A DNA stretch of 64,000 nt from Candidatus Nitrospira allomarina (GTDB lineage Bacteria; Nitrospirota; Nitrospiria; Nitrospirales; UBA8639), in NCBI RefSeq assembly GCF_032050975.1, contig NZ_CP116967.1:2787001-2851000 (forward strand). The letters run 5' to 3'. Positions within the stretch are counted from its first letter, which is position 1, and every line of letters begins with the position of its first letter. A program made the translations under genes and the position numbers. This document shows positions 1 through 64,000 of the stretch, in pieces. Under the pieces are notes generated by a model that made no database searches, was not told where the DNA came from, and worked only from the letters and a program-made list of their open reading frames with translations.

Positions 1-1
1 G

Positions 2-385
2 GATGAGCTCGCAGAATCCTTAGGCATGGAGGCTCAAGAGGTGGACGAGACTCTTTTGCAAGCCAAAGGAGCCGTCGTATTAAGTCTCGATGATTTGGGC
101 TCCAATGATGAAGACTCCCATCCCATCTTGGATGCGCTGGCGGATCGAGACCAACCCTCCCCGTTGGAAACTTTGGTCTCGGAGGATGCCCGCCAGGCGT
201 TGGTCGATGCCATTGAGCGATTGCCGGAACGTCAACGGTTGGTGCTGACCCTCTATTATTTTGAAGAGCTGACCATGAAAGAAATTGGAGTCGTATTGCA
301 CGTCACGGAATCACGAATTTGTCAGTTACATGCCCAAGCCATGATTCGTCTGAAGGCCCTTCTCCATACCCGGCTTGGTCCGTAG
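2..385 (+). CDS. fliA: Flagellar sigma factor sigma-28 (FliA), 5' end cut off by the window
   Basis: The reading frame is open from the first bases, so only the C-terminal ~127 residues are present. They hold sigma-70 region 3 and a clear region 4: a helix-turn-helix with LPERQRLVLTLYYFEELTMK followed by EIG...TESRICQLHAQA, which binds the -35 element. The spacing and the ending RLKALL are typical of the FliA/WhiG family. FliA directs RNA polymerase to late flagellar and chemotaxis promoters and is held by FlgM, whose gene lies at about 40.8 kb. The genes just downstream form a partner-switching set, an unusual neighbour for fliA. Identity as FliA rather than another sigma-70 paralogue rests on region 4 and the flagellar context. 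Confidence 0.88.
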   Translation, partial: DELAESLGMEAQEVDETLLQAKGAVVLSLDDLGSNDEDSHPILDALADRDQPSPLETLVSEDARQALVDAIERLPERQRLVLTLYYFEELTMKEIGVVLHVTESRICQLHAQAMIRLKALLHTRLGP

Positions 386-497
386 AAAGGCTTGAGGGGT
401 ACGGCGGCAGATCTCAGGCGAAGGCAGCGACCCCTTTTCCGCCCAGCCCGACATTGTCATCGGGCATCGATCTTCAGTTCATGACCAATATCCTAAG

Positions 498-561
498 CGT
501 GAGGCATGAGTATGGTGAAGTACGGCGATCCGTTTTTCTTCTAATTTCCTGACACTTCACG
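498..561. repeat. Degenerate intergenic palindrome
   Basis: Left arm CGTGAGG (498-504) and right arm CTTCACG (555-561) form the ends of an imperfect inverted repeat between fliA and the PP2C gene. Similar GTGAGG/CCTCAC-ended structures recur in other gaps of the window. Confidence 0.4.
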
Positions 562-572
562 TTTCCCTTGTT

Positions 573-1811
573 ATGCAATTCCCGGATATCTCTGTGGGTT
601 CAATGAAGCAGATGACGACCGAAAATGTCCTCGATATGAAAGCGCCTTTCGGCGATCCTCTTTATACCATTCTCATTGTGGATGATGAAAAAGTTGTGCG
701 GATGGTCGCCAAGAAGCGTTTGGCCAAATTGCCGTGTCGGTTATTGGAGGCCGGTAGTGGGGAAGAAGCTCTGGCCATGCTGGATCAGGAACCGGTGGAT
801 CTCATTCTATCGGATTGGGTCATGCCCGGTCTTGATGGTCCTGGACTTTGTGAAGCGATTAAACAGGATGAACGCTATCGCACGATCCATTTTATCCTGA
901 TGACGGCATTGGACCACCCGACACAAATTGCCGAAGGGCTCAGCCGGGGAGCCGATGATTTTCTTTCCAAAACCGATTCCGATCATGAAATTGTCGCCAG
1001 AGTGTGCGCGGGCCTTCGAGCCCGGCAGTTGATGTTGTATGTGGAAAAGTCTAATCGGTTGTTATCACAAAAGCAGGCCGAATTAGACTCTGAACTCCGC
1101 TCGGCCTCCACCTTTGTGCGAGGTCTGCTTCCCCGGACCGGGGAAGTAATTCCTGGAGTGCGGGTGGAGTGGGAATTTTTGCCGTCGTCGCATTTGGGAG
1201 GAGATTTCTTTCAGATCGCCCGATGGGGCGACGACCATCTCGGTCTCATGGTGTTGGATATGTCGGGGCATGGGATCGGGCCGGCGTTGCGGGCTGTGTC
1301 GTTATCTCTGCTTTTCAAGGGAGACCACATGCAACAATTGTTTCCTTCCTACGATCCAGGTGAGATTCTGACGAGTCTGAACCAACAATATCCCATGAGC
1401 GATGATGGGGAGTACTTCACGATCTGGGTTGGGGTGTGGCAATGCTCCACGCGCCTTCTTCGATATGCGAGTGCGGGACATCCCGGTTCCATTGTTGTGA
1501 AAACCGACCGGTCGTCGATGATGTTGGGCGAGAGATCCTGGCCTATTGGTTTTTCGCGTAACGAGATATATGGAACTAATTCCATCTTCGTAAATTCCGG
1601 TGACCGGATGTATCTCTATAGTGATGGGATTTATGAGGTGATGAATTCTCAGGAGGAGATCTGGGGGAAAAAAAGGCTTCAGAAAGCACTTGAGGAGGTC
1701 GCCGGTCAGCCGATGCAGTCGGGATTGTCCCGTATTATCGAGCAGAGCCGGACATGGAATGCCAAAGGCGGGTTTGAGGATGACGTCGCGTTACTCGGAG
1801 TGGAGTTTTAG
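573..1811 (+). CDS. Response regulator with PP2C-type serine phosphatase output (RsbU/SpoIIE-like)
   Basis: The N-terminal ~30-150 residues are a receiver domain: acidic pocket ILIVDDE, phospho-acceptor Asp in LSDWVMPG, conserved Thr in LMTA, Lys in LSKTD. After a coiled linker, residues ~180-412 form a SpoIIE/PP2C phosphatase with metal-binding motifs GGDFFQ, LDMSGHG and the terminal EDDVALLG. Such proteins dephosphorylate a STAS anti-anti-sigma factor when the receiver is phosphorylated. A matching STAS protein (3143-3439) and HATPase kinase (1902-2879) follow at once, so this is probably the phosphatase arm of that switch. No convincing Shine-Dalgarno precedes the first ATG; starts at 603 or 615 are possible and would remove only non-domain residues. 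Confidence 0.85.
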   Translation: MQFPDISVGSMKQMTTENVLDMKAPFGDPLYTILIVDDEKVVRMVAKKRLAKLPCRLLEAGSGEEALAMLDQEPVDLILSDWVMPGLDGPGLCEAIKQDERYRTIHFILMTALDHPTQIAEGLSRGADDFLSKTDSDHEIVARVCAGLRARQLMLYVEKSNRLLSQKQAELDSELRSASTFVRGLLPRTGEVIPGVRVEWEFLPSSHLGGDFFQIARWGDDHLGLMVLDMSGHGIGPALRAVSLSLLFKGDHMQQLFPSYDPGEILTSLNQQYPMSDDGEYFTIWVGVWQCSTRLLRYASAGHPGSIVVKTDRSSMMLGERSWPIGFSRNEIYGTNSIFVNSGDRMYLYSDGIYEVMNSQEEIWGKKRLQKALEEVAGQPMQSGLSRIIEQSRTWNAKGGFEDDVALLGVEF

Positions 1812-1812
1812 G

Positions 1813-1885
1813 CGTGAGGAGTTAGCAGCAAGATACTTCTTTAGCCTTACGCTTCATCTCTCACGTTCCACCCTGACACCTCACG
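1813..1885. repeat. Degenerate intergenic palindrome
   Basis: The gap between the phosphatase and kinase genes starts with CGTGAGG (1813-1819) and ends with its exact complement CCTCACG (1879-1885). The interior contains CTTACGC and CTCTCACG units. It belongs to the same loose family seen in other gaps here. Confidence 0.45.
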
Positions 1886-1901
1886 ATTGGCTGTTGTCGA
1901 A

Positions 1902-2879
1902 ATGACAGGTATGACAAACACATTCTCCCGAATCCTATTGGTGGACGACGATGCGTCCAATCTGGATGTTCTTGTCGAATGTCTCAAGGATGAACCCTAT
2001 GAACTTATTCAGGCACATAATGGGGAAGAGGCCTTGGCGTATTTACGGAAGGATGGACAAGATTTTCATGCCATGGTGTTGGATCGAATGATGCCGGGGA
2101 TGAATGGTCTTGATCTTTTAGGGCATTTGAAAGCTGATGAGCGTCTCCAATGGCTTCCGGTTGTGATGCAAACTGCAGCCGGATCTCCGCAAGAAATAGG
2201 GGAAGGGATTGAAGCGGGAGTCTTTTTTTATCTCATCAAGCCCTTTGACCAGCGGCTTTTATTGCGGATTGTGAACGCCGCGGTTGAAGAGGGATTGAAA
2301 TGGAAACGGATATGCCGAAATCTTAACCAACAGTCTCAGATTGTTGAATTATTGCAGCAAGGCCGGTTTCACGTTCGAACCATGGAAGAGGCCTATGATC
2401 TGGCATTCCTATTAGGGAGAGCGTGTCCCAATTCAGAAAAAGTCGTGTTCGGGTTGAATGAACTATTGGCGAATGGCGTGGAGCATGGAAATTTAGGAAT
2501 CGGGTTCGATGAAAAAACGGCCCTCCAGGCAAAGGGAACGTGGGAGAAAGAAATTCAACATCGGGCGGGGTTGCCTGAGTATGTTCATAAGGTGGTCGAC
2601 GTGTTGTTTGAACGGTGCCTGGATTGCATCCAGGTAACCATAACGGACCAAGGTTCGGGTTTTGACTGGCGGAAATATGAACAGATAAACCCGGATCGAA
2701 TTTTGGAAAGTCACGGAAGGGGTATTGCGATGGCCAAGGCCTTAAGTTTCTCACGGATCGAGTATCGAGGGAAAGGTAATCAGGTCGTGTGTGTCATCAA
2801 GACCGACTTGTCGATCGGTGAAGAAGGAAGCTCTCTTGCATCCGAACCTATGGCCGTTCACAACTCGTCGCGGGCGTGA
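1902..2879 (+). CDS. Response regulator with HATPase (RsbW-like anti-sigma/serine kinase) output
   Basis: The first ~130 residues are a receiver with ILLVDDD, acceptor Asp in VLDRMMPG, QTAAG and IKPF. The C-terminal half is a GHKL ATPase of the anti-sigma serine-kinase type: N-box ELLANGVEHGNLG, then ITDQGSGFD and SHGRGIAMAKAL. In partner-switching systems this domain either phosphorylates a STAS antagonist or binds a sigma factor. A receiver fused to the kinase means both arms of this switch take phosphorelay input. A TTG at 1887 and an ATG at 1911 are alternative starts; I chose the ATG at 1902 on the basis of domain start, with only weak ribosome-site support. Confidence 0.82.
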   Translation: MTGMTNTFSRILLVDDDASNLDVLVECLKDEPYELIQAHNGEEALAYLRKDGQDFHAMVLDRMMPGMNGLDLLGHLKADERLQWLPVVMQTAAGSPQEIGEGIEAGVFFYLIKPFDQRLLLRIVNAAVEEGLKWKRICRNLNQQSQIVELLQQGRFHVRTMEEAYDLAFLLGRACPNSEKVVFGLNELLANGVEHGNLGIGFDEKTALQAKGTWEKEIQHRAGLPEYVHKVVDVLFERCLDCIQVTITDQGSGFDWRKYEQINPDRILESHGRGIAMAKALSFSRIEYRGKGNQVVCVIKTDLSIGEEGSSLASEPMAVHNSSRA

Positions 2880-3142
2880 GGAGTCATTCATGAGGGAAGA
2901 AGGAATTTACCCGCTCCCAAAGATTTCTCTCCGTTTCCTTATTCCTCCCCGCAGGTTATGGGCATCACGAGAAAAAATGAGTCCTTCTAAAGTAAGGTCC
3001 ATTGGCCTCCGAAAGGTCTCGTTGTCTCCTGTTAATTCCTTGATAGGCCAAAGGGTTCTACCTGGGAATGGAAGCGTCAGGCTAGGTAGGAAGGGTTGTT
3101 GGAATGTCCACGTTTTTCCCCCACGATAAATGAGAGGGTAAT

Positions 3143-3439
3143 ATGGAAGAATGCCAAGTCACGCCAATGATTCCTGAGGAGGCGATTCTCAGGCCACAAG
3201 GCGACCTCACCATTTTTGAAGCTGCACAATTTCACGCCGATTTAGTGTCCTTGCATCAACAAAAAGGGCCTCTCGCGATTGATTTAGGCGGGGTGAACCG
3301 TATGGATTCCTCCTGTGTGCAGCTGATGGTCGCAGCGACCCGCTCCGGGAGGGTGACCGTGCAGGGGTATTCCAATCGTATTCGCGACAAGTTTGAGCAA
3401 ATTGGATTTGCACAGTTTCTTCCGACCCAGGAGTCGTAA
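3143..3439 (+). CDS. STAS-domain anti-sigma factor antagonist (SpoIIAA/RsbV-like)
   Basis: This 98-residue protein is a single STAS domain. The pattern IDLGGVNRMDSSCVQLMVA contains the expected phosphorylatable serine pair at the start of helix 2, and the protein ends after the last helix. It would be phosphorylated by the RsbW-like kinase upstream and dephosphorylated by the PP2C protein. A good ribosome site (GAGGG, 5-6 bases before the ATG) supports the start. The 263-base gap upstream of it has no gene I can support. Confidence 0.85.
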   Translation: MEECQVTPMIPEEAILRPQGDLTIFEAAQFHADLVSLHQQKGPLAIDLGGVNRMDSSCVQLMVAATRSGRVTVQGYSNRIRDKFEQIGFAQFLPTQES

Positions 3440-3497
3440 CGCAGAACGATTAAATAATGCAGTCGATATTCATCGAGATCCAAGAATGAGGTGATGT

Positions 3498-4634
3498 GTG
3501 AATGGTGATTGGATGGTATGGATGGGTGTAGTGGTGGCCGGAGCCGGGATTGGCTATGTCTTGGGCGCCAGGAGCAGGCAGATGCGAATCAACCGGCTGG
3601 AACACCAACTGCAGGAAGGCATTCAGGCTCAGCGCCGTTGGTTAGAGAACTGGAAGGCCTTTTGCCAGTGTCTGGCACCGGTGTTTCCGGTATTTGTGGC
3701 ACAGATCAAGGCGGTCATTCAAGAAACAGGGCAAGCGGCCGACGGATTGATTCAGCGGTTTCAGGCAATTTCACGAAATGCCATAGAGCAGGTGGAGGAA
3801 ACCGAAGCGTTGTTACATATGGCAGATGGGCATGGGGGGAAAGATGACTATACCGTCGATCGGATCCTTCATGATACGCAGAAGACCATAGAAATGTTCG
3901 TCAAACAAGTCACACAGACGACCACGGTGACGCTCGCCACGGTGAGCGTGATGGAGCAGGCCTTAGAAACCACCTCTCGCATTTCCGAGGTGGTGGAGGA
4001 AGTGGAATTCATTGCCGATCAAACACGACTCTTAGCGCTTAATGCGGCGATTGAAGCCGCTCGGGCGGGAGAGCATGGCCGAGGGTTTGCCGTGGTGGCG
4101 GACGAAGTGACGAAATTGGCCAATCGGTCCGCGCAAGCCTCAGAGCAAATTCGTACTCTCGCGACGACGGTTAAAGGCACAACCGAATCGGCCATGTCGG
4201 AACTCCAGGTGTTGGCGTCATTAGACTTATCGGAAACGGTAGACGCTCAGAACCAGGTTCTGGAGATGATCAAAATTATGGGGCAAAAAAATGAGGCCTT
4301 AAAAAAGAGCGTTGGTCATAATTCGGGGCGAACCAAGGAACTGGGCAAGGATATCGGACAGATTGTGATGTCCATGCAATTCCAGGATATCACCCGTCAA
4401 AAATTAGAGCATGTCTACCAGCCATTGGAACGAATCCATGCGCCGCTTCAAGCGGTGGCCGACGATACTGACGGTTTAGACATGATGCCGAAGGTGCTCG
4501 AAGAAATCCGGAATCTCGAACACACCTACACCATGGAGTCTGAACGACTCACGATGCAGGCTGCGCGCTCGGGTCAAGGGACGGTGATGGTCGGAACCGG
4601 CTCGGATGAAGGAGATAACATCACGTTATTCTGA
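3498..4634 (+). CDS. Sensorless methyl-accepting-type signalling protein with CheZ-like DxxxQ motif
   Basis: The protein has a single N-terminal membrane segment (residues ~6-24) and no periplasmic sensor. A coiled receptor signalling hairpin follows, with the tip sequence [20 protein letters not shown] near residues 174-193. Past the hairpin lies FQDITRQ (Asp297, Gln301), which has the same DxxxQ spacing as the CheZ catalytic pair. It could bind CheA/CheW arrays from a membrane anchor or act on CheY-P; neither is shown. Start is GTG, chosen because GAGGTG lies a suitable distance upstream. The next gene is cheY, which would be the natural substrate if the motif is active. Confidence 0.75.
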
Positions 4635-4635
4635 A

Positions 4636-4692
4636 GACGTGAGGGGGTGAAGGGACAAGCGCGGGGTAGTATTTTTTCTCCTTACGTCTCAC
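4636..4692. repeat. Degenerate intergenic palindrome
   Basis: GACGTGAGG at 4636-4644 is opposed by CTTACGTCTCAC at 4681-4692, with a T-rich stretch (4672-4677) in the loop. It lies between the receptor-like gene and cheY and resembles the other GTGAGG-ended palindromes. Confidence 0.4.
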
Positions 4693-4792
4693 CGTCAGGG
4701 CTTTATGAAAAAACCGGGGTGGGGGTCGCAAGTTCACTGCTGAACGTGCAGCGTCAACAGAGAAATTCACAGAACCAAAGTGAGGTAAAGCT

Positions 4793-5164
4793 ATGGGCAA
4801 GACAGTTTTAGTGGTGGACGATTCCGTCTCGATGCGTCAAATGGTGAGCTTTACGCTGACCGGTGCCGGCTACGAAGTGGTCGAGGCCGGAGATGGAAAA
4901 GAAGCCGTGGATAAACTCAATGGAGGGGCGAAGCCCAATTTGGTAATTACGGATCTGAATATGCCGAACATGGATGGGATTTCTCTGATTAAGGCGGTAC
5001 GGGGCATGGCTGCCCATAAGTTCACCCCGATTCTCATGTTAACCACCGAGTCATCTGATGACAAAAAAAAAGAAGGGCAAAGTGCTGGAGCGACGGGGTG
5101 GGTTGTGAAACCGTTTAATCCAGAACAAATGTTAGCCACGATTAAGAAAGTACTGCCAGGTTGA
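4793..5164 (+). CDS. cheY: Chemotaxis-type single-domain response regulator (CheY family)
   Basis: This is a 123-residue stand-alone receiver: VLVVDDSVSMRQMV gives the acidic pair, the acceptor Asp is in VITDLNMPNMDG, Thr in MLTTESS and Lys in VVKPFNPEQM. It is the CheY form that most often accompanies a CheA with its own CheW and receptors. It lies upstream of cheA1 and probably receives phosphate from it. GTGAGGTAAAG gives a good ribosome site. A second, more canonical CheY is encoded at 24740. Confidence 0.9.
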   Translation: MGKTVLVVDDSVSMRQMVSFTLTGAGYEVVEAGDGKEAVDKLNGGAKPNLVITDLNMPNMDGISLIKAVRGMAAHKFTPILMLTTESSDDKKKEGQSAGATGWVVKPFNPEQMLATIKKVLPG

Positions 5165-5284
5165 CCAAGTGAAACGTAAAAAGAAAAAAGTGAAAGGAGA
5201 AGATTAGAGTGAGGTGTGAAAAATCTTCAAAAAATCAAATCTTCCCATCTTTTCACTATTTACTACTAATTTCTTCCTGGTTGC

Positions 5285-5657
5285 GTGAATAAACCGCATA
5301 AAAATTTGACGGTATGGCAGAAGGCGATGAATTTAGTGTTGAAGGTATACAAGAAAAACTACCCGCTCCCCCAAATCGGAAATATATGGATTAACCAGCC
5401 AAACTCGCAGGGCTGCGATACGTATGCCGAGTAACATTGCGAAGGAGCTGGCCGGCGAACGAAAAAAGAATTCCTGCAATTCCTTTATATGGCAAAGAGC
5501 TCATTAAGTGAATTGGATACCCAATTAAAGTTGGCAAAGGGCCTGGGATTTTGTTCTCTGGATTCCTGGGAAGCCTTGGATGGGGAGATGGTGGATATTG
5601 ACAAGATGTATTGACAAGGTGATCAGTGGGCTCGTTCGTCATCAAAAAGGAGATTAA
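5285..5657 (+). pseudogene. Decayed four-helix-bundle protein gene (23S rRNA intervening-sequence protein family)
   Basis: From a GTG at 5285 one can read NKPHKNLTVWQKAMNLV, then KVY and after damage CEGAGRRTKKEFLQFLYMA, KSSLSELDTQL and LDGEMVDIDKM, ending in another frame as GLVRHQKGD and stop. These are hallmark pieces of the ~120-residue four-helix-bundle family (S23/IVP type). An in-frame stop lies in the middle, the IRRAAVSIPSNIA segment is scrambled, and the last part is frameshifted, so the gene is dead. The family is often found as mobile single genes. It is the only recognisable content of the 585-base gap between cheY and cheA. Confidence 0.8.
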
Positions 5658-5761
5658 GAAAATGCTGTTTCTCCGATCACAAGACAGCATGTTTCTCCGT
5701 TTTCCTTCTCCCGACTTTCTTCCTTTTAACTTTTCATTTTTGACATTTCATGAGGCAACCC

Positions 5762-7867
5762 ATGGCAGTTGATCTCTCACGGTTTCAAGAATCATTTTTT
5801 ACTGAATCCGCGGAACATGTGGAAACCATCGAGTCCGGTTTATTGGCGTTAGAGCAACGTCCGAACGACCTGGACTTACTGAATCGAATTTTTCGGGGCG
5901 CCCATTCGATTAAAGGCAACGCGGGGATGTTTCATTTTACGGCCATTGCCGAGTTGACTCACAAAATGGAAAACATTCTGGATGACCTCCGGAATGAGAA
6001 AATGCCGGTGACTCCTCAAGTCATCGATGTCCTGTTACGGGCGTTGGACGGTTTGAAAAGTCTTTTGGATGCGGCGCAAGGGGGTGAGGGGGCAGATGAG
6101 ACGGCCATTCACGTCTTAGAAGATGAACTGGAGGCCTGTCAGAAAGGAGCGACCGCTCCTGCACATGAGGGGTCGTTAGGTGAAACCGGTCCCCAGGGTT
6201 CTCCACTTCAAGCCGCCACGTGGCGAAGGGTCCAGATTGATTGGAGTGCCTTACCGGAATTATTTCAACGAGGCATGGATCCTGCCCAGATTTTCAAGGA
6301 ACTGCATGAGTTGGGCACGGTGAAAGTGCTGCATGTGCGAACCGATGGTCTTCCGGCTTTGGACACACTCGATCCAGAACGATGTTATCTCAGTTGGAAG
6401 GTGGAATTGGAAACGGATGCCCCTATTGGTCAGATTGAGGAGGTGTTTGCGTTTGTCCGGGATGGGAGCGAATTAGCCATCATCGATTGCGAACCGAAAA
6501 AACCGGAGCCCTATAAACGGGTGGGGGATATTCTGGTGGAAGAAGGGGTGGTGACCCCGGAGCAAATCGCCGAAAGTCTGGCCAAGCAAAAGCCGCTTGG
6601 CCAAATTCTGGTGGAAGAGAAAAAGGCGTCTTCTCAACAGGTCGAAAAAGCGCTTCAGAAGCAGCAGCAATTGAAAAAAAATGAAGTGGCGTCTATTCGG
6701 GTCGATACGGAAAAAATCGATAAATTGATCAATCTGGTAGGAGAATTGGTGATTACCCAATCGATGATTACGGACCTGAGTGAGAAATTTACCCTCGCGC
6801 AGCTTCCGGTTCTCCAGGAACGGATAACCCAATTGGAACGCAATACCCGGGAGATCCAAGAACGGGTCATGTCCATTCGGATGATGCCGATCGGCAGTGC
6901 ATTTCACCGGTTTCCACGGTTAGTTCGGGATCTCGCCGGGAAAAGTGGCAAGCAGATTCAATTGGTCATGTCCGGTGAGGAAACCGAGTTGGATAAAACG
7001 CTGATTGAGGCGATTGGCGATCCGCTCACCCATCTGGTTCGCAATTCGGCCGATCATGGGTTGGAGTTACCCGAAGACCGGGTGGCTCAAGGCAAATCGG
7101 AACGCGGAACCATTCGTCTCCATGCGTATCACGATGGCGGCAATATTTGTATTGCCGTGGAGGATGACGGGCGAGGATTGAACCGGGAAAAGATCATTAA
7201 AAAAGCCGTCGAAAAGGGGATCATTGCCGATGGCAGTAATATGTCGGAGGAAGCCGTGTATCAACTGATTTTTCGTCCTGGATTTTCCACGGCGGAGACC
7301 ATCACCGATGTGTCAGGTCGAGGGGTGGGGATGGATGTGGTGAAACGTAATATCGAAGGTCTTGGCGGGTCAGTGGACATTCAGAGCACGATGGGCAAGG
7401 GCTCTCGTCTCACGCTGAAATTGCCGCTCACGCTGGCCATCATTGACGGGATGACTGTCCGGGTCGGTCAGGATAACTACATTATCCCGCTTATTGCGGT
7501 CACCGAATCCATTCGCCCTAAACCCAATGAGTTGCAACGGATCGTGGGAAAAGGCGAGGTGGTCAATCTTCGTGGAGAATGGGTGCCGGTGGTCAAGCTC
7601 TATGAGGCGTTTACCCTCACGCCCGACTTTACCGATCCCTCGCAGGCTTTGTTGGTGATCGTGGAAACCGATGGTCGGCGATTGGCCGTGCTCGTGGATG
7701 AACTGACGGGGCAACAACAAGTGGTCATTAAGAGTTTGGAGCAAAACTATCGCAAGGTCGAGGCTATTTCCGGAGCCACCATTCTGGGGGACGGGCAGGT
7801 CGCCTTGATCTTGGATGTACCGGGATTGGCCAAATTGGCACGGGTTGGCCGCATTGCGGCGGCGTAA
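5762..7867 (+). CDS. cheA: Chemotaxis histidine kinase CheA (first copy), with inserted MshEN-like repeats
   Basis: Domains in order: Hpt/P1 with the phospho-acceptor His in AHSIKGNAGM (about residue 48), a P2-like region, two short repeats VGDILVEEGVVTP... and LGQILVEEKKAS... (about 252-301), the dimerisation helices, the ATPase (HLVRNSADHGLE, DDGRGLN, DVSGRGVGMDVV) and a C-terminal CheW-like domain. It autophosphorylates under receptor control and passes phosphate to CheY and CheB. The repeats resemble the small N-terminal domain of GspE/MshE-type ATPases that can bind c-di-GMP; this is similarity by eye. ATG 5762 is preferred over ATG 5750 because GAGG lies 6-7 bases upstream of it. Confidence 0.93.
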   Translation: MAVDLSRFQESFFTESAEHVETIESGLLALEQRPNDLDLLNRIFRGAHSIKGNAGMFHFTAIAELTHKMENILDDLRNEKMPVTPQVIDVLLRALDGLKSLLDAAQGGEGADETAIHVLEDELEACQKGATAPAHEGSLGETGPQGSPLQAATWRRVQIDWSALPELFQRGMDPAQIFKELHELGTVKVLHVRTDGLPALDTLDPERCYLSWKVELETDAPIGQIEEVFAFVRDGSELAIIDCEPKKPEPYKRVGDILVEEGVVTPEQIAESLAKQKPLGQILVEEKKASSQQVEKALQKQQQLKKNEVASIRVDTEKIDKLINLVGELVITQSMITDLSEKFTLAQLPVLQERITQLERNTREIQERVMSIRMMPIGSAFHRFPRLVRDLAGKSGKQIQLVMSGEETELDKTLIEAIGDPLTHLVRNSADHGLELPEDRVAQGKSERGTIRLHAYHDGGNICIAVEDDGRGLNREKIIKKAVEKGIIADGSNMSEEAVYQLIFRPGFSTAETITDVSGRGVGMDVVKRNIEGLGGSVDIQSTMGKGSRLTLKLPLTLAIIDGMTVRVGQDNYIIPLIAVTESIRPKPNELQRIVGKGEVVNLRGEWVPVVKLYEAFTLTPDFTDPSQALLVIVETDGRRLAVLVDELTGQQQVVIKSLEQNYRKVEAISGATILGDGQVALILDVPGLAKLARVGRIAAA

Positions 7868-7998
7868 GGAAGATGTGAAAGGTAAGGAATGAGGAGTAAA
7901 GAAATGGGGGAGAGAAAATCGGATCGAATTCTTTCTTAGGCCTACTTCTTCCCGAGGCAATGCAGGTTGATAACAACAATACATGACAAAGGAGTCTA

Positions 7999-8541
7999 AT
8001 GATGACCACCGCGACGGCTGAACCGACAGAACAACGCTCGATTCGAACGACGTATGCCAGGGACGATCAACAATATCTGACCTTCAATCTGGCGGATGAA
8101 TATTACGGAGTGGATATTCTGAAAGTGCAGGAGATTAAGGGATACACCACGGTGACCAGGATCCCCAATACCCCGGATTTTCTTAAAGGGGTCCTCAACC
8201 TTCGTGGCACAATTGTGCCCATTGTGGATCTTCGCATGAAATTCGGCATGGGAGTGACCGAACCCACGTCGTTCACCGTAGTGGTTGTGGTCAATGTCCG
8301 GAAACGTGTGATGGGTTTTCTGGTCGATGCGGTGTCCGATGTGTTGGATATGAATGCCAAGGATATTCAGGCCCCTCCGGACATGGGCACCTCGGTCGAT
8401 GTCACATTTATCGCCGGCATTGGGAATGCCCAGGATCGCTTAGTGACCCTGTTGGACATTGATCGGGTTCTCACGGAGGAGGAAGTAATCGTCGTGGAAA
8501 ACATTCAAGACGTGGAAGAAAAAGCTGAGGTCCATGCCTGA
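7999..8541 (+). CDS. cheW: Chemotaxis coupling protein CheW
   Basis: A 180-residue CheW with the usual features: [21 protein letters not shown], the conserved [15 protein letters not shown] strand pair, and VDAVSDVL near the end of the first barrel. It links CheA to receptor tips. AAAGGAG sits about 6 bases before the tandem ATG start. It lies between cheA1 and the two receptors with FFEEF tails, so it is likely the coupler of that array. The gap before it contains only GTGAAGG/GTAAGG-rich sequence. Confidence 0.93.
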
Positions 8542-8618
8542 CCGGAAACAAAAGAGACCATGGATGGTCTGGCTCACCGGGGGCGAACAACAACTTTAAT
8601 GAAGTCAGCGAGGATTTT

Positions 8619-10856
8619 ATGAACAGGATGGTGAACACAATTTTCAGTTTGGGAATTGCAACCAAGTTGGTGCTGTTGTTCGCCATCTTTGGCATTGTGC
8701 CGATGGCCGCGGTGGGGTACTTAGGGTTTTCGGCTACCGGGGAAATGGAAACAGCTGCCGGTCTGCGTGTGCAAGCCATGGCGGAGACGATCGGGAATAA
8801 TATCGACCGGAATTTGTTCGAACGGTATGGGGATCCTCAATCCTTCGGACTGAACAGGATCGTGGGTGAGCGCTACCATTGGTATAGCAAGGAGAATAAT
8901 GCCATTGCGAGTGCGATGAACCAATACGTGGCGACATCCGGGATTTATTATTTGACGATATTGGTAGACCCGGTTGGAGATGTTATGGCCGTGAACTCCA
9001 AGGATGCAAAAGGGAATCCGATCGACACCACGGCAATTTATTCCAAAAAATATTCGGACGCCCCGTGGTTTAAGGCGATGGAAGCCAAAGAATTTACCAC
9101 CAGACAACCCTTTACCGCTCCCGGCAATGATACGGCGACCGGGACCTTCATTGAAGACGTCCATGTCGATGAAGATGTGAAATCGGTGTATTCGGGAGAT
9201 GACGGGTTAACCTTGGGTTTTTCTGCTCCGGTGTATGTGGATGGCGATCTGATCGGGTATTGGAGCAATCGGGTCAAGTTTTCTCTGGTAGAAGAAATCG
9301 TACAAACCGCGTATCAAGAGCTTAAAGGGGCCGGATGGGCAGGATCGGAAATTTCACTGCTCGGCGATAACGGACAGGTTCTTGTGGATTATGATCCTTC
9401 CAATCAGGGCACAGAGGACATGACCCATGATTTTGAAAACACGTTGTTTAAACTCAATCTCGCCGAAGCTGGAGTAGAAAGCGCAAAATTCGCCGTTGCC
9501 GGGAAAACAGGCTATCAATTGGCCCTCCACGACGTGAAGAACATCTGGCAAATGAATGGATATACACATCTGAAAGGCGCTTTGGGCTATCCGGGGATGA
9601 ATTGGTCGGTCCTCGTTAGAGTTCCTAAAGCCGAAGCTACGGCTGCGGCCATTGACTTCAATCGAAATTTAACCATGACCGCTATTATTTGTCTGGTTCT
9701 GATTTTGGTCGTCGGATTGTGGGTTGGGCGTCGCGGGGCAAAGAGTCTAATTCACATCAGTGAGGTGGCCCAACGGGCGGCTGACGGAGATTTGAGTCGA
9801 CGCGTCACCGTGACATCCCATGATGAATTGGGAAACATGGGTAAGGCGATGAATGCCATGTTGGATAATTTGGTGAAGGTGGTGTCTGAAGTCCGCCAAG
9901 CGGCGGAGCATGTCTCCAACGCGTCAGGTGAAATCACCCAAGGCAATGAAGATCTTTCGCAACGCACCTCGGCCCAGGCCGGCGCTTTGCAGGAAACCAG
10001 CGCGTCGATGGAGGAGATGACATCCACCATCAAGCAAAATGCGGATAATGCCAAGCAGGCCAATCAATTAGCCGTCGCCGCCAGGGAAGTGGCGGAGAAG
10101 GGTGGGGCGGTCACGGACAAGGCCGTGGTGGCTATGGATGAGATTAATAAGAGTAGCAAGAAGATCGCGGATATTATTAATGTGATCGACGAAATCGCCT
10201 TCCAGACCAATCTTTTAGCACTCAACGCGGCGGTGGAAGCAGCACGGGCTGGCGAGCAGGGCCGGGGGTTTGCGGTGGTGGCTTCGGAAGTACGGAATCT
10301 GGCGCAACGTTCGGCGTCGGCTGCCAAGGAGATCAAGGCCCTGATCAATGAATCGGTACAAAAGGTGGGTGACGGCAGTGAGTTGGTCAATCGCTCAGGT
10401 CAGACGCTGGGCGAGATTGTGAATTCGGTCAAACGGGTGACGGATATTATTTCCGAAATCAGTGCGGCGTCCCAGGAGCAGGCGGCTGGGATCGATCAGG
10501 TGAATAAGGCGGTGATGCAGATGGATCAGGGCACCCAGCAGAATGCGGCCTTGGTGGAAGAAGCCACGTCGGCTTCGCAGTCCATGAAGCAGCAGGCAGC
10601 GGAACTCTTGAATCAAGTCGCGTTTTTTAAGTTAGAAGAAACAGGACATCGGAAGTTTGCAGGGGGACAACGCGGATCTGGAGTCACGTCTGCCTTAGCA
10701 ATCGGCAAAAAGTCTTCCGCTGTGAGTCAGCCATTACAATCGGTGAAGGCTGTCTCTCCTCCAAAATCAACGGCTAAGTCTCAACCGGTTGGCGTGGGCA
10801 GCTCGAATGGCCATGATCGCCGTCAACGTGAGAACGATTTTTTCGAAGAGTTTTAG
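8619..10856 (+). CDS. Methyl-accepting chemotaxis receptor with periplasmic double-Cache-type sensor and FFEEF tail
   Basis: Membrane segments flank residues ~15-40 and ~345-370. Between them lies a ~300-residue periplasmic region with the tyrosine- and tryptophan-rich pattern of dCache domains (for example [34 protein letters not shown]). A HAMP domain and a 36-heptad-like signalling hairpin follow, with the tip [21 protein letters not shown] flexible linker ends in DFFEEF, which fits the x-[aromatic]-x-x-[aromatic] rule of CheR-docking pentapeptides. It senses an unknown solute and controls CheA1. The signalling part is nearly identical to that of the next gene. Confidence 0.92.
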
Positions 10857-10897
10857 TAAACCAGTCTGATTATTTAACAGGGAAATTAGGAGGTCGC

Positions 10898-12706
10898 ATG
10901 GGGAAAGTCTGGAATTCAATAGGCATTGGTCCAAAAGTGGTGATGACTATTATGGTGGTCTTCTCGGGGTTGCTGGCTGCGGGAGCATATTTGCTCGGTC
11001 AGCAGTTGCATTCGGATCTTGAACGGGTCTTATCCGATCAGGCGTTTATTGTTCAAAAACAAATCGAGGTGACTCGTGCCTATGTGACCAAAGAGTTTGT
11101 GGTGAAAGCCAAGGCGGCTGGAATGAATACCGGCGTGGATCATAGTGCACCCGATACGATTCCCTTTCCGGCCACATTTGCTCGTGAAACCTCTGAACTC
11201 TTAGCTGAGGAAGGCGTCTTTAATGCCAGGATCGTGAGTCTCACGCCCCTGAATCCCAAAAATGCTCCGCAAGATGCCTTTGAGAAAGAAGCCCTTGCTG
11301 CCCTCGCGAGCGGCCAAAAAGAATTTACCAAAAACGATACCGTGAATGGGAAAATGATGTTCCGCCGTGCGACTCCGGATCTCGCGACCGCTCAAGCCTG
11401 TATCGGCTGTCATGAGGGAAAACGAATCGGGGATATGTTAGGAGCGGTATCAGTACAGATTCCAATGGATGCCCCCGCGGCACAATTACAAGAAAATCTC
11501 AGCAATATGTATATGGGGATTCTGGCCGTGGGTGTCTTGATGATGGGGCTGTTGTATTTGATGATTGCGAAGTTGGTGGTCCAGCCGATGAAGAGTCTGG
11601 AGTCCATGGCCGTGCGAGCTAGGGAAGGAGATCTCACCGGTCGAGCCAGCGTGAATAGTCAGGACGAAATCGGCCGAACCAGTGAGTCGTTTAATATGAT
11701 GTTTGACCGGGTGAGTGAAGTGATTGCATCTGTAAAAACCGCAGTGTCCGGTATTACGACCGGCACTTCCGAGATTAATGCGGGTACGTCGGATCTCGCC
11801 GGGCGTACCTCGGCGCAAGCAGGAGCCTTGGAAGAAACCAGTGCGTCCATGGAAGAGATGACCTCTACCATTAAACAGAATGCGGATAACGCCAAGCAGG
11901 CGAACCAATTGGCGGTGGCCGCCCGGGAAGTGGCGGAGAAGGGTGGCGCGGTCACGGACAAGGCTGTAGAGGCCATGGATGAAATTAATAAGAGCAGCAA
12001 AAAAATCGCGGATATTATTAATGTGATCGACGAAATCGCGTTTCAAACAAATCTCTTGGCGTTAAACGCCGCCGTGGAAGCGGCACGGGCGGGCGAGCAG
12101 GGACGAGGTTTTGCCGTAGTGGCCTCGGAAGTGAGAAATCTGGCGCAACGTTCGGCCACGGCCGCCAAAGAGATTAAGACGCTGATCAACGAATCCGTGC
12201 AAAAAGTCGGGGGTGGCAGTGAGTTGGTCAATCGCTCGGGCCAGACGCTGGCCGAGATTGTGAATTCGGTCAAACGGGTAACGGATATTATTTCCGAAAT
12301 CAGTGCGGCGTCTCAGGAGCAGGCGGCGGGGATCGATCAGGTGAATAAGGCGGTGATGCAGATGGACCAAGGCACACAACAAAATGCGGCCTTGGTGGAA
12401 CAGGCGACTTCAGCGTCCCAGTCCATGGCGCAACAAGCTGAGGATCTGTTGCGGCAGGTCGAGTTTTTCAAGGTCCAGACTGAGTCCGGGTCTCAACGTT
12501 CGGAGATCACAGCAAAAACCCGCGCAGCTGTTCACCCTCAATCGACCGGCGGATCGGGGCCTCAATATTCTCGTGCGGTCTCGTCTATTACCGGTACAGC
12601 TCAGGGAAAGCATTCTCCTAATAAAAGAGAGGTTACTGTGGGTGTTGGGAGTTCGGCGTCCAACGGGCATAAAAAGTCCGGTGATGATTTTTTTGAAGAA
12701 TTCTAA
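10898..12706 (+). CDS. Methyl-accepting receptor with Tll0287-like c-type haem sensor and FFEEF tail
   Basis: After one N-terminal membrane helix (about residues 13-34) comes a periplasmic Tll0287-like (DUF3365) domain containing the haem-c attachment motif CIGCH at 168-172. A second membrane helix, HAMP and signalling hairpin follow, and the last residues are DDFFEEF. The conserved early stretch [14 protein letters not shown] and the IPFPATFA segment are typical of this domain. It should sense redox state or a small gas through covalently bound haem, but the ligand is not visible. It shares its hairpin and tail with the previous receptor, so both probably use the same CheR. A GGAGG ribosome site precedes the ATG. 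Confidence 0.92.
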
Positions 12707-13062
12707 GGAACCGTAAGGCGTGAGGCGGAAGGCGAAAGATTTTTCTTCGCCTTCCGCCTTGCAAAGGGTTTTTCCGTCTGCGTTTTCCTGTTTTGTCGCT
12801 GACCATGAGTTTCCTTCCTCTCTCCTGATCCATCCCTTTTTTATTTTCATTCTGTCATTTTCGTTTCTTTGGATTTTGAATTTGGCTTCTGCAAATGGGG
12901 CCTCTTCACTCTTCATTTCTCGGATTTGAAGCCCTCTCAAGGAGTGGCAGAGTTTCTTTTATATTGACTGTTCCTGGTTATGTCGGCTAGGGTAACGCGC
13001 CGAAGAAGTAGGTTTGAGTTGTTCACGTCATGTTTTTCAACACTCACAGGAGGAGGGCTGTT
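12707..13062. other. Intergenic region with one strong hairpin
   Basis: Apart from the perfect hairpin at 12723-12759, I see no supportable gene in this gap. A weak sigma-70-like -35 (TTGACT, 12965-12970) precedes the haem protein gene, without a good -10 at the right distance. Confidence 0.4.
12723..12759 (+). terminator. Perfect 14-bp hairpin after the receptor pair
   Basis: AGGCGGAAGGCGAA (12723-12736) is exactly complementary to TTCGCCTTCCGCCT (12746-12759), with a 9-base loop. A run of five T begins about 9 bases after the stem, so it may terminate transcription, but the T-run is displaced. It can also be read as a well-preserved member of the GTGAGG palindrome family. Confidence 0.5.
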
Positions 13063-13602
13063 ATGAGAAGATGGGCTGCATTCGCAATGATGTTTGTCGT
13101 CTTCATGTTCGGGCTTGCCCTGATGGTGCCGGTGGGCCAAGCCGCAGATGCGGCCAAGGAATTGGCGGCGAAGTACATCCTGGCAACGGCTAAGGCTGCC
13201 AGAACGGTGTACGTCAAGGGTGTGGTGGCCGATGCGAGCAAAGGTGGCATGAAACCCGATGAAGATTGGGTGAAGGATGACCACGCCATGATGCTTCCTG
13301 CTCAATTCGTGAAAGAACTTGGAAAGGAATTGAAAGAATTTGATTTGTCCTTGGTGGGAACCGATCCCTTGTATGCCTCCAATGCACCCAAGAGTCCAAA
13401 AGAAAAAGAAATGTTAGCAGAATTAGCCAAAGGAAAAGAAAAAGTGATTGTGACGGAAGATGGCGGGGCGACCGTTGGCATGTCCGCCGATTATGCGATC
13501 GCGGACAGCTGTGCCGATTGCCATAACAAACACCCTAAGACGACCAAAAAAGATTGGAAGAAGGGTGACTTTATGGGAGCCATTGTTGTCAGACTGAAAT
13601 AA
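13063..13602 (+). CDS. Periplasmic Tll0287-like c-type haem protein (DUF3365)
   Basis: A ~27-residue signal peptide (MRRWAAFAMMFVVFMFGLAL..GQA) is followed by a single Tll0287-like domain with CADCH at about residues 150-154 near the C-terminus. It has the same fold type as the sensor of the receptor just upstream, but no membrane or signalling part. It may carry electrons, buffer a ligand, or act as a soluble partner of the haem receptors; this is inference. AGGAGGAGG directly upstream fixes the ATG at 13063; an in-frame ATG 33 bases earlier lacks such a site. A strong terminator follows, so it is probably transcribed as a single gene. Confidence 0.85.
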   Translation: MRRWAAFAMMFVVFMFGLALMVPVGQAADAAKELAAKYILATAKAARTVYVKGVVADASKGGMKPDEDWVKDDHAMMLPAQFVKELGKELKEFDLSLVGTDPLYASNAPKSPKEKEMLAELAKGKEKVIVTEDGGATVGMSADYAIADSCADCHNKHPKTTKKDWKKGDFMGAIVVRLK

Positions 13603-13629
13603 ATTCATTTTAAGACTAATCGTCTTGAG

Positions 13630-13670
13630 AAAAGGCGGGGAGGGTTTAACAACCTTCCCCGCCTTTTTTT
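13630..13670 (+). terminator. Rho-independent terminator
   Basis: GGCGGGGAGGGTT and AACCTTCCCCGCC form a 13-bp stem (one G-T pair) around a TAAC loop and are followed directly by seven T. It ends the haem-protein transcript. Confidence 0.92.
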
Positions 13671-13714
13671 ATTCCCATCCTGAGTTCCCATATTCGAAAT
13701 AGTATCTCCGGTCA

Positions 13715-13742
13715 TTTAATTCGTTCAGAGGTGTGCCGATAA
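13715..13742 (+). promoter_or_regulatory. Candidate sigma-28 (FliA) promoter upstream of cheR-cheD-cheB
   Basis: GCCGATAA at 13735-13742 is an exact match to the enteric FliA -10 element. TTTAATTC at 13715-13722 lies 12 bases upstream as a weak -35 (consensus TAAAGTTT). It sits just after the terminator and before a 700-base leader leading to cheR. The -10 match is seen directly; promoter activity is inferred. Confidence 0.5.
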
Positions 13743-13925
13743 GATGAAATGGAAAAGAAAAAGGGAAAGAAGTAAGACTGAAGGGTAACGGGTAACGTGA
13801 ATAGGCTATCCTTTTACACCCCATGAGGTAATATATTTCTTATCTTCCTTACCGAATGTTTTCACTTCATTGGTCCTCTGGAATGAAAATCCTCAAGCAG
13901 AAAATATGAACATCAACAAACGTTT

Positions 13926-14294
13926 ATGAAATTTGCTTCCGGTCGGAATGACCATGCCTATGGTCTGGCGCTATTTGGAATCCGTGCTGCCAACCGACAT
14001 GATGCGACGGAAGACAGAAATTCGATGATGGTTGCCTGCGATCAGGTAGGTCTTTGCCTGGTGGCATATGTAACCACACAATGGCTGGTCGGGCGAGATC
14101 GGTTTGATGGAACCGTCGAGCAATATAGGTCTCTATTTATACCGGATCTTCTCGTGCATACCGGCCTTGCGATGACCACTATAAGATTGGGAACCACCAA
14201 TATGGGGGTTGGACTCCGGAAACTTCGATATGAAACGAGAGTTGGAGAGATGGTGGGAGGGAACTCTCACCATTGTCTGGATGAAACCTTCTGA
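13926..14294 (+). pseudogene. Possible remnant of a flavin-dependent (luciferase-like) oxidoreductase gene
   Basis: The open frame begins MKFASGRNDHAYGLALF and later contains VACDQVG and MTTIRLGTTNMGV. These resemble the start, the D-H/D-Q strand and the TTRIRLGT motif of LLM-class flavin oxidoreductases. The family is normally ~300 residues and the TTRIRLGT motif lies about 60-80 residues in, so this would be a fragment with distorted spacing. No Shine-Dalgarno is visible. This is a weak call by eye; the region could equally be non-coding leader. Confidence 0.25.
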
Positions 14295-14341
14295 CAGTGT
14301 ATCTATGAGATGTTGTGTGATTAGTTCCCAGCGGATGGAAT

Positions 14342-14425
14342 GGTGAGGGGTAAAGAGTGAGAGTTAAGTCGAAAGGGAAGTTCTGACTGTTCATGCCCTT
14401 CTCTTCACTACCCGCTCCCTCACTG
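14342..14425. repeat. Degenerate intergenic palindrome before cheR
   Basis: GGTGAGGGGTAAAGAGTGAG (from 14342) is opposed by CTCTTCACTACCCGCTCCCT and CAC (to 14423). The arms pair over most of their length with gaps. Same family as the palindromes in other gaps. Confidence 0.45.
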
Positions 14426-14461
14426 GTGACGTTGGTGTAATTGACCATAAAGGACAAGATG

Positions 14462-15298
14462 ATGACGGCAATGTTGACTGACAAAGAATTTGAACTGTTT
14501 AAGCATCTGATTTATCAGCAGGTTGGTATCAAACTTGATGAGCCAAAAAAAACCCTCTTGGTGTCTCGTTTGGGAAAACGGCTTCGGGATCTTCACCTGT
14601 CTTCCTATCAGGCTTATTACGATTGTGTAAGCGGGGAAGGCGGGGAAGAGGAGTTGATCAAATTGCTGGATCTGGTGTCGACGAATAAGACGGAGTTTTA
14701 TCGGGAGCCTGTGCATTTTGATTTTCTTCGAGATCAGGTTCTTCCTGAGGTGCAATCGTCCAAGATCCTGAGAATTTGGTCTTCTGCGTCATCTTCCGGG
14801 GAGGAACCCTATACAATTGCCATGACCTTGGCTGATGCGATTACCGATATCAATCGATGGGACATCAAAATTCTCGCATCGGATATTTCTACGCGGGTGT
14901 TGGCCAAGGCTTCCTCGGGTATCTATGAGGAAGAGCGGGTCAGTCAACTTCCCCATGATCTGGTGAAACGACATTTTCTCCGAGGGAAAGGTCCGCAAGC
15001 GGGGAAACTGCAGGTGCGCCCTCAGGTCGCGCGTCTTGTTGCCTTTCGACGGATAAACTTAATGGACCCGACATTTCCCATACGCAGTCAACTGGATGTG
15101 ATTTTTTGTCGGAATGTCATGATTTATTTCGATCGCCCCACCCAAGCCAGGCTCATGGAGAAGTTTTTCCGGTACCTCCGGCCGGGGGGGTATTTATTTA
15201 TCGGACATTCAGAAAGTTTGCAATGGATCGACCATCAATTTACGTATCTGCGCCCAACCATTTATCAAAAACCGGTCGGCGTGAATAGTCAGGCGTAA
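14462..15298 (+). CDS. cheR: Chemoreceptor glutamate methyltransferase CheR, pentapeptide-dependent type
   Basis: The N-terminal four-helix domain (residues ~5-75) is followed by a SAM-binding fold with WSSASSSGEEPYTIAM and the late motif VIFCRNVMIYFDR. The beta-subdomain loop reads FLRGKGPQAGKL, a GxGxxxG pattern seen in CheR enzymes that dock to a C-terminal pentapeptide on receptors. Two receptors upstream end in FFEEF and are natural partners. It methylates receptor glutamates for adaptation. AAAGGA lies 7 bases before ATG 14462; ATG 14459 is also possible. cheD and cheB follow. Confidence 0.93.
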   Translation: MTAMLTDKEFELFKHLIYQQVGIKLDEPKKTLLVSRLGKRLRDLHLSSYQAYYDCVSGEGGEEELIKLLDLVSTNKTEFYREPVHFDFLRDQVLPEVQSSKILRIWSSASSSGEEPYTIAMTLADAITDINRWDIKILASDISTRVLAKASSGIYEEERVSQLPHDLVKRHFLRGKGPQAGKLQVRPQVARLVAFRRINLMDPTFPIRSQLDVIFCRNVMIYFDRPTQARLMEKFFRYLRPGGYLFIGHSESLQWIDHQFTYLRPTIYQKPVGVNSQA

Positions 15299-15378
15299 AG
15301 GGGGGTAAGAAGTGAAGAAGATAACATTCAACCCGTTTCTCCTGTACCTGACGTTTTACTCCTTAAGGTAAGGAAATT

Positions 15379-15987
15379 ATGTCATCGACAGGATTGATGG
15401 AATTTGGACATATACGCCGCATGCAGGATACCCGCTTTCCTTATGAAGTGGCCGTCATTCTCCCTGGTGAATATTTTGTGAGCCGGGAGCCCAAAGTCAT
15501 CTATACGGTGTTGGGTTCCTGTATCTCAGTGTGTTTGCGGGATCCACTGGCGGGCGTGGGAGGGATGAATCATTTCATGTTAGCGGCTCCTTCCAATACT
15601 GAAGGACACGATAATTGGGCGGATTCGGGACGATACGGCAGTTTTGCCATGGAAATGCTGATGAACGATATTTTCAAGCGAGGCGGAAAAAAGGAGCGAC
15701 TCGAAGCGAAGGTCTTCGGCGGTGGGAAAATTTATGATGGCTCCATTGATATTGGGGCCCAAAATGCCGCTTGGGCTCTTGCCTTTTTGGAACAGGAGGG
15801 TCTGTCGCCTATCAAAGCGGATGTCGGAGATGTCTGTCCTCGGAAGGTATACTATTTCACGGATTCGGGGAAAGTGCTCATGAAAAAACTCGACCGTATC
15901 GTGGCAAGTGAGATTGCGAAGGAGGAGGGGCAGTATCGGAAGAAGCTTCAACATGCTCCTGTGCAAGCGGACGTTACGCTATTTTGA
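15379..15987 (+). CDS. cheD: Chemoreceptor glutamine deamidase CheD
   Basis: This 202-residue protein has the CheD active-site pattern: Cys in VLGSCISVCLRDP and His in GGMNHFML, with the later VFGGGKI..GAQNA strand region. CheD converts receptor glutamines to glutamates and in some species also stimulates a CheY-P phosphatase. It lies between cheR and cheB as one adaptation module. The start ATG follows an AAGGTAAGGA stretch. Confidence 0.93.
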   Translation: MSSTGLMEFGHIRRMQDTRFPYEVAVILPGEYFVSREPKVIYTVLGSCISVCLRDPLAGVGGMNHFMLAAPSNTEGHDNWADSGRYGSFAMEMLMNDIFKRGGKKERLEAKVFGGGKIYDGSIDIGAQNAAWALAFLEQEGLSPIKADVGDVCPRKVYYFTDSGKVLMKKLDRIVASEIAKEEGQYRKKLQHAPVQADVTLF

Positions 15988-16300
15988 GGAAAGAGTATGA
16001 CGCTAAGGGTGCACATTCGGGGAAAAGGGCAGGGGAAAAGCGTAAGGCATGAAGAGAAAAGGCACCCTTCGTCCTATCCGCAGGTGGTTTGGGGGTATCC
16101 ATTCAAAAATGGCTAAGATGGTTTCCCGAGGAGACCTGTCGGGCATGACGAAGCAGGTGCAAGGAAGAAGGGTTTGCGCAGTAAGGAGTCAAGGCAGGGG
16201 AAAAAAGAGTTCCGGGACTAAAAGTCTGCGGGTGGGTTTTTTTCGCTTTTGACTTTTCACTCCTTTAGTAGGGAATAATTTTGTCACAGAGGGGAACCGT
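15988..16300. other. Intergenic region between cheD and cheB
   Basis: No supportable gene. AAAAGCG near 16035 and CGCTTTT near 16248 bound a long imperfect palindrome, with GTAAGG and TCACTCC units inside. This may be an expanded member of the palindrome family. A 67-codon open frame here has no recognisable protein character. Confidence 0.4.
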
Positions 16301-17368
16301 ATGAATGAGAAAAAAATACGCGTGTTGATTGTTGATGACTCGGCGTTAATTCGAAATGTCATGACGGAAATTTTAGCGCAAGATCCTGAAATTGAGGTGG
16401 TTGGAACGGCTCCTGACCCATATGCCGCCAGGGATAAGATGAAGGCCCTGAATCCTGATGTGCTGACATTAGATGTGGAAATGCCAAAAATGGATGGACT
16501 CACCTTTTTGCAGAAAATTATGGCCGCGCGGCCGATGCCGGTGGTGATGGTGAGTTCGTTAACTGAACAAGGAGCCGCGACGACGCTACAGGCTTTGGAA
16601 GCCGGTGCTGTGGATTTTGTGACGAAGCCCACAGTGGATATCCAGCACGGGCTCTCGGACTTAGCTCATCAAATTATCAGCAAAGTGAAGATCGCCGCCC
16701 TAGCCAGCGTGAAAAAACGAACTCCCCCTGCTGACTGCACTGAACGGATTAAAGCCCTGGCTGCTCAATCCGCGATGATTAAAACCACTGACACGATTAT
16801 AACCATTGGGGCATCCACGGGTGGGACCGAAGCGCTTCGGGAATTGTTGGAAGTGCTGCCACCGAATACTCCACCCATAATTATGACGCAGCATATGCCG
16901 GAGCAATTTACGAAATCGTTTGCGAACCGGCTGAATGACCTATGCCAGATTCAGGTGAAAGAAGCTCAGGAAGGTGACAGCGTCCTACCCGGACAGGCCT
17001 TGCTGGCGCCGGGAAATTATCATATGGAACTTCGCCGAAGCGGTGCCCGCTATTATGTCTCTCTCAATCAAGCGCCACCGGTCAACCGTTTTCGTCCTTC
17101 AGTAGATGTCATGTTCCGATCCGTCGCGCGGTTTGCCGGGGGGAATAGTCTTGGGGTGATTCTGACCGGCATGGGCAATGATGGCGCTGCCGGTATGTTG
17201 GAAATGAAACAGGCCGGAGCCTTTAACTTTGCCCAGGATGAAGCATCCTGTGTTGTTTTTGGGATGCCAAAAGAGGCCATCAAGGCTGGAGGAGTCGACA
17301 AAATTCTTCCGTTACACGACATTCCTGCGGCCATGCTGGCTCATTTGAAAATGCTGAATCCGCGTTAA
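16301..17368 (+). CDS. cheB: Chemoreceptor methylesterase CheB
   Basis: The receiver domain (VLIVDDSALIR, Asp in LTLDVEMPKMDG, VMVSS, TKP) is joined by a linker to the esterase domain from about residue 165. The catalytic triad is visible: Ser in GASTGGTEAL, His in TQHMPEQF and Asp in GMGNDGAAGM. It removes receptor methyl groups when phosphorylated by CheA. It closes the cheR-cheD-cheB adaptation module. No clear terminator follows. Confidence 0.95.
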   Translation: MNEKKIRVLIVDDSALIRNVMTEILAQDPEIEVVGTAPDPYAARDKMKALNPDVLTLDVEMPKMDGLTFLQKIMAARPMPVVMVSSLTEQGAATTLQALEAGAVDFVTKPTVDIQHGLSDLAHQIISKVKIAALASVKKRTPPADCTERIKALAAQSAMIKTTDTIITIGASTGGTEALRELLEVLPPNTPPIIMTQHMPEQFTKSFANRLNDLCQIQVKEAQEGDSVLPGQALLAPGNYHMELRRSGARYYVSLNQAPPVNRFRPSVDVMFRSVARFAGGNSLGVILTGMGNDGAAGMLEMKQAGAFNFAQDEASCVVFGMPKEAIKAGGVDKILPLHDIPAAMLAHLKMLNPR

Positions 17369-17707
17369 GGGGAGCCTCCCGGGTAGGTAAGGTCCCGAGA
17401 CATGGCCAACGATTGCCTTTTTGACGGTCCTTATGATTCTCCTGACATCGTGGGGCTGAACTCTTGTCTTTGTACAATTCGCCATGGGGAGGTCATTGAG
17501 GCCTGTCCCTATAACTTGGGAGCCCTTATCTTCTTCCTCTTTTTTGGCTTTGTTGAATTTCCATAGAGGATATGCTGCCTCTGGGTTGCACCTATCCTGC
17601 AGCTCTGGGAGATGTGCATTCCGGTGTATGAGCTTTAATCGAGGAGCTTACCTTGAACGTGCGAATTCATTCGTTTCCTTATTAGCTTTATTACCAGTAG
17701 GTGCATA
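17369..17707. other. Intergenic region between cheB and the second cheR
   Basis: I find no gene, RNA or strong hairpin in this 339-base stretch; open frames are short and without family character. Confidence 0.4.
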
Positions 17708-18538
17708 GTGGTCCCAAAAATCACCGTTGAAGATGTTGCGTATATCCGGAATCTGGTCCGGGTGCAGGCAGCCATGGTTTTGGAGCAGAAAAAAATCTAT
17801 TTTGTGCAGTCACGTCTTGAGCCGTTTGCCAAACAGGAAGGCTTTGGATCAATGGCTGATCTGGTTTCTCACCTCCGACAGACTTCCTATGGCCCATTAC
17901 ACAAGCGGGTTGTAGAGGCCATGACCATCAACGAAACAAGTTTTTTTCGAGACCTCCTTCCATTTCAAGCACTAAAAGACCGGCTCCTGCCGGAAGTGAT
18001 TCAAACAAATAGGGATACCAAGCGTGTGCATATTTGGTGCGGGGCCAGTTCCAGCGGACAGGAACCCTATTCAATTCTCCTGACGATTTTGCACCATTTT
18101 CCGGAACTGACGTCCTGGCATATTCGTTTGATTGCCACTGATTTTTCTCCGGAAATGGTCAGACGTGGTCAGGAAGGCCGATATGGACCATTCGAAGTCC
18201 AGCGGGGTCTTTCTCCGCCTATGCTGAATACCTATTTTTCACGGCAAGGGATGGAGTGGCAGATTCGTGATGATGTGCGGGACAGGATCGAGTTTTATGA
18301 GATGAATTTGGCCGGTCTTTGGCCGGTTCTTCCGCCAATGGATCTGGTGTTCGTGCGGAATGTCATGATGTATTTCGATTTGGAGACCAGGAAAGATATT
18401 CTTCGACGGATTCGAGGCATTCTCGCCCCTCATGGGTATTTGATTCTCGGAGCTACGGAAACGACGTTGGCCGTGGATGATCATTTTGAGCGTGTTCCGG
18501 TGAGCGGCACGTCCGTGTACCGGGTAAAGAAGGATTAG
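17708..18538 (+). CDS. cheR: Second CheR-type methyltransferase, pentapeptide-independent type
   Basis: A complete CheR: N-terminal helices, TSFFRD, SAM motif WCGASSSGQEPYSILL, Asp loop IATDFSPEMV and VFVRNVMMYFD. The beta-subdomain loop (YFSRQGMEWQIRDD) is shorter than in the first CheR and lacks GxGxxxG, the form usual in enzymes that do not need a receptor tail. It may therefore serve receptors without the FFEEF tail, such as those at 28981 and 31127. The start is a GTG; no strong ribosome site is seen. Confidence 0.9.
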   Translation: MVPKITVEDVAYIRNLVRVQAAMVLEQKKIYFVQSRLEPFAKQEGFGSMADLVSHLRQTSYGPLHKRVVEAMTINETSFFRDLLPFQALKDRLLPEVIQTNRDTKRVHIWCGASSSGQEPYSILLTILHHFPELTSWHIRLIATDFSPEMVRRGQEGRYGPFEVQRGLSPPMLNTYFSRQGMEWQIRDDVRDRIEFYEMNLAGLWPVLPPMDLVFVRNVMMYFDLETRKDILRRIRGILAPHGYLILGATETTLAVDDHFERVPVSGTSVYRVKKD

Positions 18539-18895
18539 TGGAGGGTGAGGATTTTTTATGGTCTGATCGGTTCGAATTGCGCCAGTTGGTGGGCGTAACC
18601 TTTCAATACGTTTCATTGTAAAACCTCGATAGAATCAGGATCACATTCGACTGCCGCAGCGCGAACGGCTCTCTTGCTCATGACCGATTTGCTCTGTGTG
18701 GTTCTGAGAACAAATGGTGAGGGGGTAGAGAAAGCTATGGCGGCATGATGCCAAGCCAGCGCCAACCGCAGGGTCCTTCACTGTTAGGAAATAAATCATT
18801 CTGACGCTACAGCCATTATGCAGGAGTGTTTAATTCTTTGCGAATTCTCACCGATAAGGTGAGTTGGATGATCACAGGATTGTCAAGGAGGTTTC
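18539..18895. other. Intergenic region upstream of the STAS/HD-GYP/kinase group
   Basis: Holds a candidate FliA promoter near its right end. Otherwise no gene is supported. I looked for a c-di-GMP riboswitch because of the HD-GYP gene downstream and did not find the conserved core. Confidence 0.45.
18829..18857 (+). promoter_or_regulatory. Candidate sigma-28 (FliA) promoter upstream of STAS gene
   Basis: ACCGATAA at 18850-18857 matches the FliA -10 (GCCGATAA) in 7 of 8 bases. TTTAATTC at 18829-18836 is the same -35-like octamer as at 13715, here 13 bases upstream. The start codon of the STAS gene follows about 38 bases later, a suitable leader. Confidence 0.5.
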
Positions 18896-19267
18896 TTGGC
18901 ATACACCATGGAGGAGTATATGAATGTTACGCAAGAAAAGAGTGAAAATGTCGTGGTCGTGCATCTGGCGGGACGGTTCGACTTTGGCGCAAGAAAAACA
19001 TTTAAAGACAGTTTAGGAGAGGCAATGAAGGAAGAGTTGCCGATTGTCTTAGATTTTGGAGAGGTATCCTTTGTGGATAGTTCCGCCTTGGGTATTTTGG
19101 TGATTGCCCATCAAACTCTTAAAAGTAAAAAAATCCCATTTAGTCTGGTGAATCCCCAACCGTATGTTCGCCAGGTTTTGGATTTAGCCAATGTCGCCAA
19201 AATGATCCCCATTTATCAGACAATTGGTGAGGTTCCTCAAATGGCGGTTGTGTCATCAAAGGTATAA
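18896..19267 (+). CDS. STAS-domain anti-sigma factor antagonist (second copy)
   Basis: A single STAS domain: VVVVHLAGRFDFGARKTF, then LDFGEVSFVDSSALGILVIAHQ with the phosphorylatable serine in VDSSALG. It could be a second substrate of the RsbW-like kinase at 1902 or serve another switch. The TTG at 18896 has AAGGAGG 4 bases upstream; an ATG at 18920 would match the usual domain start better but has a poorly spaced site. The HD-GYP and hybrid kinase genes follow. Confidence 0.83.
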   Translation: MAYTMEEYMNVTQEKSENVVVVHLAGRFDFGARKTFKDSLGEAMKEELPIVLDFGEVSFVDSSALGILVIAHQTLKSKKIPFSLVNPQPYVRQVLDLANVAKMIPIYQTIGEVPQMAVVSSKV

Positions 19268-19369
19268 CCAGTATTTCCCTTTTTCCGGCCTGAATTATCT
19301 CCCTCACCCATTGAACTGTGATATGGATTGTGAAACGGAAGAGGTGAGCGTGAGAGGTATGGGCAAGAC

Positions 19370-19576
19370 GTGAAACCAATGACAACGTTTTTCTACTATC
19401 TCCGCCGGTGGGTAGCGGGAATCCATCCGGAAAAGCGAAGATGGATTCTTAAAAAACAATGCCGGGAATGCCGGCGTCTGTCGGAAGGTTTAGGGGTGGG
19501 GCGGGCAATTCGGCTGACCTTTCATGCTTCAACCATTCAAGGAAGATCCTTTTTTGCGGAGCGTCCTCATCTATGA
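19370..19576 (+). CDS. Possible small basic protein coupled to the HD-GYP gene
   Basis: A 68-codon frame from GTG 19370 ends in TGA at 19574-19576, sharing an ATGA overlap with the start of the HD-GYP gene at 19573. The product is very basic and contains KKQCRECRRL. I recognise no family. The coupling-type overlap is the main support; there is no good ribosome site, so it may be spurious. Confidence 0.3.
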   Translation: MKPMTTFFYYLRRWVAGIHPEKRRWILKKQCRECRRLSEGLGVGRAIRLTFHASTIQGRSFFAERPHL

Positions 19577-20841
19577 TCACTCGAAAGCGTCTTGCCTGTT
19601 CACAGATATGTGCCGGCATGTATTTGGTTCGAATTCTCGACTCCTGGTGGAAGTCGCCGTTCTTTCGTCACCGCCGACTGCTTTCTTCCCACGATGTGCA
19701 GCAATTGCTCCAGTCCGGCATTCATGAAGTCGAAATTGATACTGCCAAGGGGCTTGATGTGCCGACCGATGCAGAATCCCTTCCGGTCCAGGACACCCTT
19801 GAGTGTCATTCGCAGTCAAAGACGCCTTTCGATCAGGATGAATCTTTCAGGCATGAGTCCTCGTCATACTCTCCAGAGAGTAAAGATGGACTGGAAGATG
19901 GCCATCAAGAACGGTTAATACGGTTGCGCGGGGATACGATTGCGGCCTTGGAAGACATGTTCGAAGGCGTCAAAACGGGTCAGGTTATTCCTCATGTCGC
20001 CATGCAGGAGACGGCCAGGGCCTTTGTGGAGAAAGCCCTAGCCCACCCTACCGTGCTTGCCGAGATCATTCTCATTGAGCATCTTGAACAGTTTGACCCC
20101 ACCCTCTACTCGCATGTTGTTGATACCGCCTTGTTGTCGATTCTAGTTGGCCTCCAACTCAAGTGGGAGGTGACGCAACTTGAAGAGATCGCGGTCGCCG
20201 CGTTGTTACATGATGTCGGCTATATGCGGCTGCCTCTCAACCTGGTTCAGTCACGATGGGGGAGTATTGGGATTGATTATTCGTTGTTGCAGCAACATGT
20301 CGATATGGGAGTGGCGCTGATTAATAAGCATTCTGAATTTTCACAGGATATCGTCCATATGGTGCAGGAGCATCATGCCTATCTGGATGGCTCAGGGTAT
20401 TCAACTATTTTAGGGGGGAAACCGGTCTCCGATTCTGGAATTTTACTGGGACTTACCGATTATGTTGATGAGTTGCTCGCTGTGGGGAATGCCGGCGGAT
20501 CATTTCCTGTGGCCTTAGTGATTCGGCGAGTCTACCAAGAAGCACAAAAGGGGAAGTTCCCGATGCGGTTTGTCGAAGCCATGATTCGTGTGTTGGGAGT
20601 GTATCCTGTGGGCACGGTTGTTCAACTTTCCACGGGTGAGGATGCCGTGGTGGTAAAGCAGAATCCTGAGATGAGCGTGAGACCGCAAGTGAAAATTTTC
20701 AGGACATGCACCGGCGAGATTCTTAAGAATCCCGAGGTAAGAAATTTGGGGACTCATTCAGAATTAAAGTATGAATTGAGGATTACGAAAGTGCTTGATT
20801 CTGCAGATCCTTCTATTAACCTTCGCGAAATTTGTTCCTAG
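19573..20841 (+). CDS. HD-GYP domain protein with N-terminal DUF3391-like region, probable c-di-GMP phosphodiesterase
   Basis: The N-terminus (CAGMYLVRILDSWWKSPFF..HDVQQLLQSGIHEVEID) matches the DUF3391 region that precedes many HD-GYP domains. The HD-GYP core keeps the metal-binding residues: His in YSHVVDTA, HD in LLHDVGYM, His in QQHVDMG, HH and Asp in EHHAYLDGSGY. Two signature residues differ: the HDxGK lysine is tyrosine and the GYP proline is serine. Activity on c-di-GMP is therefore likely but not certain. ATG 19573 is chosen because the extra upstream codons show no protein character. The hybrid kinase starts 3 bases after the stop. Confidence 0.8.
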   Translation: MITRKRLACSQICAGMYLVRILDSWWKSPFFRHRRLLSSHDVQQLLQSGIHEVEIDTAKGLDVPTDAESLPVQDTLECHSQSKTPFDQDESFRHESSSYSPESKDGLEDGHQERLIRLRGDTIAALEDMFEGVKTGQVIPHVAMQETARAFVEKALAHPTVLAEIILIEHLEQFDPTLYSHVVDTALLSILVGLQLKWEVTQLEEIAVAALLHDVGYMRLPLNLVQSRWGSIGIDYSLLQQHVDMGVALINKHSEFSQDIVHMVQEHHAYLDGSGYSTILGGKPVSDSGILLGLTDYVDELLAVGNAGGSFPVALVIRRVYQEAQKGKFPMRFVEAMIRVLGVYPVGTVVQLSTGEDAVVVKQNPEMSVRPQVKIFRTCTGEILKNPEVRNLGTHSELKYELRITKVLDSADPSINLREICS

Positions 20842-20844
20842 CTC

Positions 20845-23800
20845 ATGTGGAGTAATCCTCTCTTATTCCAGACCCTTTGGAATGGTTTGATGGTCGGAGT
20901 ATGTCTGGTTGATCGGGAGGGCCAACTCACCCATATGAATTTAGCCGGCTCCCGGCTGTTAGGGTGGGGAGCCGCTTGTCCCACGAATGTGTCGTGTCAT
21001 GACCTTTTGGAATGTCTGGTCCCCTGTGATGAAGACGGCACGACCCTCTGCCCGTTTTCAGGCTTACTGCTTGAAAAGACGATGGTTTGGGTTCCGCGGA
21101 CTCGTTTGCGAAGGCGGCAGGGGACATGGTGTTGGGTGGAATTGAAGGGCCTTGTGGTGGATGACGCGGAGGCTTCAGGATTCCTGCTGATGTTTCGAGA
21201 TCTCAGTTCAGAAATGAAATTGTCCGAAGAAACCCGCCGATTAGCATCCATTCCAAAGGAAAATCCATTTCCCGTGATTGAAGTCGATTCGGCGGGACAA
21301 CTGCTGTATGCCAATCCCGCAATGGTTCGGTTGATGGAGGAAGCCCATATCGGTCAGGACGGCTTTTCCACGGCTTTGCCGGATCGGTTTTTAGAGTTGG
21401 CTAAGCGTTGTTTGTCACAAAAACATTTAGAGATGCATTACGAAGTGAGCGTTGGGGAGAGACAATATTCGTGGACATTCGCTCCCCATGCCGATTTGGG
21501 ATTACTTCGTGGGTATGGCATGGATATCACCGAACCAAAGCGAGCCGCAGAGGAATTGTCGGCCTTTGCGGATACCTTGGAAGCGAAAAATCATGAACTG
21601 GATCAGGCGTTAATGAAGGCTGAATCTGCTACTCGAGCCAAGGCAGCGTTCCTGGCTGTGATGAGTCATGAAATTCGGACTCCCTTAAACGGAGTGATTG
21701 GTATGGCGGAGGTCTTGCTTGCGTCCTCTCTCAATCACGAACAACAGGAATGTGTCAACATTATCCGTATGTCCGGTGAGGGGTTGCTGACCATCATTAA
21801 TGATATTTTAGACTTTTCAAAGCTGGAGTCCGGTCAATTGGCCCTGGAAAGCATTGGATTCAATTTGACGTCCTTATGTGAAGAGGTCGTTGATTTATTT
21901 TCCGAGCGGGCCCATCGAAAGGGTCTGGATTTGGCTGCCTATGTCGACCCGGATGTGCCCTCCCAGCTGTTTGGCGATCCTCATCGTTTGCGACAAATTC
22001 TTTGTAATTATCTTTCAAATGCCCTGAAATTTACGATGGAGGGATCGGTCCTGCTGCGTGGTTCGCTAATTCTTCCATCGAGTTCCGAGTGTGATGATTC
22101 CCTGGATGGGCTTAATCATCTTTCCGGTGATCCCGACGACGAGACTCGGACGTGGATTCACTTGTCGGTCCAGGATACTGGCCTTGGTATGTCAGAAGAG
22201 GTTCAGGAAAAGATTTTTCATGTGTTCACCCAGGCGGATAGTTCCATGAGTCGAAAATTTGGGGGGTCCGGTTTGGGGTTAGCGATTTGCAAGCAATTAG
22301 CGGAGCTGATGCACGGGACCGTCGGGGTGAAGAGTCAACAAAATCAGGGATCCACATTTTGGTGTGACATTCCCTGTCGGGCATCACGGACAGCCCATTT
22401 CCCACGTACGGAGGGCATATCGGTTGCGGGTAAAGAGGTCTGGGTGATCGGTTCCCAGGAATCGTCAGGGTGGGTGATGGCGCAACTTCTTCATGAAGTG
22501 GGTGTCAAGGTCGTGCAAATCGACAGCATTCAACAAGCGGTCACCTTGCACGAAAGTGTCCACGAATCGGATTGTTCCGTCGTGGGAGTTATTCTGAGTG
22601 ATCGTCTGGAGAAAGAGGCTGTTTTGAAATGGTTTGAACGAATGCGATCCTCTTCGCTGTTTCATGAGCTTCAAGTTTGGGGTATGAAGCCATTTTGGTA
22701 TCGCAAGGACGATGAAGAAAACGGTGTGAGGTTTGACGGGATGATCACGCTTCCCTTGCACCGAAAGCAATTTTTTCACTGCCTATTCGGTCAACCGGAC
22801 CATCCCGGACCGTCAGATTCACCAAGAGCAACCGAGCCACATCCCGTTGAGATAGTGCAGAGAGGGATTGAGGTTCTCGAGCAATCCTTCCTCAATAAGC
22901 AGGCCGGACCTTCGGTGCTGGTTGTGGAAGATAATCCCGTGAATCAACGGGTCGCAGCCGGCATGTTAGGAAAACTTGGCTGTCAGGTGACCATCGTGGA
23001 CACGGGAGCCCAAGCTTTGAGTGTGTTGAAAGAGTCAGTTGTGGATTGCATTCTGATGGACTGGGAGCTTCCCGATATGGATGGGTTGGTCATTACGCAA
23101 CGGATTCGGGAATTGGAACATGCCGGAGGATTGGTTCATCCAGCTGCGTATTGGCATCGCCATCATGGTTCGGCTTCTCCTCCGGTTCTTCATATTCCGA
23201 TTGTTGGGATGACAGCTCATGTGCTTTCCGAGCATGGGCAACAATGCCTGCAGAATGGCATGGATGAATGTCTTTTTAAGCCGGTTCATTTACGAGATCT
23301 TGAAGGAATACTCCGGCGATGGGTAGGGTTTGCTCCAAAAGGCATGGACGCGTCCTCATCAAAGACACATACCCCTGCCGATTGGACAGGGAACCAGTCG
23401 GTTGCCACCAGAGAGTCCGGAACCGGTCACCAGGAGAGATCTTCGCCCCGGTACCAGGCCGACAGAGAACGTTATGACCTCTCTGCCGCGTTGCAAGTTC
23501 TGGAGGGCGATGAAGAATTGCTGTATTCCTTGTTCGACATTTTCAATGCCACAGCCCCTGACCTGATTAACGGGATGCATCAAACCATTCACTTGCAGAA
23601 TCGTCAAGAGCTCCAAAGGCTCGCTCATCAGATGAAAGGTGCGCTGAGTGCGGTGCACGCCATGCATGAAAGGAAGAAAGCGGAAGAACTTGAACTCACG
23701 GCTGTCTCGGCCACATTTTCACATCTGGATTCAACGGTGATCGAATTGGAGCGAATGGTCAAGCAGTTGATCTGTGAATTTGATCGCCTGATTGTTCTTA

Positions 23801-23892
23801 AAGGAAAAAAGGATGGTCGGTCTTCTGTATCCATTCCTTTCGGGAAGGGCGGTACACAGAATGACCATGGCACAAAGGCCGAGATAAGTTGA
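20845..23892 (+). CDS. Hybrid sensor histidine kinase (PAS-PAS-HisKA-HATPase-pseudoreceiver-receiver-Hpt)
   Basis: No membrane helix is seen, so it is probably cytoplasmic. Two PAS-like domains (residues ~5-120 and ~135-230) precede the dimerisation helix with His275 in MSHEIRTPLNGV. The ATPase has NALKFT, DTGLGMS and GGSGLGLAICKQL. A degenerate receiver without the acidic pocket (VWVIGSQESS) is followed by a full receiver (VLVVEDNPVNQ, Asp739 in MDWELPDMDG, GMTAH) and a terminal Hpt domain with His928 in LAHQMKGAL. This is a full internal phosphorelay. The output could be the HD-GYP neighbour's pathway or any single-receiver protein here. Stop and start of the two genes are only 3 bases apart. 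Confidence 0.9.
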   Translation: MWSNPLLFQTLWNGLMVGVCLVDREGQLTHMNLAGSRLLGWGAACPTNVSCHDLLECLVPCDEDGTTLCPFSGLLLEKTMVWVPRTRLRRRQGTWCWVELKGLVVDDAEASGFLLMFRDLSSEMKLSEETRRLASIPKENPFPVIEVDSAGQLLYANPAMVRLMEEAHIGQDGFSTALPDRFLELAKRCLSQKHLEMHYEVSVGERQYSWTFAPHADLGLLRGYGMDITEPKRAAEELSAFADTLEAKNHELDQALMKAESATRAKAAFLAVMSHEIRTPLNGVIGMAEVLLASSLNHEQQECVNIIRMSGEGLLTIINDILDFSKLESGQLALESIGFNLTSLCEEVVDLFSERAHRKGLDLAAYVDPDVPSQLFGDPHRLRQILCNYLSNALKFTMEGSVLLRGSLILPSSSECDDSLDGLNHLSGDPDDETRTWIHLSVQDTGLGMSEEVQEKIFHVFTQADSSMSRKFGGSGLGLAICKQLAELMHGTVGVKSQQNQGSTFWCDIPCRASRTAHFPRTEGISVAGKEVWVIGSQESSGWVMAQLLHEVGVKVVQIDSIQQAVTLHESVHESDCSVVGVILSDRLEKEAVLKWFERMRSSSLFHELQVWGMKPFWYRKDDEENGVRFDGMITLPLHRKQFFHCLFGQPDHPGPSDSPRATEPHPVEIVQRGIEVLEQSFLNKQAGPSVLVVEDNPVNQRVAAGMLGKLGCQVTIVDTGAQALSVLKESVVDCILMDWELPDMDGLVITQRIRELEHAGGLVHPAAYWHRHHGSASPPVLHIPIVGMTAHVLSEHGQQCLQNGMDECLFKPVHLRDLEGILRRWVGFAPKGMDASSSKTHTPADWTGNQSVATRESGTGHQERSSPRYQADRERYDLSAALQVLEGDEELLYSLFDIFNATAPDLINGMHQTIHLQNRQELQRLAHQMKGALSAVHAMHERKKAEELELTAVSATFSHLDSTVIELERMVKQLICEFDRLIVLKGKKDGRSSVSIPFGKGGTQNDHGTKAEIS

Positions 23893-23997
23893 AGAGGGGA
23901 ACAGAATTTCCCTCTATCCGGGAAGAAGTCTCAAGTTTTCACATGATCAGTCCGATACCACAAACATTACAGACCAAACTCTAATGAGGGTGCCACA

Positions 23998-24225
23998 ATG
24001 AAAGATTTGCTGACCTTAAGTGAAGTGTCGACGTTTTTGAAAGTTCCGAAATCGACAATCTACAAGCTCGCGAGAGAACGTCGACTCCCAGGGCATAAAG
24101 TTGGAAAACACTGGCGTTTTGTTCGGGAGGAAATTGAAGCCTGGGTTCAAAATGCCGGAGGAGATTCGGTAATGGTCGGTGCTGGGTCGCAACAAGGGGT
24201 TCGGGACCGGTTTAGTTTGAATTAG
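23998..24225 (+). CDS. Excisionase-family helix-turn-helix DNA-binding protein
   Basis: A 75-residue protein with the AlpA/excise-type winged HTH pattern: LTLSEVSTFLKVPKSTIYKL, then ARERRLPGHKVGKHWRF and EEIEAWV. Such proteins act as excision factors or as small transcription regulators. No integrase or phage gene is nearby, so a regulatory role in the flagellar locus is more likely. GAGGGTG lies upstream of the ATG. Confidence 0.85.
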   Translation: MKDLLTLSEVSTFLKVPKSTIYKLARERRLPGHKVGKHWRFVREEIEAWVQNAGGDSVMVGAGSQQGVRDRFSLN

Positions 24226-24739
24226 CTTCCCGCTGAGGGCCTTTGACTCTCTCGAAAGAGGAAGGGCCGGGAGCCACAGGAATGACCTGCTCATATTCTG
24301 AGGGCAAGATGCCCCGGAATGAGCAAGTAACATATTTTTTGATAGGCATTGAAAACTTTCAACTCAGTCAATGTTTAGATTCATACCCTCCTCACTGAAA
24401 ACCTTTCTCTTCCTTTCCATCATTTCTGTCTAATTGTACTTTTCCCAATGTCTTCAGTTGTGTGGGGTATATTCTGAATCCCGGTATCACGGGTTCATAA
24501 AAAAGCGTATGGCCGGAACGGTCTTTTGAGAAGGGGTACATTCCTTTAAATAACGAACAAGGGCCGACCTGTGGAATTTTCCAGGGACGGCTAAAGATCG
24601 CAGAGAAGTTAACCGAATTTCGAATATGCCACGTTATGATCATTACAATATGCACGTGTATCGTTAAAGAATAAATTTCATTGGTGGGAAAACCCGAAAT
24701 TGGCTGGGATTCCATGCCCCAAGGCGTAAGGAGCGCATC
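24226..24739. other. Intergenic region upstream of the second chemotaxis set
   Basis: A complex imperfect hairpin lies at 24225-24274 (GGCCTT paired with AAGGGCC around CTCTCGAAAGAG); it may end the preceding transcript. The rest is AT-richer than its neighbours, as expected for a promoter region, but I find no clear sigma-28 or sigma-54 site and no gene. Confidence 0.4.
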
Positions 24740-25141
24740 ATGATTGATACCGGGATCAAAGTGTTGGTGGTAGACGATATGTCTACCATGCGTCGAATTG
24801 TTAAAAACGTGTTACGGCAAATCGGTTTTTCGGACATTGTGGAAGCTGAAAACGGGCAGGACGCATTGACGAAATTGAAGGCCGGTGGCTTTGGGTTGGT
24901 GGTGTCGGATTGGAATATGCCTGTGATGCAGGGTATTGAGCTCTTGCGGGCGGTTCGTGCCGATACAGAATTGAAGACGCTGCCGTTTTTGATGGTCACC
25001 GCTGAAGCGCAAAAGGAAAATTTAATCGAGGCCGTCCAAGCCGGGGTCAGCAACTATGTCGTCAAGCCGTTTACCGCAGAGGTTTTACAAGGAAAATTAG
25101 AAAAAATATTTGCCAATGTTCAACCGGCAAAAACGTCATAA
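24740..25141 (+). CDS. cheY: Chemotaxis response regulator CheY, flagellar-motor type
   Basis: A 133-residue receiver very close to classical Che[21 protein letters not shown], Asp in [12 protein letters not shown], Thr in [11 protein letters not shown], Lys in YVVKPFTAE. The MSTMRRI and NMP..QG features are those of proteobacterial-type CheY that binds FliM. The next gene is cheZ, giving a CheY/CheZ pair at the head of the second chemotaxis set. Confidence 0.95.
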
Positions 25142-25186
25142 CTGGGAAGGACACCCTCCGAATATAACGTTATAAAGGAGATTCTT

Positions 25187-25828
25187 ATGCTCGTGGATCG
25201 GATGATTGAGGCCGATGTGCCAGGCGATGAAGAGATATCCGAAGAGGGCTTGGATGAGAAGCGTTTGATTAAAGCGGAAATGGAGGAGTTAGCCAAGTAT
25301 GTTGAAGTGATTACCCAAACAATCCGGGAAATGGAATCTCCGGTGACTTCAACCTCCGATCAACTGCCTCAAGCCACATCCCATTTAAATGATCTTGCCA
25401 AGATGACGGAAGACGGAACGCATAAGGTTCTCAGCTTGACAGAAGAACTGGAACGGAACCGGGAGGTGATTCAACATCATTTGGAGCAATTGCGGGCTAA
25501 TGTGGCGGGGAGAGCGGTGAAGGAAATTGATGCAATTTTAACTCTGGTGAAGGCGGATGAGGGACGACTGTTAAATATTCATGTGGCGTTATCGTTCCAG
25601 GATCTCGTCGCCCAACGCGTGGCAAAACTCGTGACGATATTAAATGAAATCCAACATAAATTGTTAAAGTTGGTGGTCATCTTTGGAATTCAGCAAAAGA
25701 AGGGTGGAGCCGGTTCATCGAGGGAAGGACGGGGGTATGAAATGCTGCGTCAGTTGGAATCATCCAAAACCACCGCCCTGCAACAAGATCTGGTTGATAG
25801 CATCATGTCTGAATACGGGATGTCCTAG
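25187..25828 (+). CDS. cheZ: CheY-P phosphatase CheZ
   Basis: A 213-residue, mostly helical protein. SFQDLVAQRV contains the catalytic Asp139 and Gln143 with the DxxxQ spacing of CheZ. The C-terminus QQDLVDSIMSEYGM fits the CheY-binding amphipathic tail. It ends the signal by speeding dephosphorylation of CheY-P. AAGGAG lies upstream of the ATG. Position between cheY and cheA supports the assignment. Confidence 0.9.
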   Translation: MLVDRMIEADVPGDEEISEEGLDEKRLIKAEMEELAKYVEVITQTIREMESPVTSTSDQLPQATSHLNDLAKMTEDGTHKVLSLTEELERNREVIQHHLEQLRANVAGRAVKEIDAILTLVKADEGRLLNIHVALSFQDLVAQRVAKLVTILNEIQHKLLKLVVIFGIQQKKGGAGSSREGRGYEMLRQLESSKTTALQQDLVDSIMSEYGMS

Positions 25829-25912
25829 TGACTATGCACGAATCCTCAGCGCAACGTCTCAGGGGGGGGCGATGGGCTGAAAAAAAGGCTTGGAGCTGAG
25901 AACAGGTGATCG

Positions 25913-27817
25913 ATGAATGACGAAATGAAAGAAATCCTCAACGACTTTTTGGCGGAAAGCTCTGAAATGCTGGAAGCTCTTGACCAACATTTCGTAAAGT
26001 TGGAAACGGAGCCTTCCAACACCGAACTGCTCAACGAAATTTTCCGGTGTATGCATAGTATGAAAGGATCCGCCGGATTTTTGGGTTTCACCCATTTGGT
26101 TGAAGTGGCGCACCAGGCTGAGAGTTTGTTGAACAAACTGCGACAGGGTGAGATGAAGGTTTCTCCGTTCATTATCGATATCATTTTAGAAGCTGTGGAT
26201 GCCGTGAAAATGCTTCAATCCGATATTCGGGAGACCGGAGGAGATTCTCATGTCGAGACCCAGGGCATTGTTAATAAATTGGCGTTAACGATGGATAGCG
26301 CCGACGATTTGATGCTGTCTGTCTCCCCTCCCAAAAAGGCAGGGATGGACACGACCTCTTATCCTCCTTCTCCACCTCCCGCAGAGATGATGCCGTACTC
26401 TCTGGCTGAGCCCCCTGATACCTCTTCCTTGTCTTCTCCTTATGAGGCCCCGCCCCTTGAAGGACCGGCAGAGATTGAAGGGGTTTCCGAGCCAGTGGCC
26501 GCTTCTGAGGGGCCCGTTGGATTATCCGATGTATTACATAAAATGAAAGAAGCGACGACCCGAACCGTTCAAGCTGCTAGTGCCCCTGGTTCCAAGCTAT
26601 CGGGTGGTAAAGAAGAAGACCAGACCGTTCGAGTTGAAACCAAACGCTTGGACCATGTCATGAATCTGGTGGGAGAACTGGTGTTGAATCGGAATCGTCT
26701 TATGAAGCTGGGGAATGGCCTGGAAGAGCAAGATGAGAACAATCCTGCTCTCCGGGAATTAAACATGACGTTGGCGCAACTCAATCTGGTGACCTCCGAT
26801 TTGCAATTGGCGGTGATGAAAACGCGGATGGTTCCTATTCGCAAGGTGTTTTCACGTTTCCCAAGGTTGGTCCGGGATTTGGCCGGTAAATTAGGTAAGC
26901 AAGTGCGCTTGGAATTAGTGGGAGAAGATACGGAAGTCGATAAGTCCGTGGCCGACGAATTAAGTGATCCATTGGTCCATCTGGTAAGAAATTCTATGGA
27001 CCATGGTTTGGAAACGGCCGCCGACCGGAAACAACACGGGAAAAGCCCTGAAGGGTATGTGCGATTGTCGGCCCAGCAGGAAGGTAACAGTATTGTGATT
27101 CGGGTTGAAGACAATGGGCGGGGGTTACAAGTTGAGAGAATTGCTGAAAAAGCCCTGGAGAAAGGGCTGGTGGCTCAATCCGAACTGGATTCCATGAGTC
27201 CCCGGGAAATCATGAATTTAATTTTTCTTCCAGGGTTTAGTACGGCGGACCAGGTGAGTGATGTGTCGGGTCGTGGCGTGGGCATGGATGTGGTTCGAAC
27301 CAATATTAGCCGGATGAATGGAAGTTTGGAGTTAGATTCGGATCCGGGCCAAGGGAGTCGCGTGACGATCAAGCTTCCCTTGACCGTGGCCATCATTCAA
27401 GCCCTAATGGTTGAGGTGGAATGTGCCACATTTGCGATCCCGCTGGCTTCCGTGGTTGAGGCCGTCAAAGTCACCAAAGATGAAATTAAAAGTATCAATC
27501 GACAGGCGGTGTTGAACCTCCGTGAACGGATTCTTCCGCTCCTGGATCTTGGCGAAACGTTTCACATTCCTAGGGACCGGACTGATAATGAGTGCTATGT
27601 AGTAGTCGTGAAGATCGGAGAACAACAGTTTGGAGTTGTGGTGAATCGATTGCGGGCCCAAGAGGAGGTCGTGATTAAGTCGTTGGGTGAATTTTTGGCA
27701 AACGTGAAATGCGTGGCGGGAGCCACCATCACCGGGGATGGCAAAGTGGTGTTGATTTTGGATATGGCCGATTTAGTAAAGGAAGTGCAGGCGGCAACGT
27801 ATACCGGTATGCGCTAA
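25913..27817 (+). CDS. cheA: Chemotaxis histidine kinase CheA (second copy)
   Basis: P1/Hpt with His48 in CMHSMKGSAGF, a proline-rich linker (residues ~140-200), dimerisation helices beginning VRVETKRLDHVMNLVGELV, the ATPase (HLVRNSMDHGLE, EDNGRGLQ, DVSGRGVGMDVV) and a CheW-like C-terminal domain. Unlike the first CheA it has no MshEN-like repeats. With cheY, cheZ and cheV next to it, it is likely the kinase controlling the flagellar motor. Confidence 0.95.
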   Translation: MNDEMKEILNDFLAESSEMLEALDQHFVKLETEPSNTELLNEIFRCMHSMKGSAGFLGFTHLVEVAHQAESLLNKLRQGEMKVSPFIIDIILEAVDAVKMLQSDIRETGGDSHVETQGIVNKLALTMDSADDLMLSVSPPKKAGMDTTSYPPSPPPAEMMPYSLAEPPDTSSLSSPYEAPPLEGPAEIEGVSEPVAASEGPVGLSDVLHKMKEATTRTVQAASAPGSKLSGGKEEDQTVRVETKRLDHVMNLVGELVLNRNRLMKLGNGLEEQDENNPALRELNMTLAQLNLVTSDLQLAVMKTRMVPIRKVFSRFPRLVRDLAGKLGKQVRLELVGEDTEVDKSVADELSDPLVHLVRNSMDHGLETAADRKQHGKSPEGYVRLSAQQEGNSIVIRVEDNGRGLQVERIAEKALEKGLVAQSELDSMSPREIMNLIFLPGFSTADQVSDVSGRGVGMDVVRTNISRMNGSLELDSDPGQGSRVTIKLPLTVAIIQALMVEVECATFAIPLASVVEAVKVTKDEIKSINRQAVLNLRERILPLLDLGETFHIPRDRTDNECYVVVVKIGEQQFGVVVNRLRAQEEVVIKSLGEFLANVKCVAGATITGDGKVVLILDMADLVKEVQAATYTGMR

Positions 27818-27941
27818 TCCGGCAAGCGTGAATTGGATCTGAGTGGGGAGGGAATTATGGTAGACGCACCGGTCGCGACACAAAGATGAAGGTTTGACGA
27901 ATGGTAACTCCTGTGCTGAGAGGAAGACTGAGGAGACTGTA

Positions 27942-28877
27942 ATGGCCAAATGGATGGCAGAAATTGATCAACGGACCGGACTAGCCGGTGCCAATAAGAT
28001 GGAACTATTAATGTTTCATTTTGGGACTAATGAGACCTATGGAATAAATGTATTTAAGATTCGGGAAGTTATGAAGCTCCCACCTGTGGTGAAAATTCCC
28101 GACTCCGATCCTCGCATTCTCGGTCTGGTGAATCTCCGTGGAGAAAATATTGCCTTAGTGGATTTGAAGCAGGCAATTGGACTTGGACCATTGGATCCTG
28201 TTGGCGCGAAGTTGATCATTGCGGAGTATAACGATAACAAACAAGGATTTTTGGTCGCGGGCGTTGATCGGATTATTCGTATGTCGTGGGAACGCATTCA
28301 AATCCCTCCACCGATGGTCCAGTCCAGCCGGCAAGGGGCGGTCACGGCTATAACCAAATTGGAAGATGGCCGAATGGTGTTAATTTTGGATGTGGAAAAG
28401 GTCTTGGCCGAGCTGCATCCACGAAGTGAGGAGGAGGTTTTCGTTGGCATTGAACGGCACGAGGAATTAGCCGGGAAACGTGTCCTGGTTGCCGATGACT
28501 CGCTTGTGGCAAGAAAACAAATTACTAAAACGTTGGAACGATTGGGCATGAAATACGAAGAAACACAAACGGGAAGAGAGGCGCTCACCCGATTACGACA
28601 GTATGCGGAGTTGAGTGACAAAACGGAGCGAACCATTTTTGATTTTGTGGAGGGTGTGATTACCGACATCGAAATGCCGGAAATGGATGGATTTTCGCTG
28701 ACAAAGGCTATCCGAGAAGATCCCCGATTGCAAGGTCTTCCGATCTTGATGCATTCCTCCTTGTCCGGTCAGTGCAATGTGGATAAAGGTAAGGCTTTGG
28801 GTGTGACAGATTATGTGACCAAATTTCATCCCACGGACCTTCGTGACAAATTAGTTGAACATCTTGGAAAGTCTTAG
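27942..28877 (+). CDS. cheV: Chemotaxis protein CheV (CheW domain fused to receiver)
   Basis: Residues ~1-165 are a CheW domain (ELLMFHFGTNETYGINVFKI, LVNLRGENIALVDLK) and the rest is a receiver (VLVADDSLVARKQI, Asp in VITDIEMPEMDG, HSSLS, VTKFHPTDL). CheV couples receptors to CheA and gives phosphorylation-dependent adaptation. AGGAG 6-7 bases before ATG 27942 fixes the start; an upstream in-frame codon at 27894 adds residues without character. Confidence 0.93.
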   Translation: MAKWMAEIDQRTGLAGANKMELLMFHFGTNETYGINVFKIREVMKLPPVVKIPDSDPRILGLVNLRGENIALVDLKQAIGLGPLDPVGAKLIIAEYNDNKQGFLVAGVDRIIRMSWERIQIPPPMVQSSRQGAVTAITKLEDGRMVLILDVEKVLAELHPRSEEEVFVGIERHEELAGKRVLVADDSLVARKQITKTLERLGMKYEETQTGREALTRLRQYAELSDKTERTIFDFVEGVITDIEMPEMDGFSLTKAIREDPRLQGLPILMHSSLSGQCNVDKGKALGVTDYVTKFHPTDLRDKLVEHLGKS

Positions 28878-28980
28878 GAACCGTGGTTCGGTCATGTAGA
28901 AAAAACGTATCCTCGGAGGGGATGAAAAGAATTTACTACCATATAACGAGACACAAGAAACGATTAATAAGAGGATACCA

Positions 28981-31086
28981 ATGATGAAGCCGACGTGGAA
29001 TGTAGGCATTACAACAAAATTAGTCTGGATTCTCGTGTTTTTTTCGTTGATTCCTCTGAGTGTTCAGGTTTATTCATTGTTTCAGACTGCAGAGGTTTTG
29101 AAACAGGAGGTTGGAGTTCAATATCAAGAGCTGGCAGAGGTGATTGTTGAAAAAATTCACCTCTATCTTGCTGAGCGCGCTGCGGATGCTCAAATTCTGA
29201 GTCGGAATACCATGTCTGGCCTTACGGGGCAATTGGGACAAGCTGTGAGTCCCTCATACGAATTAGTGCAGGTCTTGAATGCGTATGTTCAGGCAACCGG
29301 GATGTATTCTCTGGTTCAAGTGGTTGATCTGGATGGTCACCTGATTGCGGTGAATGATCATGATGCAGAAGGCTTGCCTCTTCAGACGGAAGAGCTGTAT
29401 GGAAAAAATTATCAATCGACCCCGTGGTTTCGGGCCCTCAAACAGCTCGGAGAGAGGGCTCGCCCTACAGAGCCTTCTTCGAGAAGCAATGCGAGCCAAG
29501 AGGTTTTTGTGGAAAGCGTCATGCTAGATCGGGATGTGCAGGCACTCTTTCCCCGAGAGAGTGGTTTGACGATTGGGCTCTCGGTTCCTCTCTATGCTCA
29601 GGGCCGAGTGGTTGGGTATGGAAGCCATCGTATGAAGTTTTCAAGGATTGAAGCTTTTTTTCAAGAGGCATACCAGGATTTAAAAAAATCCGGGTTTCCC
29701 CATGCGGAACTTATCCTGCAGGATGACCAAGGTATGACGCTGCTGGAATATGCCCCGGCTGTCTATGGAACTGAAGAAGTGCCTCACGATTTCGAGAATG
29801 TGGTGTTTAAGGCCAATCTGGCTCAGTTGGGACTTGATGCCGCACAATCGGCTGTCCAGGGCCAATCCGGAAACGCCAGGAATTTTCATCCCGGGAAACA
29901 GACGAATCAAGTCATTGGTTTTAGTCCGATGTCCGGGGGAGCCCGATCCTTGGGGCTTCATTGGTCGGTGTTGGTGCAGGTTCCAGAGGATGAAGCTTTC
30001 AGTCATGTCAGAAGTCTGACGAACAAAACGTTGTTGGAGATGCTGGTGGGTCTTCTCGTGGTGGTCCCCATTGGGATTCTCATGGGAAGAAAAGTCGTGA
30101 GCCGATTGAAACCTGTGTGGGAAGTGGCGGCGAAAGCCTCGAAGGGGGATTTGACTCACCGGGTTCCCGTGAAGACTCAAGACGAACTCGGACAAATGGG
30201 GTTGGCTCTGAATAACTTGTTGGATGAATTAAGTCGGATGCTCTTGCAAACCCGGAACGTCGCTCACTCCCTGTCTCAGGCGTCGGTCCAGTTGTCATCG
30301 GTTGGTCATCAGGTCGTTCAGGCCAGTCAATCACAAGTACACCAAGCCACTCAGGTGGCTTCGGCGGTTGAAGAAATGTCTGCCACTGCCGAGGATATGG
30401 CCCGTCACACGCAGGCCCTGGCATCGACGGCCACAGGAGTCAATGATTCAGCCGTCCGGGGTGGAGATGTTGTGGTCTCTTCTATTCATGGGATGGAATC
30501 GGTTTCAAGCCGCATACAGGAATCCGCCGGCCGTATTCAGAAATTAGGACAACGCTCCAAGGATATCGGGGACATTATTGGAGTCATTGAAGATATTGCG
30601 GAACAGACGAATCTGTTGGCGCTCAATGCGGCCATTGAAGCTGCCAGGGCAGGAGACCAGGGACGAGGGTTTGCTGTAGTCGCAGATGAGGTTCGGAAAC
30701 TCGCCGAGCGAACGGGGAAGGCGACAAAGGAAATTGCAACGGTCATCGAATCGGTACAGGCTGGGACTCATGAAGCGGTTCGTTCGATGGAAGCAGGAAC
30801 GGACGAAGCGCATTCCGGAATGGCGCTGGCCAGAGAAGCCGGAAATCGATTGACGGAAATTGTGCAAGGGGTTCAACGGGTGGTGGATATGATTCAACAT
30901 TTTGCCGAATCCACGAAGCAACAGTCTGCGGTTTCAGGGCAAATCTCTTCGAGTATTCAACAGGTGGCGCAACTCAGCCAGGATAATGAAAGCCACATTC
31001 AGGGAGTGGCGACGGCCACCAAGCAGTTTGCGGCATTGGCGGAAGACCTTCAGACATCTCTTAGTCGCTTTACGCTAAAAAGGTAA
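28981..31086 (+). CDS. Methyl-accepting chemotaxis receptor with double-Cache-type sensor, no CheR-docking tail
   Basis: The layout mirrors the receptor at 8619: N-terminal membrane helix (about 12-32), ~300-residue periplasmic sensor ([46 protein letters not shown]), second membrane helix near residue 345-365, HAMP, and a signalling hairpin with [20 protein letters not shown]. It ends SRFTLKR, without an aromatic pentapeptide. It likely feeds the second CheA set. Tandem ATG codons follow AGAGGA. Confidence 0.92.
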
Positions 31087-31126
31087 TGCCATCCTATGTT
31101 CGATGTGTCTCTGGTGAAGGAAGTGT

Positions 31127-32803
31127 ATGCAGCGTTTAAGTATCGGTCCTAAATTCCTATTAATTCTGGTGACGCTAGCCGTCGGATTGCTTGTCTGTAG
31201 CCTAGGGGTAATTTACCAACAAGAATTTGGCCGGTTGCAGATGATTTTGGAAGAACAAGGAAAGATTATTCAAGCACAAATTGAAGTCACGAGAGCCTAT
31301 ATTGCCAAAAATTATGTGGGAAAATTAAAGCAATCGTCCTTGGGCTCCAATCTGCATGTGTCTCGTGATCATGAGCAAGATCCCGATGCCATTCCTTTTC
31401 CCGCCACTGCCATACAGGAAATCGGCCAGGAGTTAGGGGTGGTGGGGGTGTATCAGGCACGGTTCGTCAGCGATCAGCCGATGAATCCCGCCAATGCCCC
31501 GAAAGATAGCTTTGAACAAAAGGCTCTTGAGCGAATTAAGAATGGAGCGAAAAGTGTCAGTGAAATTGAGACGATCAACGGGGTTCCCACTTTTCGACGG
31601 GCGAGCGCAGATGTAGCTACCGTCGAAGCTTGTGTAAGTTGTCATGGCGGGAAAAAATTGGGAGATGTGCTAGGGGTGTTGTCCCTTTCAATTCCGATAA
31701 CGCAGGACAAAGAGGCGATGGTCAGTTCGATGCTCCATTCAGGGATGTTGATGATCGGGATCATCGTCATTTTCCTGAGTGCAGTGTACTGGCTGGTTGG
31801 TCGGCTTGTCCTGCAACCTCTTCACGCCTTAATGGGCACCTCTCGTGCCATTGCACAGGGCGAAGGTGATCTGACGAAACGAGTGTCAGTTGGAAAGGGG
31901 TTTGATGAAATCGTGGAACTCAGTCACGATCTCGATTCGTTTATTGAAAAGATGCGTTTGGCGGTGTCGTCTGTCAAGCATGTGACCAACCGTCTTGTGG
32001 GTTCCACTGTTCAGCTTTCCACGACGTCGGATGAAGTGGTTCAGGCTGCTGAAGGGCAAAATGCTCGCGTGATGCAGTCGGTTTCCACGGTGGAGGAAGT
32101 GACAAGAATTGCGGGAGAAGTCGCGCAAAGTTCCACAGAAGCGGCACGGATTGCTCAGGAAACAGCTACAGCCGCACGAAGTGGACAGGAAGAAATGAAC
32201 CAAACCGTGATGGGCATGCAACAAATTTCTCAGGCGGTGGTGCAGGCCGCCAATATTATTGCCACACTCGGAAGGTCTTCTGACCAAATTGGAGAAATCG
32301 TGAGCGTGATTGAAGATATTGCGGATCAGACCAATTTATTGGCACTCAATGCGGCCATTGAGGCTGCGCGGGCGGGTGAACAAGGGCGAGGGTTCGCTGT
32401 GGTTGCCGATGAAGTACGGAAATTAGCAGAACGGACAACCAAGGCGACTAAAGAAATTGGAGATAAGATCCGGCAGATTCAGAAAGATACACGAAGTGCT
32501 GTTTCGTCCATGGATCAAGGTACAAGCCAGGTCGGCCATGGGGTGGCGTTGGCCAATAAAACCGGAGAGGCCTTAGCAAACATTCATTCAATGATTAATG
32601 CTACGGTGGGAAAGATTCAACAAATTGCCAATGCTACAGAAGAGCAATCCACGGCAACGCGACAGATTGCCAGCGATTTAGAATTTATGACCCAAACCAC
32701 CCGTCAGACAACCAGTGGAGTTTTTCAGTCGGCCAAAGCTTGTCATGACTTGCGACTGTTGGCCGGGGATCTTCAGAAGTTGGTCGGATCAATGAAAGTG
32801 TAA
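31127..32803 (+). CDS. Methyl-accepting receptor with Tll0287-like c-type haem sensor, no CheR-docking tail
   Basis: Membrane helix (about 8-29), then a periplasmic Tll0287-like domain with [21 protein letters not shown] and the haem motif CVSCH at 169-173, second membrane helix, HAMP and signalling hairpin ([20 protein letters not shown]). The C-terminus [10 protein letters not shown] lacks the pentapeptide. It is the partner of the dCache receptor upstream, repeating the pair at 8619-12706. GAAGGA precedes the ATG. Confidence 0.92.
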
Positions 32804-32841
32804 CTCAAGGATCCCCGTGCCCGGTGGATGGTGAAACAGTC

Positions 32842-33129
32842 CTAATGGGTCGAAGGGGGATTCTGGTTGATCGAATCGTTGAACCCCGGTGACTGGTCGG
32901 TTGAGGTCGAAGGGGGCAATTTCTTCTTGGCGACAACTTGTTCGAGCATGCTGACGGAGTCTTTGAGTAAATCCGCCGCGCAGGCCAATGTGACATGTAA
33001 TTGTTTCCAGGCCTCATCCCAGCGGCCTTCAAGTTGAAGGTCCTGGAAACGTCGATGTTGGTCTTGCAGAATGGCTTTTTTGGCATCAAGGAGTAATCGA
33101 TCGGCTTGTAAGCTGGCTAGTCTGTCCAT
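32842..33129 (-). CDS. Small hypothetical helical protein, the only minus-strand gene
   Basis: A 95-residue product that begins MDRLASLQADRLLLDAKKAI and continues with long amphipathic helix character, ending in a polar tail. I recognise no family. On the minus strand AAAGGA lies 8 bases before its ATG, and the amino-acid composition looks like a real protein. It faces the end of the receptor gene at 31127 and diverges from the cheW gene at 33589. A flagellar chaperone-like role is conceivable from size and helicity only. Confidence 0.55.
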   Translation of the reverse strand: MDRLASLQADRLLLDAKKAILQDQHRRFQDLQLEGRWDEAWKQLHVTLACAADLLKDSVSMLEQVVAKKKLPPSTSTDQSPGFNDSINQNPPSTH

Positions 33130-33588
33130 GTAATGAATCCTTTATTTCGAGACATGCTAATGAAGTAATAATGCTGTTCACCCTATCAGAGCAGTTCTTG
33201 AAGCCTCAAGGTTCTGATAATGGACATTTGTGGAAAATGTGAAGAATTATTGGAGATTGCTGTAGATTCTTACCTGCCTCTAAACGAATCTAATGGCTGT
33301 CGATGGAAAACAATGGAAAACAAAAAGGCTCAAGTTGGAAATTTCGTGGTGGACGGTTGAATATGCTTGAACTTGCGGGAATTGCATTTACCAAAAAGGG
33401 ACTGTCGGTAGGGAGGAAAGTGATCCCACGGGAAGCGGAGTCAGTCATGCGGCTGGTTGCGAGGAGGGCCAGGTAATCGGGGGATTGGAGAAACAAAATG
33501 CCATGGCGATGTTGGTTAGGCAACGGCTCTCACAGGGTCGGAATGGGATGAGAGCGAGACTCTTGACGCGTCTGGAGGGACACAAGTC
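33130..33588. other. Intergenic region between the minus-strand gene and cheW
   Basis: Must hold divergent promoters if the minus-strand gene is real. A 37-codon frame beginning at 33363 (MLELAGIAFTKKGL) looks protein-like but is too short to call. No RNA or repeat seen. Confidence 0.35.
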
Positions 33589-34077
33589 ATGCAGAATACT
33601 TTGACGAAGGTATTACCTCGTGATGATTTTGAGGAAGACAGTGGAGTGGTTCTCCAAGTGGTGAGTTTTCAGTTGGGGGACGAAGTCTTTGCCATTGATA
33701 TCCTGGTGGTTCAGGAAATTATTCGTATGCTTGATATTACCCAGGTTCCGAATGCCCCTCATTATGTGGAAGGGGTGGTAAATCTGCGTGGAAAAGTCAT
33801 CCCCATTATCAATCTTCGGGTTCGCTTTGGTCTGTCCGGGACTGAACCCACCAAGGATACTCGAATTGTGGTCGTGGAAATCGCGCATATGATTTTAGGA
33901 TTTATCGTTGATTCCGTCGAAGAAGTCTTACGCCTGTCTGAAGAATGTATTGAACCCCCACCTCCCACTAGTCGAGGAGGAGCTGAAGAATGTCATAAAG
34001 GGGTAGGGCGGGTGAATGGGTGCCTGGTGTTGTTGCTGGACCTTGAACGGTTGTTTAGTAATCGGTCCTTTGTATAA
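33589..34077 (+). CDS. cheW: Chemotaxis coupling protein CheW (second copy)
   Basis: A 162-residue CheW: VVSFQLGDEVFAIDILVVQEI, VVNLRGKVIPIINLR, VDSVEEVLRLSE and GCLVLLLDLERL. It couples receptors to the second CheA. GGAGGG lies 11 bases before the ATG. motA begins 17 bases after the stop, so cheW-motA-motB are probably one transcript. Confidence 0.93.
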   Translation: MQNTLTKVLPRDDFEEDSGVVLQVVSFQLGDEVFAIDILVVQEIIRMLDITQVPNAPHYVEGVVNLRGKVIPIINLRVRFGLSGTEPTKDTRIVVVEIAHMILGFIVDSVEEVLRLSEECIEPPPPTSRGGAEECHKGVGRVNGCLVLLLDLERLFSNRSFV

Positions 34078-34093
34078 GGAAGAGTAGTCCATC

Positions 34094-34855
34094 ATGGATA
34101 TTTTATCGGTATTGGGCATCCTTCTTTCACTGGGTGCCATTGTAGGCGGACAACATCTGGAGGGGGGGCATTTAAGCTCCATTCTTCAAGGGACGGCCTT
34201 TTTGATTGTGATGGGAGGTACATTAGGCGCGGTGATGCTGCAATTCCCGCTTCCAATTTTTCTGAAAGCTCTTTCCAGTGCAAGCATGGTGTTTGGAAAT
34301 GTGAGTGTGGATATGAAGGGCATTATTGCCAAGATTGTGGAGTTATCAAATATCAGCAGAAAACAGGGACTCTTGGCCCTGGAAGGACAAATTAAAACGT
34401 TGACGGATCCGTTAATGGCCAAAGGGGTGCAGTTGGTGGTCGATGGGACGGAGCCGCACAAAATAAAGGAAATCCTTGAAGTGGAAGTCGAAATTTTTGA
34501 AGAAGAATTTGGCACGACGAGCAAGGTCTATGAAGCCTTTGGAGGATATGCGCCGTGCGTGGGGATTATTGGCGCCGTACTTGGTCTGATTCATGTGATG
34601 GAAAACTTGGCCGATCCTTCAGCATTGGGTGGCGGGATCGCGGTTGCATTTGTGGCCACGGTCTATGGGGTGGGAGCTGCCAACCTCTTGTTTCTTCCTA
34701 TGGGTAATAAAATCAAGTTAAAGGCTAAGACCTTGATCATTGCGAAAATTATGGTAATTGAAGGCCTGGTGTCCGTGGCCCAAGGGGAGAATCCACGAAT
34801 GATTGAGGAGAAGTTGAGTGGATTTCTTTCCTCGGCGGATAAAAATAAAAAGTAA
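34094..34855 (+). CDS. motA: Flagellar stator protein MotA
   Basis: A 253-residue protein with four membrane segments (about residues 5-22, 32-50, 150-170, 182-205) and a cytoplasmic loop with KQGLLALEGQI that contacts the rotor. The late helices contain CVGIIGAVLGLIHVM and AVAFVATVYGVGAAN, typical of MotA/PomA ion channels. With MotB it forms the ion-driven stator. Only one motAB pair is in the window. Confidence 0.95.
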   Translation: MDILSVLGILLSLGAIVGGQHLEGGHLSSILQGTAFLIVMGGTLGAVMLQFPLPIFLKALSSASMVFGNVSVDMKGIIAKIVELSNISRKQGLLALEGQIKTLTDPLMAKGVQLVVDGTEPHKIKEILEVEVEIFEEEFGTTSKVYEAFGGYAPCVGIIGAVLGLIHVMENLADPSALGGGIAVAFVATVYGVGAANLLFLPMGNKIKLKAKTLIIAKIMVIEGLVSVAQGENPRMIEEKLSGFLSSADKNKK

Positions 34856-34889
34856 TCGCTGACGTCCGGACGGTTGGGGTGAGGGGCGT

Positions 34890-35630
34890 GTGAAGAAAAA
34901 ACACGAGGAACACGAAAATCATGAACGATGGCTGGTCTCGTATGCGGATTTTATTACCTTGCTGTTTGCCTTTTTTGTGGTGATGTATTCAGTCTCGTCT
35001 GTCAATGAAGGGAAGTTCAAGGTCCTAAGCGAATCACTGGTGAGCTCCTTTAACAACAAAAAGACAGTAGGGGAACTTTCAATTGTGAATCTTCCCATAA
35101 ACAAAAATATCCCCATTCAGGTAAAAGCGAAATCTTCTTCAACGGAAAATGCCAAGGCCTTTCTAAGTGTGGCCAATGCCATTACTGCAGCGAACATTCC
35201 TCAAGGGGTGCAAATCACCACGACGGAACGTGGGTTGAATATTCGGATTAAAGACGATGCGTTATTTAAAAGTGGAAGTGCCAGGCTGAATCCACAAATC
35301 ATAGAATTTATCGATCTCCTTGCCGGACTCGTCAAAGAGTTGCCCAATCGCATTTCCGTTGAAGGGCATACGGATAATCAACCGATTCGATCGACTCTGT
35401 ATCCCTCGAATTGGGATCTTTCTACTGCCAGGGCCAACACCTTAGTCCGCTATTTGATCGACCAGCATCATCTTGCTGATTACCGATTGTCTTCAACCGG
35501 CTATGCAGGGACCCGTCCTGTTGAGTTAAATGATACACCACAGGGACAAGCCTCTAACCGTCGGGTAGAACTCATTGTGCTGAGGGATTCCCGTTCCGAC
35601 ACCGAATCCTCCCACCCCTACCTTCCCTAG
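34890..35630 (+). CDS. motB: Flagellar stator protein MotB
   Basis: The single N-terminal membrane helix carries the ion-binding Asp in SYADFITLLFAFFVVMY. The periplasmic OmpA-like domain (residues ~120-235) has the peptidoglycan-binding pattern ISVEGHTDNQPI and LSTARANTLVRYL and ends NRRVELIV. It anchors the stator to the cell wall. GTG start with a GAGGGG site just upstream; the gene follows motA by 34 bases. Confidence 0.95.
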   Translation: MKKKHEEHENHERWLVSYADFITLLFAFFVVMYSVSSVNEGKFKVLSESLVSSFNNKKTVGELSIVNLPINKNIPIQVKAKSSSTENAKAFLSVANAITAANIPQGVQITTTERGLNIRIKDDALFKSGSARLNPQIIEFIDLLAGLVKELPNRISVEGHTDNQPIRSTLYPSNWDLSTARANTLVRYLIDQHHLADYRLSSTGYAGTRPVELNDTPQGQASNRRVELIVLRDSRSDTESSHPYLP

Positions 35631-35960
35631 AAATTATTCCACGATTCGACCACAATTTCAGAACATCAGTTGACCCGATTTCGGTTTTCCGCTAGGCAGG
35701 ATCAGGCCTATAAGGAAAGTAATGCCGGTAAGTGCCGTGTGGTGTCCGGGATTCCAACGCCTGGTAGTTTTAGATATGAAGGGTTCGATAGGCAACAATT
35801 GCCATTTCGAGCTCACTGGTGCCGCGTTTATGGAATGAATGCTTCCTCTCCGTAGAAAAACTTTCCACTCCGGTCTCTCTTCCGATCAAAATCCGTCTCC
35901 TTCTCTTATTGGCACATGCGTTGCAGAATTCTCAGGTATTCACGTCAAGGAGGAAGCCCC
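35631..35960. other. Intergenic region upstream of the rod/ring operon
   Basis: Contains the inverted repeat GGCAA-CAA-TTGCC around 35791-35803, a possible operator. It looks like a sigma-54 site at first sight, but the GG to GC spacing is two bases too short. No gene seen. Confidence 0.35.
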
Positions 35961-36680
35961 ATGAACCGAGGTATCTATCCGCCCTTAGCCGGGGCGATCA
36001 CGCTTGAACACCGCATGGAAGTCCTTTCTCATAATATTGGGAATGTGAATACGACAGGATTTAAAAAAGATAAGCCGGTTTTCGCAACCATCCTGGGACA
36101 AACCTCAGGGCCTTCCGTGGCCGGAATAGATTTGTTTCCCCTGATGGATGCGCTTCCCCCTGACCGATCGCAAGGCACCTTGTATCAGACTGGGGAACCG
36201 TTAGATATAGGGCTGGAGGGCGAGGGATTTCTGGTCGCCCAAACATCAGATGGATTGCGGTATTACCGTGGCGGAAAATTGTATCGAAATGCAAACGGAA
36301 ACTTAGTGACCCATACCGGGGATCCCCTTATGGGAAAGAAAGGGCCCATTACCCTTCCTCCTGGTGAGATCGTGATTGGCGCTGATGGAACACTTTCCGT
36401 CAATAATCAGGTTGTAGACAAGTTTCGGTTGGAAAAGATTCCCGATGGCCAAGAAACGGCCAAGGTGGGCAATTTGTTCTGGACCGTTCCGGCTCAGATC
36501 GTTCCGGATAAGCAGACAACGGTGCATCAAGGCATGTTGGAACAATCCAATGTCAATCCGTCCCTGGATATGGTCGAGTTGATCAAAGTGACCAGAGAAT
36601 ACGAACAAATGCAAAAAGCGATTAAAGCCATGGATGAACTAGCCGCCCAAGCCATACAAGCAGGCCGGGTTCAAGGGTAA
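35961..36680 (+). CDS. flgF: Flagellar proximal rod protein FlgF
   Basis: A rod/hook family protein of 239 residues: N-terminal MNRGIYPPLAGAITLEHRME and the motif HNIGNVNTTGFKKD, a central beta region and the C-terminal coiled helix VNPSLDMVELIKVTREYEQM. It is shorter than FlgG and directly precedes it, the usual flgF-flgG order. AAGGAGG 8-9 bases before ATG 35961 fixes the start. Confidence 0.9.
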   Translation: MNRGIYPPLAGAITLEHRMEVLSHNIGNVNTTGFKKDKPVFATILGQTSGPSVAGIDLFPLMDALPPDRSQGTLYQTGEPLDIGLEGEGFLVAQTSDGLRYYRGGKLYRNANGNLVTHTGDPLMGKKGPITLPPGEIVIGADGTLSVNNQVVDKFRLEKIPDGQETAKVGNLFWTVPAQIVPDKQTTVHQGMLEQSNVNPSLDMVELIKVTREYEQMQKAIKAMDELAAQAIQAGRVQG

Positions 36681-36775
36681 TCCAAAACAGGGATGAAGAA
36701 TTTCCCAAGACCCTATTGCTGTATGAACAGTTTTTCGGGGTCAGCGAATACAGATAAAAAGGGGGAGCAACCACA

Positions 36776-37567
36776 ATGATTCGAGCGATGCATACCGCAT
36801 CAACAGGCATGTTTGCCCAACAACTCAATATTGACACGATTGCGAACAATCTCGCCAATGTGAATACGACAGGCTTTAAAAGAAGTCGCGCAGAATTTGC
36901 GGATCTTCTTTATCAAATTTCCCGTTTGCCTGGAGCGAGTGCTTCGAATGTTGGAGTCTTTCCTGTGGGGATGCAGGTCGGGTTAGGTGTGAGGCCGGTC
37001 ACCGTGGCGAAGGAGTATGTGCAAGGAAGTCTCAAGCAAACCACGAATCCGTTGGATTTGGCGATAGAAGGGGTGGGATTTTTTCAAGTCACACGCCCGG
37101 ATGGGACCACGATGTATACGCGGGCTGGATCCTTTAAACAAGACAGTACGGGTAATGTGGTTTCGGGTGACGGCGATCAACTCATCCCGAGCATTACCAT
37201 TCCGTCCGGAGCACTCCAAGTGGATATTGGGCAGGATGGAACGGTGTCCGCGTTGCTGCCCGGGGTGTCCCAAGCCACCCAGGTTGGGCAAATCCAATTG
37301 GTCCGATTTGACAATCCGTCTGGCTTGATTGCGCAAGGCAATAATTTATTTTCAGAGAGTTCCTCTTCTGGTCCTGCACAACAGGGAACACCGGGTTTTT
37401 CAACCGGCTTTGGAAATATACAGCAAGGATTTCTTGAAATATCTAATGTGAATATTGCCGATGAAATGGTCAATATGATCATTGCTCAACGGGCCTATGA
37501 ACTGAATGCGAAAGCCATTCAGGCATCGGACGATATGATGCAGGTTGTGAACGGACTCAGACGTTAG
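36776..37567 (+). CDS. flgG: Flagellar distal rod protein FlgG
   Basis: A 263-residue FlgG: MIRAMHTASTGMFAQQLNID, NNLANVNTTGFKRSRAEF, the GPRV-like FlgG-specific region (GMQVGLGVRP) and the C-terminal SNVNIADEMVNMIIAQRAYE. It builds the drive-shaft rod. A GGGGGAG site precedes the ATG. It starts a tightly linked run flgG-flgA-flgH-flgI. Confidence 0.96.
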   Translation: MIRAMHTASTGMFAQQLNIDTIANNLANVNTTGFKRSRAEFADLLYQISRLPGASASNVGVFPVGMQVGLGVRPVTVAKEYVQGSLKQTTNPLDLAIEGVGFFQVTRPDGTTMYTRAGSFKQDSTGNVVSGDGDQLIPSITIPSGALQVDIGQDGTVSALLPGVSQATQVGQIQLVRFDNPSGLIAQGNNLFSESSSSGPAQQGTPGFSTGFGNIQQGFLEISNVNIADEMVNMIIAQRAYELNAKAIQASDDMMQVVNGLRR

Positions 37568-37578
37568 AGGATAAGAAT

Positions 37579-38334
37579 TTGAAGATTGTCATGATATTAC
37601 TGGGGTTGTTCCTGTGCGGGAATGGGTTGGGGACACTTGGAGGAATGTCCTGGGCGGAGGGACCAGTCTCATCAACACCTGTTCGTCCGGATAGTCAGTC
37701 GTTGGATGGAAGAGATTTCGAACGGGTGATCCTGGCGGAACTGAAGCGCCGCTATGGACGTTCGCAGCACCAGGTGTCGTTTCGGGTATTGTTTCCCAAG
37801 CAAGGGGTTGAGGTTCCCAACGGAAAAATCCACCTTGAGATTGGAGATTGGTCAGGGGGCGGGAGGACAGGACGACGTGCCTTTCGAGTTGGGATTTTTG
37901 TGAATAAGCAATTTCTCCGAACGGTGAATGTTGTGGGGGAAGTGAAAGCCCAAGTCGAAGTGGCGACACCAATACGTTGGTTGAAACCCAAAGAGGTTGT
38001 GACCGGCGAGGACCTGTCTGTGATGCTGGTGGATGCCCCTTCATTGACACATGATTTTATTCTTGATCTTGACGAAGTGATAGGGAAACAGGTCTTACGC
38101 CCATTGCCACCAAGACAACCGATTCGAAAAATTATGTTGGACTATCCGCCGATGATTCATAAAGGCGATCGGGTGATGATTGAGGTCAGGGGTGATGGTT
38201 TGCTAGTTCAAACCGTAGGAATAGCCAAAGCGGCTGGTAAAAAAGGAGAAACCATTCCTGTCAAAAATCAGACATCGGGCCGGGAGGTGTTAGGTACCGT
38301 CTTGGCATCGGGACTCGTGGAGGTTGGATTTTGA
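37579..38334 (+). CDS. flgA: P-ring assembly chaperone FlgA
   Basis: A signal peptide (ILLGLFLCGNGLGTLGGMSWA) is followed by the SAF-type beta domain of FlgA: IRWLKPKEVVTGEDLSVML, LGKQ-like VIGKQVLRPLPPRQPI, and the end GREVLGTVLASGLVEVGF. It helps FlgI assemble in the periplasm. The start is TTG with AGAGGA 6 bases upstream; ATG 37591 is a possible alternative that would keep the signal peptide. The stop overlaps the start of flgH. Confidence 0.9.
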   Translation: MKIVMILLGLFLCGNGLGTLGGMSWAEGPVSSTPVRPDSQSLDGRDFERVILAELKRRYGRSQHQVSFRVLFPKQGVEVPNGKIHLEIGDWSGGGRTGRRAFRVGIFVNKQFLRTVNVVGEVKAQVEVATPIRWLKPKEVVTGEDLSVMLVDAPSLTHDFILDLDEVIGKQVLRPLPPRQPIRKIMLDYPPMIHKGDRVMIEVRGDGLLVQTVGIAKAAGKKGETIPVKNQTSGREVLGTVLASGLVEVGF

Positions 38335-39032
38335 GCAATGACGTGTTGAGGGCGAAGTCCTGGGCGTGGGGAGTCCTGCTGCTGGCAGTCGTGGTTAGCG
38401 GGTTCGGCTGCGCCAAGGAAAAGACCATGAGACAGGTTGAAGCTGAGTCGTATCTTCTTGAAAAGAGTCCGCCATCCTCCATGGGGTCTCTCTGGGACCC
38501 CGGGAACGGACGAGCGTACATGTTTGAAGATAGGCGAGCGGGTCGAATCGGGGACATTGTCGTGGTGCAAATTGTCGAACAACACAAGGGTTCCAAAAAA
38601 GCCAACACGAAAGCAGACCGGGATTCCAGCCTGTCAGCTGGAGTAAGCGGGGGACTCTTCGGGATTAACACCCTCAGCCAGAAGTTTGCAGAATATTTCA
38701 ATATTGATGCTGGAACTTCCCATGAATTTGAGGGCGACGGATCGACGAGCCGGGAAGATACCTTGACGGGCACCATTGCCGCCAATGTCATTGAAGTCTT
38801 TCCCAACGGTGACCTCCGGATTCGGGGGAAGCGGGAGGTCACGGTTAATAGTGAAAAGCAAACAATGACCATTAAGGGCATTGTCCGCCGGATCGATCTG
38901 GATACGCAGAACATGGTGTTGTCATCCAAAGTTGCCGATGCAGAAATTTCCTATACCGGATTAGGAGTGGTGGATGATGTTCAGAGACCGGGGTGGGCCA
39001 CCAGGATTTTTGACTGGTTGACGCCGTTTTAA
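38331..39032 (+). CDS. flgH: Flagellar L-ring lipoprotein FlgH
   Basis: A lipoprotein signal with the lipobox VSGFGC is followed by FlgH sequence: SLWDPGNGRAYMFEDRRAGRIGD, the strand VVVQIVEQHKGSKKANTKAD and FPNGDLRIRGKREVTVNSE. It forms the outer-membrane ring of the flagellar basal body. The TTG at 38331 overlaps the flgA stop and has GGAGG about 10 bases upstream; GTG 38343 is an alternative. Its presence shows a Gram-negative envelope. Confidence 0.92.
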   Translation: MSNDVLRAKSWAWGVLLLAVVVSGFGCAKEKTMRQVEAESYLLEKSPPSSMGSLWDPGNGRAYMFEDRRAGRIGDIVVVQIVEQHKGSKKANTKADRDSSLSAGVSGGLFGINTLSQKFAEYFNIDAGTSHEFEGDGSTSREDTLTGTIAANVIEVFPNGDLRIRGKREVTVNSEKQTMTIKGIVRRIDLDTQNMVLSSKVADAEISYTGLGVVDDVQRPGWATRIFDWLTPF

Positions 39033-39078
39033 GTTATTTGGGGATGAGTTCATTTTTTTGAACTAATTGGAGAATGTG

Positions 39079-40293
39079 GTGAATCGTCCATTATCTTTTA
39101 GAAATGGCAGAAAACCTTCAAGGAAATCCAGACGAGCATGGGTTTCCGGATGGGGTGTCGTCTTGGTTTTGATCGGCGGATGCCTCATGGTCAGTGCGAG
39201 TGCGGTCATCCTACCGGGAGAAATTCAGGCGGCCCGCATCAAAGATATCGCCTCCATTGAAGGCGTGCGTGAAAACCAGTTAGTCGGGTATGGCTTGATT
39301 GTTGGTCTAGACCGGACCGGAGATTCGGTCGTCGGTGGTCAATTTACGGCACAAGCCATTATTTCCATGTTGAATACCATGGGGCTCAAACTCAATATTG
39401 ATCCCATTCAATTATTAACTAAAAATACCGCGTCTGTGATGGTGACCGCCAAATTGCCGCCGTTCGCGAGACCCGGCATGAAATTGGATGTGCAGGTCTC
39501 CTCCATGGCCAATGCCAAAAGTCTGCGAGGGGGAACGTTGTTGTTGACGCCGCTGAAAGCAGCCAATCAACAGGTGTATGCTGTCGCCCAAGGGCCACTC
39601 TCCACATCGGGATTTGAAGCTGGTGCTGGAGGGACCACAGTGAAGAAAAATCAACAATCCGGGGGGATTATTCCTGGTGGAGCGATTGTCGAACGAGCGG
39701 TGGATGTGGACATGCAAGCGTGGGAGAAATTTTCTTTGACCATGCATCAGGCTGATTTCATCACGGCATTGCGGGTGTCTGAAGCCATTAATGCTCATCT
39801 TGGGGATGGTGTGGCCTCGGCTGTCAATTCCGGACAGATTCACGTGGGGATTCCCGAACGGTTTCAGGGCAAGATAGTCCAAATGATTGCTGCGGTTGAA
39901 GGGCTGGATGTGAATGTGGACGTCCTGGCCAAGGTTGTGGTGAACGAACGAACGGGAACGATTGTCATGGGTGAACATGTCCGGTTGGCGAGGATGGCTA
40001 TTTCCCATGGCGATCTCACGATCAAGGTGGGAACGCAGTTTAATGTCTCCCAACCAGAGACTGCCTTTCTTGGGCGGGGAGCACAGGGTGCCGGTAGAAC
40101 TGTCGTGACTCCGGATGTCCAAACCGATGTGCAAGAAGAGGATGGTCGAGTCATTCAAGTAGACAGTTCCGTGACGCTTGGGGATTTGGTCAAGGCGTTG
40201 AATTCATTAGGTGTTACTCCTCTCGATTTGGTCGCCGTACTAACGGCGGCAAAGGCTGCAGGTGCCCTTCAGGCCGACTTGGAGTTAATCTAG
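39079..40293 (+). CDS. flgI: Flagellar P-ring protein FlgI
   Basis: A long basic N-terminus and signal segment (VVLVLIGGCLMVSASAVI) lead to the mature protein starting near AARIKDIASIEGVRENQLVG. Then come GLDRTGDSVVGGQFT, LTPLKAANQQVYAVAQGPLS and the C-terminal VTLGDLVKALNSLGVTP. Around 404 residues, slightly longer than usual because of the N-terminus. GTG 39079 is chosen since GGAG lies 6 bases upstream. Confidence 0.95.
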   Translation: MNRPLSFRNGRKPSRKSRRAWVSGWGVVLVLIGGCLMVSASAVILPGEIQAARIKDIASIEGVRENQLVGYGLIVGLDRTGDSVVGGQFTAQAIISMLNTMGLKLNIDPIQLLTKNTASVMVTAKLPPFARPGMKLDVQVSSMANAKSLRGGTLLLTPLKAANQQVYAVAQGPLSTSGFEAGAGGTTVKKNQQSGGIIPGGAIVERAVDVDMQAWEKFSLTMHQADFITALRVSEAINAHLGDGVASAVNSGQIHVGIPERFQGKIVQMIAAVEGLDVNVDVLAKVVVNERTGTIVMGEHVRLARMAISHGDLTIKVGTQFNVSQPETAFLGRGAQGAGRTVVTPDVQTDVQEEDGRVIQVDSSVTLGDLVKALNSLGVTPLDLVAVLTAAKAAGALQADLELI

Positions 40294-40350
40294 GTCAGGA
40301 TCTGAAGAGAGCACGTTGTTGATGACTGTCTGGCGGAAAGGATGTGGTCT

Positions 40351-40707
40351 ATGATAGCTGACATGATCCCTATGGATATGACGGGTCTCTCACACTCCGT
40401 CACCACTGGGAGGATAGATCGGGTGGAAGATTCCGTTCGTCGGGGAGAATTACTGGGTGCGAGTCAGGAATTCGAATCCTATTTTTTGTCCTATCTGATG
40501 AAGGTGATGCGAGAGACGGTCCCCAAAGGCGAGTTCACAGCCAACCCCATGGGGGAAATGTATTATTCCTTTTATGACGAAGAAATTGGCAAACGTGCCG
40601 CTCAGGCGGGAGGGTTTGGCCTTTCTGCGTATGTGTTGGACACGGTGGCCAGGAATGAAGACCTCACACGTTCTCCCACCTCAGGTCCCCCTTTTTTGAA
40701 ATCTTGA
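40351..40707 (+). CDS. flgJ: Rod-binding protein FlgJ, N-terminal domain only
   Basis: About 118 residues with the FlgJ rod-cap pattern: ASQEFESYFLSYLMKVMRET, then PMGEMYYSFYDEEIGKRAAQ and GGFGLSAYVLD. The C-terminal muramidase domain found in enteric FlgJ is absent, as is usual outside gamma- and beta-proteobacteria. An unlinked hydrolase must open the wall. ATG 40342 is an alternative start; 40351 has a better spaced AAAGGA. Confidence 0.9.
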   Translation: MIADMIPMDMTGLSHSVTTGRIDRVEDSVRRGELLGASQEFESYFLSYLMKVMRETVPKGEFTANPMGEMYYSFYDEEIGKRAAQAGGFGLSAYVLDTVARNEDLTRSPTSGPPFLKS

Positions 40708-40716
40708 GAGGTTCTG

Positions 40717-40744
40717 TAAAGTTTAACGGCGTTGCTTCCGATAC
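40717..40744 (+). promoter_or_regulatory. Sigma-28 (FliA) promoter of flgM
   Basis: TAAAGTTT at 40717-40724 is an exact match to the FliA -35 octamer. TCCGATAC at 40737-40744 matches 6 of 8 bases of the -10 GCCGATAA, with 12 bases between (enteric standard 11). The flgM ATG is 25 bases downstream. flgM is a known FliA-dependent gene in enterics, so position and sequence agree. Confidence 0.7.
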
Positions 40745-40768
40745 ATACAGAGAAGGAGGCAAGAAGCC

Positions 40769-41089
40769 ATGACCATACGGGGCCTTGATCCCAGTGGAGA
40801 GCTGGGGAAACTATTTTTTCACGTCCAAGCTAAAAACCTTCAGACGCAGGAGGCCAGCCCGCCAAGTGCCACCCAGCGTCCTTCGTCTGCTGACCCTGTT
40901 GATCTTTCCGTTTTGGCCCAGGAAATACGCGACTATTCCACTCGAGTGGCGCAGGTTCCTGAGCTGAGAGAGGAGAAAATCAGGCGTATTAAGGAGGTAT
41001 TGGAGGCGGGGGCACAATTGGCAACCTCCAGTCAGGTGGCCGATGCCTTGACCCGAGAGACGATTCTGAACGAGCTGGGCTCAAAATAA
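40769..41089 (+). CDS. flgM: Anti-sigma-28 factor FlgM
   Basis: A 106-residue protein with an unstructured N-terminal half and the FlgM C-terminal pattern: PVDLSVLAQEI, then VPELREEKIRRIKEVLEAGA and SQVADALTRETILNEL. It binds and inhibits FliA until it is exported through the finished hook. A perfect FliA -35 lies upstream and AAGGAGG precedes the ATG. flgN follows. Confidence 0.92.
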   Translation: MTIRGLDPSGELGKLFFHVQAKNLQTQEASPPSATQRPSSADPVDLSVLAQEIRDYSTRVAQVPELREEKIRRIKEVLEAGAQLATSSQVADALTRETILNELGSK

Positions 41090-41122
41090 ACACCTGACCT
41101 TTATAAGAGAAATGGCTGACCG

Positions 41123-41620
41123 ATGATTCATCCCCAATCGGCAACGTGGGAACGGTTGCTGGAAATGTTGGCTGAAGCCCAATCGGTGTTTCAGCGGTAT
41201 GGTGTGTTGCTTTTTCAAGAAGCGCACAGCCTTCGGATCATGGATCGCCCTAAGTTGGTCGAGGTAAACAGTCAGAAGGAACAGGCGTTGGAGACGATGT
41301 GTCAGTTGGAGCAGCAGGTAGAGCGTGAGCTTCATCGGTTGGCCGGGTCCGCCGCACACGAGTCAATTTGGAGTTGGTTGAAAGCCGTTCCGGACCCACG
41401 GGCACAATTGGCGCAAGGAATGTTGACGGACCTTCTTCGGCTGGCGCGTTTGATCCAGGAACAAGGGAAAAAGAATGATGCCCTGATTCGCCCAATCTAT
41501 CATAGGGTCCGTGAGGCAGTTCAGGTTATGTATACAGGGTTGGGTACCGGTCCGGTATATCAGGGATCCGGAATATTACATTTTCCTTCGGTTCCTAGCT
41601 CGGTCCATCTCCAGGGATAG
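41123..41620 (+). CDS. flgN: Flagellar export chaperone FlgN
   Basis: A 165-residue helical protein with the FlgN pattern of a long N-terminal coiled coil: QRYGVLLFQEAHSLRIMDRP, LVEVNSQKEQALETMCQLEQ, then LLRLARLIQEQGKKNDALI. It escorts FlgK and FlgL, whose genes come next. Identification relies on helicity, the KEQAL..L..LE motif and the flgM-flgN-flgK order. Confidence 0.85.
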   Translation: MIHPQSATWERLLEMLAEAQSVFQRYGVLLFQEAHSLRIMDRPKLVEVNSQKEQALETMCQLEQQVERELHRLAGSAAHESIWSWLKAVPDPRAQLAQGMLTDLLRLARLIQEQGKKNDALIRPIYHRVREAVQVMYTGLGTGPVYQGSGILHFPSVPSSVHLQG

Positions 41621-41627
41621 GAGTCTT

Positions 41628-43274
41628 ATGGCGGGCATCAGTGACATCTTTAATATCGCGCGTTCCGGTATTCGTGCCAACCAACAAGGACTCGCGACCA
41701 CGTCCCATAACATCGCCAATATTAATACCAAAGGCTATTCCAGACAGGAAGTCGTCCTTGAGACTGCGCGGCCGGCTGAAGGGACGATTGGGAGCGGAGT
41801 CCGGGTTGCCGCTATTCGTCAGACCGTCGATGATTTCCTGGAAAACCAGTTGACCTCCGTCAATGAGGATATTGGATCTATAACCGCCAGGAATAATTAC
41901 TTGGTTCAAGCCGATGGGATTTTTACCGAAACGGATAATTCCGGACTATCGTTTAGTCTGACAGAGTTTTTCAATGCGGTTCGGGATTTGGCCACGAATC
42001 CAGAAAGTACCATTCAGCGGACGGTCCTGTTGGCTAAGGGGCAATCCCTCTCAGACCAGTTTGTAACGGTGGCGCAAGGATTAAATCAAATCCGCTTAGA
42101 TGCCGATGGGGAGATTGCCAGGCATGTCGACACTATTAACGGGTTGGCCACAAAGATTGCCTCTCTGAATGATGTCATTTTTAAAACGGAATCCGGTGGA
42201 CGTGACGCGCTGGATTTACGGGATCAACGAAGGGTCCTCATTAATGATTTGGCGGGTTTGGTCAATATTGAGCAGGTGCCTCTGAATGACGGAATCACCA
42301 TTAATGTCGGAGGGCAACTCTTGGTAGCGGGTAATCATGCCAATGCGCTGTCGACCGAAGCCGACCCGGACAATCCTCCATTGCATGATGTGACATTTGT
42401 GCGCAGTGACGGGAGTGAGTTGTCAATCACTCACAATATTCATGGAGGACAAATCGGCGGATTACTCGTCCAGCGTGATGAGGATATGGTGGAATTTCAG
42501 GACCAAGTGGATCGATTGGCAGCCGTGTTGATTAATGAATTTAATCAACAGCATCAGGCCGGGTATGGCTTAGATGGCACCACGAATAATAATTTCTTCT
42601 CCACCTTAAGTCCTCAAGCTCCTCTGGCCCATGACCGGAATTCGGGAAGTGCCACCGGGAGTTCGGTCACGATTGCAGATCCCACTTTGGCGACCTTCCA
42701 GGAGTATGAGGTGCAGTTTTCCGGGGCCTCTGCCTATTCGGTGGTCAATACGGCGACCGGTGCGACGGTGACGTCTGGGGCGTATACCTCCGGATCATCC
42801 CTGAGTTTTGATGGGTTAGATGTCGTGATCAACGGCACGCCGGCTGCCGGAGATGTGTTTTATGTCAATGCTCAAAAAGGGGCGGCCCAGCAATTTGGTG
42901 TGGCCCTTTCGGATACGGATAAGATCGCGGCCGCTTCTACGGCGGCAGGAATTCCCGGAAATAACACCAATGCATTAAATCTGGTGGCGATTCATACGAA
43001 TCGGCACGTGGATCTTGGGAATGTGACACTCAATGATTACCACACGATTACGATTGGGGATGTCGGGAGTGCCACTCAGCAATCGACACAGGCGCTGCAT
43101 AGTAAACAGCTGGAAATTGATCAATTGACGGCCTTGAGAGAAAGTGTCTCCGGGGTTTCATTGGATGAGGAATTGACCAATCTCCTAAGTTTTCAACGCT
43201 CATTCGAAGCCTCAGCCCGGATGATTACGGTAGCGGATGAATTGTTCCAGACGATACTGGCGATGGGTCGTTAA
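41628..43274 (+). CDS. flgK: Hook-associated protein 1 (FlgK)
   Basis: N-terminal FlgK pattern DIFNIARSGIRANQQGLATT and HNIANINTKGYSRQEV; the D0/D1 helices contain DFLENQLTSVNEDIGS; the C-terminus ends LTNLLSFQRSFEASARMITV. A central insert (about 42712-42870) reads FSGASAYSVV..FDGLDVVINGTPAAGDVFYV and resembles a segment of FlgL. ATG 41628 has AGGAG 5 bases upstream; the frame is open further upstream inside flgN but without FlgK character. Confidence 0.94.
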   Translation: MAGISDIFNIARSGIRANQQGLATTSHNIANINTKGYSRQEVVLETARPAEGTIGSGVRVAAIRQTVDDFLENQLTSVNEDIGSITARNNYLVQADGIFTETDNSGLSFSLTEFFNAVRDLATNPESTIQRTVLLAKGQSLSDQFVTVAQGLNQIRLDADGEIARHVDTINGLATKIASLNDVIFKTESGGRDALDLRDQRRVLINDLAGLVNIEQVPLNDGITINVGGQLLVAGNHANALSTEADPDNPPLHDVTFVRSDGSELSITHNIHGGQIGGLLVQRDEDMVEFQDQVDRLAAVLINEFNQQHQAGYGLDGTTNNNFFSTLSPQAPLAHDRNSGSATGSSVTIADPTLATFQEYEVQFSGASAYSVVNTATGATVTSGAYTSGSSLSFDGLDVVINGTPAAGDVFYVNAQKGAAQQFGVALSDTDKIAAASTAAGIPGNNTNALNLVAIHTNRHVDLGNVTLNDYHTITIGDVGSATQQSTQALHSKQLEIDQLTALRESVSGVSLDEELTNLLSFQRSFEASARMITVADELFQTILAMGR

Positions 43275-43354
43275 CCTTCTTGATGGGGCAACCATCTGGG
43301 GGTAAGTCTCATTGATGACCGGTTCAAATCTTTCGGATAAGGACGAACAATCGT

Positions 43355-44506
43355 ATGCGTGTGACTGATCGTCAACAGGTTGATGCGCTGCTAAGGGGGA
43401 TTCAAGGTATTCAGCGAAATATCGGGGATCGCCAGGAACAAATTTCTTCCGGAAAGCGAGTGAATCGCCCTTCTGATGATCCTGCGGCATCCGAACGGAT
43501 TAATCAGTTCCGGAATGTTCTACGGACCACTGAACATCGTTTGAACACTGTCAATGAAGGTATAGGACGGCTCAATTTATCCGATAGCGTTCTGGGACAG
43601 GCTGGGAATACCGTCCAGCGGGCGAAAGAACTGGCTTTGGATATGGCAAGCGACACGAATACGTCCGTGGAGCGACGGAATGCGGCTCAGGAAGTTCAGC
43701 AACTGATTCTGGGCTTGGCCGGCATTGCCAATACTCAACTGAATGGACGATTTGTGTTTGCTGGCAGTCAAACAAAAACCGAACCGTTTGTCCCGGATTC
43801 GGCCACGGGATCAGCCAGTATCACCAATGGGGGAGGTGCCGGTGTTGGCGTATCTGTGGCGTCCGCGCCGGCATTACAACCGGATGCGTATCAAATCCAA
43901 TTTACCTCCTCGACGCAATTTGATGTTCTGAATCTGACAACGAATCAGACCGTATCCTCAGGCAATACTTATGCATCCGGGGCGACATTCTCGTTTGATG
44001 GGTTGGATGTCACCATTACGGATGGAGGGGGACCCCCTGCCGCTGGCGACCAATTCTTTGTACGAGTCGGCTATACCTATCAAGGCGATGGTGCGGGGGT
44101 GGAGGTGGAAGTTGGTGATGGTCGGACCGTGGCAAGCAATGTTCCTGGGGACCAAATCTTTTCGGGCCCCACGGTGGATCTGTTTCAAAATCTTCAGGAT
44201 TTTCATCAGGCCTTGGTGACCAATGATGCGTCGGGTATTCAAGCGGCCATCGGTCAGTTTGATCAGGCTCTCTCCCAAGTAAACGATGCCAGGGCTACAA
44301 TCGGTGCCAGAGTCAATCGACTGGATACCATCAAAGATGGTTTAGACCTGTTGAGTGTGAATACGCAAACTCTTCGGTCAGATTTTGAGGATGCGGATAT
44401 CGCCCAAGTGGCTTCTGATTTGGCTACGCTCCAAAACACGCTTGAAGCCTCGATGAGCACACTGGCACGGCAATTTCAGACGAATTTATTAGATTTCATT
44501 AAGTAG
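43355..44506 (+). CDS. flgL: Hook-associated protein 3 (FlgL)
   Basis: Flagellin-like N-terminus (ISSGKRVNRPSDDPAASERI) and C-terminus (ADIAQVASDLATLQNTLEAS..LLDFIK) flank a variable centre. The centre includes FTSSTQFDVLNLTTNQTVSS and FSFDGLDVTITDGG..PAAGDQFFV, similar to the FlgK insert. It forms the junction between hook and filament. No flagellin gene follows in the window, which is unusual for this gene order. Confidence 0.94.
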   Translation: MRVTDRQQVDALLRGIQGIQRNIGDRQEQISSGKRVNRPSDDPAASERINQFRNVLRTTEHRLNTVNEGIGRLNLSDSVLGQAGNTVQRAKELALDMASDTNTSVERRNAAQEVQQLILGLAGIANTQLNGRFVFAGSQTKTEPFVPDSATGSASITNGGGAGVGVSVASAPALQPDAYQIQFTSSTQFDVLNLTTNQTVSSGNTYASGATFSFDGLDVTITDGGGPPAAGDQFFVRVGYTYQGDGAGVEVEVGDGRTVASNVPGDQIFSGPTVDLFQNLQDFHQALVTNDASGIQAAIGQFDQALSQVNDARATIGARVNRLDTIKDGLDLLSVNTQTLRSDFEDADIAQVASDLATLQNTLEASMSTLARQFQTNLLDFIK

Positions 44507-44575
44507 GCCGTGAAGATCTTTTATTTATTAGACTAAATAGTGTCACCCCCGTGATTGAATAGGTACGAAATCTTT

Positions 44576-45538
44576 ATGCGAATTCTTGTTGTTGATGATG
44601 ATCCTCTCACATTACATATGGTGGTGTATCGATTGCGGCAATGGGGCCATGATGTTATTTCCTGCACTGACGGGGATTCTGCATGGAAGGTGTTAGCACG
44701 AGGATCCGTGCCGAATGTGGCGATTGTGGATTGGATCATGCCGGGGCTCAATGGCCCTGAACTGTGTCAAAAGATCCGTGGGAGAACCGACTGCCCCTAT
44801 GTGTATATTGTGATGTTGACGGGGCGGAACAATCCTGAGGATCTCATTGCCGGATTGGACGCGGGAGCAGATGATTATCTCACAAAGCCTTTCCATTTAG
44901 GGGAATTGGATGCACGGTTACGAGCAGGGAAGCGAATTGTCGATTTGCAAAATGAATTGATTTCGGCTCGAGAAACCCTTCGAATTCAGGCGATGCAAGA
45001 TCCCTTAACGCAAATTCTGAATCATGGCGCCATTGTGGATACGTTGTTGCAGGAAATCAATCGGGCCCATCGGGAACAGCAACCCCTGAGCCTCATTCTG
45101 GCCGATTTGGATGGATTTAAGAATGTGAATGATTCCTATGGGCATGTTGCGGGCGATCAGGTGCTGGTTGAGGTCGCTAGACGGATGCGTTTTTGTTTGC
45201 GTTCCTATGATGCCATTGGCCGATATGGCGGAGAGGAATTTCTCATGGTGTTGCCCAATAGTGATGCGGCCCAGGCCGTTCGGCTCGCTGAACGGATTCG
45301 AGTGGCGATTTCCCAGAAACCCTTTCGCGTTCACAATACTGATCTCACGGTGACGGTCAGTCAGGGGGTCACGACGTGGACCAATCCCTGTCCAATTCCC
45401 ATTGAACAATTAATACAATCCGCAGACGGTGTTCTCTATTTAGTCAAAAATAGCGGTCGAAATGGCGTGGAGTTTGCGCAATTTCATGGGCATGCGGATG
45501 AGACTTTTTCGCGCCTCACGAGTTCCCAACTTCAATGA
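44576..45538 (+). CDS. Response regulator with GGDEF diguanylate cyclase output (PleD/WspR-like)
   Basis: Receiver: ILVVDDDPLTLHMV, Asp in AIVDWIMPGLNG, VMLTGRNN, LTKPF. The GGDEF domain has the active-site form RYGGEEFLMVLP and, five residues upstream, RSYD, which fits the RxxD inhibitory site. It should make c-di-GMP when phosphorylated, with product feedback. The hybrid kinase gene starts 10 bases after the stop and likely supplies the phosphate. Start ATG 44576 is at the domain edge; a TTG 21 bases earlier is possible. Confidence 0.9.
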   Translation: MRILVVDDDPLTLHMVVYRLRQWGHDVISCTDGDSAWKVLARGSVPNVAIVDWIMPGLNGPELCQKIRGRTDCPYVYIVMLTGRNNPEDLIAGLDAGADDYLTKPFHLGELDARLRAGKRIVDLQNELISARETLRIQAMQDPLTQILNHGAIVDTLLQEINRAHREQQPLSLILADLDGFKNVNDSYGHVAGDQVLVEVARRMRFCLRSYDAIGRYGGEEFLMVLPNSDAAQAVRLAERIRVAISQKPFRVHNTDLTVTVSQGVTTWTNPCPIPIEQLIQSADGVLYLVKNSGRNGVEFAQFHGHADETFSRLTSSQLQ

Positions 45539-45548
45539 AGCAATAATT

Positions 45549-47903
45549 ATGGCCTCAATCCTTGTGATTAATGATGATCCGGTCCAACTCCATCTCCTTG
45601 CGAGTTGGCTTGAGAAGGATTACTTTGCGGTCAATCGTTTCGTCTGTTCTGAGGAGGCCTGGCGGTGGCTCCAAGAAGGGAATGTCCCGGATGTCATTGT
45701 TCTTGATCTTCATATGCCGGGAATTAGCGGATGGCGTTTTTGCGAATTATTGCATTCCTTCTTTGGGTCGACACAGGCCGTGCCGCCTGTCCTTGCCGTT
45801 TCCGCCACGTATACCGGAATCGACGCTCAGGACATTTTAAAAGATCTCGGGGCCTCCGCATTTCTTGCCCTTCCGACAGATCCGCAACGCTTTCGTCAGC
45901 AGGTACGCCAGCTGGTAGAAAGTCCTCCAAGTCCCCAGCGTCCACGGATCTGGATAGTTTCGGCTAACAATTCGACCATTCAAGGGATTCATCACCTCTT
46001 CCTTGAACGGGGGTGGCACGTGGTGGAATGGGAAGCGGGCAAGCAGGTTCAGGTGGCGGTGAATCTTGTCGACCCGGATATTATCCTCATTGACGATCCT
46101 CTGCCGGATATGACAAGCGAAGAGTTCGGGATTTGGTGCAAAGGCCAATTTCCTCAGGCCATGTGTATTGTCCTTGGACACGAATCTCCGGCAGGAAGAT
46201 CCTTTCCTGAGGCGATCCATGTAGATGCGTATCTACCAAAAGCGTGCGATCCATTCAATATCATTTCATTGTGTGAAAAAGGACGGTGGGAACGCGCATT
46301 CGCTCGAGTGGAACATTTACTGGATATCCGCACTGATGATTTACGCGAATCTGAAGCTCAATTCAGGGAGCTGTTCGAAACGCTTCCGGATATATTGGTG
46401 ATTTATGATCATCGAGGAATAATCACTCACGTCAATTCCCTCGGAGCACAACAATTAGGGTATCGCCCGCCCGTCCTGATGGGGGAAGCCTTTTCGTTAA
46501 TCAGACCTGAGTCAGCAGACGCGGAATCCAGTCCTACGGTGTCAAACCCTGCCCGTGGGGGTCGGAGATGGGAGGAAACGTTCCTTCGTCATCAAAACGG
46601 CAGCAATCTTCCGGTAGAGATGCTGGAACGAATGGTTCAGTTTCAAGGCCAACGTCAAACTCTGTTCATTGCCCGCGATTTGACGGCAAGAAAGCACATG
46701 GAGGAAGAGAAATTTGCCCTTGAACATCAGTTGCGGCAGGTTCAAAAAATGGAAGCTATCGGTCGACTGGCCTCAGGGGTTGCACACGATATGAATAATA
46801 CGTTAACGGCAATTCTGGCCCATGCAAGTTTGCTGAAGATTCAGGATAAAGCGGGCACCTCCTTGTGGACAGCGAGTGATGTCATCGAGAAAGCCGTTCG
46901 TCGTGGAAAGGAATTGACTTCCCAGCTCCTGGGGTATGCCAGGCAGGGCAAACATCATCATGTAACGGTGGATACCCATGAAGTGATTCAGGAAGTGATG
47001 AGCCTGCTCGGAAGGACGATCCATAAACTGATCACATTTCGAGCGGATCTGTCGGCTGCGAGGCCTCATGTGGTGGGGGATCCTAACCAGCTCTATCAGA
47101 TTCTCATGAATTTAGGCGTCAATGCCTGTGATGCAATGGGTGAACGTGGGGAATTGCTTGTGCAGACTTCGAATGAAACGGTCACACCGGAATATGCCTC
47201 ACGTGTCCCGGGACTGTGTGCAGGTGATTATGTGTTGATTCAGGTTACGGATACCGGGACGGGGATGTCACTAGAGACTCAACGACATATTTTTGAGCCA
47301 TTCTTTACCACGAAAGAGCAAGGGCAGGGAACTGGAATGGGATTGGCGATGGTGTATGGTATCGTCAAAAATCATCATGGATATATCGGGGTGACGAGTT
47401 CCCCTGGATGTGGAACGACCATGCGTGTCTATCTTCCGGATGCACCGTGTGCGACTCACAAGACCAGATCGACTCAGAAGACGGAGCCTTCTCACGGGAC
47501 AGGACATATTTTAGTGGTGGATGATGAGAAGGACGTGGGGGAAGCCGCGCAGGCCATACTGGAATACCTCGGCTATCAGGTGACGGTTGTGTTGAATGGG
47601 AAGGAGGCCGTGGACATTTGTCAGGACTTGACGATTCCTGTGGATGTTGTGCTGTTGGATATGGTGATGCCTGTAATGTCGGGGGCGGCATGTTTTGAAG
47701 AATTGCGAAGGATTCGACCAGATCTCAAGGTCATTCTTTGTACGGGTTATGACCGGAACCATGCTGTACAAGATTTATTCAATCAAGGTGTCATTGGGTT
47801 TATTCAAAAACCGTATGATGTCGACGAATTGGCTCATGCTTGTCAGGTTGTCCTGACCAATGACAATCGGGTCCAACCCTGTGGTACGGGGAGAACGTGC
47901 TAA
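45549..47903 (+). CDS. Hybrid histidine kinase (receiver-pseudoreceiver-PAS-HisKA-HATPase-receiver)
   Basis: N-terminal receiver (ILVINDDPVQL, Asp in VIVLDLHMPGISG), then a degenerate receiver-like domain (IWIVSANNSTIQG..ILIDDPLPDM), a PAS domain (FRELFETLPDILVIYD), the kinase helix with His413 in SGVAHDMNNTLTAI, an ATPase (NLGVNACDAMGE, DTGTGMS, GTGMGLAMVYGIV) and a final receiver with Asp704 in LLDMVMPVMSG. The HDMNNTL kinase box is of the FixL/NtrB-like class. Soluble. It may drive the diguanylate cyclase next door. Confidence 0.9.
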   Translation: MASILVINDDPVQLHLLASWLEKDYFAVNRFVCSEEAWRWLQEGNVPDVIVLDLHMPGISGWRFCELLHSFFGSTQAVPPVLAVSATYTGIDAQDILKDLGASAFLALPTDPQRFRQQVRQLVESPPSPQRPRIWIVSANNSTIQGIHHLFLERGWHVVEWEAGKQVQVAVNLVDPDIILIDDPLPDMTSEEFGIWCKGQFPQAMCIVLGHESPAGRSFPEAIHVDAYLPKACDPFNIISLCEKGRWERAFARVEHLLDIRTDDLRESEAQFRELFETLPDILVIYDHRGIITHVNSLGAQQLGYRPPVLMGEAFSLIRPESADAESSPTVSNPARGGRRWEETFLRHQNGSNLPVEMLERMVQFQGQRQTLFIARDLTARKHMEEEKFALEHQLRQVQKMEAIGRLASGVAHDMNNTLTAILAHASLLKIQDKAGTSLWTASDVIEKAVRRGKELTSQLLGYARQGKHHHVTVDTHEVIQEVMSLLGRTIHKLITFRADLSAARPHVVGDPNQLYQILMNLGVNACDAMGERGELLVQTSNETVTPEYASRVPGLCAGDYVLIQVTDTGTGMSLETQRHIFEPFFTTKEQGQGTGMGLAMVYGIVKNHHGYIGVTSSPGCGTTMRVYLPDAPCATHKTRSTQKTEPSHGTGHILVVDDEKDVGEAAQAILEYLGYQVTVVLNGKEAVDICQDLTIPVDVVLLDMVMPVMSGAACFEELRRIRPDLKVILCTGYDRNHAVQDLFNQGVIGFIQKPYDVDELAHACQVVLTNDNRVQPCGTGRTC

Positions 47904-47990
47904 GCATAGATTTGGTTGAGAGGGAACTCGAGGACAGGCTCACTTCAGCATGAAGATGAACATATTGACCTATGTGGAGAATATCCCAAC

Positions 47991-48467
47991 ATGAAAATTC
48001 AGACTAGTCGGTTCGGCATGCTGGATGTGTCCGATGACACGCTTTTAACGTTCCCATGTGGCCTCGTAGGGTTCCCAGCTTTGCGACGGTATGTGGTGCT
48101 CGACCCGCCAGAGGATGCCGATTATCGGTGGTTCCAGTCCGTGGATGAACCAAGCTTAGCTTTTGTGATAATGGACGTGCATCTTTTGCAGCCGGATTTT
48201 CGCACCAACCTATCCGAAGAAGGACTGGTGGAACTCGGCATGACTCCGACCGATTCCATTTCAATTATGGCGGTCGTCACGATCCCCTCTGACCAGCCCG
48301 ATCAGGCCACTGCGAATCTTCGTGCCCCTCTTGTCGTGAATGAACGAACACGACACGGGAAACAATTGATTCTCCATGAATCAATCCCCTTGCGCTATCC
48401 ATTATTTCAAGATTCTACCCAGTGCCAATCTTACTCCGGGGCGGCGAGAGAGGCCGCATCGGTGTAA
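47991..48467 (+). CDS. fliW: Flagellar assembly factor FliW
   Basis: A 158-residue FliW: KIQTSRFGMLDV, LTFPCGLVGFPALRRYVVLD, DEPSLAFVIMDV and NLRAPLVVNERTRHGKQLIL. It binds CsrA, and in other species flagellin, so that flagellin translation is matched to filament assembly. csrA follows directly. ATG 47991 is set by the family's start; the GGAG site is 11 bases upstream. Confidence 0.94.
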   Translation: MKIQTSRFGMLDVSDDTLLTFPCGLVGFPALRRYVVLDPPEDADYRWFQSVDEPSLAFVIMDVHLLQPDFRTNLSEEGLVELGMTPTDSISIMAVVTIPSDQPDQATANLRAPLVVNERTRHGKQLILHESIPLRYPLFQDSTQCQSYSGAAREAASV

Positions 48468-48575
48468 TGAAGGCAGGCACACTACCGGTCCACAGGGCCA
48501 ACCGGTTTAATGCGTTTATGATGTAAGGACGTTTCTTCTCCGCGTGAATTTTACCTCAAAGCCAAGGAAGGCACC

Positions 48576-48821
48576 ATGCTCATACTCACCAGAAAAATTG
48601 ATGAAGCCATTCGTGTAGGAGATGACATTCGCATTGTTCTCGTCCAAATAAAAGGAGGGCAAGTGCGACTCGGGATTGAATGCCCGTCGCATGTCCGTGT
48701 CCTTCGTGAAGAATTATATGAAGCCGTCCGTCAAGAAAATCTAAATGCCGTATCCTCGGATCCGAAGCATTTGGCTCACCTACCCAGACCGAAAAGGCCG
48801 CCGGTTAAACCTACCGAATAA
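48576..48821 (+). CDS. csrA: Carbon storage/translation regulator CsrA
   Basis: MLILTRKIDEAIRVGDDIRI, then VQIKGGQVRLGIECPSHVRV and LREELYEAVRQEN are diagnostic of CsrA, followed by a ~20-residue proline- and lysine-rich tail longer than in E. coli. It represses translation of target mRNAs by binding GGA loops. Paired with fliW. AAGGAAGG precedes the ATG. Confidence 0.96.
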   Translation: MLILTRKIDEAIRVGDDIRIVLVQIKGGQVRLGIECPSHVRVLREELYEAVRQENLNAVSSDPKHLAHLPRPKRPPVKPTE

Positions 48822-49088
48822 ACCTAATTAGATCAGACTCGTGTTCTCCGTCATGTGTGGCGATTCCTCATTGAGTCCATCCACCGCATTGTGGGCTCCG
48901 CCTAAACATTTGCACCCTGCCATTCTGGCAGGGATCGGCATAACTTGTGTTTGGGGTGGGCTCGATTAAAAGTGTGGGCGGGTATTGAGTCGGAGTAGGT
49001 CAACGCACCTCATGGGCCCGACGTGGCTCTCTCATCTGGTTGCCACAATGGGCCTGAAACTCAAAGTTGTCTGGTTGTGAGGAATCAC
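48822..49088. other. Intergenic region after csrA with a small perfect hairpin
   Basis: CCCTGCCA-TTC-TGGCAGGG at 48915-48933 is a perfect 8-bp stem without a T-run; it may be a weak terminator or part of the mobile element debris that follows. No gene seen. Confidence 0.4.
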
Positions 49089-49637
49089 GTGTTGCCCTTT
49101 GTAGATGCGACACATTTACTCGACGAAGTCACCTTGTGAAAAGAACACGATTAGTCGCGGCAAACAGAAATCGAAAATGGCCATAATGCCGTTTTGCCAA
49201 AAGTGGCGGCTGATCCGCAAGCCCGAATTGGGTGCAAAGGCAAGAAGAAGTCCTGGTACGGGGCGAGGGAGCATGTCAGTGTGGATATGCAGTCAGTCCT
49301 GGTCCACAAGGTGGTAACCACGACAGCCAATCGACCGGATGCCCAAGGCTAACACCGTGTCTGGCCCACGCCGGGAGTGATCGATAGGGATAAAGACTAT
49401 GGCATGGCCCCCGGCATCAGGCGGCCGCCCACCGGGATTGTCATCTTCCGGCCATGCCAGAGAACACCATCAAGACCATATCCGAGACCGTGATTGCTGG
49501 GATACCCATCTGCGGGCACCCGATGTGCGCATCTGTTCGCATCGCCTGCAAGGAAGTGCTCTGGGGCTGCGCCAAGACTTAATTTGCGGCCTTCCTTCAG
49601 GCCGGACCATTTCCTCTGAAGCGTTTGCGTATCCTCG
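49089..49637 (+). pseudogene. Decayed IS5-family transposase
   Basis: One frame reads FVDATHLLDEVTL, then after a stop KEHD, then NAVLPKVAADPQARIGCKGK, KKSWYGAREHVSVDMQS, HKVVTTTANRPDAQG. These match, in order, the DDE transposase core of IS5-type elements (FVDASHL, AADPQARFGCKGK, KFWYGYK.HVSVDM, VAVTPANVPDA). Several in-frame stops occur, then VIDRDKDYGMAPA, and in another frame CAKTQ-like CAKT-stop-FAAFLQA..LKRLRIL, the family's C-terminus. The element is dead and its ends are not recognisable. It marks the border between the flagellar locus and the sugar locus. Confidence 0.8.
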
Positions 49638-50013
49638 GGGCAGTAATGCTATCCGTCTTACCCCAGGGAGATCTTCAGGGGTTTCATCACCCAAGGAGGG
49701 GAACACCCTTACAGTGTCGGAGATCGTGCTAACCCACCGGAAGCCAATACGGGGATGGATTCTCCATAGGCCTTGTTTGAAAGAGGATTGAGGATCATCG
49801 TCGCACGAGTAGGTCGTATTGGGTTCTATTCCATAGCGCCATAAAGGCTATGTCTCAATGTGGTCCCACCGGTTTCTTCAGTCCTGCGTTCAATCAGCGT
49901 TTCTCTTGCTAGGCAAAAAATTCCGAGTTTGTCAGCAATGAATTCCTAGTAGGTAAAAGTTTTTCGAATGACCTGGAATTTGCCAGCATTGGGAGCTGGA
50001 TCCCGTCTGTTGT

Positions 50014-50044
50014 AACTTGAACTGCATGGCATAAAACTTGAACT
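50014..50044. repeat. Direct repeat AACTTGAACT, two copies 21 bases apart
   Basis: Exact decamer copies lie at 50014-50023 and 50035-50044. A 21-base period equals two helical turns, as expected for a protein binding the same DNA face twice. It sits about 100 bases before the first sugar gene. Confidence 0.55.
50027..50042 (+). promoter_or_regulatory. Weak sigma-54-like site
   Basis: TGGCAT-N5-TTGAA keeps the sigma-54 spacing (TGGCAC-N5-TTGCA) and the invariant GG, but the -12 GC is GA. It overlaps the second direct repeat. Low support. Confidence 0.2.
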
Positions 50045-50066
50045 TCTTTACATCGTAAAAAGAAGT

Positions 50067-50082
50067 CGTGAAGTTCTTCACG
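50067..50082. promoter_or_regulatory. Operator-like palindrome upstream of the sugar operon
   Basis: CGTGAAG-TT-CTTCACG is a 7+7 inverted repeat with a 2-base centre, about 60 bases before the first gene. It may be a repressor site or a short hairpin in the leader. Confidence 0.45.
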
Positions 50083-50140
50083 GTCTGTGATGCCTGTTCT
50101 GAAACCGGTGAACGAGGCAGAGGGTTAATCGCAAAACAAT

Positions 50141-51070
50141 ATGGAAAATTCTCAAAAATTTTGTGAATTGTTCTCTCAGGCGCTTCGTATACGCCTGGTG
50201 GAAGAACGGATCATCGAATTATATCCTGGCGATGCTATTCAAAGTCCGGTGCATTTATCGATTGGACAGGAGGCTGTTGCTGTAGGGGCATGTCGGGATT
50301 TAAAAAAAACAGATTTGGTCTTTTGTACCTACCGTAGCCATGCTTTTTATCTGGCTAAAGGGGGAAGTTTGGCGGAAATGTTTGCCGAACTGTACGGAAA
50401 AGTTACCGGGTGTGCGCGAGGAAAGGCTGGTTCGATGCATTTAGCGGCACCCGAGGTAGGGTTGATGGGTGCCTCGGCTGTGGTGGCCAGTACAATTCCT
50501 CATGCCGTGGGAGCGGCTTTGGCGGCGAAACGGTTGGGCCATGATCAGGTGGTGGTTGGGGTGTTTGGAGACGGAGCCACGGAAGAAGGCGTCTATCACG
50601 AATCATTGAACTTCGCGGTTCTTCATCGCTTACCCGTGATATTTCTGTGTGAGAATAACGGATTAGCCGTGCATTCATCACAAAAATCCAGACAGGGGTA
50701 CGATATTCTTGACCATGCACGATCATATCGTCTTCCGGTGTACCACATTGCCGAGGGATATGATTTTGTGAAGGTGGCGGACACGATGTCAGACATTATT
50801 CAACGTGTTCGGTTAACCCGAGAACCGGTATTTGTGGAGATTCGGACCTATCGGTACAAAGAGCATGTCGGGCCTGGCGAAGACTTCATGTGTGGCTATC
50901 GACAACCTGAAGAGTGGTTGGCTTGGAAACGACAGGATCCTCTCGAACAGTATGGGAACCTAGTCGAAACGTTTCGCCCAGCCATCCTGAAAGAAATAGA
51001 CGAAGCGGTACATTTTGCCATGAGCAGTCCATTTCCCTCAGTGGAGGAATTACTTCGCGATGTTGTGTAA
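50141..51070 (+). CDS. Thiamine-diphosphate-dependent dehydrogenase E1 alpha subunit (pyruvate/acetoin-type)
   Basis: A 309-residue E1 alpha: HLSIGQEAVAVGACRDLKKT, YRSHAFYLAKGG, GKAGSMHLAAPEVGLMGASA, and the TPP/Mg motif GDGATEEGVYHESLNFA ending in CENNGLAVHSS. In central metabolism it would decarboxylate a 2-oxo acid together with E1 beta. Here no E2 or E3 gene accompanies the pair and sugar genes follow, so it may instead make an activated acyl or hydroxyalkyl group for sugar assembly. That role is inference. Confidence 0.87.
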   Translation: MENSQKFCELFSQALRIRLVEERIIELYPGDAIQSPVHLSIGQEAVAVGACRDLKKTDLVFCTYRSHAFYLAKGGSLAEMFAELYGKVTGCARGKAGSMHLAAPEVGLMGASAVVASTIPHAVGAALAAKRLGHDQVVVGVFGDGATEEGVYHESLNFAVLHRLPVIFLCENNGLAVHSSQKSRQGYDILDHARSYRLPVYHIAEGYDFVKVADTMSDIIQRVRLTREPVFVEIRTYRYKEHVGPGEDFMCGYRQPEEWLAWKRQDPLEQYGNLVETFRPAILKEIDEAVHFAMSSPFPSVEELLRDVV

Positions 51071-51140
51071 TGCGGCGGTCACATCCCGTGTGAACGGCCA
51101 GGCGGCGTCGGGTCTTCGTGCTGAGGCGGGTACGGAGATC

Positions 51141-52196
51141 ATGAGCTATCGGGACGCGCTGCATTGGACCATGCATGACGCCTTAGAGCGGCATGATTCC
51201 GTTCTTATCCTGGGGCAGGGGGTAGATGACCACAAAGGGATATTTGGTTCCACCACCGGATTGAGTCAAGAGTTTGGCGCGGATCGAGTGATGGATACGC
51301 CACTTGCCGAAGAAGGCATGACAGGGGTAGCCATTGGGGCCGCGTTAAATGGGCTGTATCCGATTCAGACCCATATTCGTGCCGACTTTTCATTATTAGC
51401 CATGAATCAGATAATTAATTTAGCGGCCAAATACAGATATATGTTCGGTGGCCGGTTTGACGTGCCCATGTTGATTCGCATGATCGTTGGGCGAAGTTGG
51501 GGGCAAGGTGCGCAACATTCACAAAGCCTCCAATCTCTTTTTGCGCATATCCCCGGGTTGCAGGTTGTGATGCCCTCGAGTTCGCAATCGATTCTCGACA
51601 CCTATCCGGCGGTGATTGATGGCTATCGGGGTCCCGTCATCTCATTCGAACACCGGTTGATGTACGACCTGCAATTTTATGTAACTCCTCTAGCCACGAG
51701 GCAGGAGATCGATCCCTTCGGGTCCCGGTTAGTACGACCAGGTGAGGAGGTCACCATTGTGGCCACCTCCATCATGGTGTTGGAAGCCATGAGAGCAGCA
51801 GAACACTTGGCCCTGGTGTCCGATATTCAATGCGAGGTGATTGATTTGCATTGCGTGTCCAGCCCTGACTGGGATTTGGTCATGCACAGTGTTGAAAAAA
51901 CGGGACGGCTGGTCGTGGCGGATACGAGTTGGCGGGAATATGGTGTATGCGCGGAGGTGTGTCGTGTGGTCGCTGAAAGAAATCCCGGATGTTTGAAGGC
52001 ACCGGTGGTGACCTTGGGAATGCAGCCCGCTCCCTGTCCTACGGCCAAGTGTTTGGAAGATCTCTTTTATCCCGATTTGCGCCAATTAGTGGATGCGTTG
52101 GCTGTCCTCGTCACCGGGAAGGAGACCCATGGGTTGCCTTTGCCCGATACCCAATCGATGGCAGATGTGTATAAACGGTTCAAAGGCCCTTTTTAA
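51141..52196 (+). CDS. Thiamine-diphosphate-dependent dehydrogenase E1 beta subunit
   Basis: The transketolase-like pyrimidine-binding domain starts MSYRDALHWTMHDAL and contains DRVMDTPLAEEGMTGVAIGA and QIHPIQT-type PIQTHIRADF. The C-terminal domain has EVTIVATSIMVLEAMRAAEH and VVADTSWREYGVCAEVC. It completes the E1 heterotetramer with the preceding gene. The frame is open back to 51060, overlapping the alpha subunit, so a longer N-terminus is possible; the domain start favours 51141. Confidence 0.86.
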   Translation: MSYRDALHWTMHDALERHDSVLILGQGVDDHKGIFGSTTGLSQEFGADRVMDTPLAEEGMTGVAIGAALNGLYPIQTHIRADFSLLAMNQIINLAAKYRYMFGGRFDVPMLIRMIVGRSWGQGAQHSQSLQSLFAHIPGLQVVMPSSSQSILDTYPAVIDGYRGPVISFEHRLMYDLQFYVTPLATRQEIDPFGSRLVRPGEEVTIVATSIMVLEAMRAAEHLALVSDIQCEVIDLHCVSSPDWDLVMHSVEKTGRLVVADTSWREYGVCAEVCRVVAERNPGCLKAPVVTLGMQPAPCPTAKCLEDLFYPDLRQLVDALAVLVTGKETHGLPLPDTQSMADVYKRFKGPF

Positions 52197-52234
52197 GCAG
52201 GATTGTGGGACCACCTCATCAAAGGAATGCGAAG

Positions 52235-53212
52235 ATGAAAGTGCTTATTACGGGGATTTCAGGAATGGTAGGCAGTCACTTAGCGGAGTATATCCTTGCG
52301 GATCACCCGGACGTGGATCTGCATGGATTAATTCGATGGCGAACCCCTCTTGATCATCTTGTGGCCATTAAAGATCGCATTGCCCTGCATTATGGTGATC
52401 TTCGGGACTTGAATTCGCTCATTGTCGTGATCAAAAAAATCCAACCTGATTGGATCTTTCATTTGGCGGCACAATCCTTTGTCACGACAAGTTTTGACGC
52501 GCCGGTCGACACGCTCTCCACCAATGTGCTCGGGACGACCAATTTGCTCGATGCGCTCCGAATTACCGGAGTCGATGCTAAAGTTCATGTCTGCAGTTCC
52601 TCTGAAGTGTACGGACAGGTGTTGGCGCATGAAGTGCCTATCACGGAGGCCAATCCCTTTCGTCCGGCCAGCCCGTATGCGGTGTCCAAAGTCGGGGAAG
52701 ACATGATTGCCTATCAATATTTTTTGTCCTACGGCATTCGAACCGTCCGTACCAGGATGTTTACCCATACCGGCCCACGGCGAGGGGATGTCTTTGCAGA
52801 AAGTGCCTATGCCAAGCAAATAGTCGAGGTGGAGTATGGGCTTCGGAAAAATCCGATCCGGGTTGGAAATTTGGACAGTATTCGGACATTTGCAGATGTT
52901 CGCGATGCCGTCAGGGCTTACTGGGTGCTGATGGAAAAGTGTCCAGCCGGGGAGGTTTATAATATCGGAGGTAACCGTACGATGACACTGCGCGACATGC
53001 TCGAGATTCTCAAAGGCATGGCAGCCTGTCGCATCGAGCATGTGGTGGATCCCGCATTGTTGCGACCCTCGGATGTCACCCTGCAGATTCCCGATACGTC
53101 AAAGTTTAAAGCGGCGACGGGGTGGGAACCACGCATCCCCTTTGAAGAAACCTTACAAGGAATTCTGGATTTTTATCGAAGGCGTTACCACAAGAGGAGC
53201 AAAGCTGCGTGA
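52235..53212 (+). CDS. GDP-mannose 4,6-dehydratase-like NAD-dependent nucleotide-sugar dehydratase/epimerase
   Basis: An extended SDR of 325 residues: nucleotide motif ITGISGMVGSHLAEY, HYGDLRD, FHLAAQSFV, the catalytic CSSSEVYG and YAVSK (Tyr and Lys in YxxxK), then RMFTHTGPRRGD. SSE at the dehydratase position and the overall pattern match GDP-mannose 4,6-dehydratase relatives, so it probably makes a 4-keto-6-deoxy sugar nucleotide. AAAGGA 8 bases before ATG 52235 fixes the start. Its stop overlaps the GTG of the kinase gene. Confidence 0.85.
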   Translation: MKVLITGISGMVGSHLAEYILADHPDVDLHGLIRWRTPLDHLVAIKDRIALHYGDLRDLNSLIVVIKKIQPDWIFHLAAQSFVTTSFDAPVDTLSTNVLGTTNLLDALRITGVDAKVHVCSSSEVYGQVLAHEVPITEANPFRPASPYAVSKVGEDMIAYQYFLSYGIRTVRTRMFTHTGPRRGDVFAESAYAKQIVEVEYGLRKNPIRVGNLDSIRTFADVRDAVRAYWVLMEKCPAGEVYNIGGNRTMTLRDMLEILKGMAACRIEHVVDPALLRPSDVTLQIPDTSKFKAATGWEPRIPFEETLQGILDFYRRRYHKRSKAA

Positions 53213-54330
53213 TTATCTCTCGGACCCCCTATCGGTTGTCGTTCTTCGGAGGAGGCACGGACTATCCTCAATGGTATCTTCGGGAAGAGGGCGCTGTTCT
53301 TTCCACCACAATTGACAAGTATTGCTATGTGAGTTGTCGATACCTTCCTCCATTTTTCAATATTAAACACCGGATTGTCTGGTCGCATATTGAAACGGTA
53401 TCGACTATTGGAGAGATTCTGCATCCTGCCGTTCGAGAGGGCCTGCGGTTTTTAGGTTTTGATGATTCTCAGGGAGTGGAAATTCAGCATCAGGGTGATC
53501 TGCCGGCCCGGTCAGGCATTGGATCCAGCTCTTCATTTTCGGTTGGTCTGGTGAAAGCTCTCACTGGGTTGAAGGGAGAGATGTTGGGGAAAATGGATCT
53601 GGCCCGCCAGGCGTTCACTTTAGAGCAGGATATCTTAAAAGAAACAGTTGGCTCCCAGGATCAAGTCGCAGCCGCCTTCGGCGGATTTAATGTTATTCGT
53701 TTTCTACGAGACGGTCAGATTCAAGTCGAACCGCTCACCTTATCATTGGGGCGACTGGCTGAACTGGAGCAAAATCTCGTTCTACTGTATACCGGGACCA
53801 GTCGCTTAGGTTCAGACATTGCAAAAAGTGTCACCAAGAACTTTTCTCTCAGGTCTGCCGAACTGAAAACCATGCGTGTAATGGTGGACAGGGGTTTGGG
53901 TATTTTGAGTGGAACGAATTCTCTGGAGGAGTTCGGAAAATTGCTTCATGAAAGCTGGATGCTTAAGCGGGCACTTTCCCACGACATTTCCAATTCCACA
54001 ATTGATGAAATTTATAAAAATGCTCTGGGCAATGGAGCGATTGGTGGAAAGCTTTCCGGGGCAGGAGGCAGCGGGTTTATGTTGTTTTATGTTCCGATTT
54101 CCAAGCAGGCACATTTTCTTTCAGCGATGCATCCCTATATTTGTGTGCCGTTTTCCTTTTCACAATCAGGAAGCAGCATAATTTACTACGATGGGCCTGA
54201 TAGAAGGGTATCCGGCGGATATCCTTCCGAGGGAGAAGGGGTCCATAAGGAAATGGAAAGAAGACGGCTTCCCTCTCTCAAGACCCCTAAAAAGGCAAAG
54301 GAAAAAGTTCTTGTTGGGCACCGATCCTGA
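53209..54330 (+). CDS. GHMP-family sugar kinase (heptose-7-phosphate kinase HddA-like)
   Basis: The N-terminus ISRTPYRLSFFGGGTDYPQW and the phosphate loop PARSGIGSSSSFSVGLVKAL are typical of the HddA/FkbP-type GHMP kinases; the late glycine motif is LSGAGGSGFMLFYV. It phosphorylates a sugar, possibly a heptose- or ketose-type substrate produced by the transketolase pair. No gmhA or heptose nucleotidyltransferase is in the window, so a role in ordinary heptose synthesis is not shown. GTG start within a GTGA overlap with the previous stop. The last ~40 residues are a basic tail not needed for the fold. Confidence 0.83.
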   Translation: MIISRTPYRLSFFGGGTDYPQWYLREEGAVLSTTIDKYCYVSCRYLPPFFNIKHRIVWSHIETVSTIGEILHPAVREGLRFLGFDDSQGVEIQHQGDLPARSGIGSSSSFSVGLVKALTGLKGEMLGKMDLARQAFTLEQDILKETVGSQDQVAAAFGGFNVIRFLRDGQIQVEPLTLSLGRLAELEQNLVLLYTGTSRLGSDIAKSVTKNFSLRSAELKTMRVMVDRGLGILSGTNSLEEFGKLLHESWMLKRALSHDISNSTIDEIYKNALGNGAIGGKLSGAGGSGFMLFYVPISKQAHFLSAMHPYICVPFSFSQSGSSIIYYDGPDRRVSGGYPSEGEGVHKEMERRRLPSLKTPKKAKEKVLVGHRS

Positions 54331-54343
54331 GAGGCATGACCAC

Positions 54344-54904
54344 ATGCCGTCACGAACTTCCGTTCCGCCACAAATGGGTATGACCAAGGAGGTATTCGGG
54401 TGTCCGTGGTTTCGGGTCCATGAAGAAGCATGGGATGACTTTTCTGACTTGGACCGTCAACCGTTTTATCGTATTGAAAGCTCAAATGGTGTCTTAGTGT
54501 TAGCCCTGACCAAAAATGAAGAGATTATTCTGGTGCGTCAATTTCGACAGGCGTTGCGCAGGAACACCATTGAATTTCCTGCTGGGAGTATTGAGGACGG
54601 TGAATCTCCCGAAGAGGCCGCGGCGCGGGAATTACTTGAAGAAACGCGATATCGAGCCGGAGCGATTCGTTTGTTAGGGAGCGGACATATCATGATGAAT
54701 CGGTACAGTGCGAGAGATTTTTTATTCATGGCTCAAGATTGCGAAATCCTTTCTTCAACTCCCGAAGTTCCGGACCAAGACGTACTTCTGGTTTCACCCC
54801 AAGAGTTTAAAGCCCTCGTGACATCTGGAGATTTTGAGCATATTCCTGCGTTATCCCTTTTCAGCCTTGTTGAGTGGCAATTCGGTTCGCGTTTGGTGGT
54901 ATGA
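54344..54904 (+). CDS. Nudix hydrolase (ADP-sugar pyrophosphatase-like)
   Basis: 186 residues; residues ~45-170 form a Nudix domain with EIILVRQFRQALRRNTIEFP and the box G-SIEDG-E-SPEEAAA-RELLEET. The glycine after REUxEEx is replaced by arginine, a change next to but not within the metal-binding glutamates. It likely hydrolyses a nucleoside diphosphate sugar. A GAGAGG site lies about 10 bases before the ATG; stop and next start overlap within two bases of each other. Confidence 0.82.
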   Translation: MPSRTSVPPQMGMTKEVFGCPWFRVHEEAWDDFSDLDRQPFYRIESSNGVLVLALTKNEEIILVRQFRQALRRNTIEFPAGSIEDGESPEEAAARELLEETRYRAGAIRLLGSGHIMMNRYSARDFLFMAQDCEILSSTPEVPDQDVLLVSPQEFKALVTSGDFEHIPALSLFSLVEWQFGSRLVV

Positions 54905-54905
54905 C

Positions 54906-55745
54906 ATGAATGTTCAGGCCCTTGAATACAAAGCCGCAGAGCTGAGACTCCATATTCTCAGGACCGCGTTAAAAGCCGGGAAAGGCCATGTGCCCCCAGC
55001 ATTTTCGTGGGTGGAAATTGGTGTGGCGTTGTTTTATGGGGGACACTTGAACCTTCGGTCCCATGATCCAAAATGGGAAAACCGGGATCGATTCATTCTG
55101 AGTAAAGGGCATGGATGTTTGACCTTGTATGCGATGTTGGCCGATTTGGGGTTCTTCCCCAAAACCGAGTTAGACAATTTTTGCGGGCCGGGAAGTCTCC
55201 TGGCCGGTCACCCCGATACCCAAATTCCGGGAGTGGAGGGGGTTTCGGGGTCCCTTGGGCATGGGTTAGGCCTGAGTGCGGGATTGGCCTTGGGAGCTAA
55301 ACTTCATTCATACCCTTGGAAGGTTGTAACGGTAATGGGGGATGGGGAATGTCAGGAGGGATCCGTATGGGAAGCGGCGATGTTTGCGAGCCATCACCAA
55401 CTCCATAACCTGGTAGCGATCATCGATCGGAATGGGTTAGGTGCGACCAACTATACCGAAAAAAATGTGGCCCTAGAGCCCTTCGTCAGCAAATGGAAGG
55501 CTTTTGGATGGGAGGTGGTGTCCATCAATGGACATTCCTTTGAAGAATTAGACAAGGTCTTAGGCTGCTTTCGTCAAAGGCAATCGGTGAAACCTCTGAT
55601 GATTTTGGCTCAAACGGTGAAGGGAAAAGGGTTGTCATTTATGGAAGCCTCGGTCGATTGGCATCACCGGATTCCGAAGGGTGAGGAAGTGGAAGAGGCC
55701 ATTCGGGAGCTAATGGGTGCAATTTCTTCATCGGGATCGGTGTAA
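54906..55745 (+). CDS. Transketolase N-terminal (TPP-binding) subunit
   Basis: 279 residues: HILRTALKAGKGHVPPAFSW, LSKGHGCLTLYAML, GSLGHGLGLSAGLALGAK and the TPP motif GDGECQEGSVWEAAMFA to IDRN. It is the first half of transketolase coded as a separate gene, as in archaea and many sugar clusters. The second half is the next gene. It moves two-carbon ketol units between sugars. The 2-base spacing to the Nudix gene and the overlap-type junctions show one operon. Confidence 0.92.
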   Translation: MNVQALEYKAAELRLHILRTALKAGKGHVPPAFSWVEIGVALFYGGHLNLRSHDPKWENRDRFILSKGHGCLTLYAMLADLGFFPKTELDNFCGPGSLLAGHPDTQIPGVEGVSGSLGHGLGLSAGLALGAKLHSYPWKVVTVMGDGECQEGSVWEAAMFASHHQLHNLVAIIDRNGLGATNYTEKNVALEPFVSKWKAFGWEVVSINGHSFEELDKVLGCFRQRQSVKPLMILAQTVKGKGLSFMEASVDWHHRIPKGEEVEEAIRELMGAISSSGSV

Positions 55746-55761
55746 ACCATGGAGATGGCTC

Positions 55762-56706
55762 ATGGTGAATGATTTTCGTGATGCGGTCTTTGACAGTGTA
55801 TTACAGATTGTGGCCAAAAATCCCCGGACAATTGTCCTCACCAATGATATGGGAGCCATGGGATTAAGCCGGATTCAAGATTTGTATCCTCAGCAAGTTT
55901 TGAATGTGGGAATTAGTGAGCAAAATATGATGAGTGTGGCGGCCGGAATGGCACTTTCCGGATATGTGGTTTTTGTCTATGGAATTGCCTCTCATATTAC
56001 GACGCGGTGTTATGAACAATTGAAATTGGATGTGTGTGCCTTAAAGGTTCCGGTCATCCTTCTGGGAATGGGGCCCGGCCTGTCTTACGGGGTGGATGGA
56101 CCAACACATCATGCGACACATGACTGTGCTCTCCTCCAGACACTATCAGGCATGACCATTTATCTGCCTGCAGATGGCGTAGCCATCAAGGCCATGGTAG
56201 AGCAAGCCTACCAGAGTAGAACGCCCGCCTATATCCGGATCGATAAGGACCCCTATGAACCAGTCTATGCCCCCAATGAACATGATTTCAGTCTAGGACT
56301 CGAAACGATTCAACAGGGGGAATCCCTCTGTGTGGTGACCAACGGAATCATGCTTGGCAGGGTGCGAGAAGCGGCAAGAGAATTGCGGGAGGAAGGTATC
56401 GAAGTCGCTCTTGTGGATTTATATCGAATGAATCCTTGCAACGAGTCCAGACTCTGGGAAGCGTGTCGAAACGCTCAAGCCATTGTGACGGTAGAAGAAC
56501 ATGGTCGAACCGGAGGGATTGGAAGTTTGGTTGGGAGGCTGTTGAGTGAGCGGGGCCACGCTATTCCTTTTTGCGGGCTTTCGTTGGGTGATGAAATGTT
56601 GTTTGGCTCCGCGAGTCGAACCTGGGCCTTTGGGCAATATGGTCTGGAAAAGGAAAGCCTGAAAAACACATTTCGGCATATGGCCCTGTTACCCACGACG
56701 GTCTGA
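55762..56706 (+). CDS. Transketolase C-terminal subunit
   Basis: 314 residues: NVGISEQNMMSVAAGMALSG, the pyrimidine-binding domain with GVDGPTHHATHDCALL, then LCVVTNGIMLGRVREAAREL and TVEEHGRTGGIGSLVG of the C-terminal domain. It complements the preceding N-terminal subunit. GGAGA lies about 8 bases before ATG 55762. Together they are a second TPP enzyme within 6 kb of the E1 alpha/beta pair. Confidence 0.92.
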   Translation: MVNDFRDAVFDSVLQIVAKNPRTIVLTNDMGAMGLSRIQDLYPQQVLNVGISEQNMMSVAAGMALSGYVVFVYGIASHITTRCYEQLKLDVCALKVPVILLGMGPGLSYGVDGPTHHATHDCALLQTLSGMTIYLPADGVAIKAMVEQAYQSRTPAYIRIDKDPYEPVYAPNEHDFSLGLETIQQGESLCVVTNGIMLGRVREAARELREEGIEVALVDLYRMNPCNESRLWEACRNAQAIVTVEEHGRTGGIGSLVGRLLSERGHAIPFCGLSLGDEMLFGSASRTWAFGQYGLEKESLKNTFRHMALLPTTV

Positions 56707-56738
56707 TTTTTCTTCTCTCAATTTAGGTAAGGGTGTTA

Positions 56739-57749
56739 ATGACGAAGCCGAATTCCTCCATCTATTTCGGAAAGCGGATTCTGGTCTCCGGTGGAACAGG
56801 AATGATTGGTATTCCCCTTGTTCGAGCCTTGTCGGCATTGGGGGCGCAGGTGACCGTGGTTTCTTTGGAACAGGAAAGTTATGCGAGAGCCTTGTTGGGT
56901 TCTTCTATTGCGTTTTTTAGAGGCGATCTGACTTGCAATGACACCTGTAAAAAAGCTGTTGAAGGTCAAGAGTATGTTTTTAATTTGGTCGGAATAAAAG
57001 GATCGGTCGGCATCGGGGTGAAAAGAGCAGCCAGTTATTTTGTGCCCATGCTTCGATACCAATCCAATCTATTGGAAGCCGCATTTCGAGGAGGAGTCTC
57101 CCGGTATCTTTTTGTGAGCAGTATTTGCGCCTATCCACCAGCGACACTTCATGTGGAGGACAACGTCTGGAATGGTCTTCCAAAACAAAATGACCGGTAC
57201 GCCGGAATTGCGAAAAGAATCGGCGAACTTGAAGCTGAAACCTACCTGCACGAGTATAATTGGGAGGCCGTCCGGGTGGTCCGGCCCTCAAATGTGTATG
57301 GTCCGCTTGATGACTTTAATCCAGTTACGGGACAGGTGATTCCGGCTCTCATTCGGAGGGTGTTGGATGGAGAGTCTCCGGTTCGGATTTGGGGAGATGG
57401 ATCTGCCATACGGGATTTTATTTTTGTCGAGGATGTGGTTGAGGGGCTTTTGCTTGGAATGGAGCATGCTCCGCCATGTTTTCCTATTAATTTGGGGAGT
57501 GGCGTTCCGACCACTATCAGACAATTAGCTGAAATCATTGTGGCTGAAAGTCGGGTCTCCACTGAAATTGAATGGGATCCCTCAAAGCCGGCCGGAGACC
57601 CTGTCCGATTGCTATCGATGGAACGGGCAGAAGCCACAATTGGTTTCTGTCCAAAAATCTCTCTTCAGGAAGGCATTCGCCAAACTATTCACTGGTATAT
57701 CAAGAATCGGGAACTCGCCCATGAACGGAAAAACCTCCTTAGCGCCTAA
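56739..57749 (+). CDS. Extended SDR nucleotide-sugar epimerase/dehydratase homologue, displaced catalytic Tyr (1 of 3)
   Basis: Nucleotide motif VSGGTGMIGIPLVRAL, then FRGDLTCNDTCKKAVEG, FNLVGIKGSVGIG, FVSSICAYPP and RPSNVYGPLDDFNP, closing with IWGDGSAIRDFIFVEDVVEG. In the active-site helix RYAGIAKR the Tyr stands five rather than four residues before Lys. It shares the GIKGS and YGP..NF features with the protein at 61100. AAGGG 6 bases before ATG 56739 sets the start. The product could be a reductase or epimerase with altered chemistry. Confidence 0.82.
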   Translation: MTKPNSSIYFGKRILVSGGTGMIGIPLVRALSALGAQVTVVSLEQESYARALLGSSIAFFRGDLTCNDTCKKAVEGQEYVFNLVGIKGSVGIGVKRAASYFVPMLRYQSNLLEAAFRGGVSRYLFVSSICAYPPATLHVEDNVWNGLPKQNDRYAGIAKRIGELEAETYLHEYNWEAVRVVRPSNVYGPLDDFNPVTGQVIPALIRRVLDGESPVRIWGDGSAIRDFIFVEDVVEGLLLGMEHAPPCFPINLGSGVPTTIRQLAEIIVAESRVSTEIEWDPSKPAGDPVRLLSMERAEATIGFCPKISLQEGIRQTIHWYIKNRELAHERKNLLSA

Positions 57750-58188
57750 AAACCGGAAGCGGAAAACCGAAGGACTTTCAGATCCACGATTTGTTCCAGG
57801 GTTGGGAGATCTGGTCGATCGATTGACTGTTGATCAGCTGAAGGAGGCGTTCCATGAATCGATCCGGACATCTGTGAGAATGGAAATCGCTGATCTGGAA
57901 CATGATATTGATGGATGGGCTGATCGACATCAGATCAAATTGTCAGGGCGGAACGTCCGCATCATCATTGTGCTTGCCCAAATCAATTACGAAATCTGGA
58001 TGTGTAAAGAGGGCATGAAGGCCGAACCCCAGCGATATGATCAATGGTTGAAACGGGCTCATCAATTAAATGGCATCAGAAATCAGATGAAAAATCTTCT
58101 TTTAGCCGAAGTGCAATCGGGAACCAGAGTGTGCCGGGCGAGTAATGTTTCGGTGGAAGATTTAAAAGATTGGGATATACAGCTGTAA
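57721..58188 (+). CDS. Hypothetical protein of the sugar operon
   Basis: 155 residues, starting MNGKTSLAPKNRKRKTEGLS, overlapping the previous gene by 29 bases. The rest is mostly helical (LTVDQLKEAFHESIRTSVRM, NVRIIIVLAQINYEIWMCKE) with no membrane segment. I do not recognise the family. The tight overlap on both sides (15 bases to the next gene) shows it belongs to the operon. It could be a small accessory or tail-fibre-like chaperone; nothing in the sequence decides. Confidence 0.7.
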   Translation: MNGKTSLAPKNRKRKTEGLSDPRFVPGLGDLVDRLTVDQLKEAFHESIRTSVRMEIADLEHDIDGWADRHQIKLSGRNVRIIIVLAQINYEIWMCKEGMKAEPQRYDQWLKRAHQLNGIRNQMKNLLLAEVQSGTRVCRASNVSVEDLKDWDIQL

Positions 58189-58203
58189 CCATAGGCTTGC
58201 GCG

Positions 58204-59319
58204 ATGCTCCTTAAAAAATTAGGCCAAACTGACGTAGAAATTTCCGCTATCGGGCAAGGGACCGGGATTCATCATTCCCTGACAAAGCGCAAGGTGTACC
58301 AGCAACTTGAATCCACGATCCGGGCCGGAATTGATATGGGCATAAACTTAATTGATACAGCACCGGTGTATGGTGCTGGAGAGTCTGAAGTGGTCATTGG
58401 TAAGGCTTTGAAGGGGATTCGCCATCGTGTGGTGTTGGCGACCAAGGTCTCTCCTGAGAACTTATCTGCAAAAGGTATCAATAAATCTGTTGAGGGGAGC
58501 CTCGGACGACTGCAAACAGACTACATTGACCTCCTGCAAATCCACTGGCCTAATCCCCAAATTCCCATCTCGGACACCCTGGTGGGTCTAGAGGAAATGG
58601 TCCAGAAGGGGTTGGTCCGAAATGTGGGAATCTGCAATTTTTCATTTAAAGATACTCAAGAAATACACCACCAGTTAACGTCTAAGCTCTTAGCTTCTGT
58701 TCAGGTCGAATATAACTTGTTCGATCGAAGTATCGAACGGGAATTCCTGCCATATGGGCAACAAGAGGGAATTAGCATTATCGCCTATAGTCCTCTTCAT
58801 CGTGGACGAATTGTGGCAAATCGGAAACAGTATGCTGTTCTTCAGGAGATAGCCAATAAATACCATAAAACTCCCGCTCAAATTGCTTTACGGTGGTTGA
58901 CTGGGCATCTACCGGTTGTGGTGATTCCGAATACCACCAATAGTCAACGAATGAAGGAAAACGCGGAAAGTATGGATTTTGATTTAACAGACGAGGATGT
59001 TGGGCATCTTGAAGGAAAATGTACCGGACATTTCCTAGAGATTCCTCCTAGATCCATACAAGTCGCTGATGACTCGGGACGTTCAGTCTATCGAACCCTC
59101 GAAGACGCTCTCGAAAATGCCATGAATTGCGTACCCAGTCCGCAGGAATTAGCACAACAAATTACCGCAGGGGATTTTTTGAAACCGGTGCGTCTTCGCC
59201 CGGCTAGTTCTTCCCATGACCGGTTTGAGCTCTTGGAAGGCCGAATCCGATATTGGGCATGGGTCATTGCAAACGGTATCGAGAAGCCCCTACCCGCGCT
59301 GGTGGAAGATTTCTCCTGA
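58204..59319 (+). CDS. Aldo/keto reductase fused to a ParB/sulfiredoxin-like domain
   Basis: Residues 1-~270 are an aldo/keto reductase barrel with the catalytic tetrad Asp51, Tyr56 (DTAPVYG), Lys81 (ATKV) and His114 (LQIHWP), and the NADPH loop near VVIPNTTNSQRM. From about residue 279 (58204+834 bases onward) the sequence changes to LEIPPRSIQV, ITAGDFLKPVRLRPAS, RFELLEGRIRYWAWVIANGI and PLPALVED. This matches the ParB N-terminal/sulfiredoxin fold (LLQPIVVRP..YELIAGERRWRA). In other proteins that fold binds ATP or CTP and can act as a kinase. The fusion suggests reduction and phosphoryl chemistry on one substrate; this is inference. Confidence 0.8.
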   Translation: MLLKKLGQTDVEISAIGQGTGIHHSLTKRKVYQQLESTIRAGIDMGINLIDTAPVYGAGESEVVIGKALKGIRHRVVLATKVSPENLSAKGINKSVEGSLGRLQTDYIDLLQIHWPNPQIPISDTLVGLEEMVQKGLVRNVGICNFSFKDTQEIHHQLTSKLLASVQVEYNLFDRSIEREFLPYGQQEGISIIAYSPLHRGRIVANRKQYAVLQEIANKYHKTPAQIALRWLTGHLPVVVIPNTTNSQRMKENAESMDFDLTDEDVGHLEGKCTGHFLEIPPRSIQVADDSGRSVYRTLEDALENAMNCVPSPQELAQQITAGDFLKPVRLRPASSSHDRFELLEGRIRYWAWVIANGIEKPLPALVEDFS

Positions 59320-59337
59320 TAGCCTTGTGAGGGATTT

Positions 59338-60309
59338 ATGATTGCCACTCTTCCACTCAAGCAGAATCACAAGCATCATGGGAGGCTTCAGCAAGAGGAT
59401 TTTGAAGCCCTATTTGGGGAAGCGCCTGGAACGCTCTTTCAGGAATGTCAGGAATTGGTAGGACGGCATGATTTGCGTTATGACGTCTTGCAGGGGGCTT
59501 CCCGTGACCAAGTTTTGCTTCGTGTGTTGAAAACCCTTGACCAGGAGCTGGAAGTCGCAGGGACGCATCGTAAGCAGCGTTGGGAAGATGGATGGGCAGA
59601 GAACCTGATGGATTTTCAACGCACAGGATATGATTTAGCTGCATTAATCCCAAAGTTTGTGCGACCCCAGGAAATCATCCGTTTAAAGGGTGAGTATGTC
59701 CGGCCGGTTTCTTCTCAATTCGAAACCAGTTTTGTCGAAATTCTGCGCCACTGGATGTTTAAAAAATGGTTTCATGACGTTGACCATATTTACGAGTTTG
59801 GTTGTGGAACCGGCCATAATTTAGTCGATGCAGCTTTCATGTTTCCAGGCCGTCCCTTGTATGGGTTGGATTGGTCCCAATCCTCTCAAGCGATTCTTCT
59901 CCTGTTGAGAAAAGAACATGGATTTAATGTCGTTGGTCAGGAATTTAACATGATGGAGCCTGATGAATCTTTTGACCTGTATCCTCGGAGCGGGGTGTTT
60001 ACCGTTGGCGCCATGGAGCAATTGGGCTGTCAGTACCATGCTTTTGTGGACTATCTCCTTAAGCAACGCCCTTCTATTTGCATACACGTGGAAACCCTGT
60101 ATGAGCTCTACGATCAGAACGTCCTGTTTGATTACGTCGCAGCCAAGTATCTAGAGAAAAGAAAGTATTTGCAAGGATTGCTCGGAACCTTGAAGGTTTT
60201 TGAGTACGAAGGCCGGCTGGAAATTCTTAGAACGATCCGAACTTTTGGCTCACTATACCATGATGGCTATTCTATGGTGATCTGGAAGCCGGTAGAGGAG
60301 AAGATGTGA
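59338..60309 (+). CDS. Class I SAM-dependent methyltransferase
   Basis: 323 residues. The SAM motif YEFGCGTGHNLVDAAFMF stands at about residue 145, after a ~140-residue helical N-terminal part; post-motif LYGLDWSQSSQ follows. The C-terminal part (IHVETLYELYD, YHDGYSMVIWKPVE) is not the usual small-molecule type. Substrate is probably a sugar or sugar nucleotide of the cluster. Stop and next start overlap as TGATG. Confidence 0.8.
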   Translation: MIATLPLKQNHKHHGRLQQEDFEALFGEAPGTLFQECQELVGRHDLRYDVLQGASRDQVLLRVLKTLDQELEVAGTHRKQRWEDGWAENLMDFQRTGYDLAALIPKFVRPQEIIRLKGEYVRPVSSQFETSFVEILRHWMFKKWFHDVDHIYEFGCGTGHNLVDAAFMFPGRPLYGLDWSQSSQAILLLLRKEHGFNVVGQEFNMMEPDESFDLYPRSGVFTVGAMEQLGCQYHAFVDYLLKQRPSICIHVETLYELYDQNVLFDYVAAKYLEKRKYLQGLLGTLKVFEYEGRLEILRTIRTFGSLYHDGYSMVIWKPVEEKM

Positions 60310-61070
60310 TGGTGAACGCGGAGCAATTACAGATTAAAACTTATGCGAATTCGAGCGAGCAAGCGGCTCGGCAACAGATGGGGGATTTGCTTTTTCATAA
60401 TCCGATTCCCCCGGACCAATTGCTTTCGAATCTTGGACTATTTCTAGAATCCAAGCATTTGGCTCGCCTGTTATTCATGGACTTCTTGTACCGTCAGATC
60501 ATTGCTGTTCAAGGTGTCGTCATGGAGTTTGGAGTACGGTGGGGACAAAATCTTGCCTTGTTTTCCGCATTGCGAGGGATCTATGAACCTTTTAACCGGC
60601 ATCGAAAAATTGTCGGATTTGATACGTTTTCGGGGTTCCCTTCTATCCATGAAAAGGATGGGAAGTCCAATATGATGGTGAATGGACAATTGGCCGTCTC
60701 TCCTCACTATGCAGAAAGCCTTAAAGAGTTACTCAGCCTTCATGAAACACTTAATCCGATAAACCATATTAAAAAACATGAATTGTGCGTCGGAGATGTG
60801 GTGGAGGAGTTGCCTCGATATCTGGCTAGATGCCCGGAAACCATCGTGGCTATGGCCTATTTTGATTTAGACTTGTACGAACCCACGGTCAAGTGTCTTG
60901 AGCTTCTTCGTCCCCGAATGACCAAGGGGACTATTCTGGGATTTGATGAATTGAATGATCCTGATTCCCCGGGAGAGACCCTCGCCCTGATGGAAGTCTT
61001 TGGATTGAACCATTTAAAAATTCAGCGGTTTCCCTTTGCCTCACGGGTGTCGTATGTGGTGTTCGAGTAA
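60309..61070 (+). CDS. TylF/MycF-like sugar O-methyltransferase
   Basis: 253 residues with the TylF family pattern: VVMEFGVRWGQNLALFSALR (SAM site), VGFDTFSGFP, an acidic metal-binding region AYFDLDLYEPTVKCL and ILGFDELND. Such enzymes methylate hydroxyls of macrolide or polysaccharide sugars in a Mg-dependent way. ATG 60309 overlaps the previous stop; a GTG at 60306 is the in-frame alternative. Confidence 0.82.
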   Translation: MVNAEQLQIKTYANSSEQAARQQMGDLLFHNPIPPDQLLSNLGLFLESKHLARLLFMDFLYRQIIAVQGVVMEFGVRWGQNLALFSALRGIYEPFNRHRKIVGFDTFSGFPSIHEKDGKSNMMVNGQLAVSPHYAESLKELLSLHETLNPINHIKKHELCVGDVVEELPRYLARCPETIVAMAYFDLDLYEPTVKCLELLRPRMTKGTILGFDELNDPDSPGETLALMEVFGLNHLKIQRFPFASRVSYVVFE

Positions 61071-61099
61071 GGGGCCATCAACCACTAAGGAGAGAGTCC

Positions 61100-62128
61100 G
61101 TGTCTCAAACAATAGCTGAACGATTACGCAAAGGCATGATTGCTGATTCCATTATGCAGTTTTTTTATGGGAAAAATATTGTTGTTACCGGGGGAAGCGG
61201 GTTGATCGGGAGGCAAATTGTGAGTCGGTTGGTAGAGGCTGGGGCCTCGGTTCGAAGTGTGTCCCTTGATGAGATTCAGGTGGAAAATAAGGTGGAGTAT
61301 GTGAAGGGCGATTTGTGCGATTTTGAATTTTGCCAACGTATCGTGAAAGATATGGATTGTGTTTTTCATGTGGCGGGAATCAAAGGGTCCATTGAGGTCA
61401 CGAAATCCAAGCCGGCAAGTTTTTTTGTCCCGTTGTTGATGATGAATACCAATATGTTGGAGGCCTGCCGCTTGAATAAGGTTCATCGGGTGGTCTATAC
61501 CTCATCTATTGGAGCCTACCCGGCTGCGGAAATTTTCAAGGAACAGGAAGAAGATGAGGAAGGGCCACCAATGGATATGTTTCCTGGCTGGGCCAAACGA
61601 ATGGCCGAATTGCAAGTTCGGGCCTATCAAATACAGTACAGTCTGACGCACTACGCCGTGGTGCGTCCCTGCAATGTGTATGGACCAGGAGATAATTTTG
61701 ATCCTGCCAATGCCATGGTAATTCCCACCCTCATGCGACGCATATTTTCAAAAGAAGATCCGGTAGTGATCTGGGGAGATGGCACCGCGATTCGGGATTT
61801 TGCCTATAGTGGGGATGTCGCTGATGGAGTGATTCTTGCTTTGTACCATGGCACGGGTGGGCGTTACGTCAATTTAGGCAGTGGTATCGGCTATACCATT
61901 AGAGAATTAGTAGAAGCTCTTCAATCGGTTGTGCCGTTCCGGGCCCAATTTGATCATACGAAACCCACCGGATTTCCCCGGCGTGTGATGGATATTTCTT
62001 TAGCACAACATCTTCTCGGGTACGACCCACAAGTGAGTCTTCAGGAGGGGTTACTGCACACATGGAATTGGTATCTGGAGCATCATGATGAATACCTTCA
62101 AAGGCAAAACTATTTCGCCGCCTCCTAA
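61100..62128 (+). CDS. Extended SDR nucleotide-sugar epimerase/dehydratase homologue lacking catalytic Tyr (2 of 3)
   Basis: 342 residues: a 25-residue lead, then VVTGGSGLIGRQIVSRL, VKGDLCDFEF, HVAGIKGSIEVT, YTSSIGAYPA and RPCNVYGPGDNFDP, ending VIWGDGTAIRDFAYSGDVAD. The active-site helix is FPGWAKRMAEL: Lys is present but the position four before it is Pro. GTG start with AAGGAG 6 bases upstream. Closest relative in the window is the protein at 56739. Confidence 0.82.
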   Translation: MSQTIAERLRKGMIADSIMQFFYGKNIVVTGGSGLIGRQIVSRLVEAGASVRSVSLDEIQVENKVEYVKGDLCDFEFCQRIVKDMDCVFHVAGIKGSIEVTKSKPASFFVPLLMMNTNMLEACRLNKVHRVVYTSSIGAYPAAEIFKEQEEDEEGPPMDMFPGWAKRMAELQVRAYQIQYSLTHYAVVRPCNVYGPGDNFDPANAMVIPTLMRRIFSKEDPVVIWGDGTAIRDFAYSGDVADGVILALYHGTGGRYVNLGSGIGYTIRELVEALQSVVPFRAQFDHTKPTGFPRRVMDISLAQHLLGYDPQVSLQEGLLHTWNWYLEHHDEYLQRQNYFAAS

Positions 62129-62645
62129 TCTACAGATCTCTTCCTGCCGCTTGGAAGGAGTGAGGTTAGTGACTCCACCGACAATTTTTGAAGATTTTCG
62201 GGGAATCTATGTTGAAACGTTTAACGAGGACCTGTACCGGCAAGCTGGAATTGATATGCCATTTGTGCAGGATGATATCTCCGTGTCTGGCAGGCATGTG
62301 TTGCGAGGCATTCATGGAGACCAAGAGACCTGGAAGCTGGTGTCATGCTTATGGGGGAAGTTTTATTTGGTCGTCGTCAATTGGGATCCCGCCTCTCCAC
62401 AATATCAACAGTGGGAATCGTTTACGCTATCAGATCGCAATCGATACCAAGTCTTGATCCCACCCAAGTTTGGAAACGCCCATCTGGTGCTGTCTGAGCA
62501 AGCAATTTTTCACTATAAGCAAACGACCAATTACAACCGGGAAGGGCAATTTACCGTACCGTGGAATGACCCCAATTTGGGAATCTGGTGGCCGGTCAAA
62601 CAGCCGATTGTTTCCCAACGGGATGAAGGAGTGAGTCATGTTTAA
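62085..62645 (+). CDS. dTDP-4-dehydrorhamnose 3,5-epimerase-like cupin (RmlC family)
   Basis: 186 residues with the RmlC order of strands: FEDFRGIYVETFNEDLYRQA, the His-containing VLRGIHGDQETWKLVSCLWG, FYLVVVNWDPASPQYQQWES, LIPPKFGNAHLVLSE and FHYKQTTNYN, closing DPNLGIWWP. The base His in RGIH is kept; the usual HGF after GxA reads HLV. It could epimerise a 4-keto sugar nucleotide made by the dehydratase at 52235. It overlaps the previous gene by 44 bases and the next by 8. Confidence 0.83.
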   Translation: MMNTFKGKTISPPPNLQISSCRLEGVRLVTPPTIFEDFRGIYVETFNEDLYRQAGIDMPFVQDDISVSGRHVLRGIHGDQETWKLVSCLWGKFYLVVVNWDPASPQYQQWESFTLSDRNRYQVLIPPKFGNAHLVLSEQAIFHYKQTTNYNREGQFTVPWNDPNLGIWWPVKQPIVSQRDEGVSHV

Positions 62646-63651
62646 GGGTAGCAAAGTATTAGTGACAGGGGCGGGAGGATTTCTGGGAACCAATATGGCT
62701 AAGCGTTTAGTGGAAGAGGGGAGCTATGTACGCGGGACATTGCATACCCGTGGTCCGCAATTCGAACACCAGAAACTGGAATATGTCAAAGCCGATTTGA
62801 CGAACATGGAAGAGTGTCGACGGGTCGTAGAGGGCATGGATTATGTTTTCATGTGTGCAGCGAATACCTCAGGAGCGGCGGTCATGGCTACCCAGCCATT
62901 AGCACACGTGACGCCGAATGTGGTGATGAACGCCCAGATGCTGGAAGCTTCCTACCAGGCAAAGGTAAAGAAGTTTCTCTTTATTAGCAGTAGTGCCGCC
63001 TATCCACCCAGTGGGGAGCGGCCGATCTCCGAGGAGGAAATGTTTGCGGGGGATCCATATGAGGCGTATTTCAGTGTGGGGTGGATGAAACGCTACGGGG
63101 AGGTGCTGTGCCGTATTTATTCCGAAAAAATTAAGGATCCGATGAAAACAGTTGTAGTAAGGCCATCTAATGTCTATGGGCCATATGATAAATTTGATTT
63201 TGAACGTTCCCATGTGACAGCGGCGCTTATACGTAAAGTTGTCGAACGGCAGAATCCTCTTGAGGTGTGGGGAACGGGTGAAGATGTTAGGGATTTAATT
63301 TATGTTGAAGATTTCGTTGATGCCGTGATGCTGGCCATGGCCACGTTAGATCAGTTCGAGCCCGTAAATATTGGATATGGGAATGGGCGTCGTGTGCGGG
63401 ATGTCCTAACGACTCTTCTAGAAGTTGACCAATTCCAGAACGCAAATGTGGTCATTAACCCAACCAAACCTTCTATGATTCCTATTCGGCTGGTTGATGT
63501 GGAGAAGGCAACCGTCCAGTTAGGGTTTTCGGCAAAGACCAATCTTCAAGTTGGGTTAAAGAAAACTTTACGCTGGTATCGGGACCACAATCAGACTCAG
63601 GGGAGGGTGGAGCCGGTTCAGTTCAGCGCAACCCATGTTCGAGCCTCCTAA
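62638..63651 (+). CDS. Extended SDR nucleotide-sugar epimerase/dehydratase homologue lacking catalytic Tyr (3 of 3)
   Basis: 337 residues: VLVTGAGGFLGTNMAKRLVE, VKADLTNMEECRRVVEG, FMCAANTSGAAVM, FISSSAAYPP and RPSNVYGPYDKFD, then VWGTGEDVRDLIYVEDFVDA. The helix reads SVGWMKRYGEV: Lys kept, Val four before it, no Tyr in place. CAANTSGA resembles GDP-fucose-synthase-type relatives. AAGGAG 7 bases before the ATG; overlaps the RmlC-like stop. Confidence 0.82.
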   Translation: MFKGSKVLVTGAGGFLGTNMAKRLVEEGSYVRGTLHTRGPQFEHQKLEYVKADLTNMEECRRVVEGMDYVFMCAANTSGAAVMATQPLAHVTPNVVMNAQMLEASYQAKVKKFLFISSSAAYPPSGERPISEEEMFAGDPYEAYFSVGWMKRYGEVLCRIYSEKIKDPMKTVVVRPSNVYGPYDKFDFERSHVTAALIRKVVERQNPLEVWGTGEDVRDLIYVEDFVDAVMLAMATLDQFEPVNIGYGNGRRVRDVLTTLLEVDQFQNANVVINPTKPSMIPIRLVDVEKATVQLGFSAKTNLQVGLKKTLRWYRDHNQTQGRVEPVQFSATHVRAS

Positions 63652-63676
63652 TGATTTGGATGAATCTGAAGGGCCT

Positions 63677-64000
63677 ATGAAACGTATCTTTCCAGAAAGT
63701 GAAATGGCCCATCGCTGGTTGGATGGATTGAAAGGTTTGGAAGTCGGTCCCTCCTCTCACAACCCGTTTGGCCTGGATACTAGAAATGTGGGTCTGAAAG
63801 ATGAAATCTATCATCGGGAACAAGTCACCCTGGTCGGGGAAGCGGCGCCTCTACACATTCTAGCCGAGGCGGATGCGATTCCTGTCCCTAGTGAGTCTGA
63901 AGATTTTGTGTTGTCCTCCCACGTGATTGAACACTGTCCAAATTATTTTAAGACGGTTTTGGAATGGTATCGCATCATTAAGCCAGGCGGATTGTTATAT
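63677..64000 (+). CDS. Class I SAM-dependent methyltransferase, 3' end beyond the window
   Basis: The visible 108 residues begin MKRIFPESEMAHRWLDGLKG, then LEVGPSSHNPFGLDTRNVG, which is the SAM-binding start in this family, and FVLSSHVIEHCPNYF..EWYRIIKPGG, the Methyltransf_11 signature (SSHVIEH, KPGG). An in-frame ATG at 63635 overlapping the previous gene is possible; 63677 has GAAGGG close upstream and matches the usual family start. Last gene of the operon in view. Confidence 0.8.
   Translation, partial: MKRIFPESEMAHRWLDGLKGLEVGPSSHNPFGLDTRNVGLKDEIYHREQVTLVGEAAPLHILAEADAIPVPSESEDFVLSSHVIEHCPNYFKTVLEWYRIIKPGGLLY

What the first reader, a model, noticed from the sequence alone, without database searches (positions are those of the whole stretch)
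3498..4634. Membrane-anchored receptor hairpin with CheZ-type DxxxQ motif
The protein has no sensor domain but keeps the receptor tip and, after it, FQDITRQ with Asp297/Gln301 spaced as in CheZ (SFQDLVAQ in the CheZ of this locus). It may place CheY-P phosphatase activity at the array or membrane. It sits directly before a cheY gene.
Basis: partly seen in the sequence, partly recalled or inferred. Interest (0 to 1): 0.5.

Follow-up and report, generated by a model that had tools for sequence, protein, structure and literature searches.

The report
Chemoreceptor carrying a CheZ-like phosphatase motif
A membrane-anchored bacterial chemoreceptor with no sensor domain carries, in every relative examined, the two catalytic-type residues of the enzyme that switches off the chemotaxis signal CheY-P, so a little-understood receptor family may be a built-in off-switch; this is a prediction, not yet tested.

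Summary
The ORF at 3498-4634 (378 aa) is a sensorless chemoreceptor with a predicted membrane helix, an intact hairpin tip and FQDITRQ (D297/Q301), just before cheY. I place it with the McpA-like receptors (CttP/PA0180, VCA1088, SO_2117), in an F7-type cluster without cheZ. The function of that family is stated in print to be unclear.

New evidence: D297 and Q301 are present in 68 of 68 family members, from Nitrospirota to Vibrio, Aeromonas and Pseudomonas. In 43 representatives under 80% identical, the only invariant residues outside the tip are Q294, F295, D297 and Q301. The flanking hydrophobic pattern matches CheZ in register in 40 of 43 (r at least 0.5), against 2 of 113 control receptors even with free shift. 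Q294, Q296 and Q301 are never Glu, which argues against a methylation or deamidation site.

Against: it is not a CheZ family member by score; the sequence similarity vanishes when the motif is masked; a Pseudomonas-type receptor class has D-x3-Q at the same distance, facing another side. No activity was tested.

Verdict: probably a receptor-built CheY-P phosphatase (0.55). Nine searches of an open-access library showed me no statement of this.

The parts
3498..4634 (+). mcpA-like gene, 378 aa sensorless chemoreceptor with CheZ-type motif
   Evidence: ORF; PF00015 E 2.7e-27; family model 595 bits (same ORF as L001)
3513..3569 (+). predicted membrane anchor, residues 6-24
   Evidence: hydropathy; helix in model
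4014..4130 (+). hairpin tip (residues 173-211), intact; contact region for CheA/CheW and other receptors (recalled)
   Evidence: invariant columns
4380..4400 (+). FQDITRQ, residues 295-301; D297 at 4386-4388, Q301 at 4398-4400
   Evidence: D and Q 68 of 68; aligned on CheZ FQDLTGQ by hhalign
4527..4547 (+). conserved YTMESER motif (residues 344-350), function unknown
   Evidence: Y 60, T 60, E349 60, R 62 of 68
4617..4631 (+). C-terminal tail NITLF, shared in kind with CheD of the same cluster
573..1811 (+). receiver-SpoIIE/PP2C phosphatase (serine phosphatase of the cluster)
   Evidence: PF00072 and PF07228
1887..2879 (+). receiver-HATPase_c_2 (anti-sigma kinase type)
   Evidence: PF00072 and PF13581
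3143..3439 (+). STAS anti-sigma antagonist
   Evidence: PF13466 and PF01740
4793..5164 (+). cheY of cluster 1, proposed substrate
   Evidence: PF00072; adjacency
5750..7867 (+). cheA of cluster 1; its best-ranked plasmid-library matches are enterobacterial and Vibrio CheA
   Evidence: Pfam; tblastn
7999..8541 (+). cheW
   Evidence: PF01584
14441..15298 (+). cheR
   Evidence: PF01739
15379..15987 (+). cheD, ends ADVTLF
   Evidence: PF03975
16301..17368 (+). cheB
   Evidence: PF01339
24740..25141 (+). cheY-like receiver of cluster 2, directly before the true cheZ
   Evidence: PF00072
25187..25828 (+). true cheZ, SFQDLVAQ
   Evidence: PF04344 49.0 bits

Best explanation
The gene encodes an McpA-like receptor that works as a membrane-anchored, receptor-built CheY-P phosphatase for its own chemosensory cluster. 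Shown: a sensorless MCP hairpin with an intact tip; an F-x-D-x3-Q invariant in the family on the descending helix, in the same heptad register as in CheZ and near the level of the methylation helix of ordinary receptors; cheY as the usual next gene; no cheZ in the cluster. Inferred: the receptor dimer is a four-helix bundle made of two hairpins, as CheZ is, and presents D297 and Q301 on its surface. D297 would hold the conserved Lys of CheY (K106 here), and Q301 would enter the active site at D54 and position the attacking water, as D143/Q147 do in CheZ (mechanism recalled). The tip would place the activity in arrays, and the C-terminal tail would be a docking peptide for a partner it shares with CheD.
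For: D297, Q301, F295 and Q294 each 68 of 68. In 43 representatives these four are the only invariant residues outside the tip. Profile-profile match to CheZ with FQD on FQD, probability 93.2, E 2.9e-7 for one comparison. PF04344 is the second most frequent Pfam match in the family, 30 of 43 at E up to 10, best 5.7e-6. Own CheZ model: family median 20.2 bits (window protein 18.1), 58 control receptors 8.95. Flank hydropathy r = 0.74 at register 0, next best 0.49; per sequence 40 of 43 at 0.5 or above, and register 0 is the best of shifts -3 to 3 in 42 of 43, while controls given the same freedom reach 0.5 in 2 of 113, maximum 0.56. Next gene cheY in 25 of 36 family ORFs by script. Model and fold search: the top 16 of 647 matches are chemoreceptors. 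Literature: stage 1 and 2 F7 clusters have cheY but no cheZ, and the role of McpA is unclear (PMC7184735, passages). The genome's only CheZ match is in the other cluster.
Against: No CheZ hit for the window protein in Pfam at E up to 10 (HMMER's filters drop most weak matches). Family places visible in the capped list score 23.2-25.7 bits, under the 30.7 cut-off, and another frame scores the same there (G083, 25.8 bits). Unrelated coiled-coil families reach similar best E-values in the same scan (DUF948 15 of 43, best 7.2e-6). Replacing four motif residues removes the CheZ signal (median 7.85 bits; probability 7.9 or 21.4), so homology is not shown. Ordinary receptors reach 78% probability by coiled coil alone. 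An IxDLSxQ-type receptor class has D and Q at the same distance from the tip. All 29 of 148 Nitrospirota genomes with a member over 170 bits also have a CheZ match over the cut-off, so it does not replace CheZ. The AlphaFold helix has a one-residue break at 294, which may distort the site. The gammaproteobacterial evidence rests on three sequences, and PA0180, VCA1088 and SO_2117 themselves were not available.
Confidence: 0.55

Rival explanations
1. The motif is a non-catalytic feature of the receptor: a polar layer, kink or dimer contact in the descending helix that tunes signalling, and its likeness to CheZ is convergence.
For: The similarity to CheZ is confined to the motif. Pseudomonas-type receptors, for which I know of no phosphatase activity, have IxDLxxQ at the same distance from the tip, 11 of 113 controls. 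AlphaFold puts a helix break at residue 294.
Against: Those receptors have a different hydrophobic register (r about -0.26 to CheZ, n 11). A purely structural role does not predict invariance of F, D and Q with the CheZ spacing when everything else outside the tip varies.
Confidence: 0.22
2. The phosphatase site is real but acts on another receiver: the receiver-SpoIIE phosphatase or the receiver-HATPase protein encoded upstream, so the receptor sets a partner-switching stress output rather than CheY.
For: Both proteins have receiver domains, and such genes lie in the window cluster and in several Nitrospirota clusters. In Shewanella the corresponding cluster is tied to RpoS through CrsR/CrsA (PMC9855816, passages).
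Against: In one search SpoIIE- or HATPase-type genes are often missing from the stretch or placed at the far end of the cluster (stretches are at most 20 kb and some end at contig ends), while cheY is usually adjacent.
Confidence: 0.13
3. The Gln residues in this helix are substrates of CheD/CheR/CheB, that is an unusual methylation helix MH2 with Gln deamidated by the CheD of the cluster.
For: Tar methylation site E491 maps to residue 294 by ungapped distance from the tip; the cluster has cheR, cheD and cheB.
Against: Q294 and Q301 are Gln in 68 of 68 and Q296 in 67 of 68 (the other is Thr), never Glu, whereas modification sites interchange Q and E (recalled). The small residues that flank such sites (recalled) are missing, and the other three Tar sites map to [18 protein letters not shown] and a loop. 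D297 and F295 are not explained.
Confidence: 0.07

Closest known systems
McpA-like receptors of F7 chemosensory clusters (CttP/PA0180, VCA1088, SO_2117)
   Same: MCP signalling domain, membrane anchor, no sensor domain, place in a cluster with serine phosphatase, STAS, cheY, cheA, cheW, receptor, cheR, cheD, cheB; C-terminal tail that is not the CheR pentapeptide. A Vibrio F7-cluster relative scores 148 bits with the family model and keeps D-x3-Q.
   Different: The window protein has FQDITRQ, the Vibrio relative FTDIIVQ. A phosphatase motif in McpA is not mentioned in the passages of PMC7184735, PMC7534058 and PMC9855816 that I saw; in PMC9855816 the words phosphatase and CheZ do not occur in the main text.
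CheZ (PF04344), CheY-P phosphatase
   Same: FQD-[LI]-T-x-Q, register of the flanking heptads, helical hairpin expected to pair into a four-helix bundle (recalled).
   Different: It is an MCP with a receptor tip and membrane anchor; no CheZ family hit over the cut-off; no CheZ-type C-terminal peptide (VDxLLxxFGF-like), only a short tail ending ITLF.
CheW-CheZ fusions of other Nitrospirota (L107, L112, L136)
   Same: They also couple a CheZ activity to an array protein.
   Different: True CheZ domain behind a CheW domain; no receptor hairpin.
Pseudomonas-type receptors with IxDLSxQ
   Same: D and Q at the same distance from the tip.
   Different: Flanking hydrophobic pattern out of register with CheZ; I instead of F at the first position.

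Membership tests
McpA-like receptors (as defined in PMC7184735 by clustering with PA0180) | MCP signalling domain and membrane region | tested here: met
   PF00015 E 2.7e-27; hydropathy 6-24
McpA-like receptors (as defined in PMC7184735 by clustering with PA0180) | located with an F7-type cluster beside STAS and serine phosphatase | tested here: met
   CheA ranked nearest to enterobacterial and Vibrio CheA in the plasmid library; order described in PMC7184735. The F7 class itself was not assigned with a class model.
McpA-like receptors (as defined in PMC7184735 by clustering with PA0180) | conserved C-terminus without the x-[HFYW]-x2-[HFYW] pentapeptide, Val at the second place in PA0180 | tested here: met
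   tail NITLF; V or I in 61 of 68 at that place, six gaps and one K; the published logo was not seen
McpA-like receptors (as defined in PMC7184735 by clustering with PA0180) | sequence clustering with PA0180 itself | not tested
McpA-like receptors (as defined in PMC7184735 by clustering with PA0180) | physical association with the flagellar (F6) array | not testable with these tools
   reported for P. aeruginosa and Shewanella (PMC7184735, PMC7534058, PMC9855816, passages)
CheZ (PF04344) | family score over 30.7 bits | tested here: not met
   no hit at E up to 10; family places visible at 23.2-25.7 bits
CheZ (PF04344) | D-x3-Q catalytic pair in FQDxxxQ | tested here: met
CheZ (PF04344) | C-terminal amphipathic CheY-binding peptide | tested here: not met
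   tail DEGDNITLF lacks the VDxLLxxFGF-like end of the CheZs, by eye
CheZ (PF04344) | CheY-P dephosphorylation | not testable with these tools
   needs an assay
CheC/CheX/FliY phosphatases | family domain (E-x2-N motif, recalled) | tested here: not met
   no such Pfam hit at E up to 10

The most novel reading that the evidence does not exclude
The McpA-like receptors of F7-type systems, from Nitrospirota to Vibrio and Pseudomonas, are chemoreceptors that have become enzymes. They are array-embedded CheY-P phosphatases built into the receptor hairpin at the place of the methylation helix, so the receptor itself ends the signal of a system without cheZ, or, when they sit in the flagellar array, drains CheY-P there and couples the two systems.
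Probability: 0.45. Interest if true: 0.82.

Novelty: new variant of a known kind. Interest (0 to 1): 0.62.

Why it matters
F7 is the lineage from which the E. coli chemotaxis system descends. The published account (PMC7184735, passages) says stage 1 and 2 F7 systems have cheY but no cheZ of their own, that the function of McpA-like receptors is unclear, that it is puzzling how they can serve F7 while sitting in the flagellar array, and that their conserved tail has no known role. A receptor-borne phosphatase would answer the first points with one testable residue pair, and would be a chemoreceptor with an enzymatic output of its own. D297/Q301, and their equivalents (if present) in laboratory strains such as Shewanella oneidensis MR-1, make the question directly testable.

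Tried and rejected
Rejected: CheZ family membership (score below the cut-off). Rejected: the idea that McpA replaces CheZ in the genome, since 29 of 29 member genomes also have a CheZ match. Rejected: D-x3-Q at a fixed distance from the tip as sufficient evidence, since 13 of 113 other receptors have it. Rejected as proof of homology: the profile match to CheZ, because it vanishes when the motif is masked. Led nowhere: tblastn of the window protein in plasmids at 1e-5 gave no match and at 10 only weak places, though the best of them was the Aeromonas relative; a viral-contig scan (best 80 of 281 kept) gave receptors useful only as controls (best family-model score 122 bits), and a second viral scan found no relative; of the later paper searches, one search found no paper, five that did not bear on the question, and only the two McpA papers already known. 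The Pseudoalteromonas, Sphingobium, Xanthomonas, Azospirillum and Paroceanicella regions gave no McpA relative by my motif scripts.

Rows dropped before counts: L035 and L042 (open frames broken near the motif) were left out of the 68; identical proteins were counted once; the 68 include the window's own protein. A fragment in G009 that matches only residues 263-378 (115.6 bits) was not included. Control receptors without room after the tip were left out (113 distinct ones remained). In one search, L138b and L165 are the same gene counted twice; L103 was missed by the script although its annotated response regulator begins 10 bases downstream, and L164 was missed because its cheY frame is over the script's length limit.

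Full report
What is there. The ORF at 3498-4634 encodes a 378-residue protein with a predicted membrane helix at 6-24, a long helical hairpin (AlphaFold model, mean pLDDT 79.7, pTM 0.41) and the highly conserved receptor tip. Pfam sees only the MCP signalling domain above its cut-off. The top 16 of 647 structural matches are chemoreceptors. FQDITRQ occupies residues 295-301. The window lies in a complete 4.55 Mb genome whose closest named relatives here are Nitrospirales; five places in it, this gene included, match the protein at E up to 0.001.

What family. The gene order SpoIIE-type phosphatase, receiver-ATPase, STAS, this gene, cheY, cheA, cheW, receptors, cheR, cheD, cheB resembles that described for 'stage 2' F7 clusters: mcpA-like receptor, anti-sigma antagonist and serine phosphatase in front of the chemosensory genes (PMC7184735, passages). 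The cluster's CheA is ranked nearest, in the plasmid library, to enterobacterial and Vibrio CheA. A family model built from 15 orthologues finds, after 66 proteins nearly all from Nitrospirota records, the receptors of the F7-type clusters of Aeromonas BC14, Vibrio THAF191d and Pseudomonas HR96 (147-152 bits), then L077 (132 bits); the best other receptor scores 111. I therefore place the protein with the McpA-like receptors; PA0180 itself could not be compared. Their function is described as unclear (PMC7184735), and no experimental report was available for VCA1088 in 2020 (PMC7534058, passage). McpA of Shewanella clusters with the flagellar array (PMC9855816, passages).

Conservation. In 68 non-identical family members, the window's included, F295, D297, Q301 and Q294 are each present in 68; Q296 in 67. 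In 43 representatives under 80% identity, down to about 20% identity to the window protein, the complete list of invariant columns is 14 residues of the tip (180-207) plus Q294, F295, D297 and Q301. The distance from the tip is constant in 66 of 68; L077 and L060 have two and three extra residues. The motif reads FQDITRQ in 48 of 68; in Vibrio it is FTDIIVQ, in Aeromonas and Pseudomonas HR96 FQDRVSQ.

Comparison with CheZ. Fifteen CheZ proteins, including that of E. coli K-12 and that of the window, have invariant F141, Q142, D143 and Q147 in E. coli numbering. Profile comparison aligns the two families with FQD on FQD (probability 93.2, E 2.9e-7 for a single comparison). Pfam CheZ is matched by 30 of 43 representatives at E up to 10, best 5.7e-6, but so is the coiled-coil family DUF948 by 15 of 43, best 7.2e-6, and the window protein itself has no CheZ match in Pfam. 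In a scan of 148 Nitrospirota genomes with PF04344, eight McpA places and the G009 fragment are visible in the capped list at 23.2-25.7 bits, all under the cut-off of 30.7, together with other frames of equal score. Controls: with a CheZ model of my own, the family median is 20.2 bits (window protein 18.1), 58 other receptors 8.95 (maximum 16.3), and the family with four motif residues changed 7.85. Profile comparison falls to 7.9 or 21.4% when these columns are masked, while generic receptors reach 78% through coiled coil elsewhere. So the sequence similarity is the motif; common descent with CheZ is not shown.

Register. The hydrophobicity of the 35 flanking positions (motif left out) correlates between McpA and CheZ with r = 0.74 in register and at most 0.49 at any other shift up to 7. 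Per sequence, 40 of 43 McpA-like proteins reach 0.5 against 0 of 113 other receptors held at the same distance from the tip. Given free choice among shifts of -3 to 3, 2 of 113 controls reach 0.5 (maximum 0.56), while 42 of 43 family members are best at shift 0. This matters because a control showed that 13 of 113 other receptors, 11 of them of one Pseudomonas-like type with IxDLxxQ, also have D and Q at that exact distance from the tip. That type has r near -0.26 to CheZ, so its D and Q should face another way. The McpA motif is thus set into the helix as in CheZ, and the look-alike is not.

Could CheY reach it? By ungapped distance from the tip, residue 294 corresponds to methylation site E491 of Tar, a region that CheR and CheB reach in ordinary receptors (recalled). 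The mapping is approximate: the receptor length class of McpA is unsettled in print and my profile alignment to Tar does not extend that far. CheY is smaller than CheR or CheB (recalled).

Neighbours. cheY lies within 600 bases downstream on the same strand in 25 of 36 family ORFs; two are at contig ends and nine were not found so by the script. Of these nine, L103 has an annotated response regulator 10 bases downstream, L164 has a cheY frame over the script's length limit, and L138b and L165 are one gene. In the window the second receiver gene (24740) is followed by the true cheZ (25187). Each of the two cheY-type genes therefore lies beside a gene for a D-x3-Q protein. CheZ matches over the cut-off occur in 29 of 29 genomes (of 148) with a family member over 170 bits, so this protein adds to CheZ rather than replacing it.

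Tail. A C-terminus of the form (V/I)-x-(L/I/F)-F is kept in most members; F is last in 60 of 68. CheD of the same cluster often ends alike (window NITLF and DVTLF; L164 GDIELF and GDIELF; Vibrio GEVELF and DDVELF). Tabulated by eye, of 23 clusters with both genes 12 have both tails, 6 neither, 5 only the McpA tail and none only the CheD tail (Fisher p 0.0046, not corrected for kinship). One CheD with such a tail occurs in a cluster where I found no McpA (L106). The partner is unknown.

Substrate. CheY1 has D54 with N56 at D+2, T84 with E86 at T+2, and K106 (sequence, my numbering). N and E at these two places are as in E. coli CheY (recalled).

Judgement. A receptor-built CheY-P phosphatase explains the invariant quartet, the register, the adjacency and the lack of cheZ in the cluster. 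A structural role, another receiver as substrate, and a modification site remain as rivals in that order. Nothing here measures activity. I saw no statement of this idea in the listings of nine searches of the open-access library; subscription papers and preprints were not covered, and of the papers cited I saw passages only.

Noticed in passing
L107:808-2082, L112:823-2004, L136:1237-2421 (and others with about 400 aa): In other Nitrospirota the CheZ is a CheW-CheZ fusion: CheW domain at the N-terminus, CheZ at the C-terminus (three of three scanned), which would fix the phosphatase to the array. One paper search listed nothing on it.
   Followed up: partly
window 15379-15987 and 3498-4634; L164; L100: CheD and the McpA-like receptor of one cluster share a C-terminal (V/I)-x-(L/I/F)-F tail; in the 6 clusters whose McpA lacks it, CheD lacks it too. 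Suggests a common docking partner.
   Followed up: partly
window residues 344-350 of the protein, 4527-4547: YTMESER is strongly conserved near the C-terminus (YATDEQR in Aeromonas, YATSEQR in Pseudomonas HR96) but not seen in the Vibrio relative; function unknown.
   Followed up: no
L166:10983-12089 (L081), L138:15891-16892: Second, diverged McpA-like genes in two Nitrospirota genomes with FQDISRQ but without the VTLF-type tail.
   Followed up: no
L103:17325-18965 and L194, L217, L224, L225, L227, L229, L237, L241, L242, L246: Ordinary receptors of a Pseudomonas-like type conserve IxDLxxQ (mostly IxDLSxQ) at the same distance from the tip; why D and Q are kept there is unexplained.
   Followed up: partly
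L035:897-1838, L042:5854-6888: In two records (a Nitrospinota-labelled bin and Nitrospira moscoviensis) the reading frame of the homologue lacks the motif because the frame is interrupted; sequencing error or decay not distinguished.
   Followed up: no
G009:C5:438048-438395: A fragment of a family member matching only residues 263-378 in a 244-residue frame, also hit by the CheZ model at 23.5 bits.
   Followed up: no
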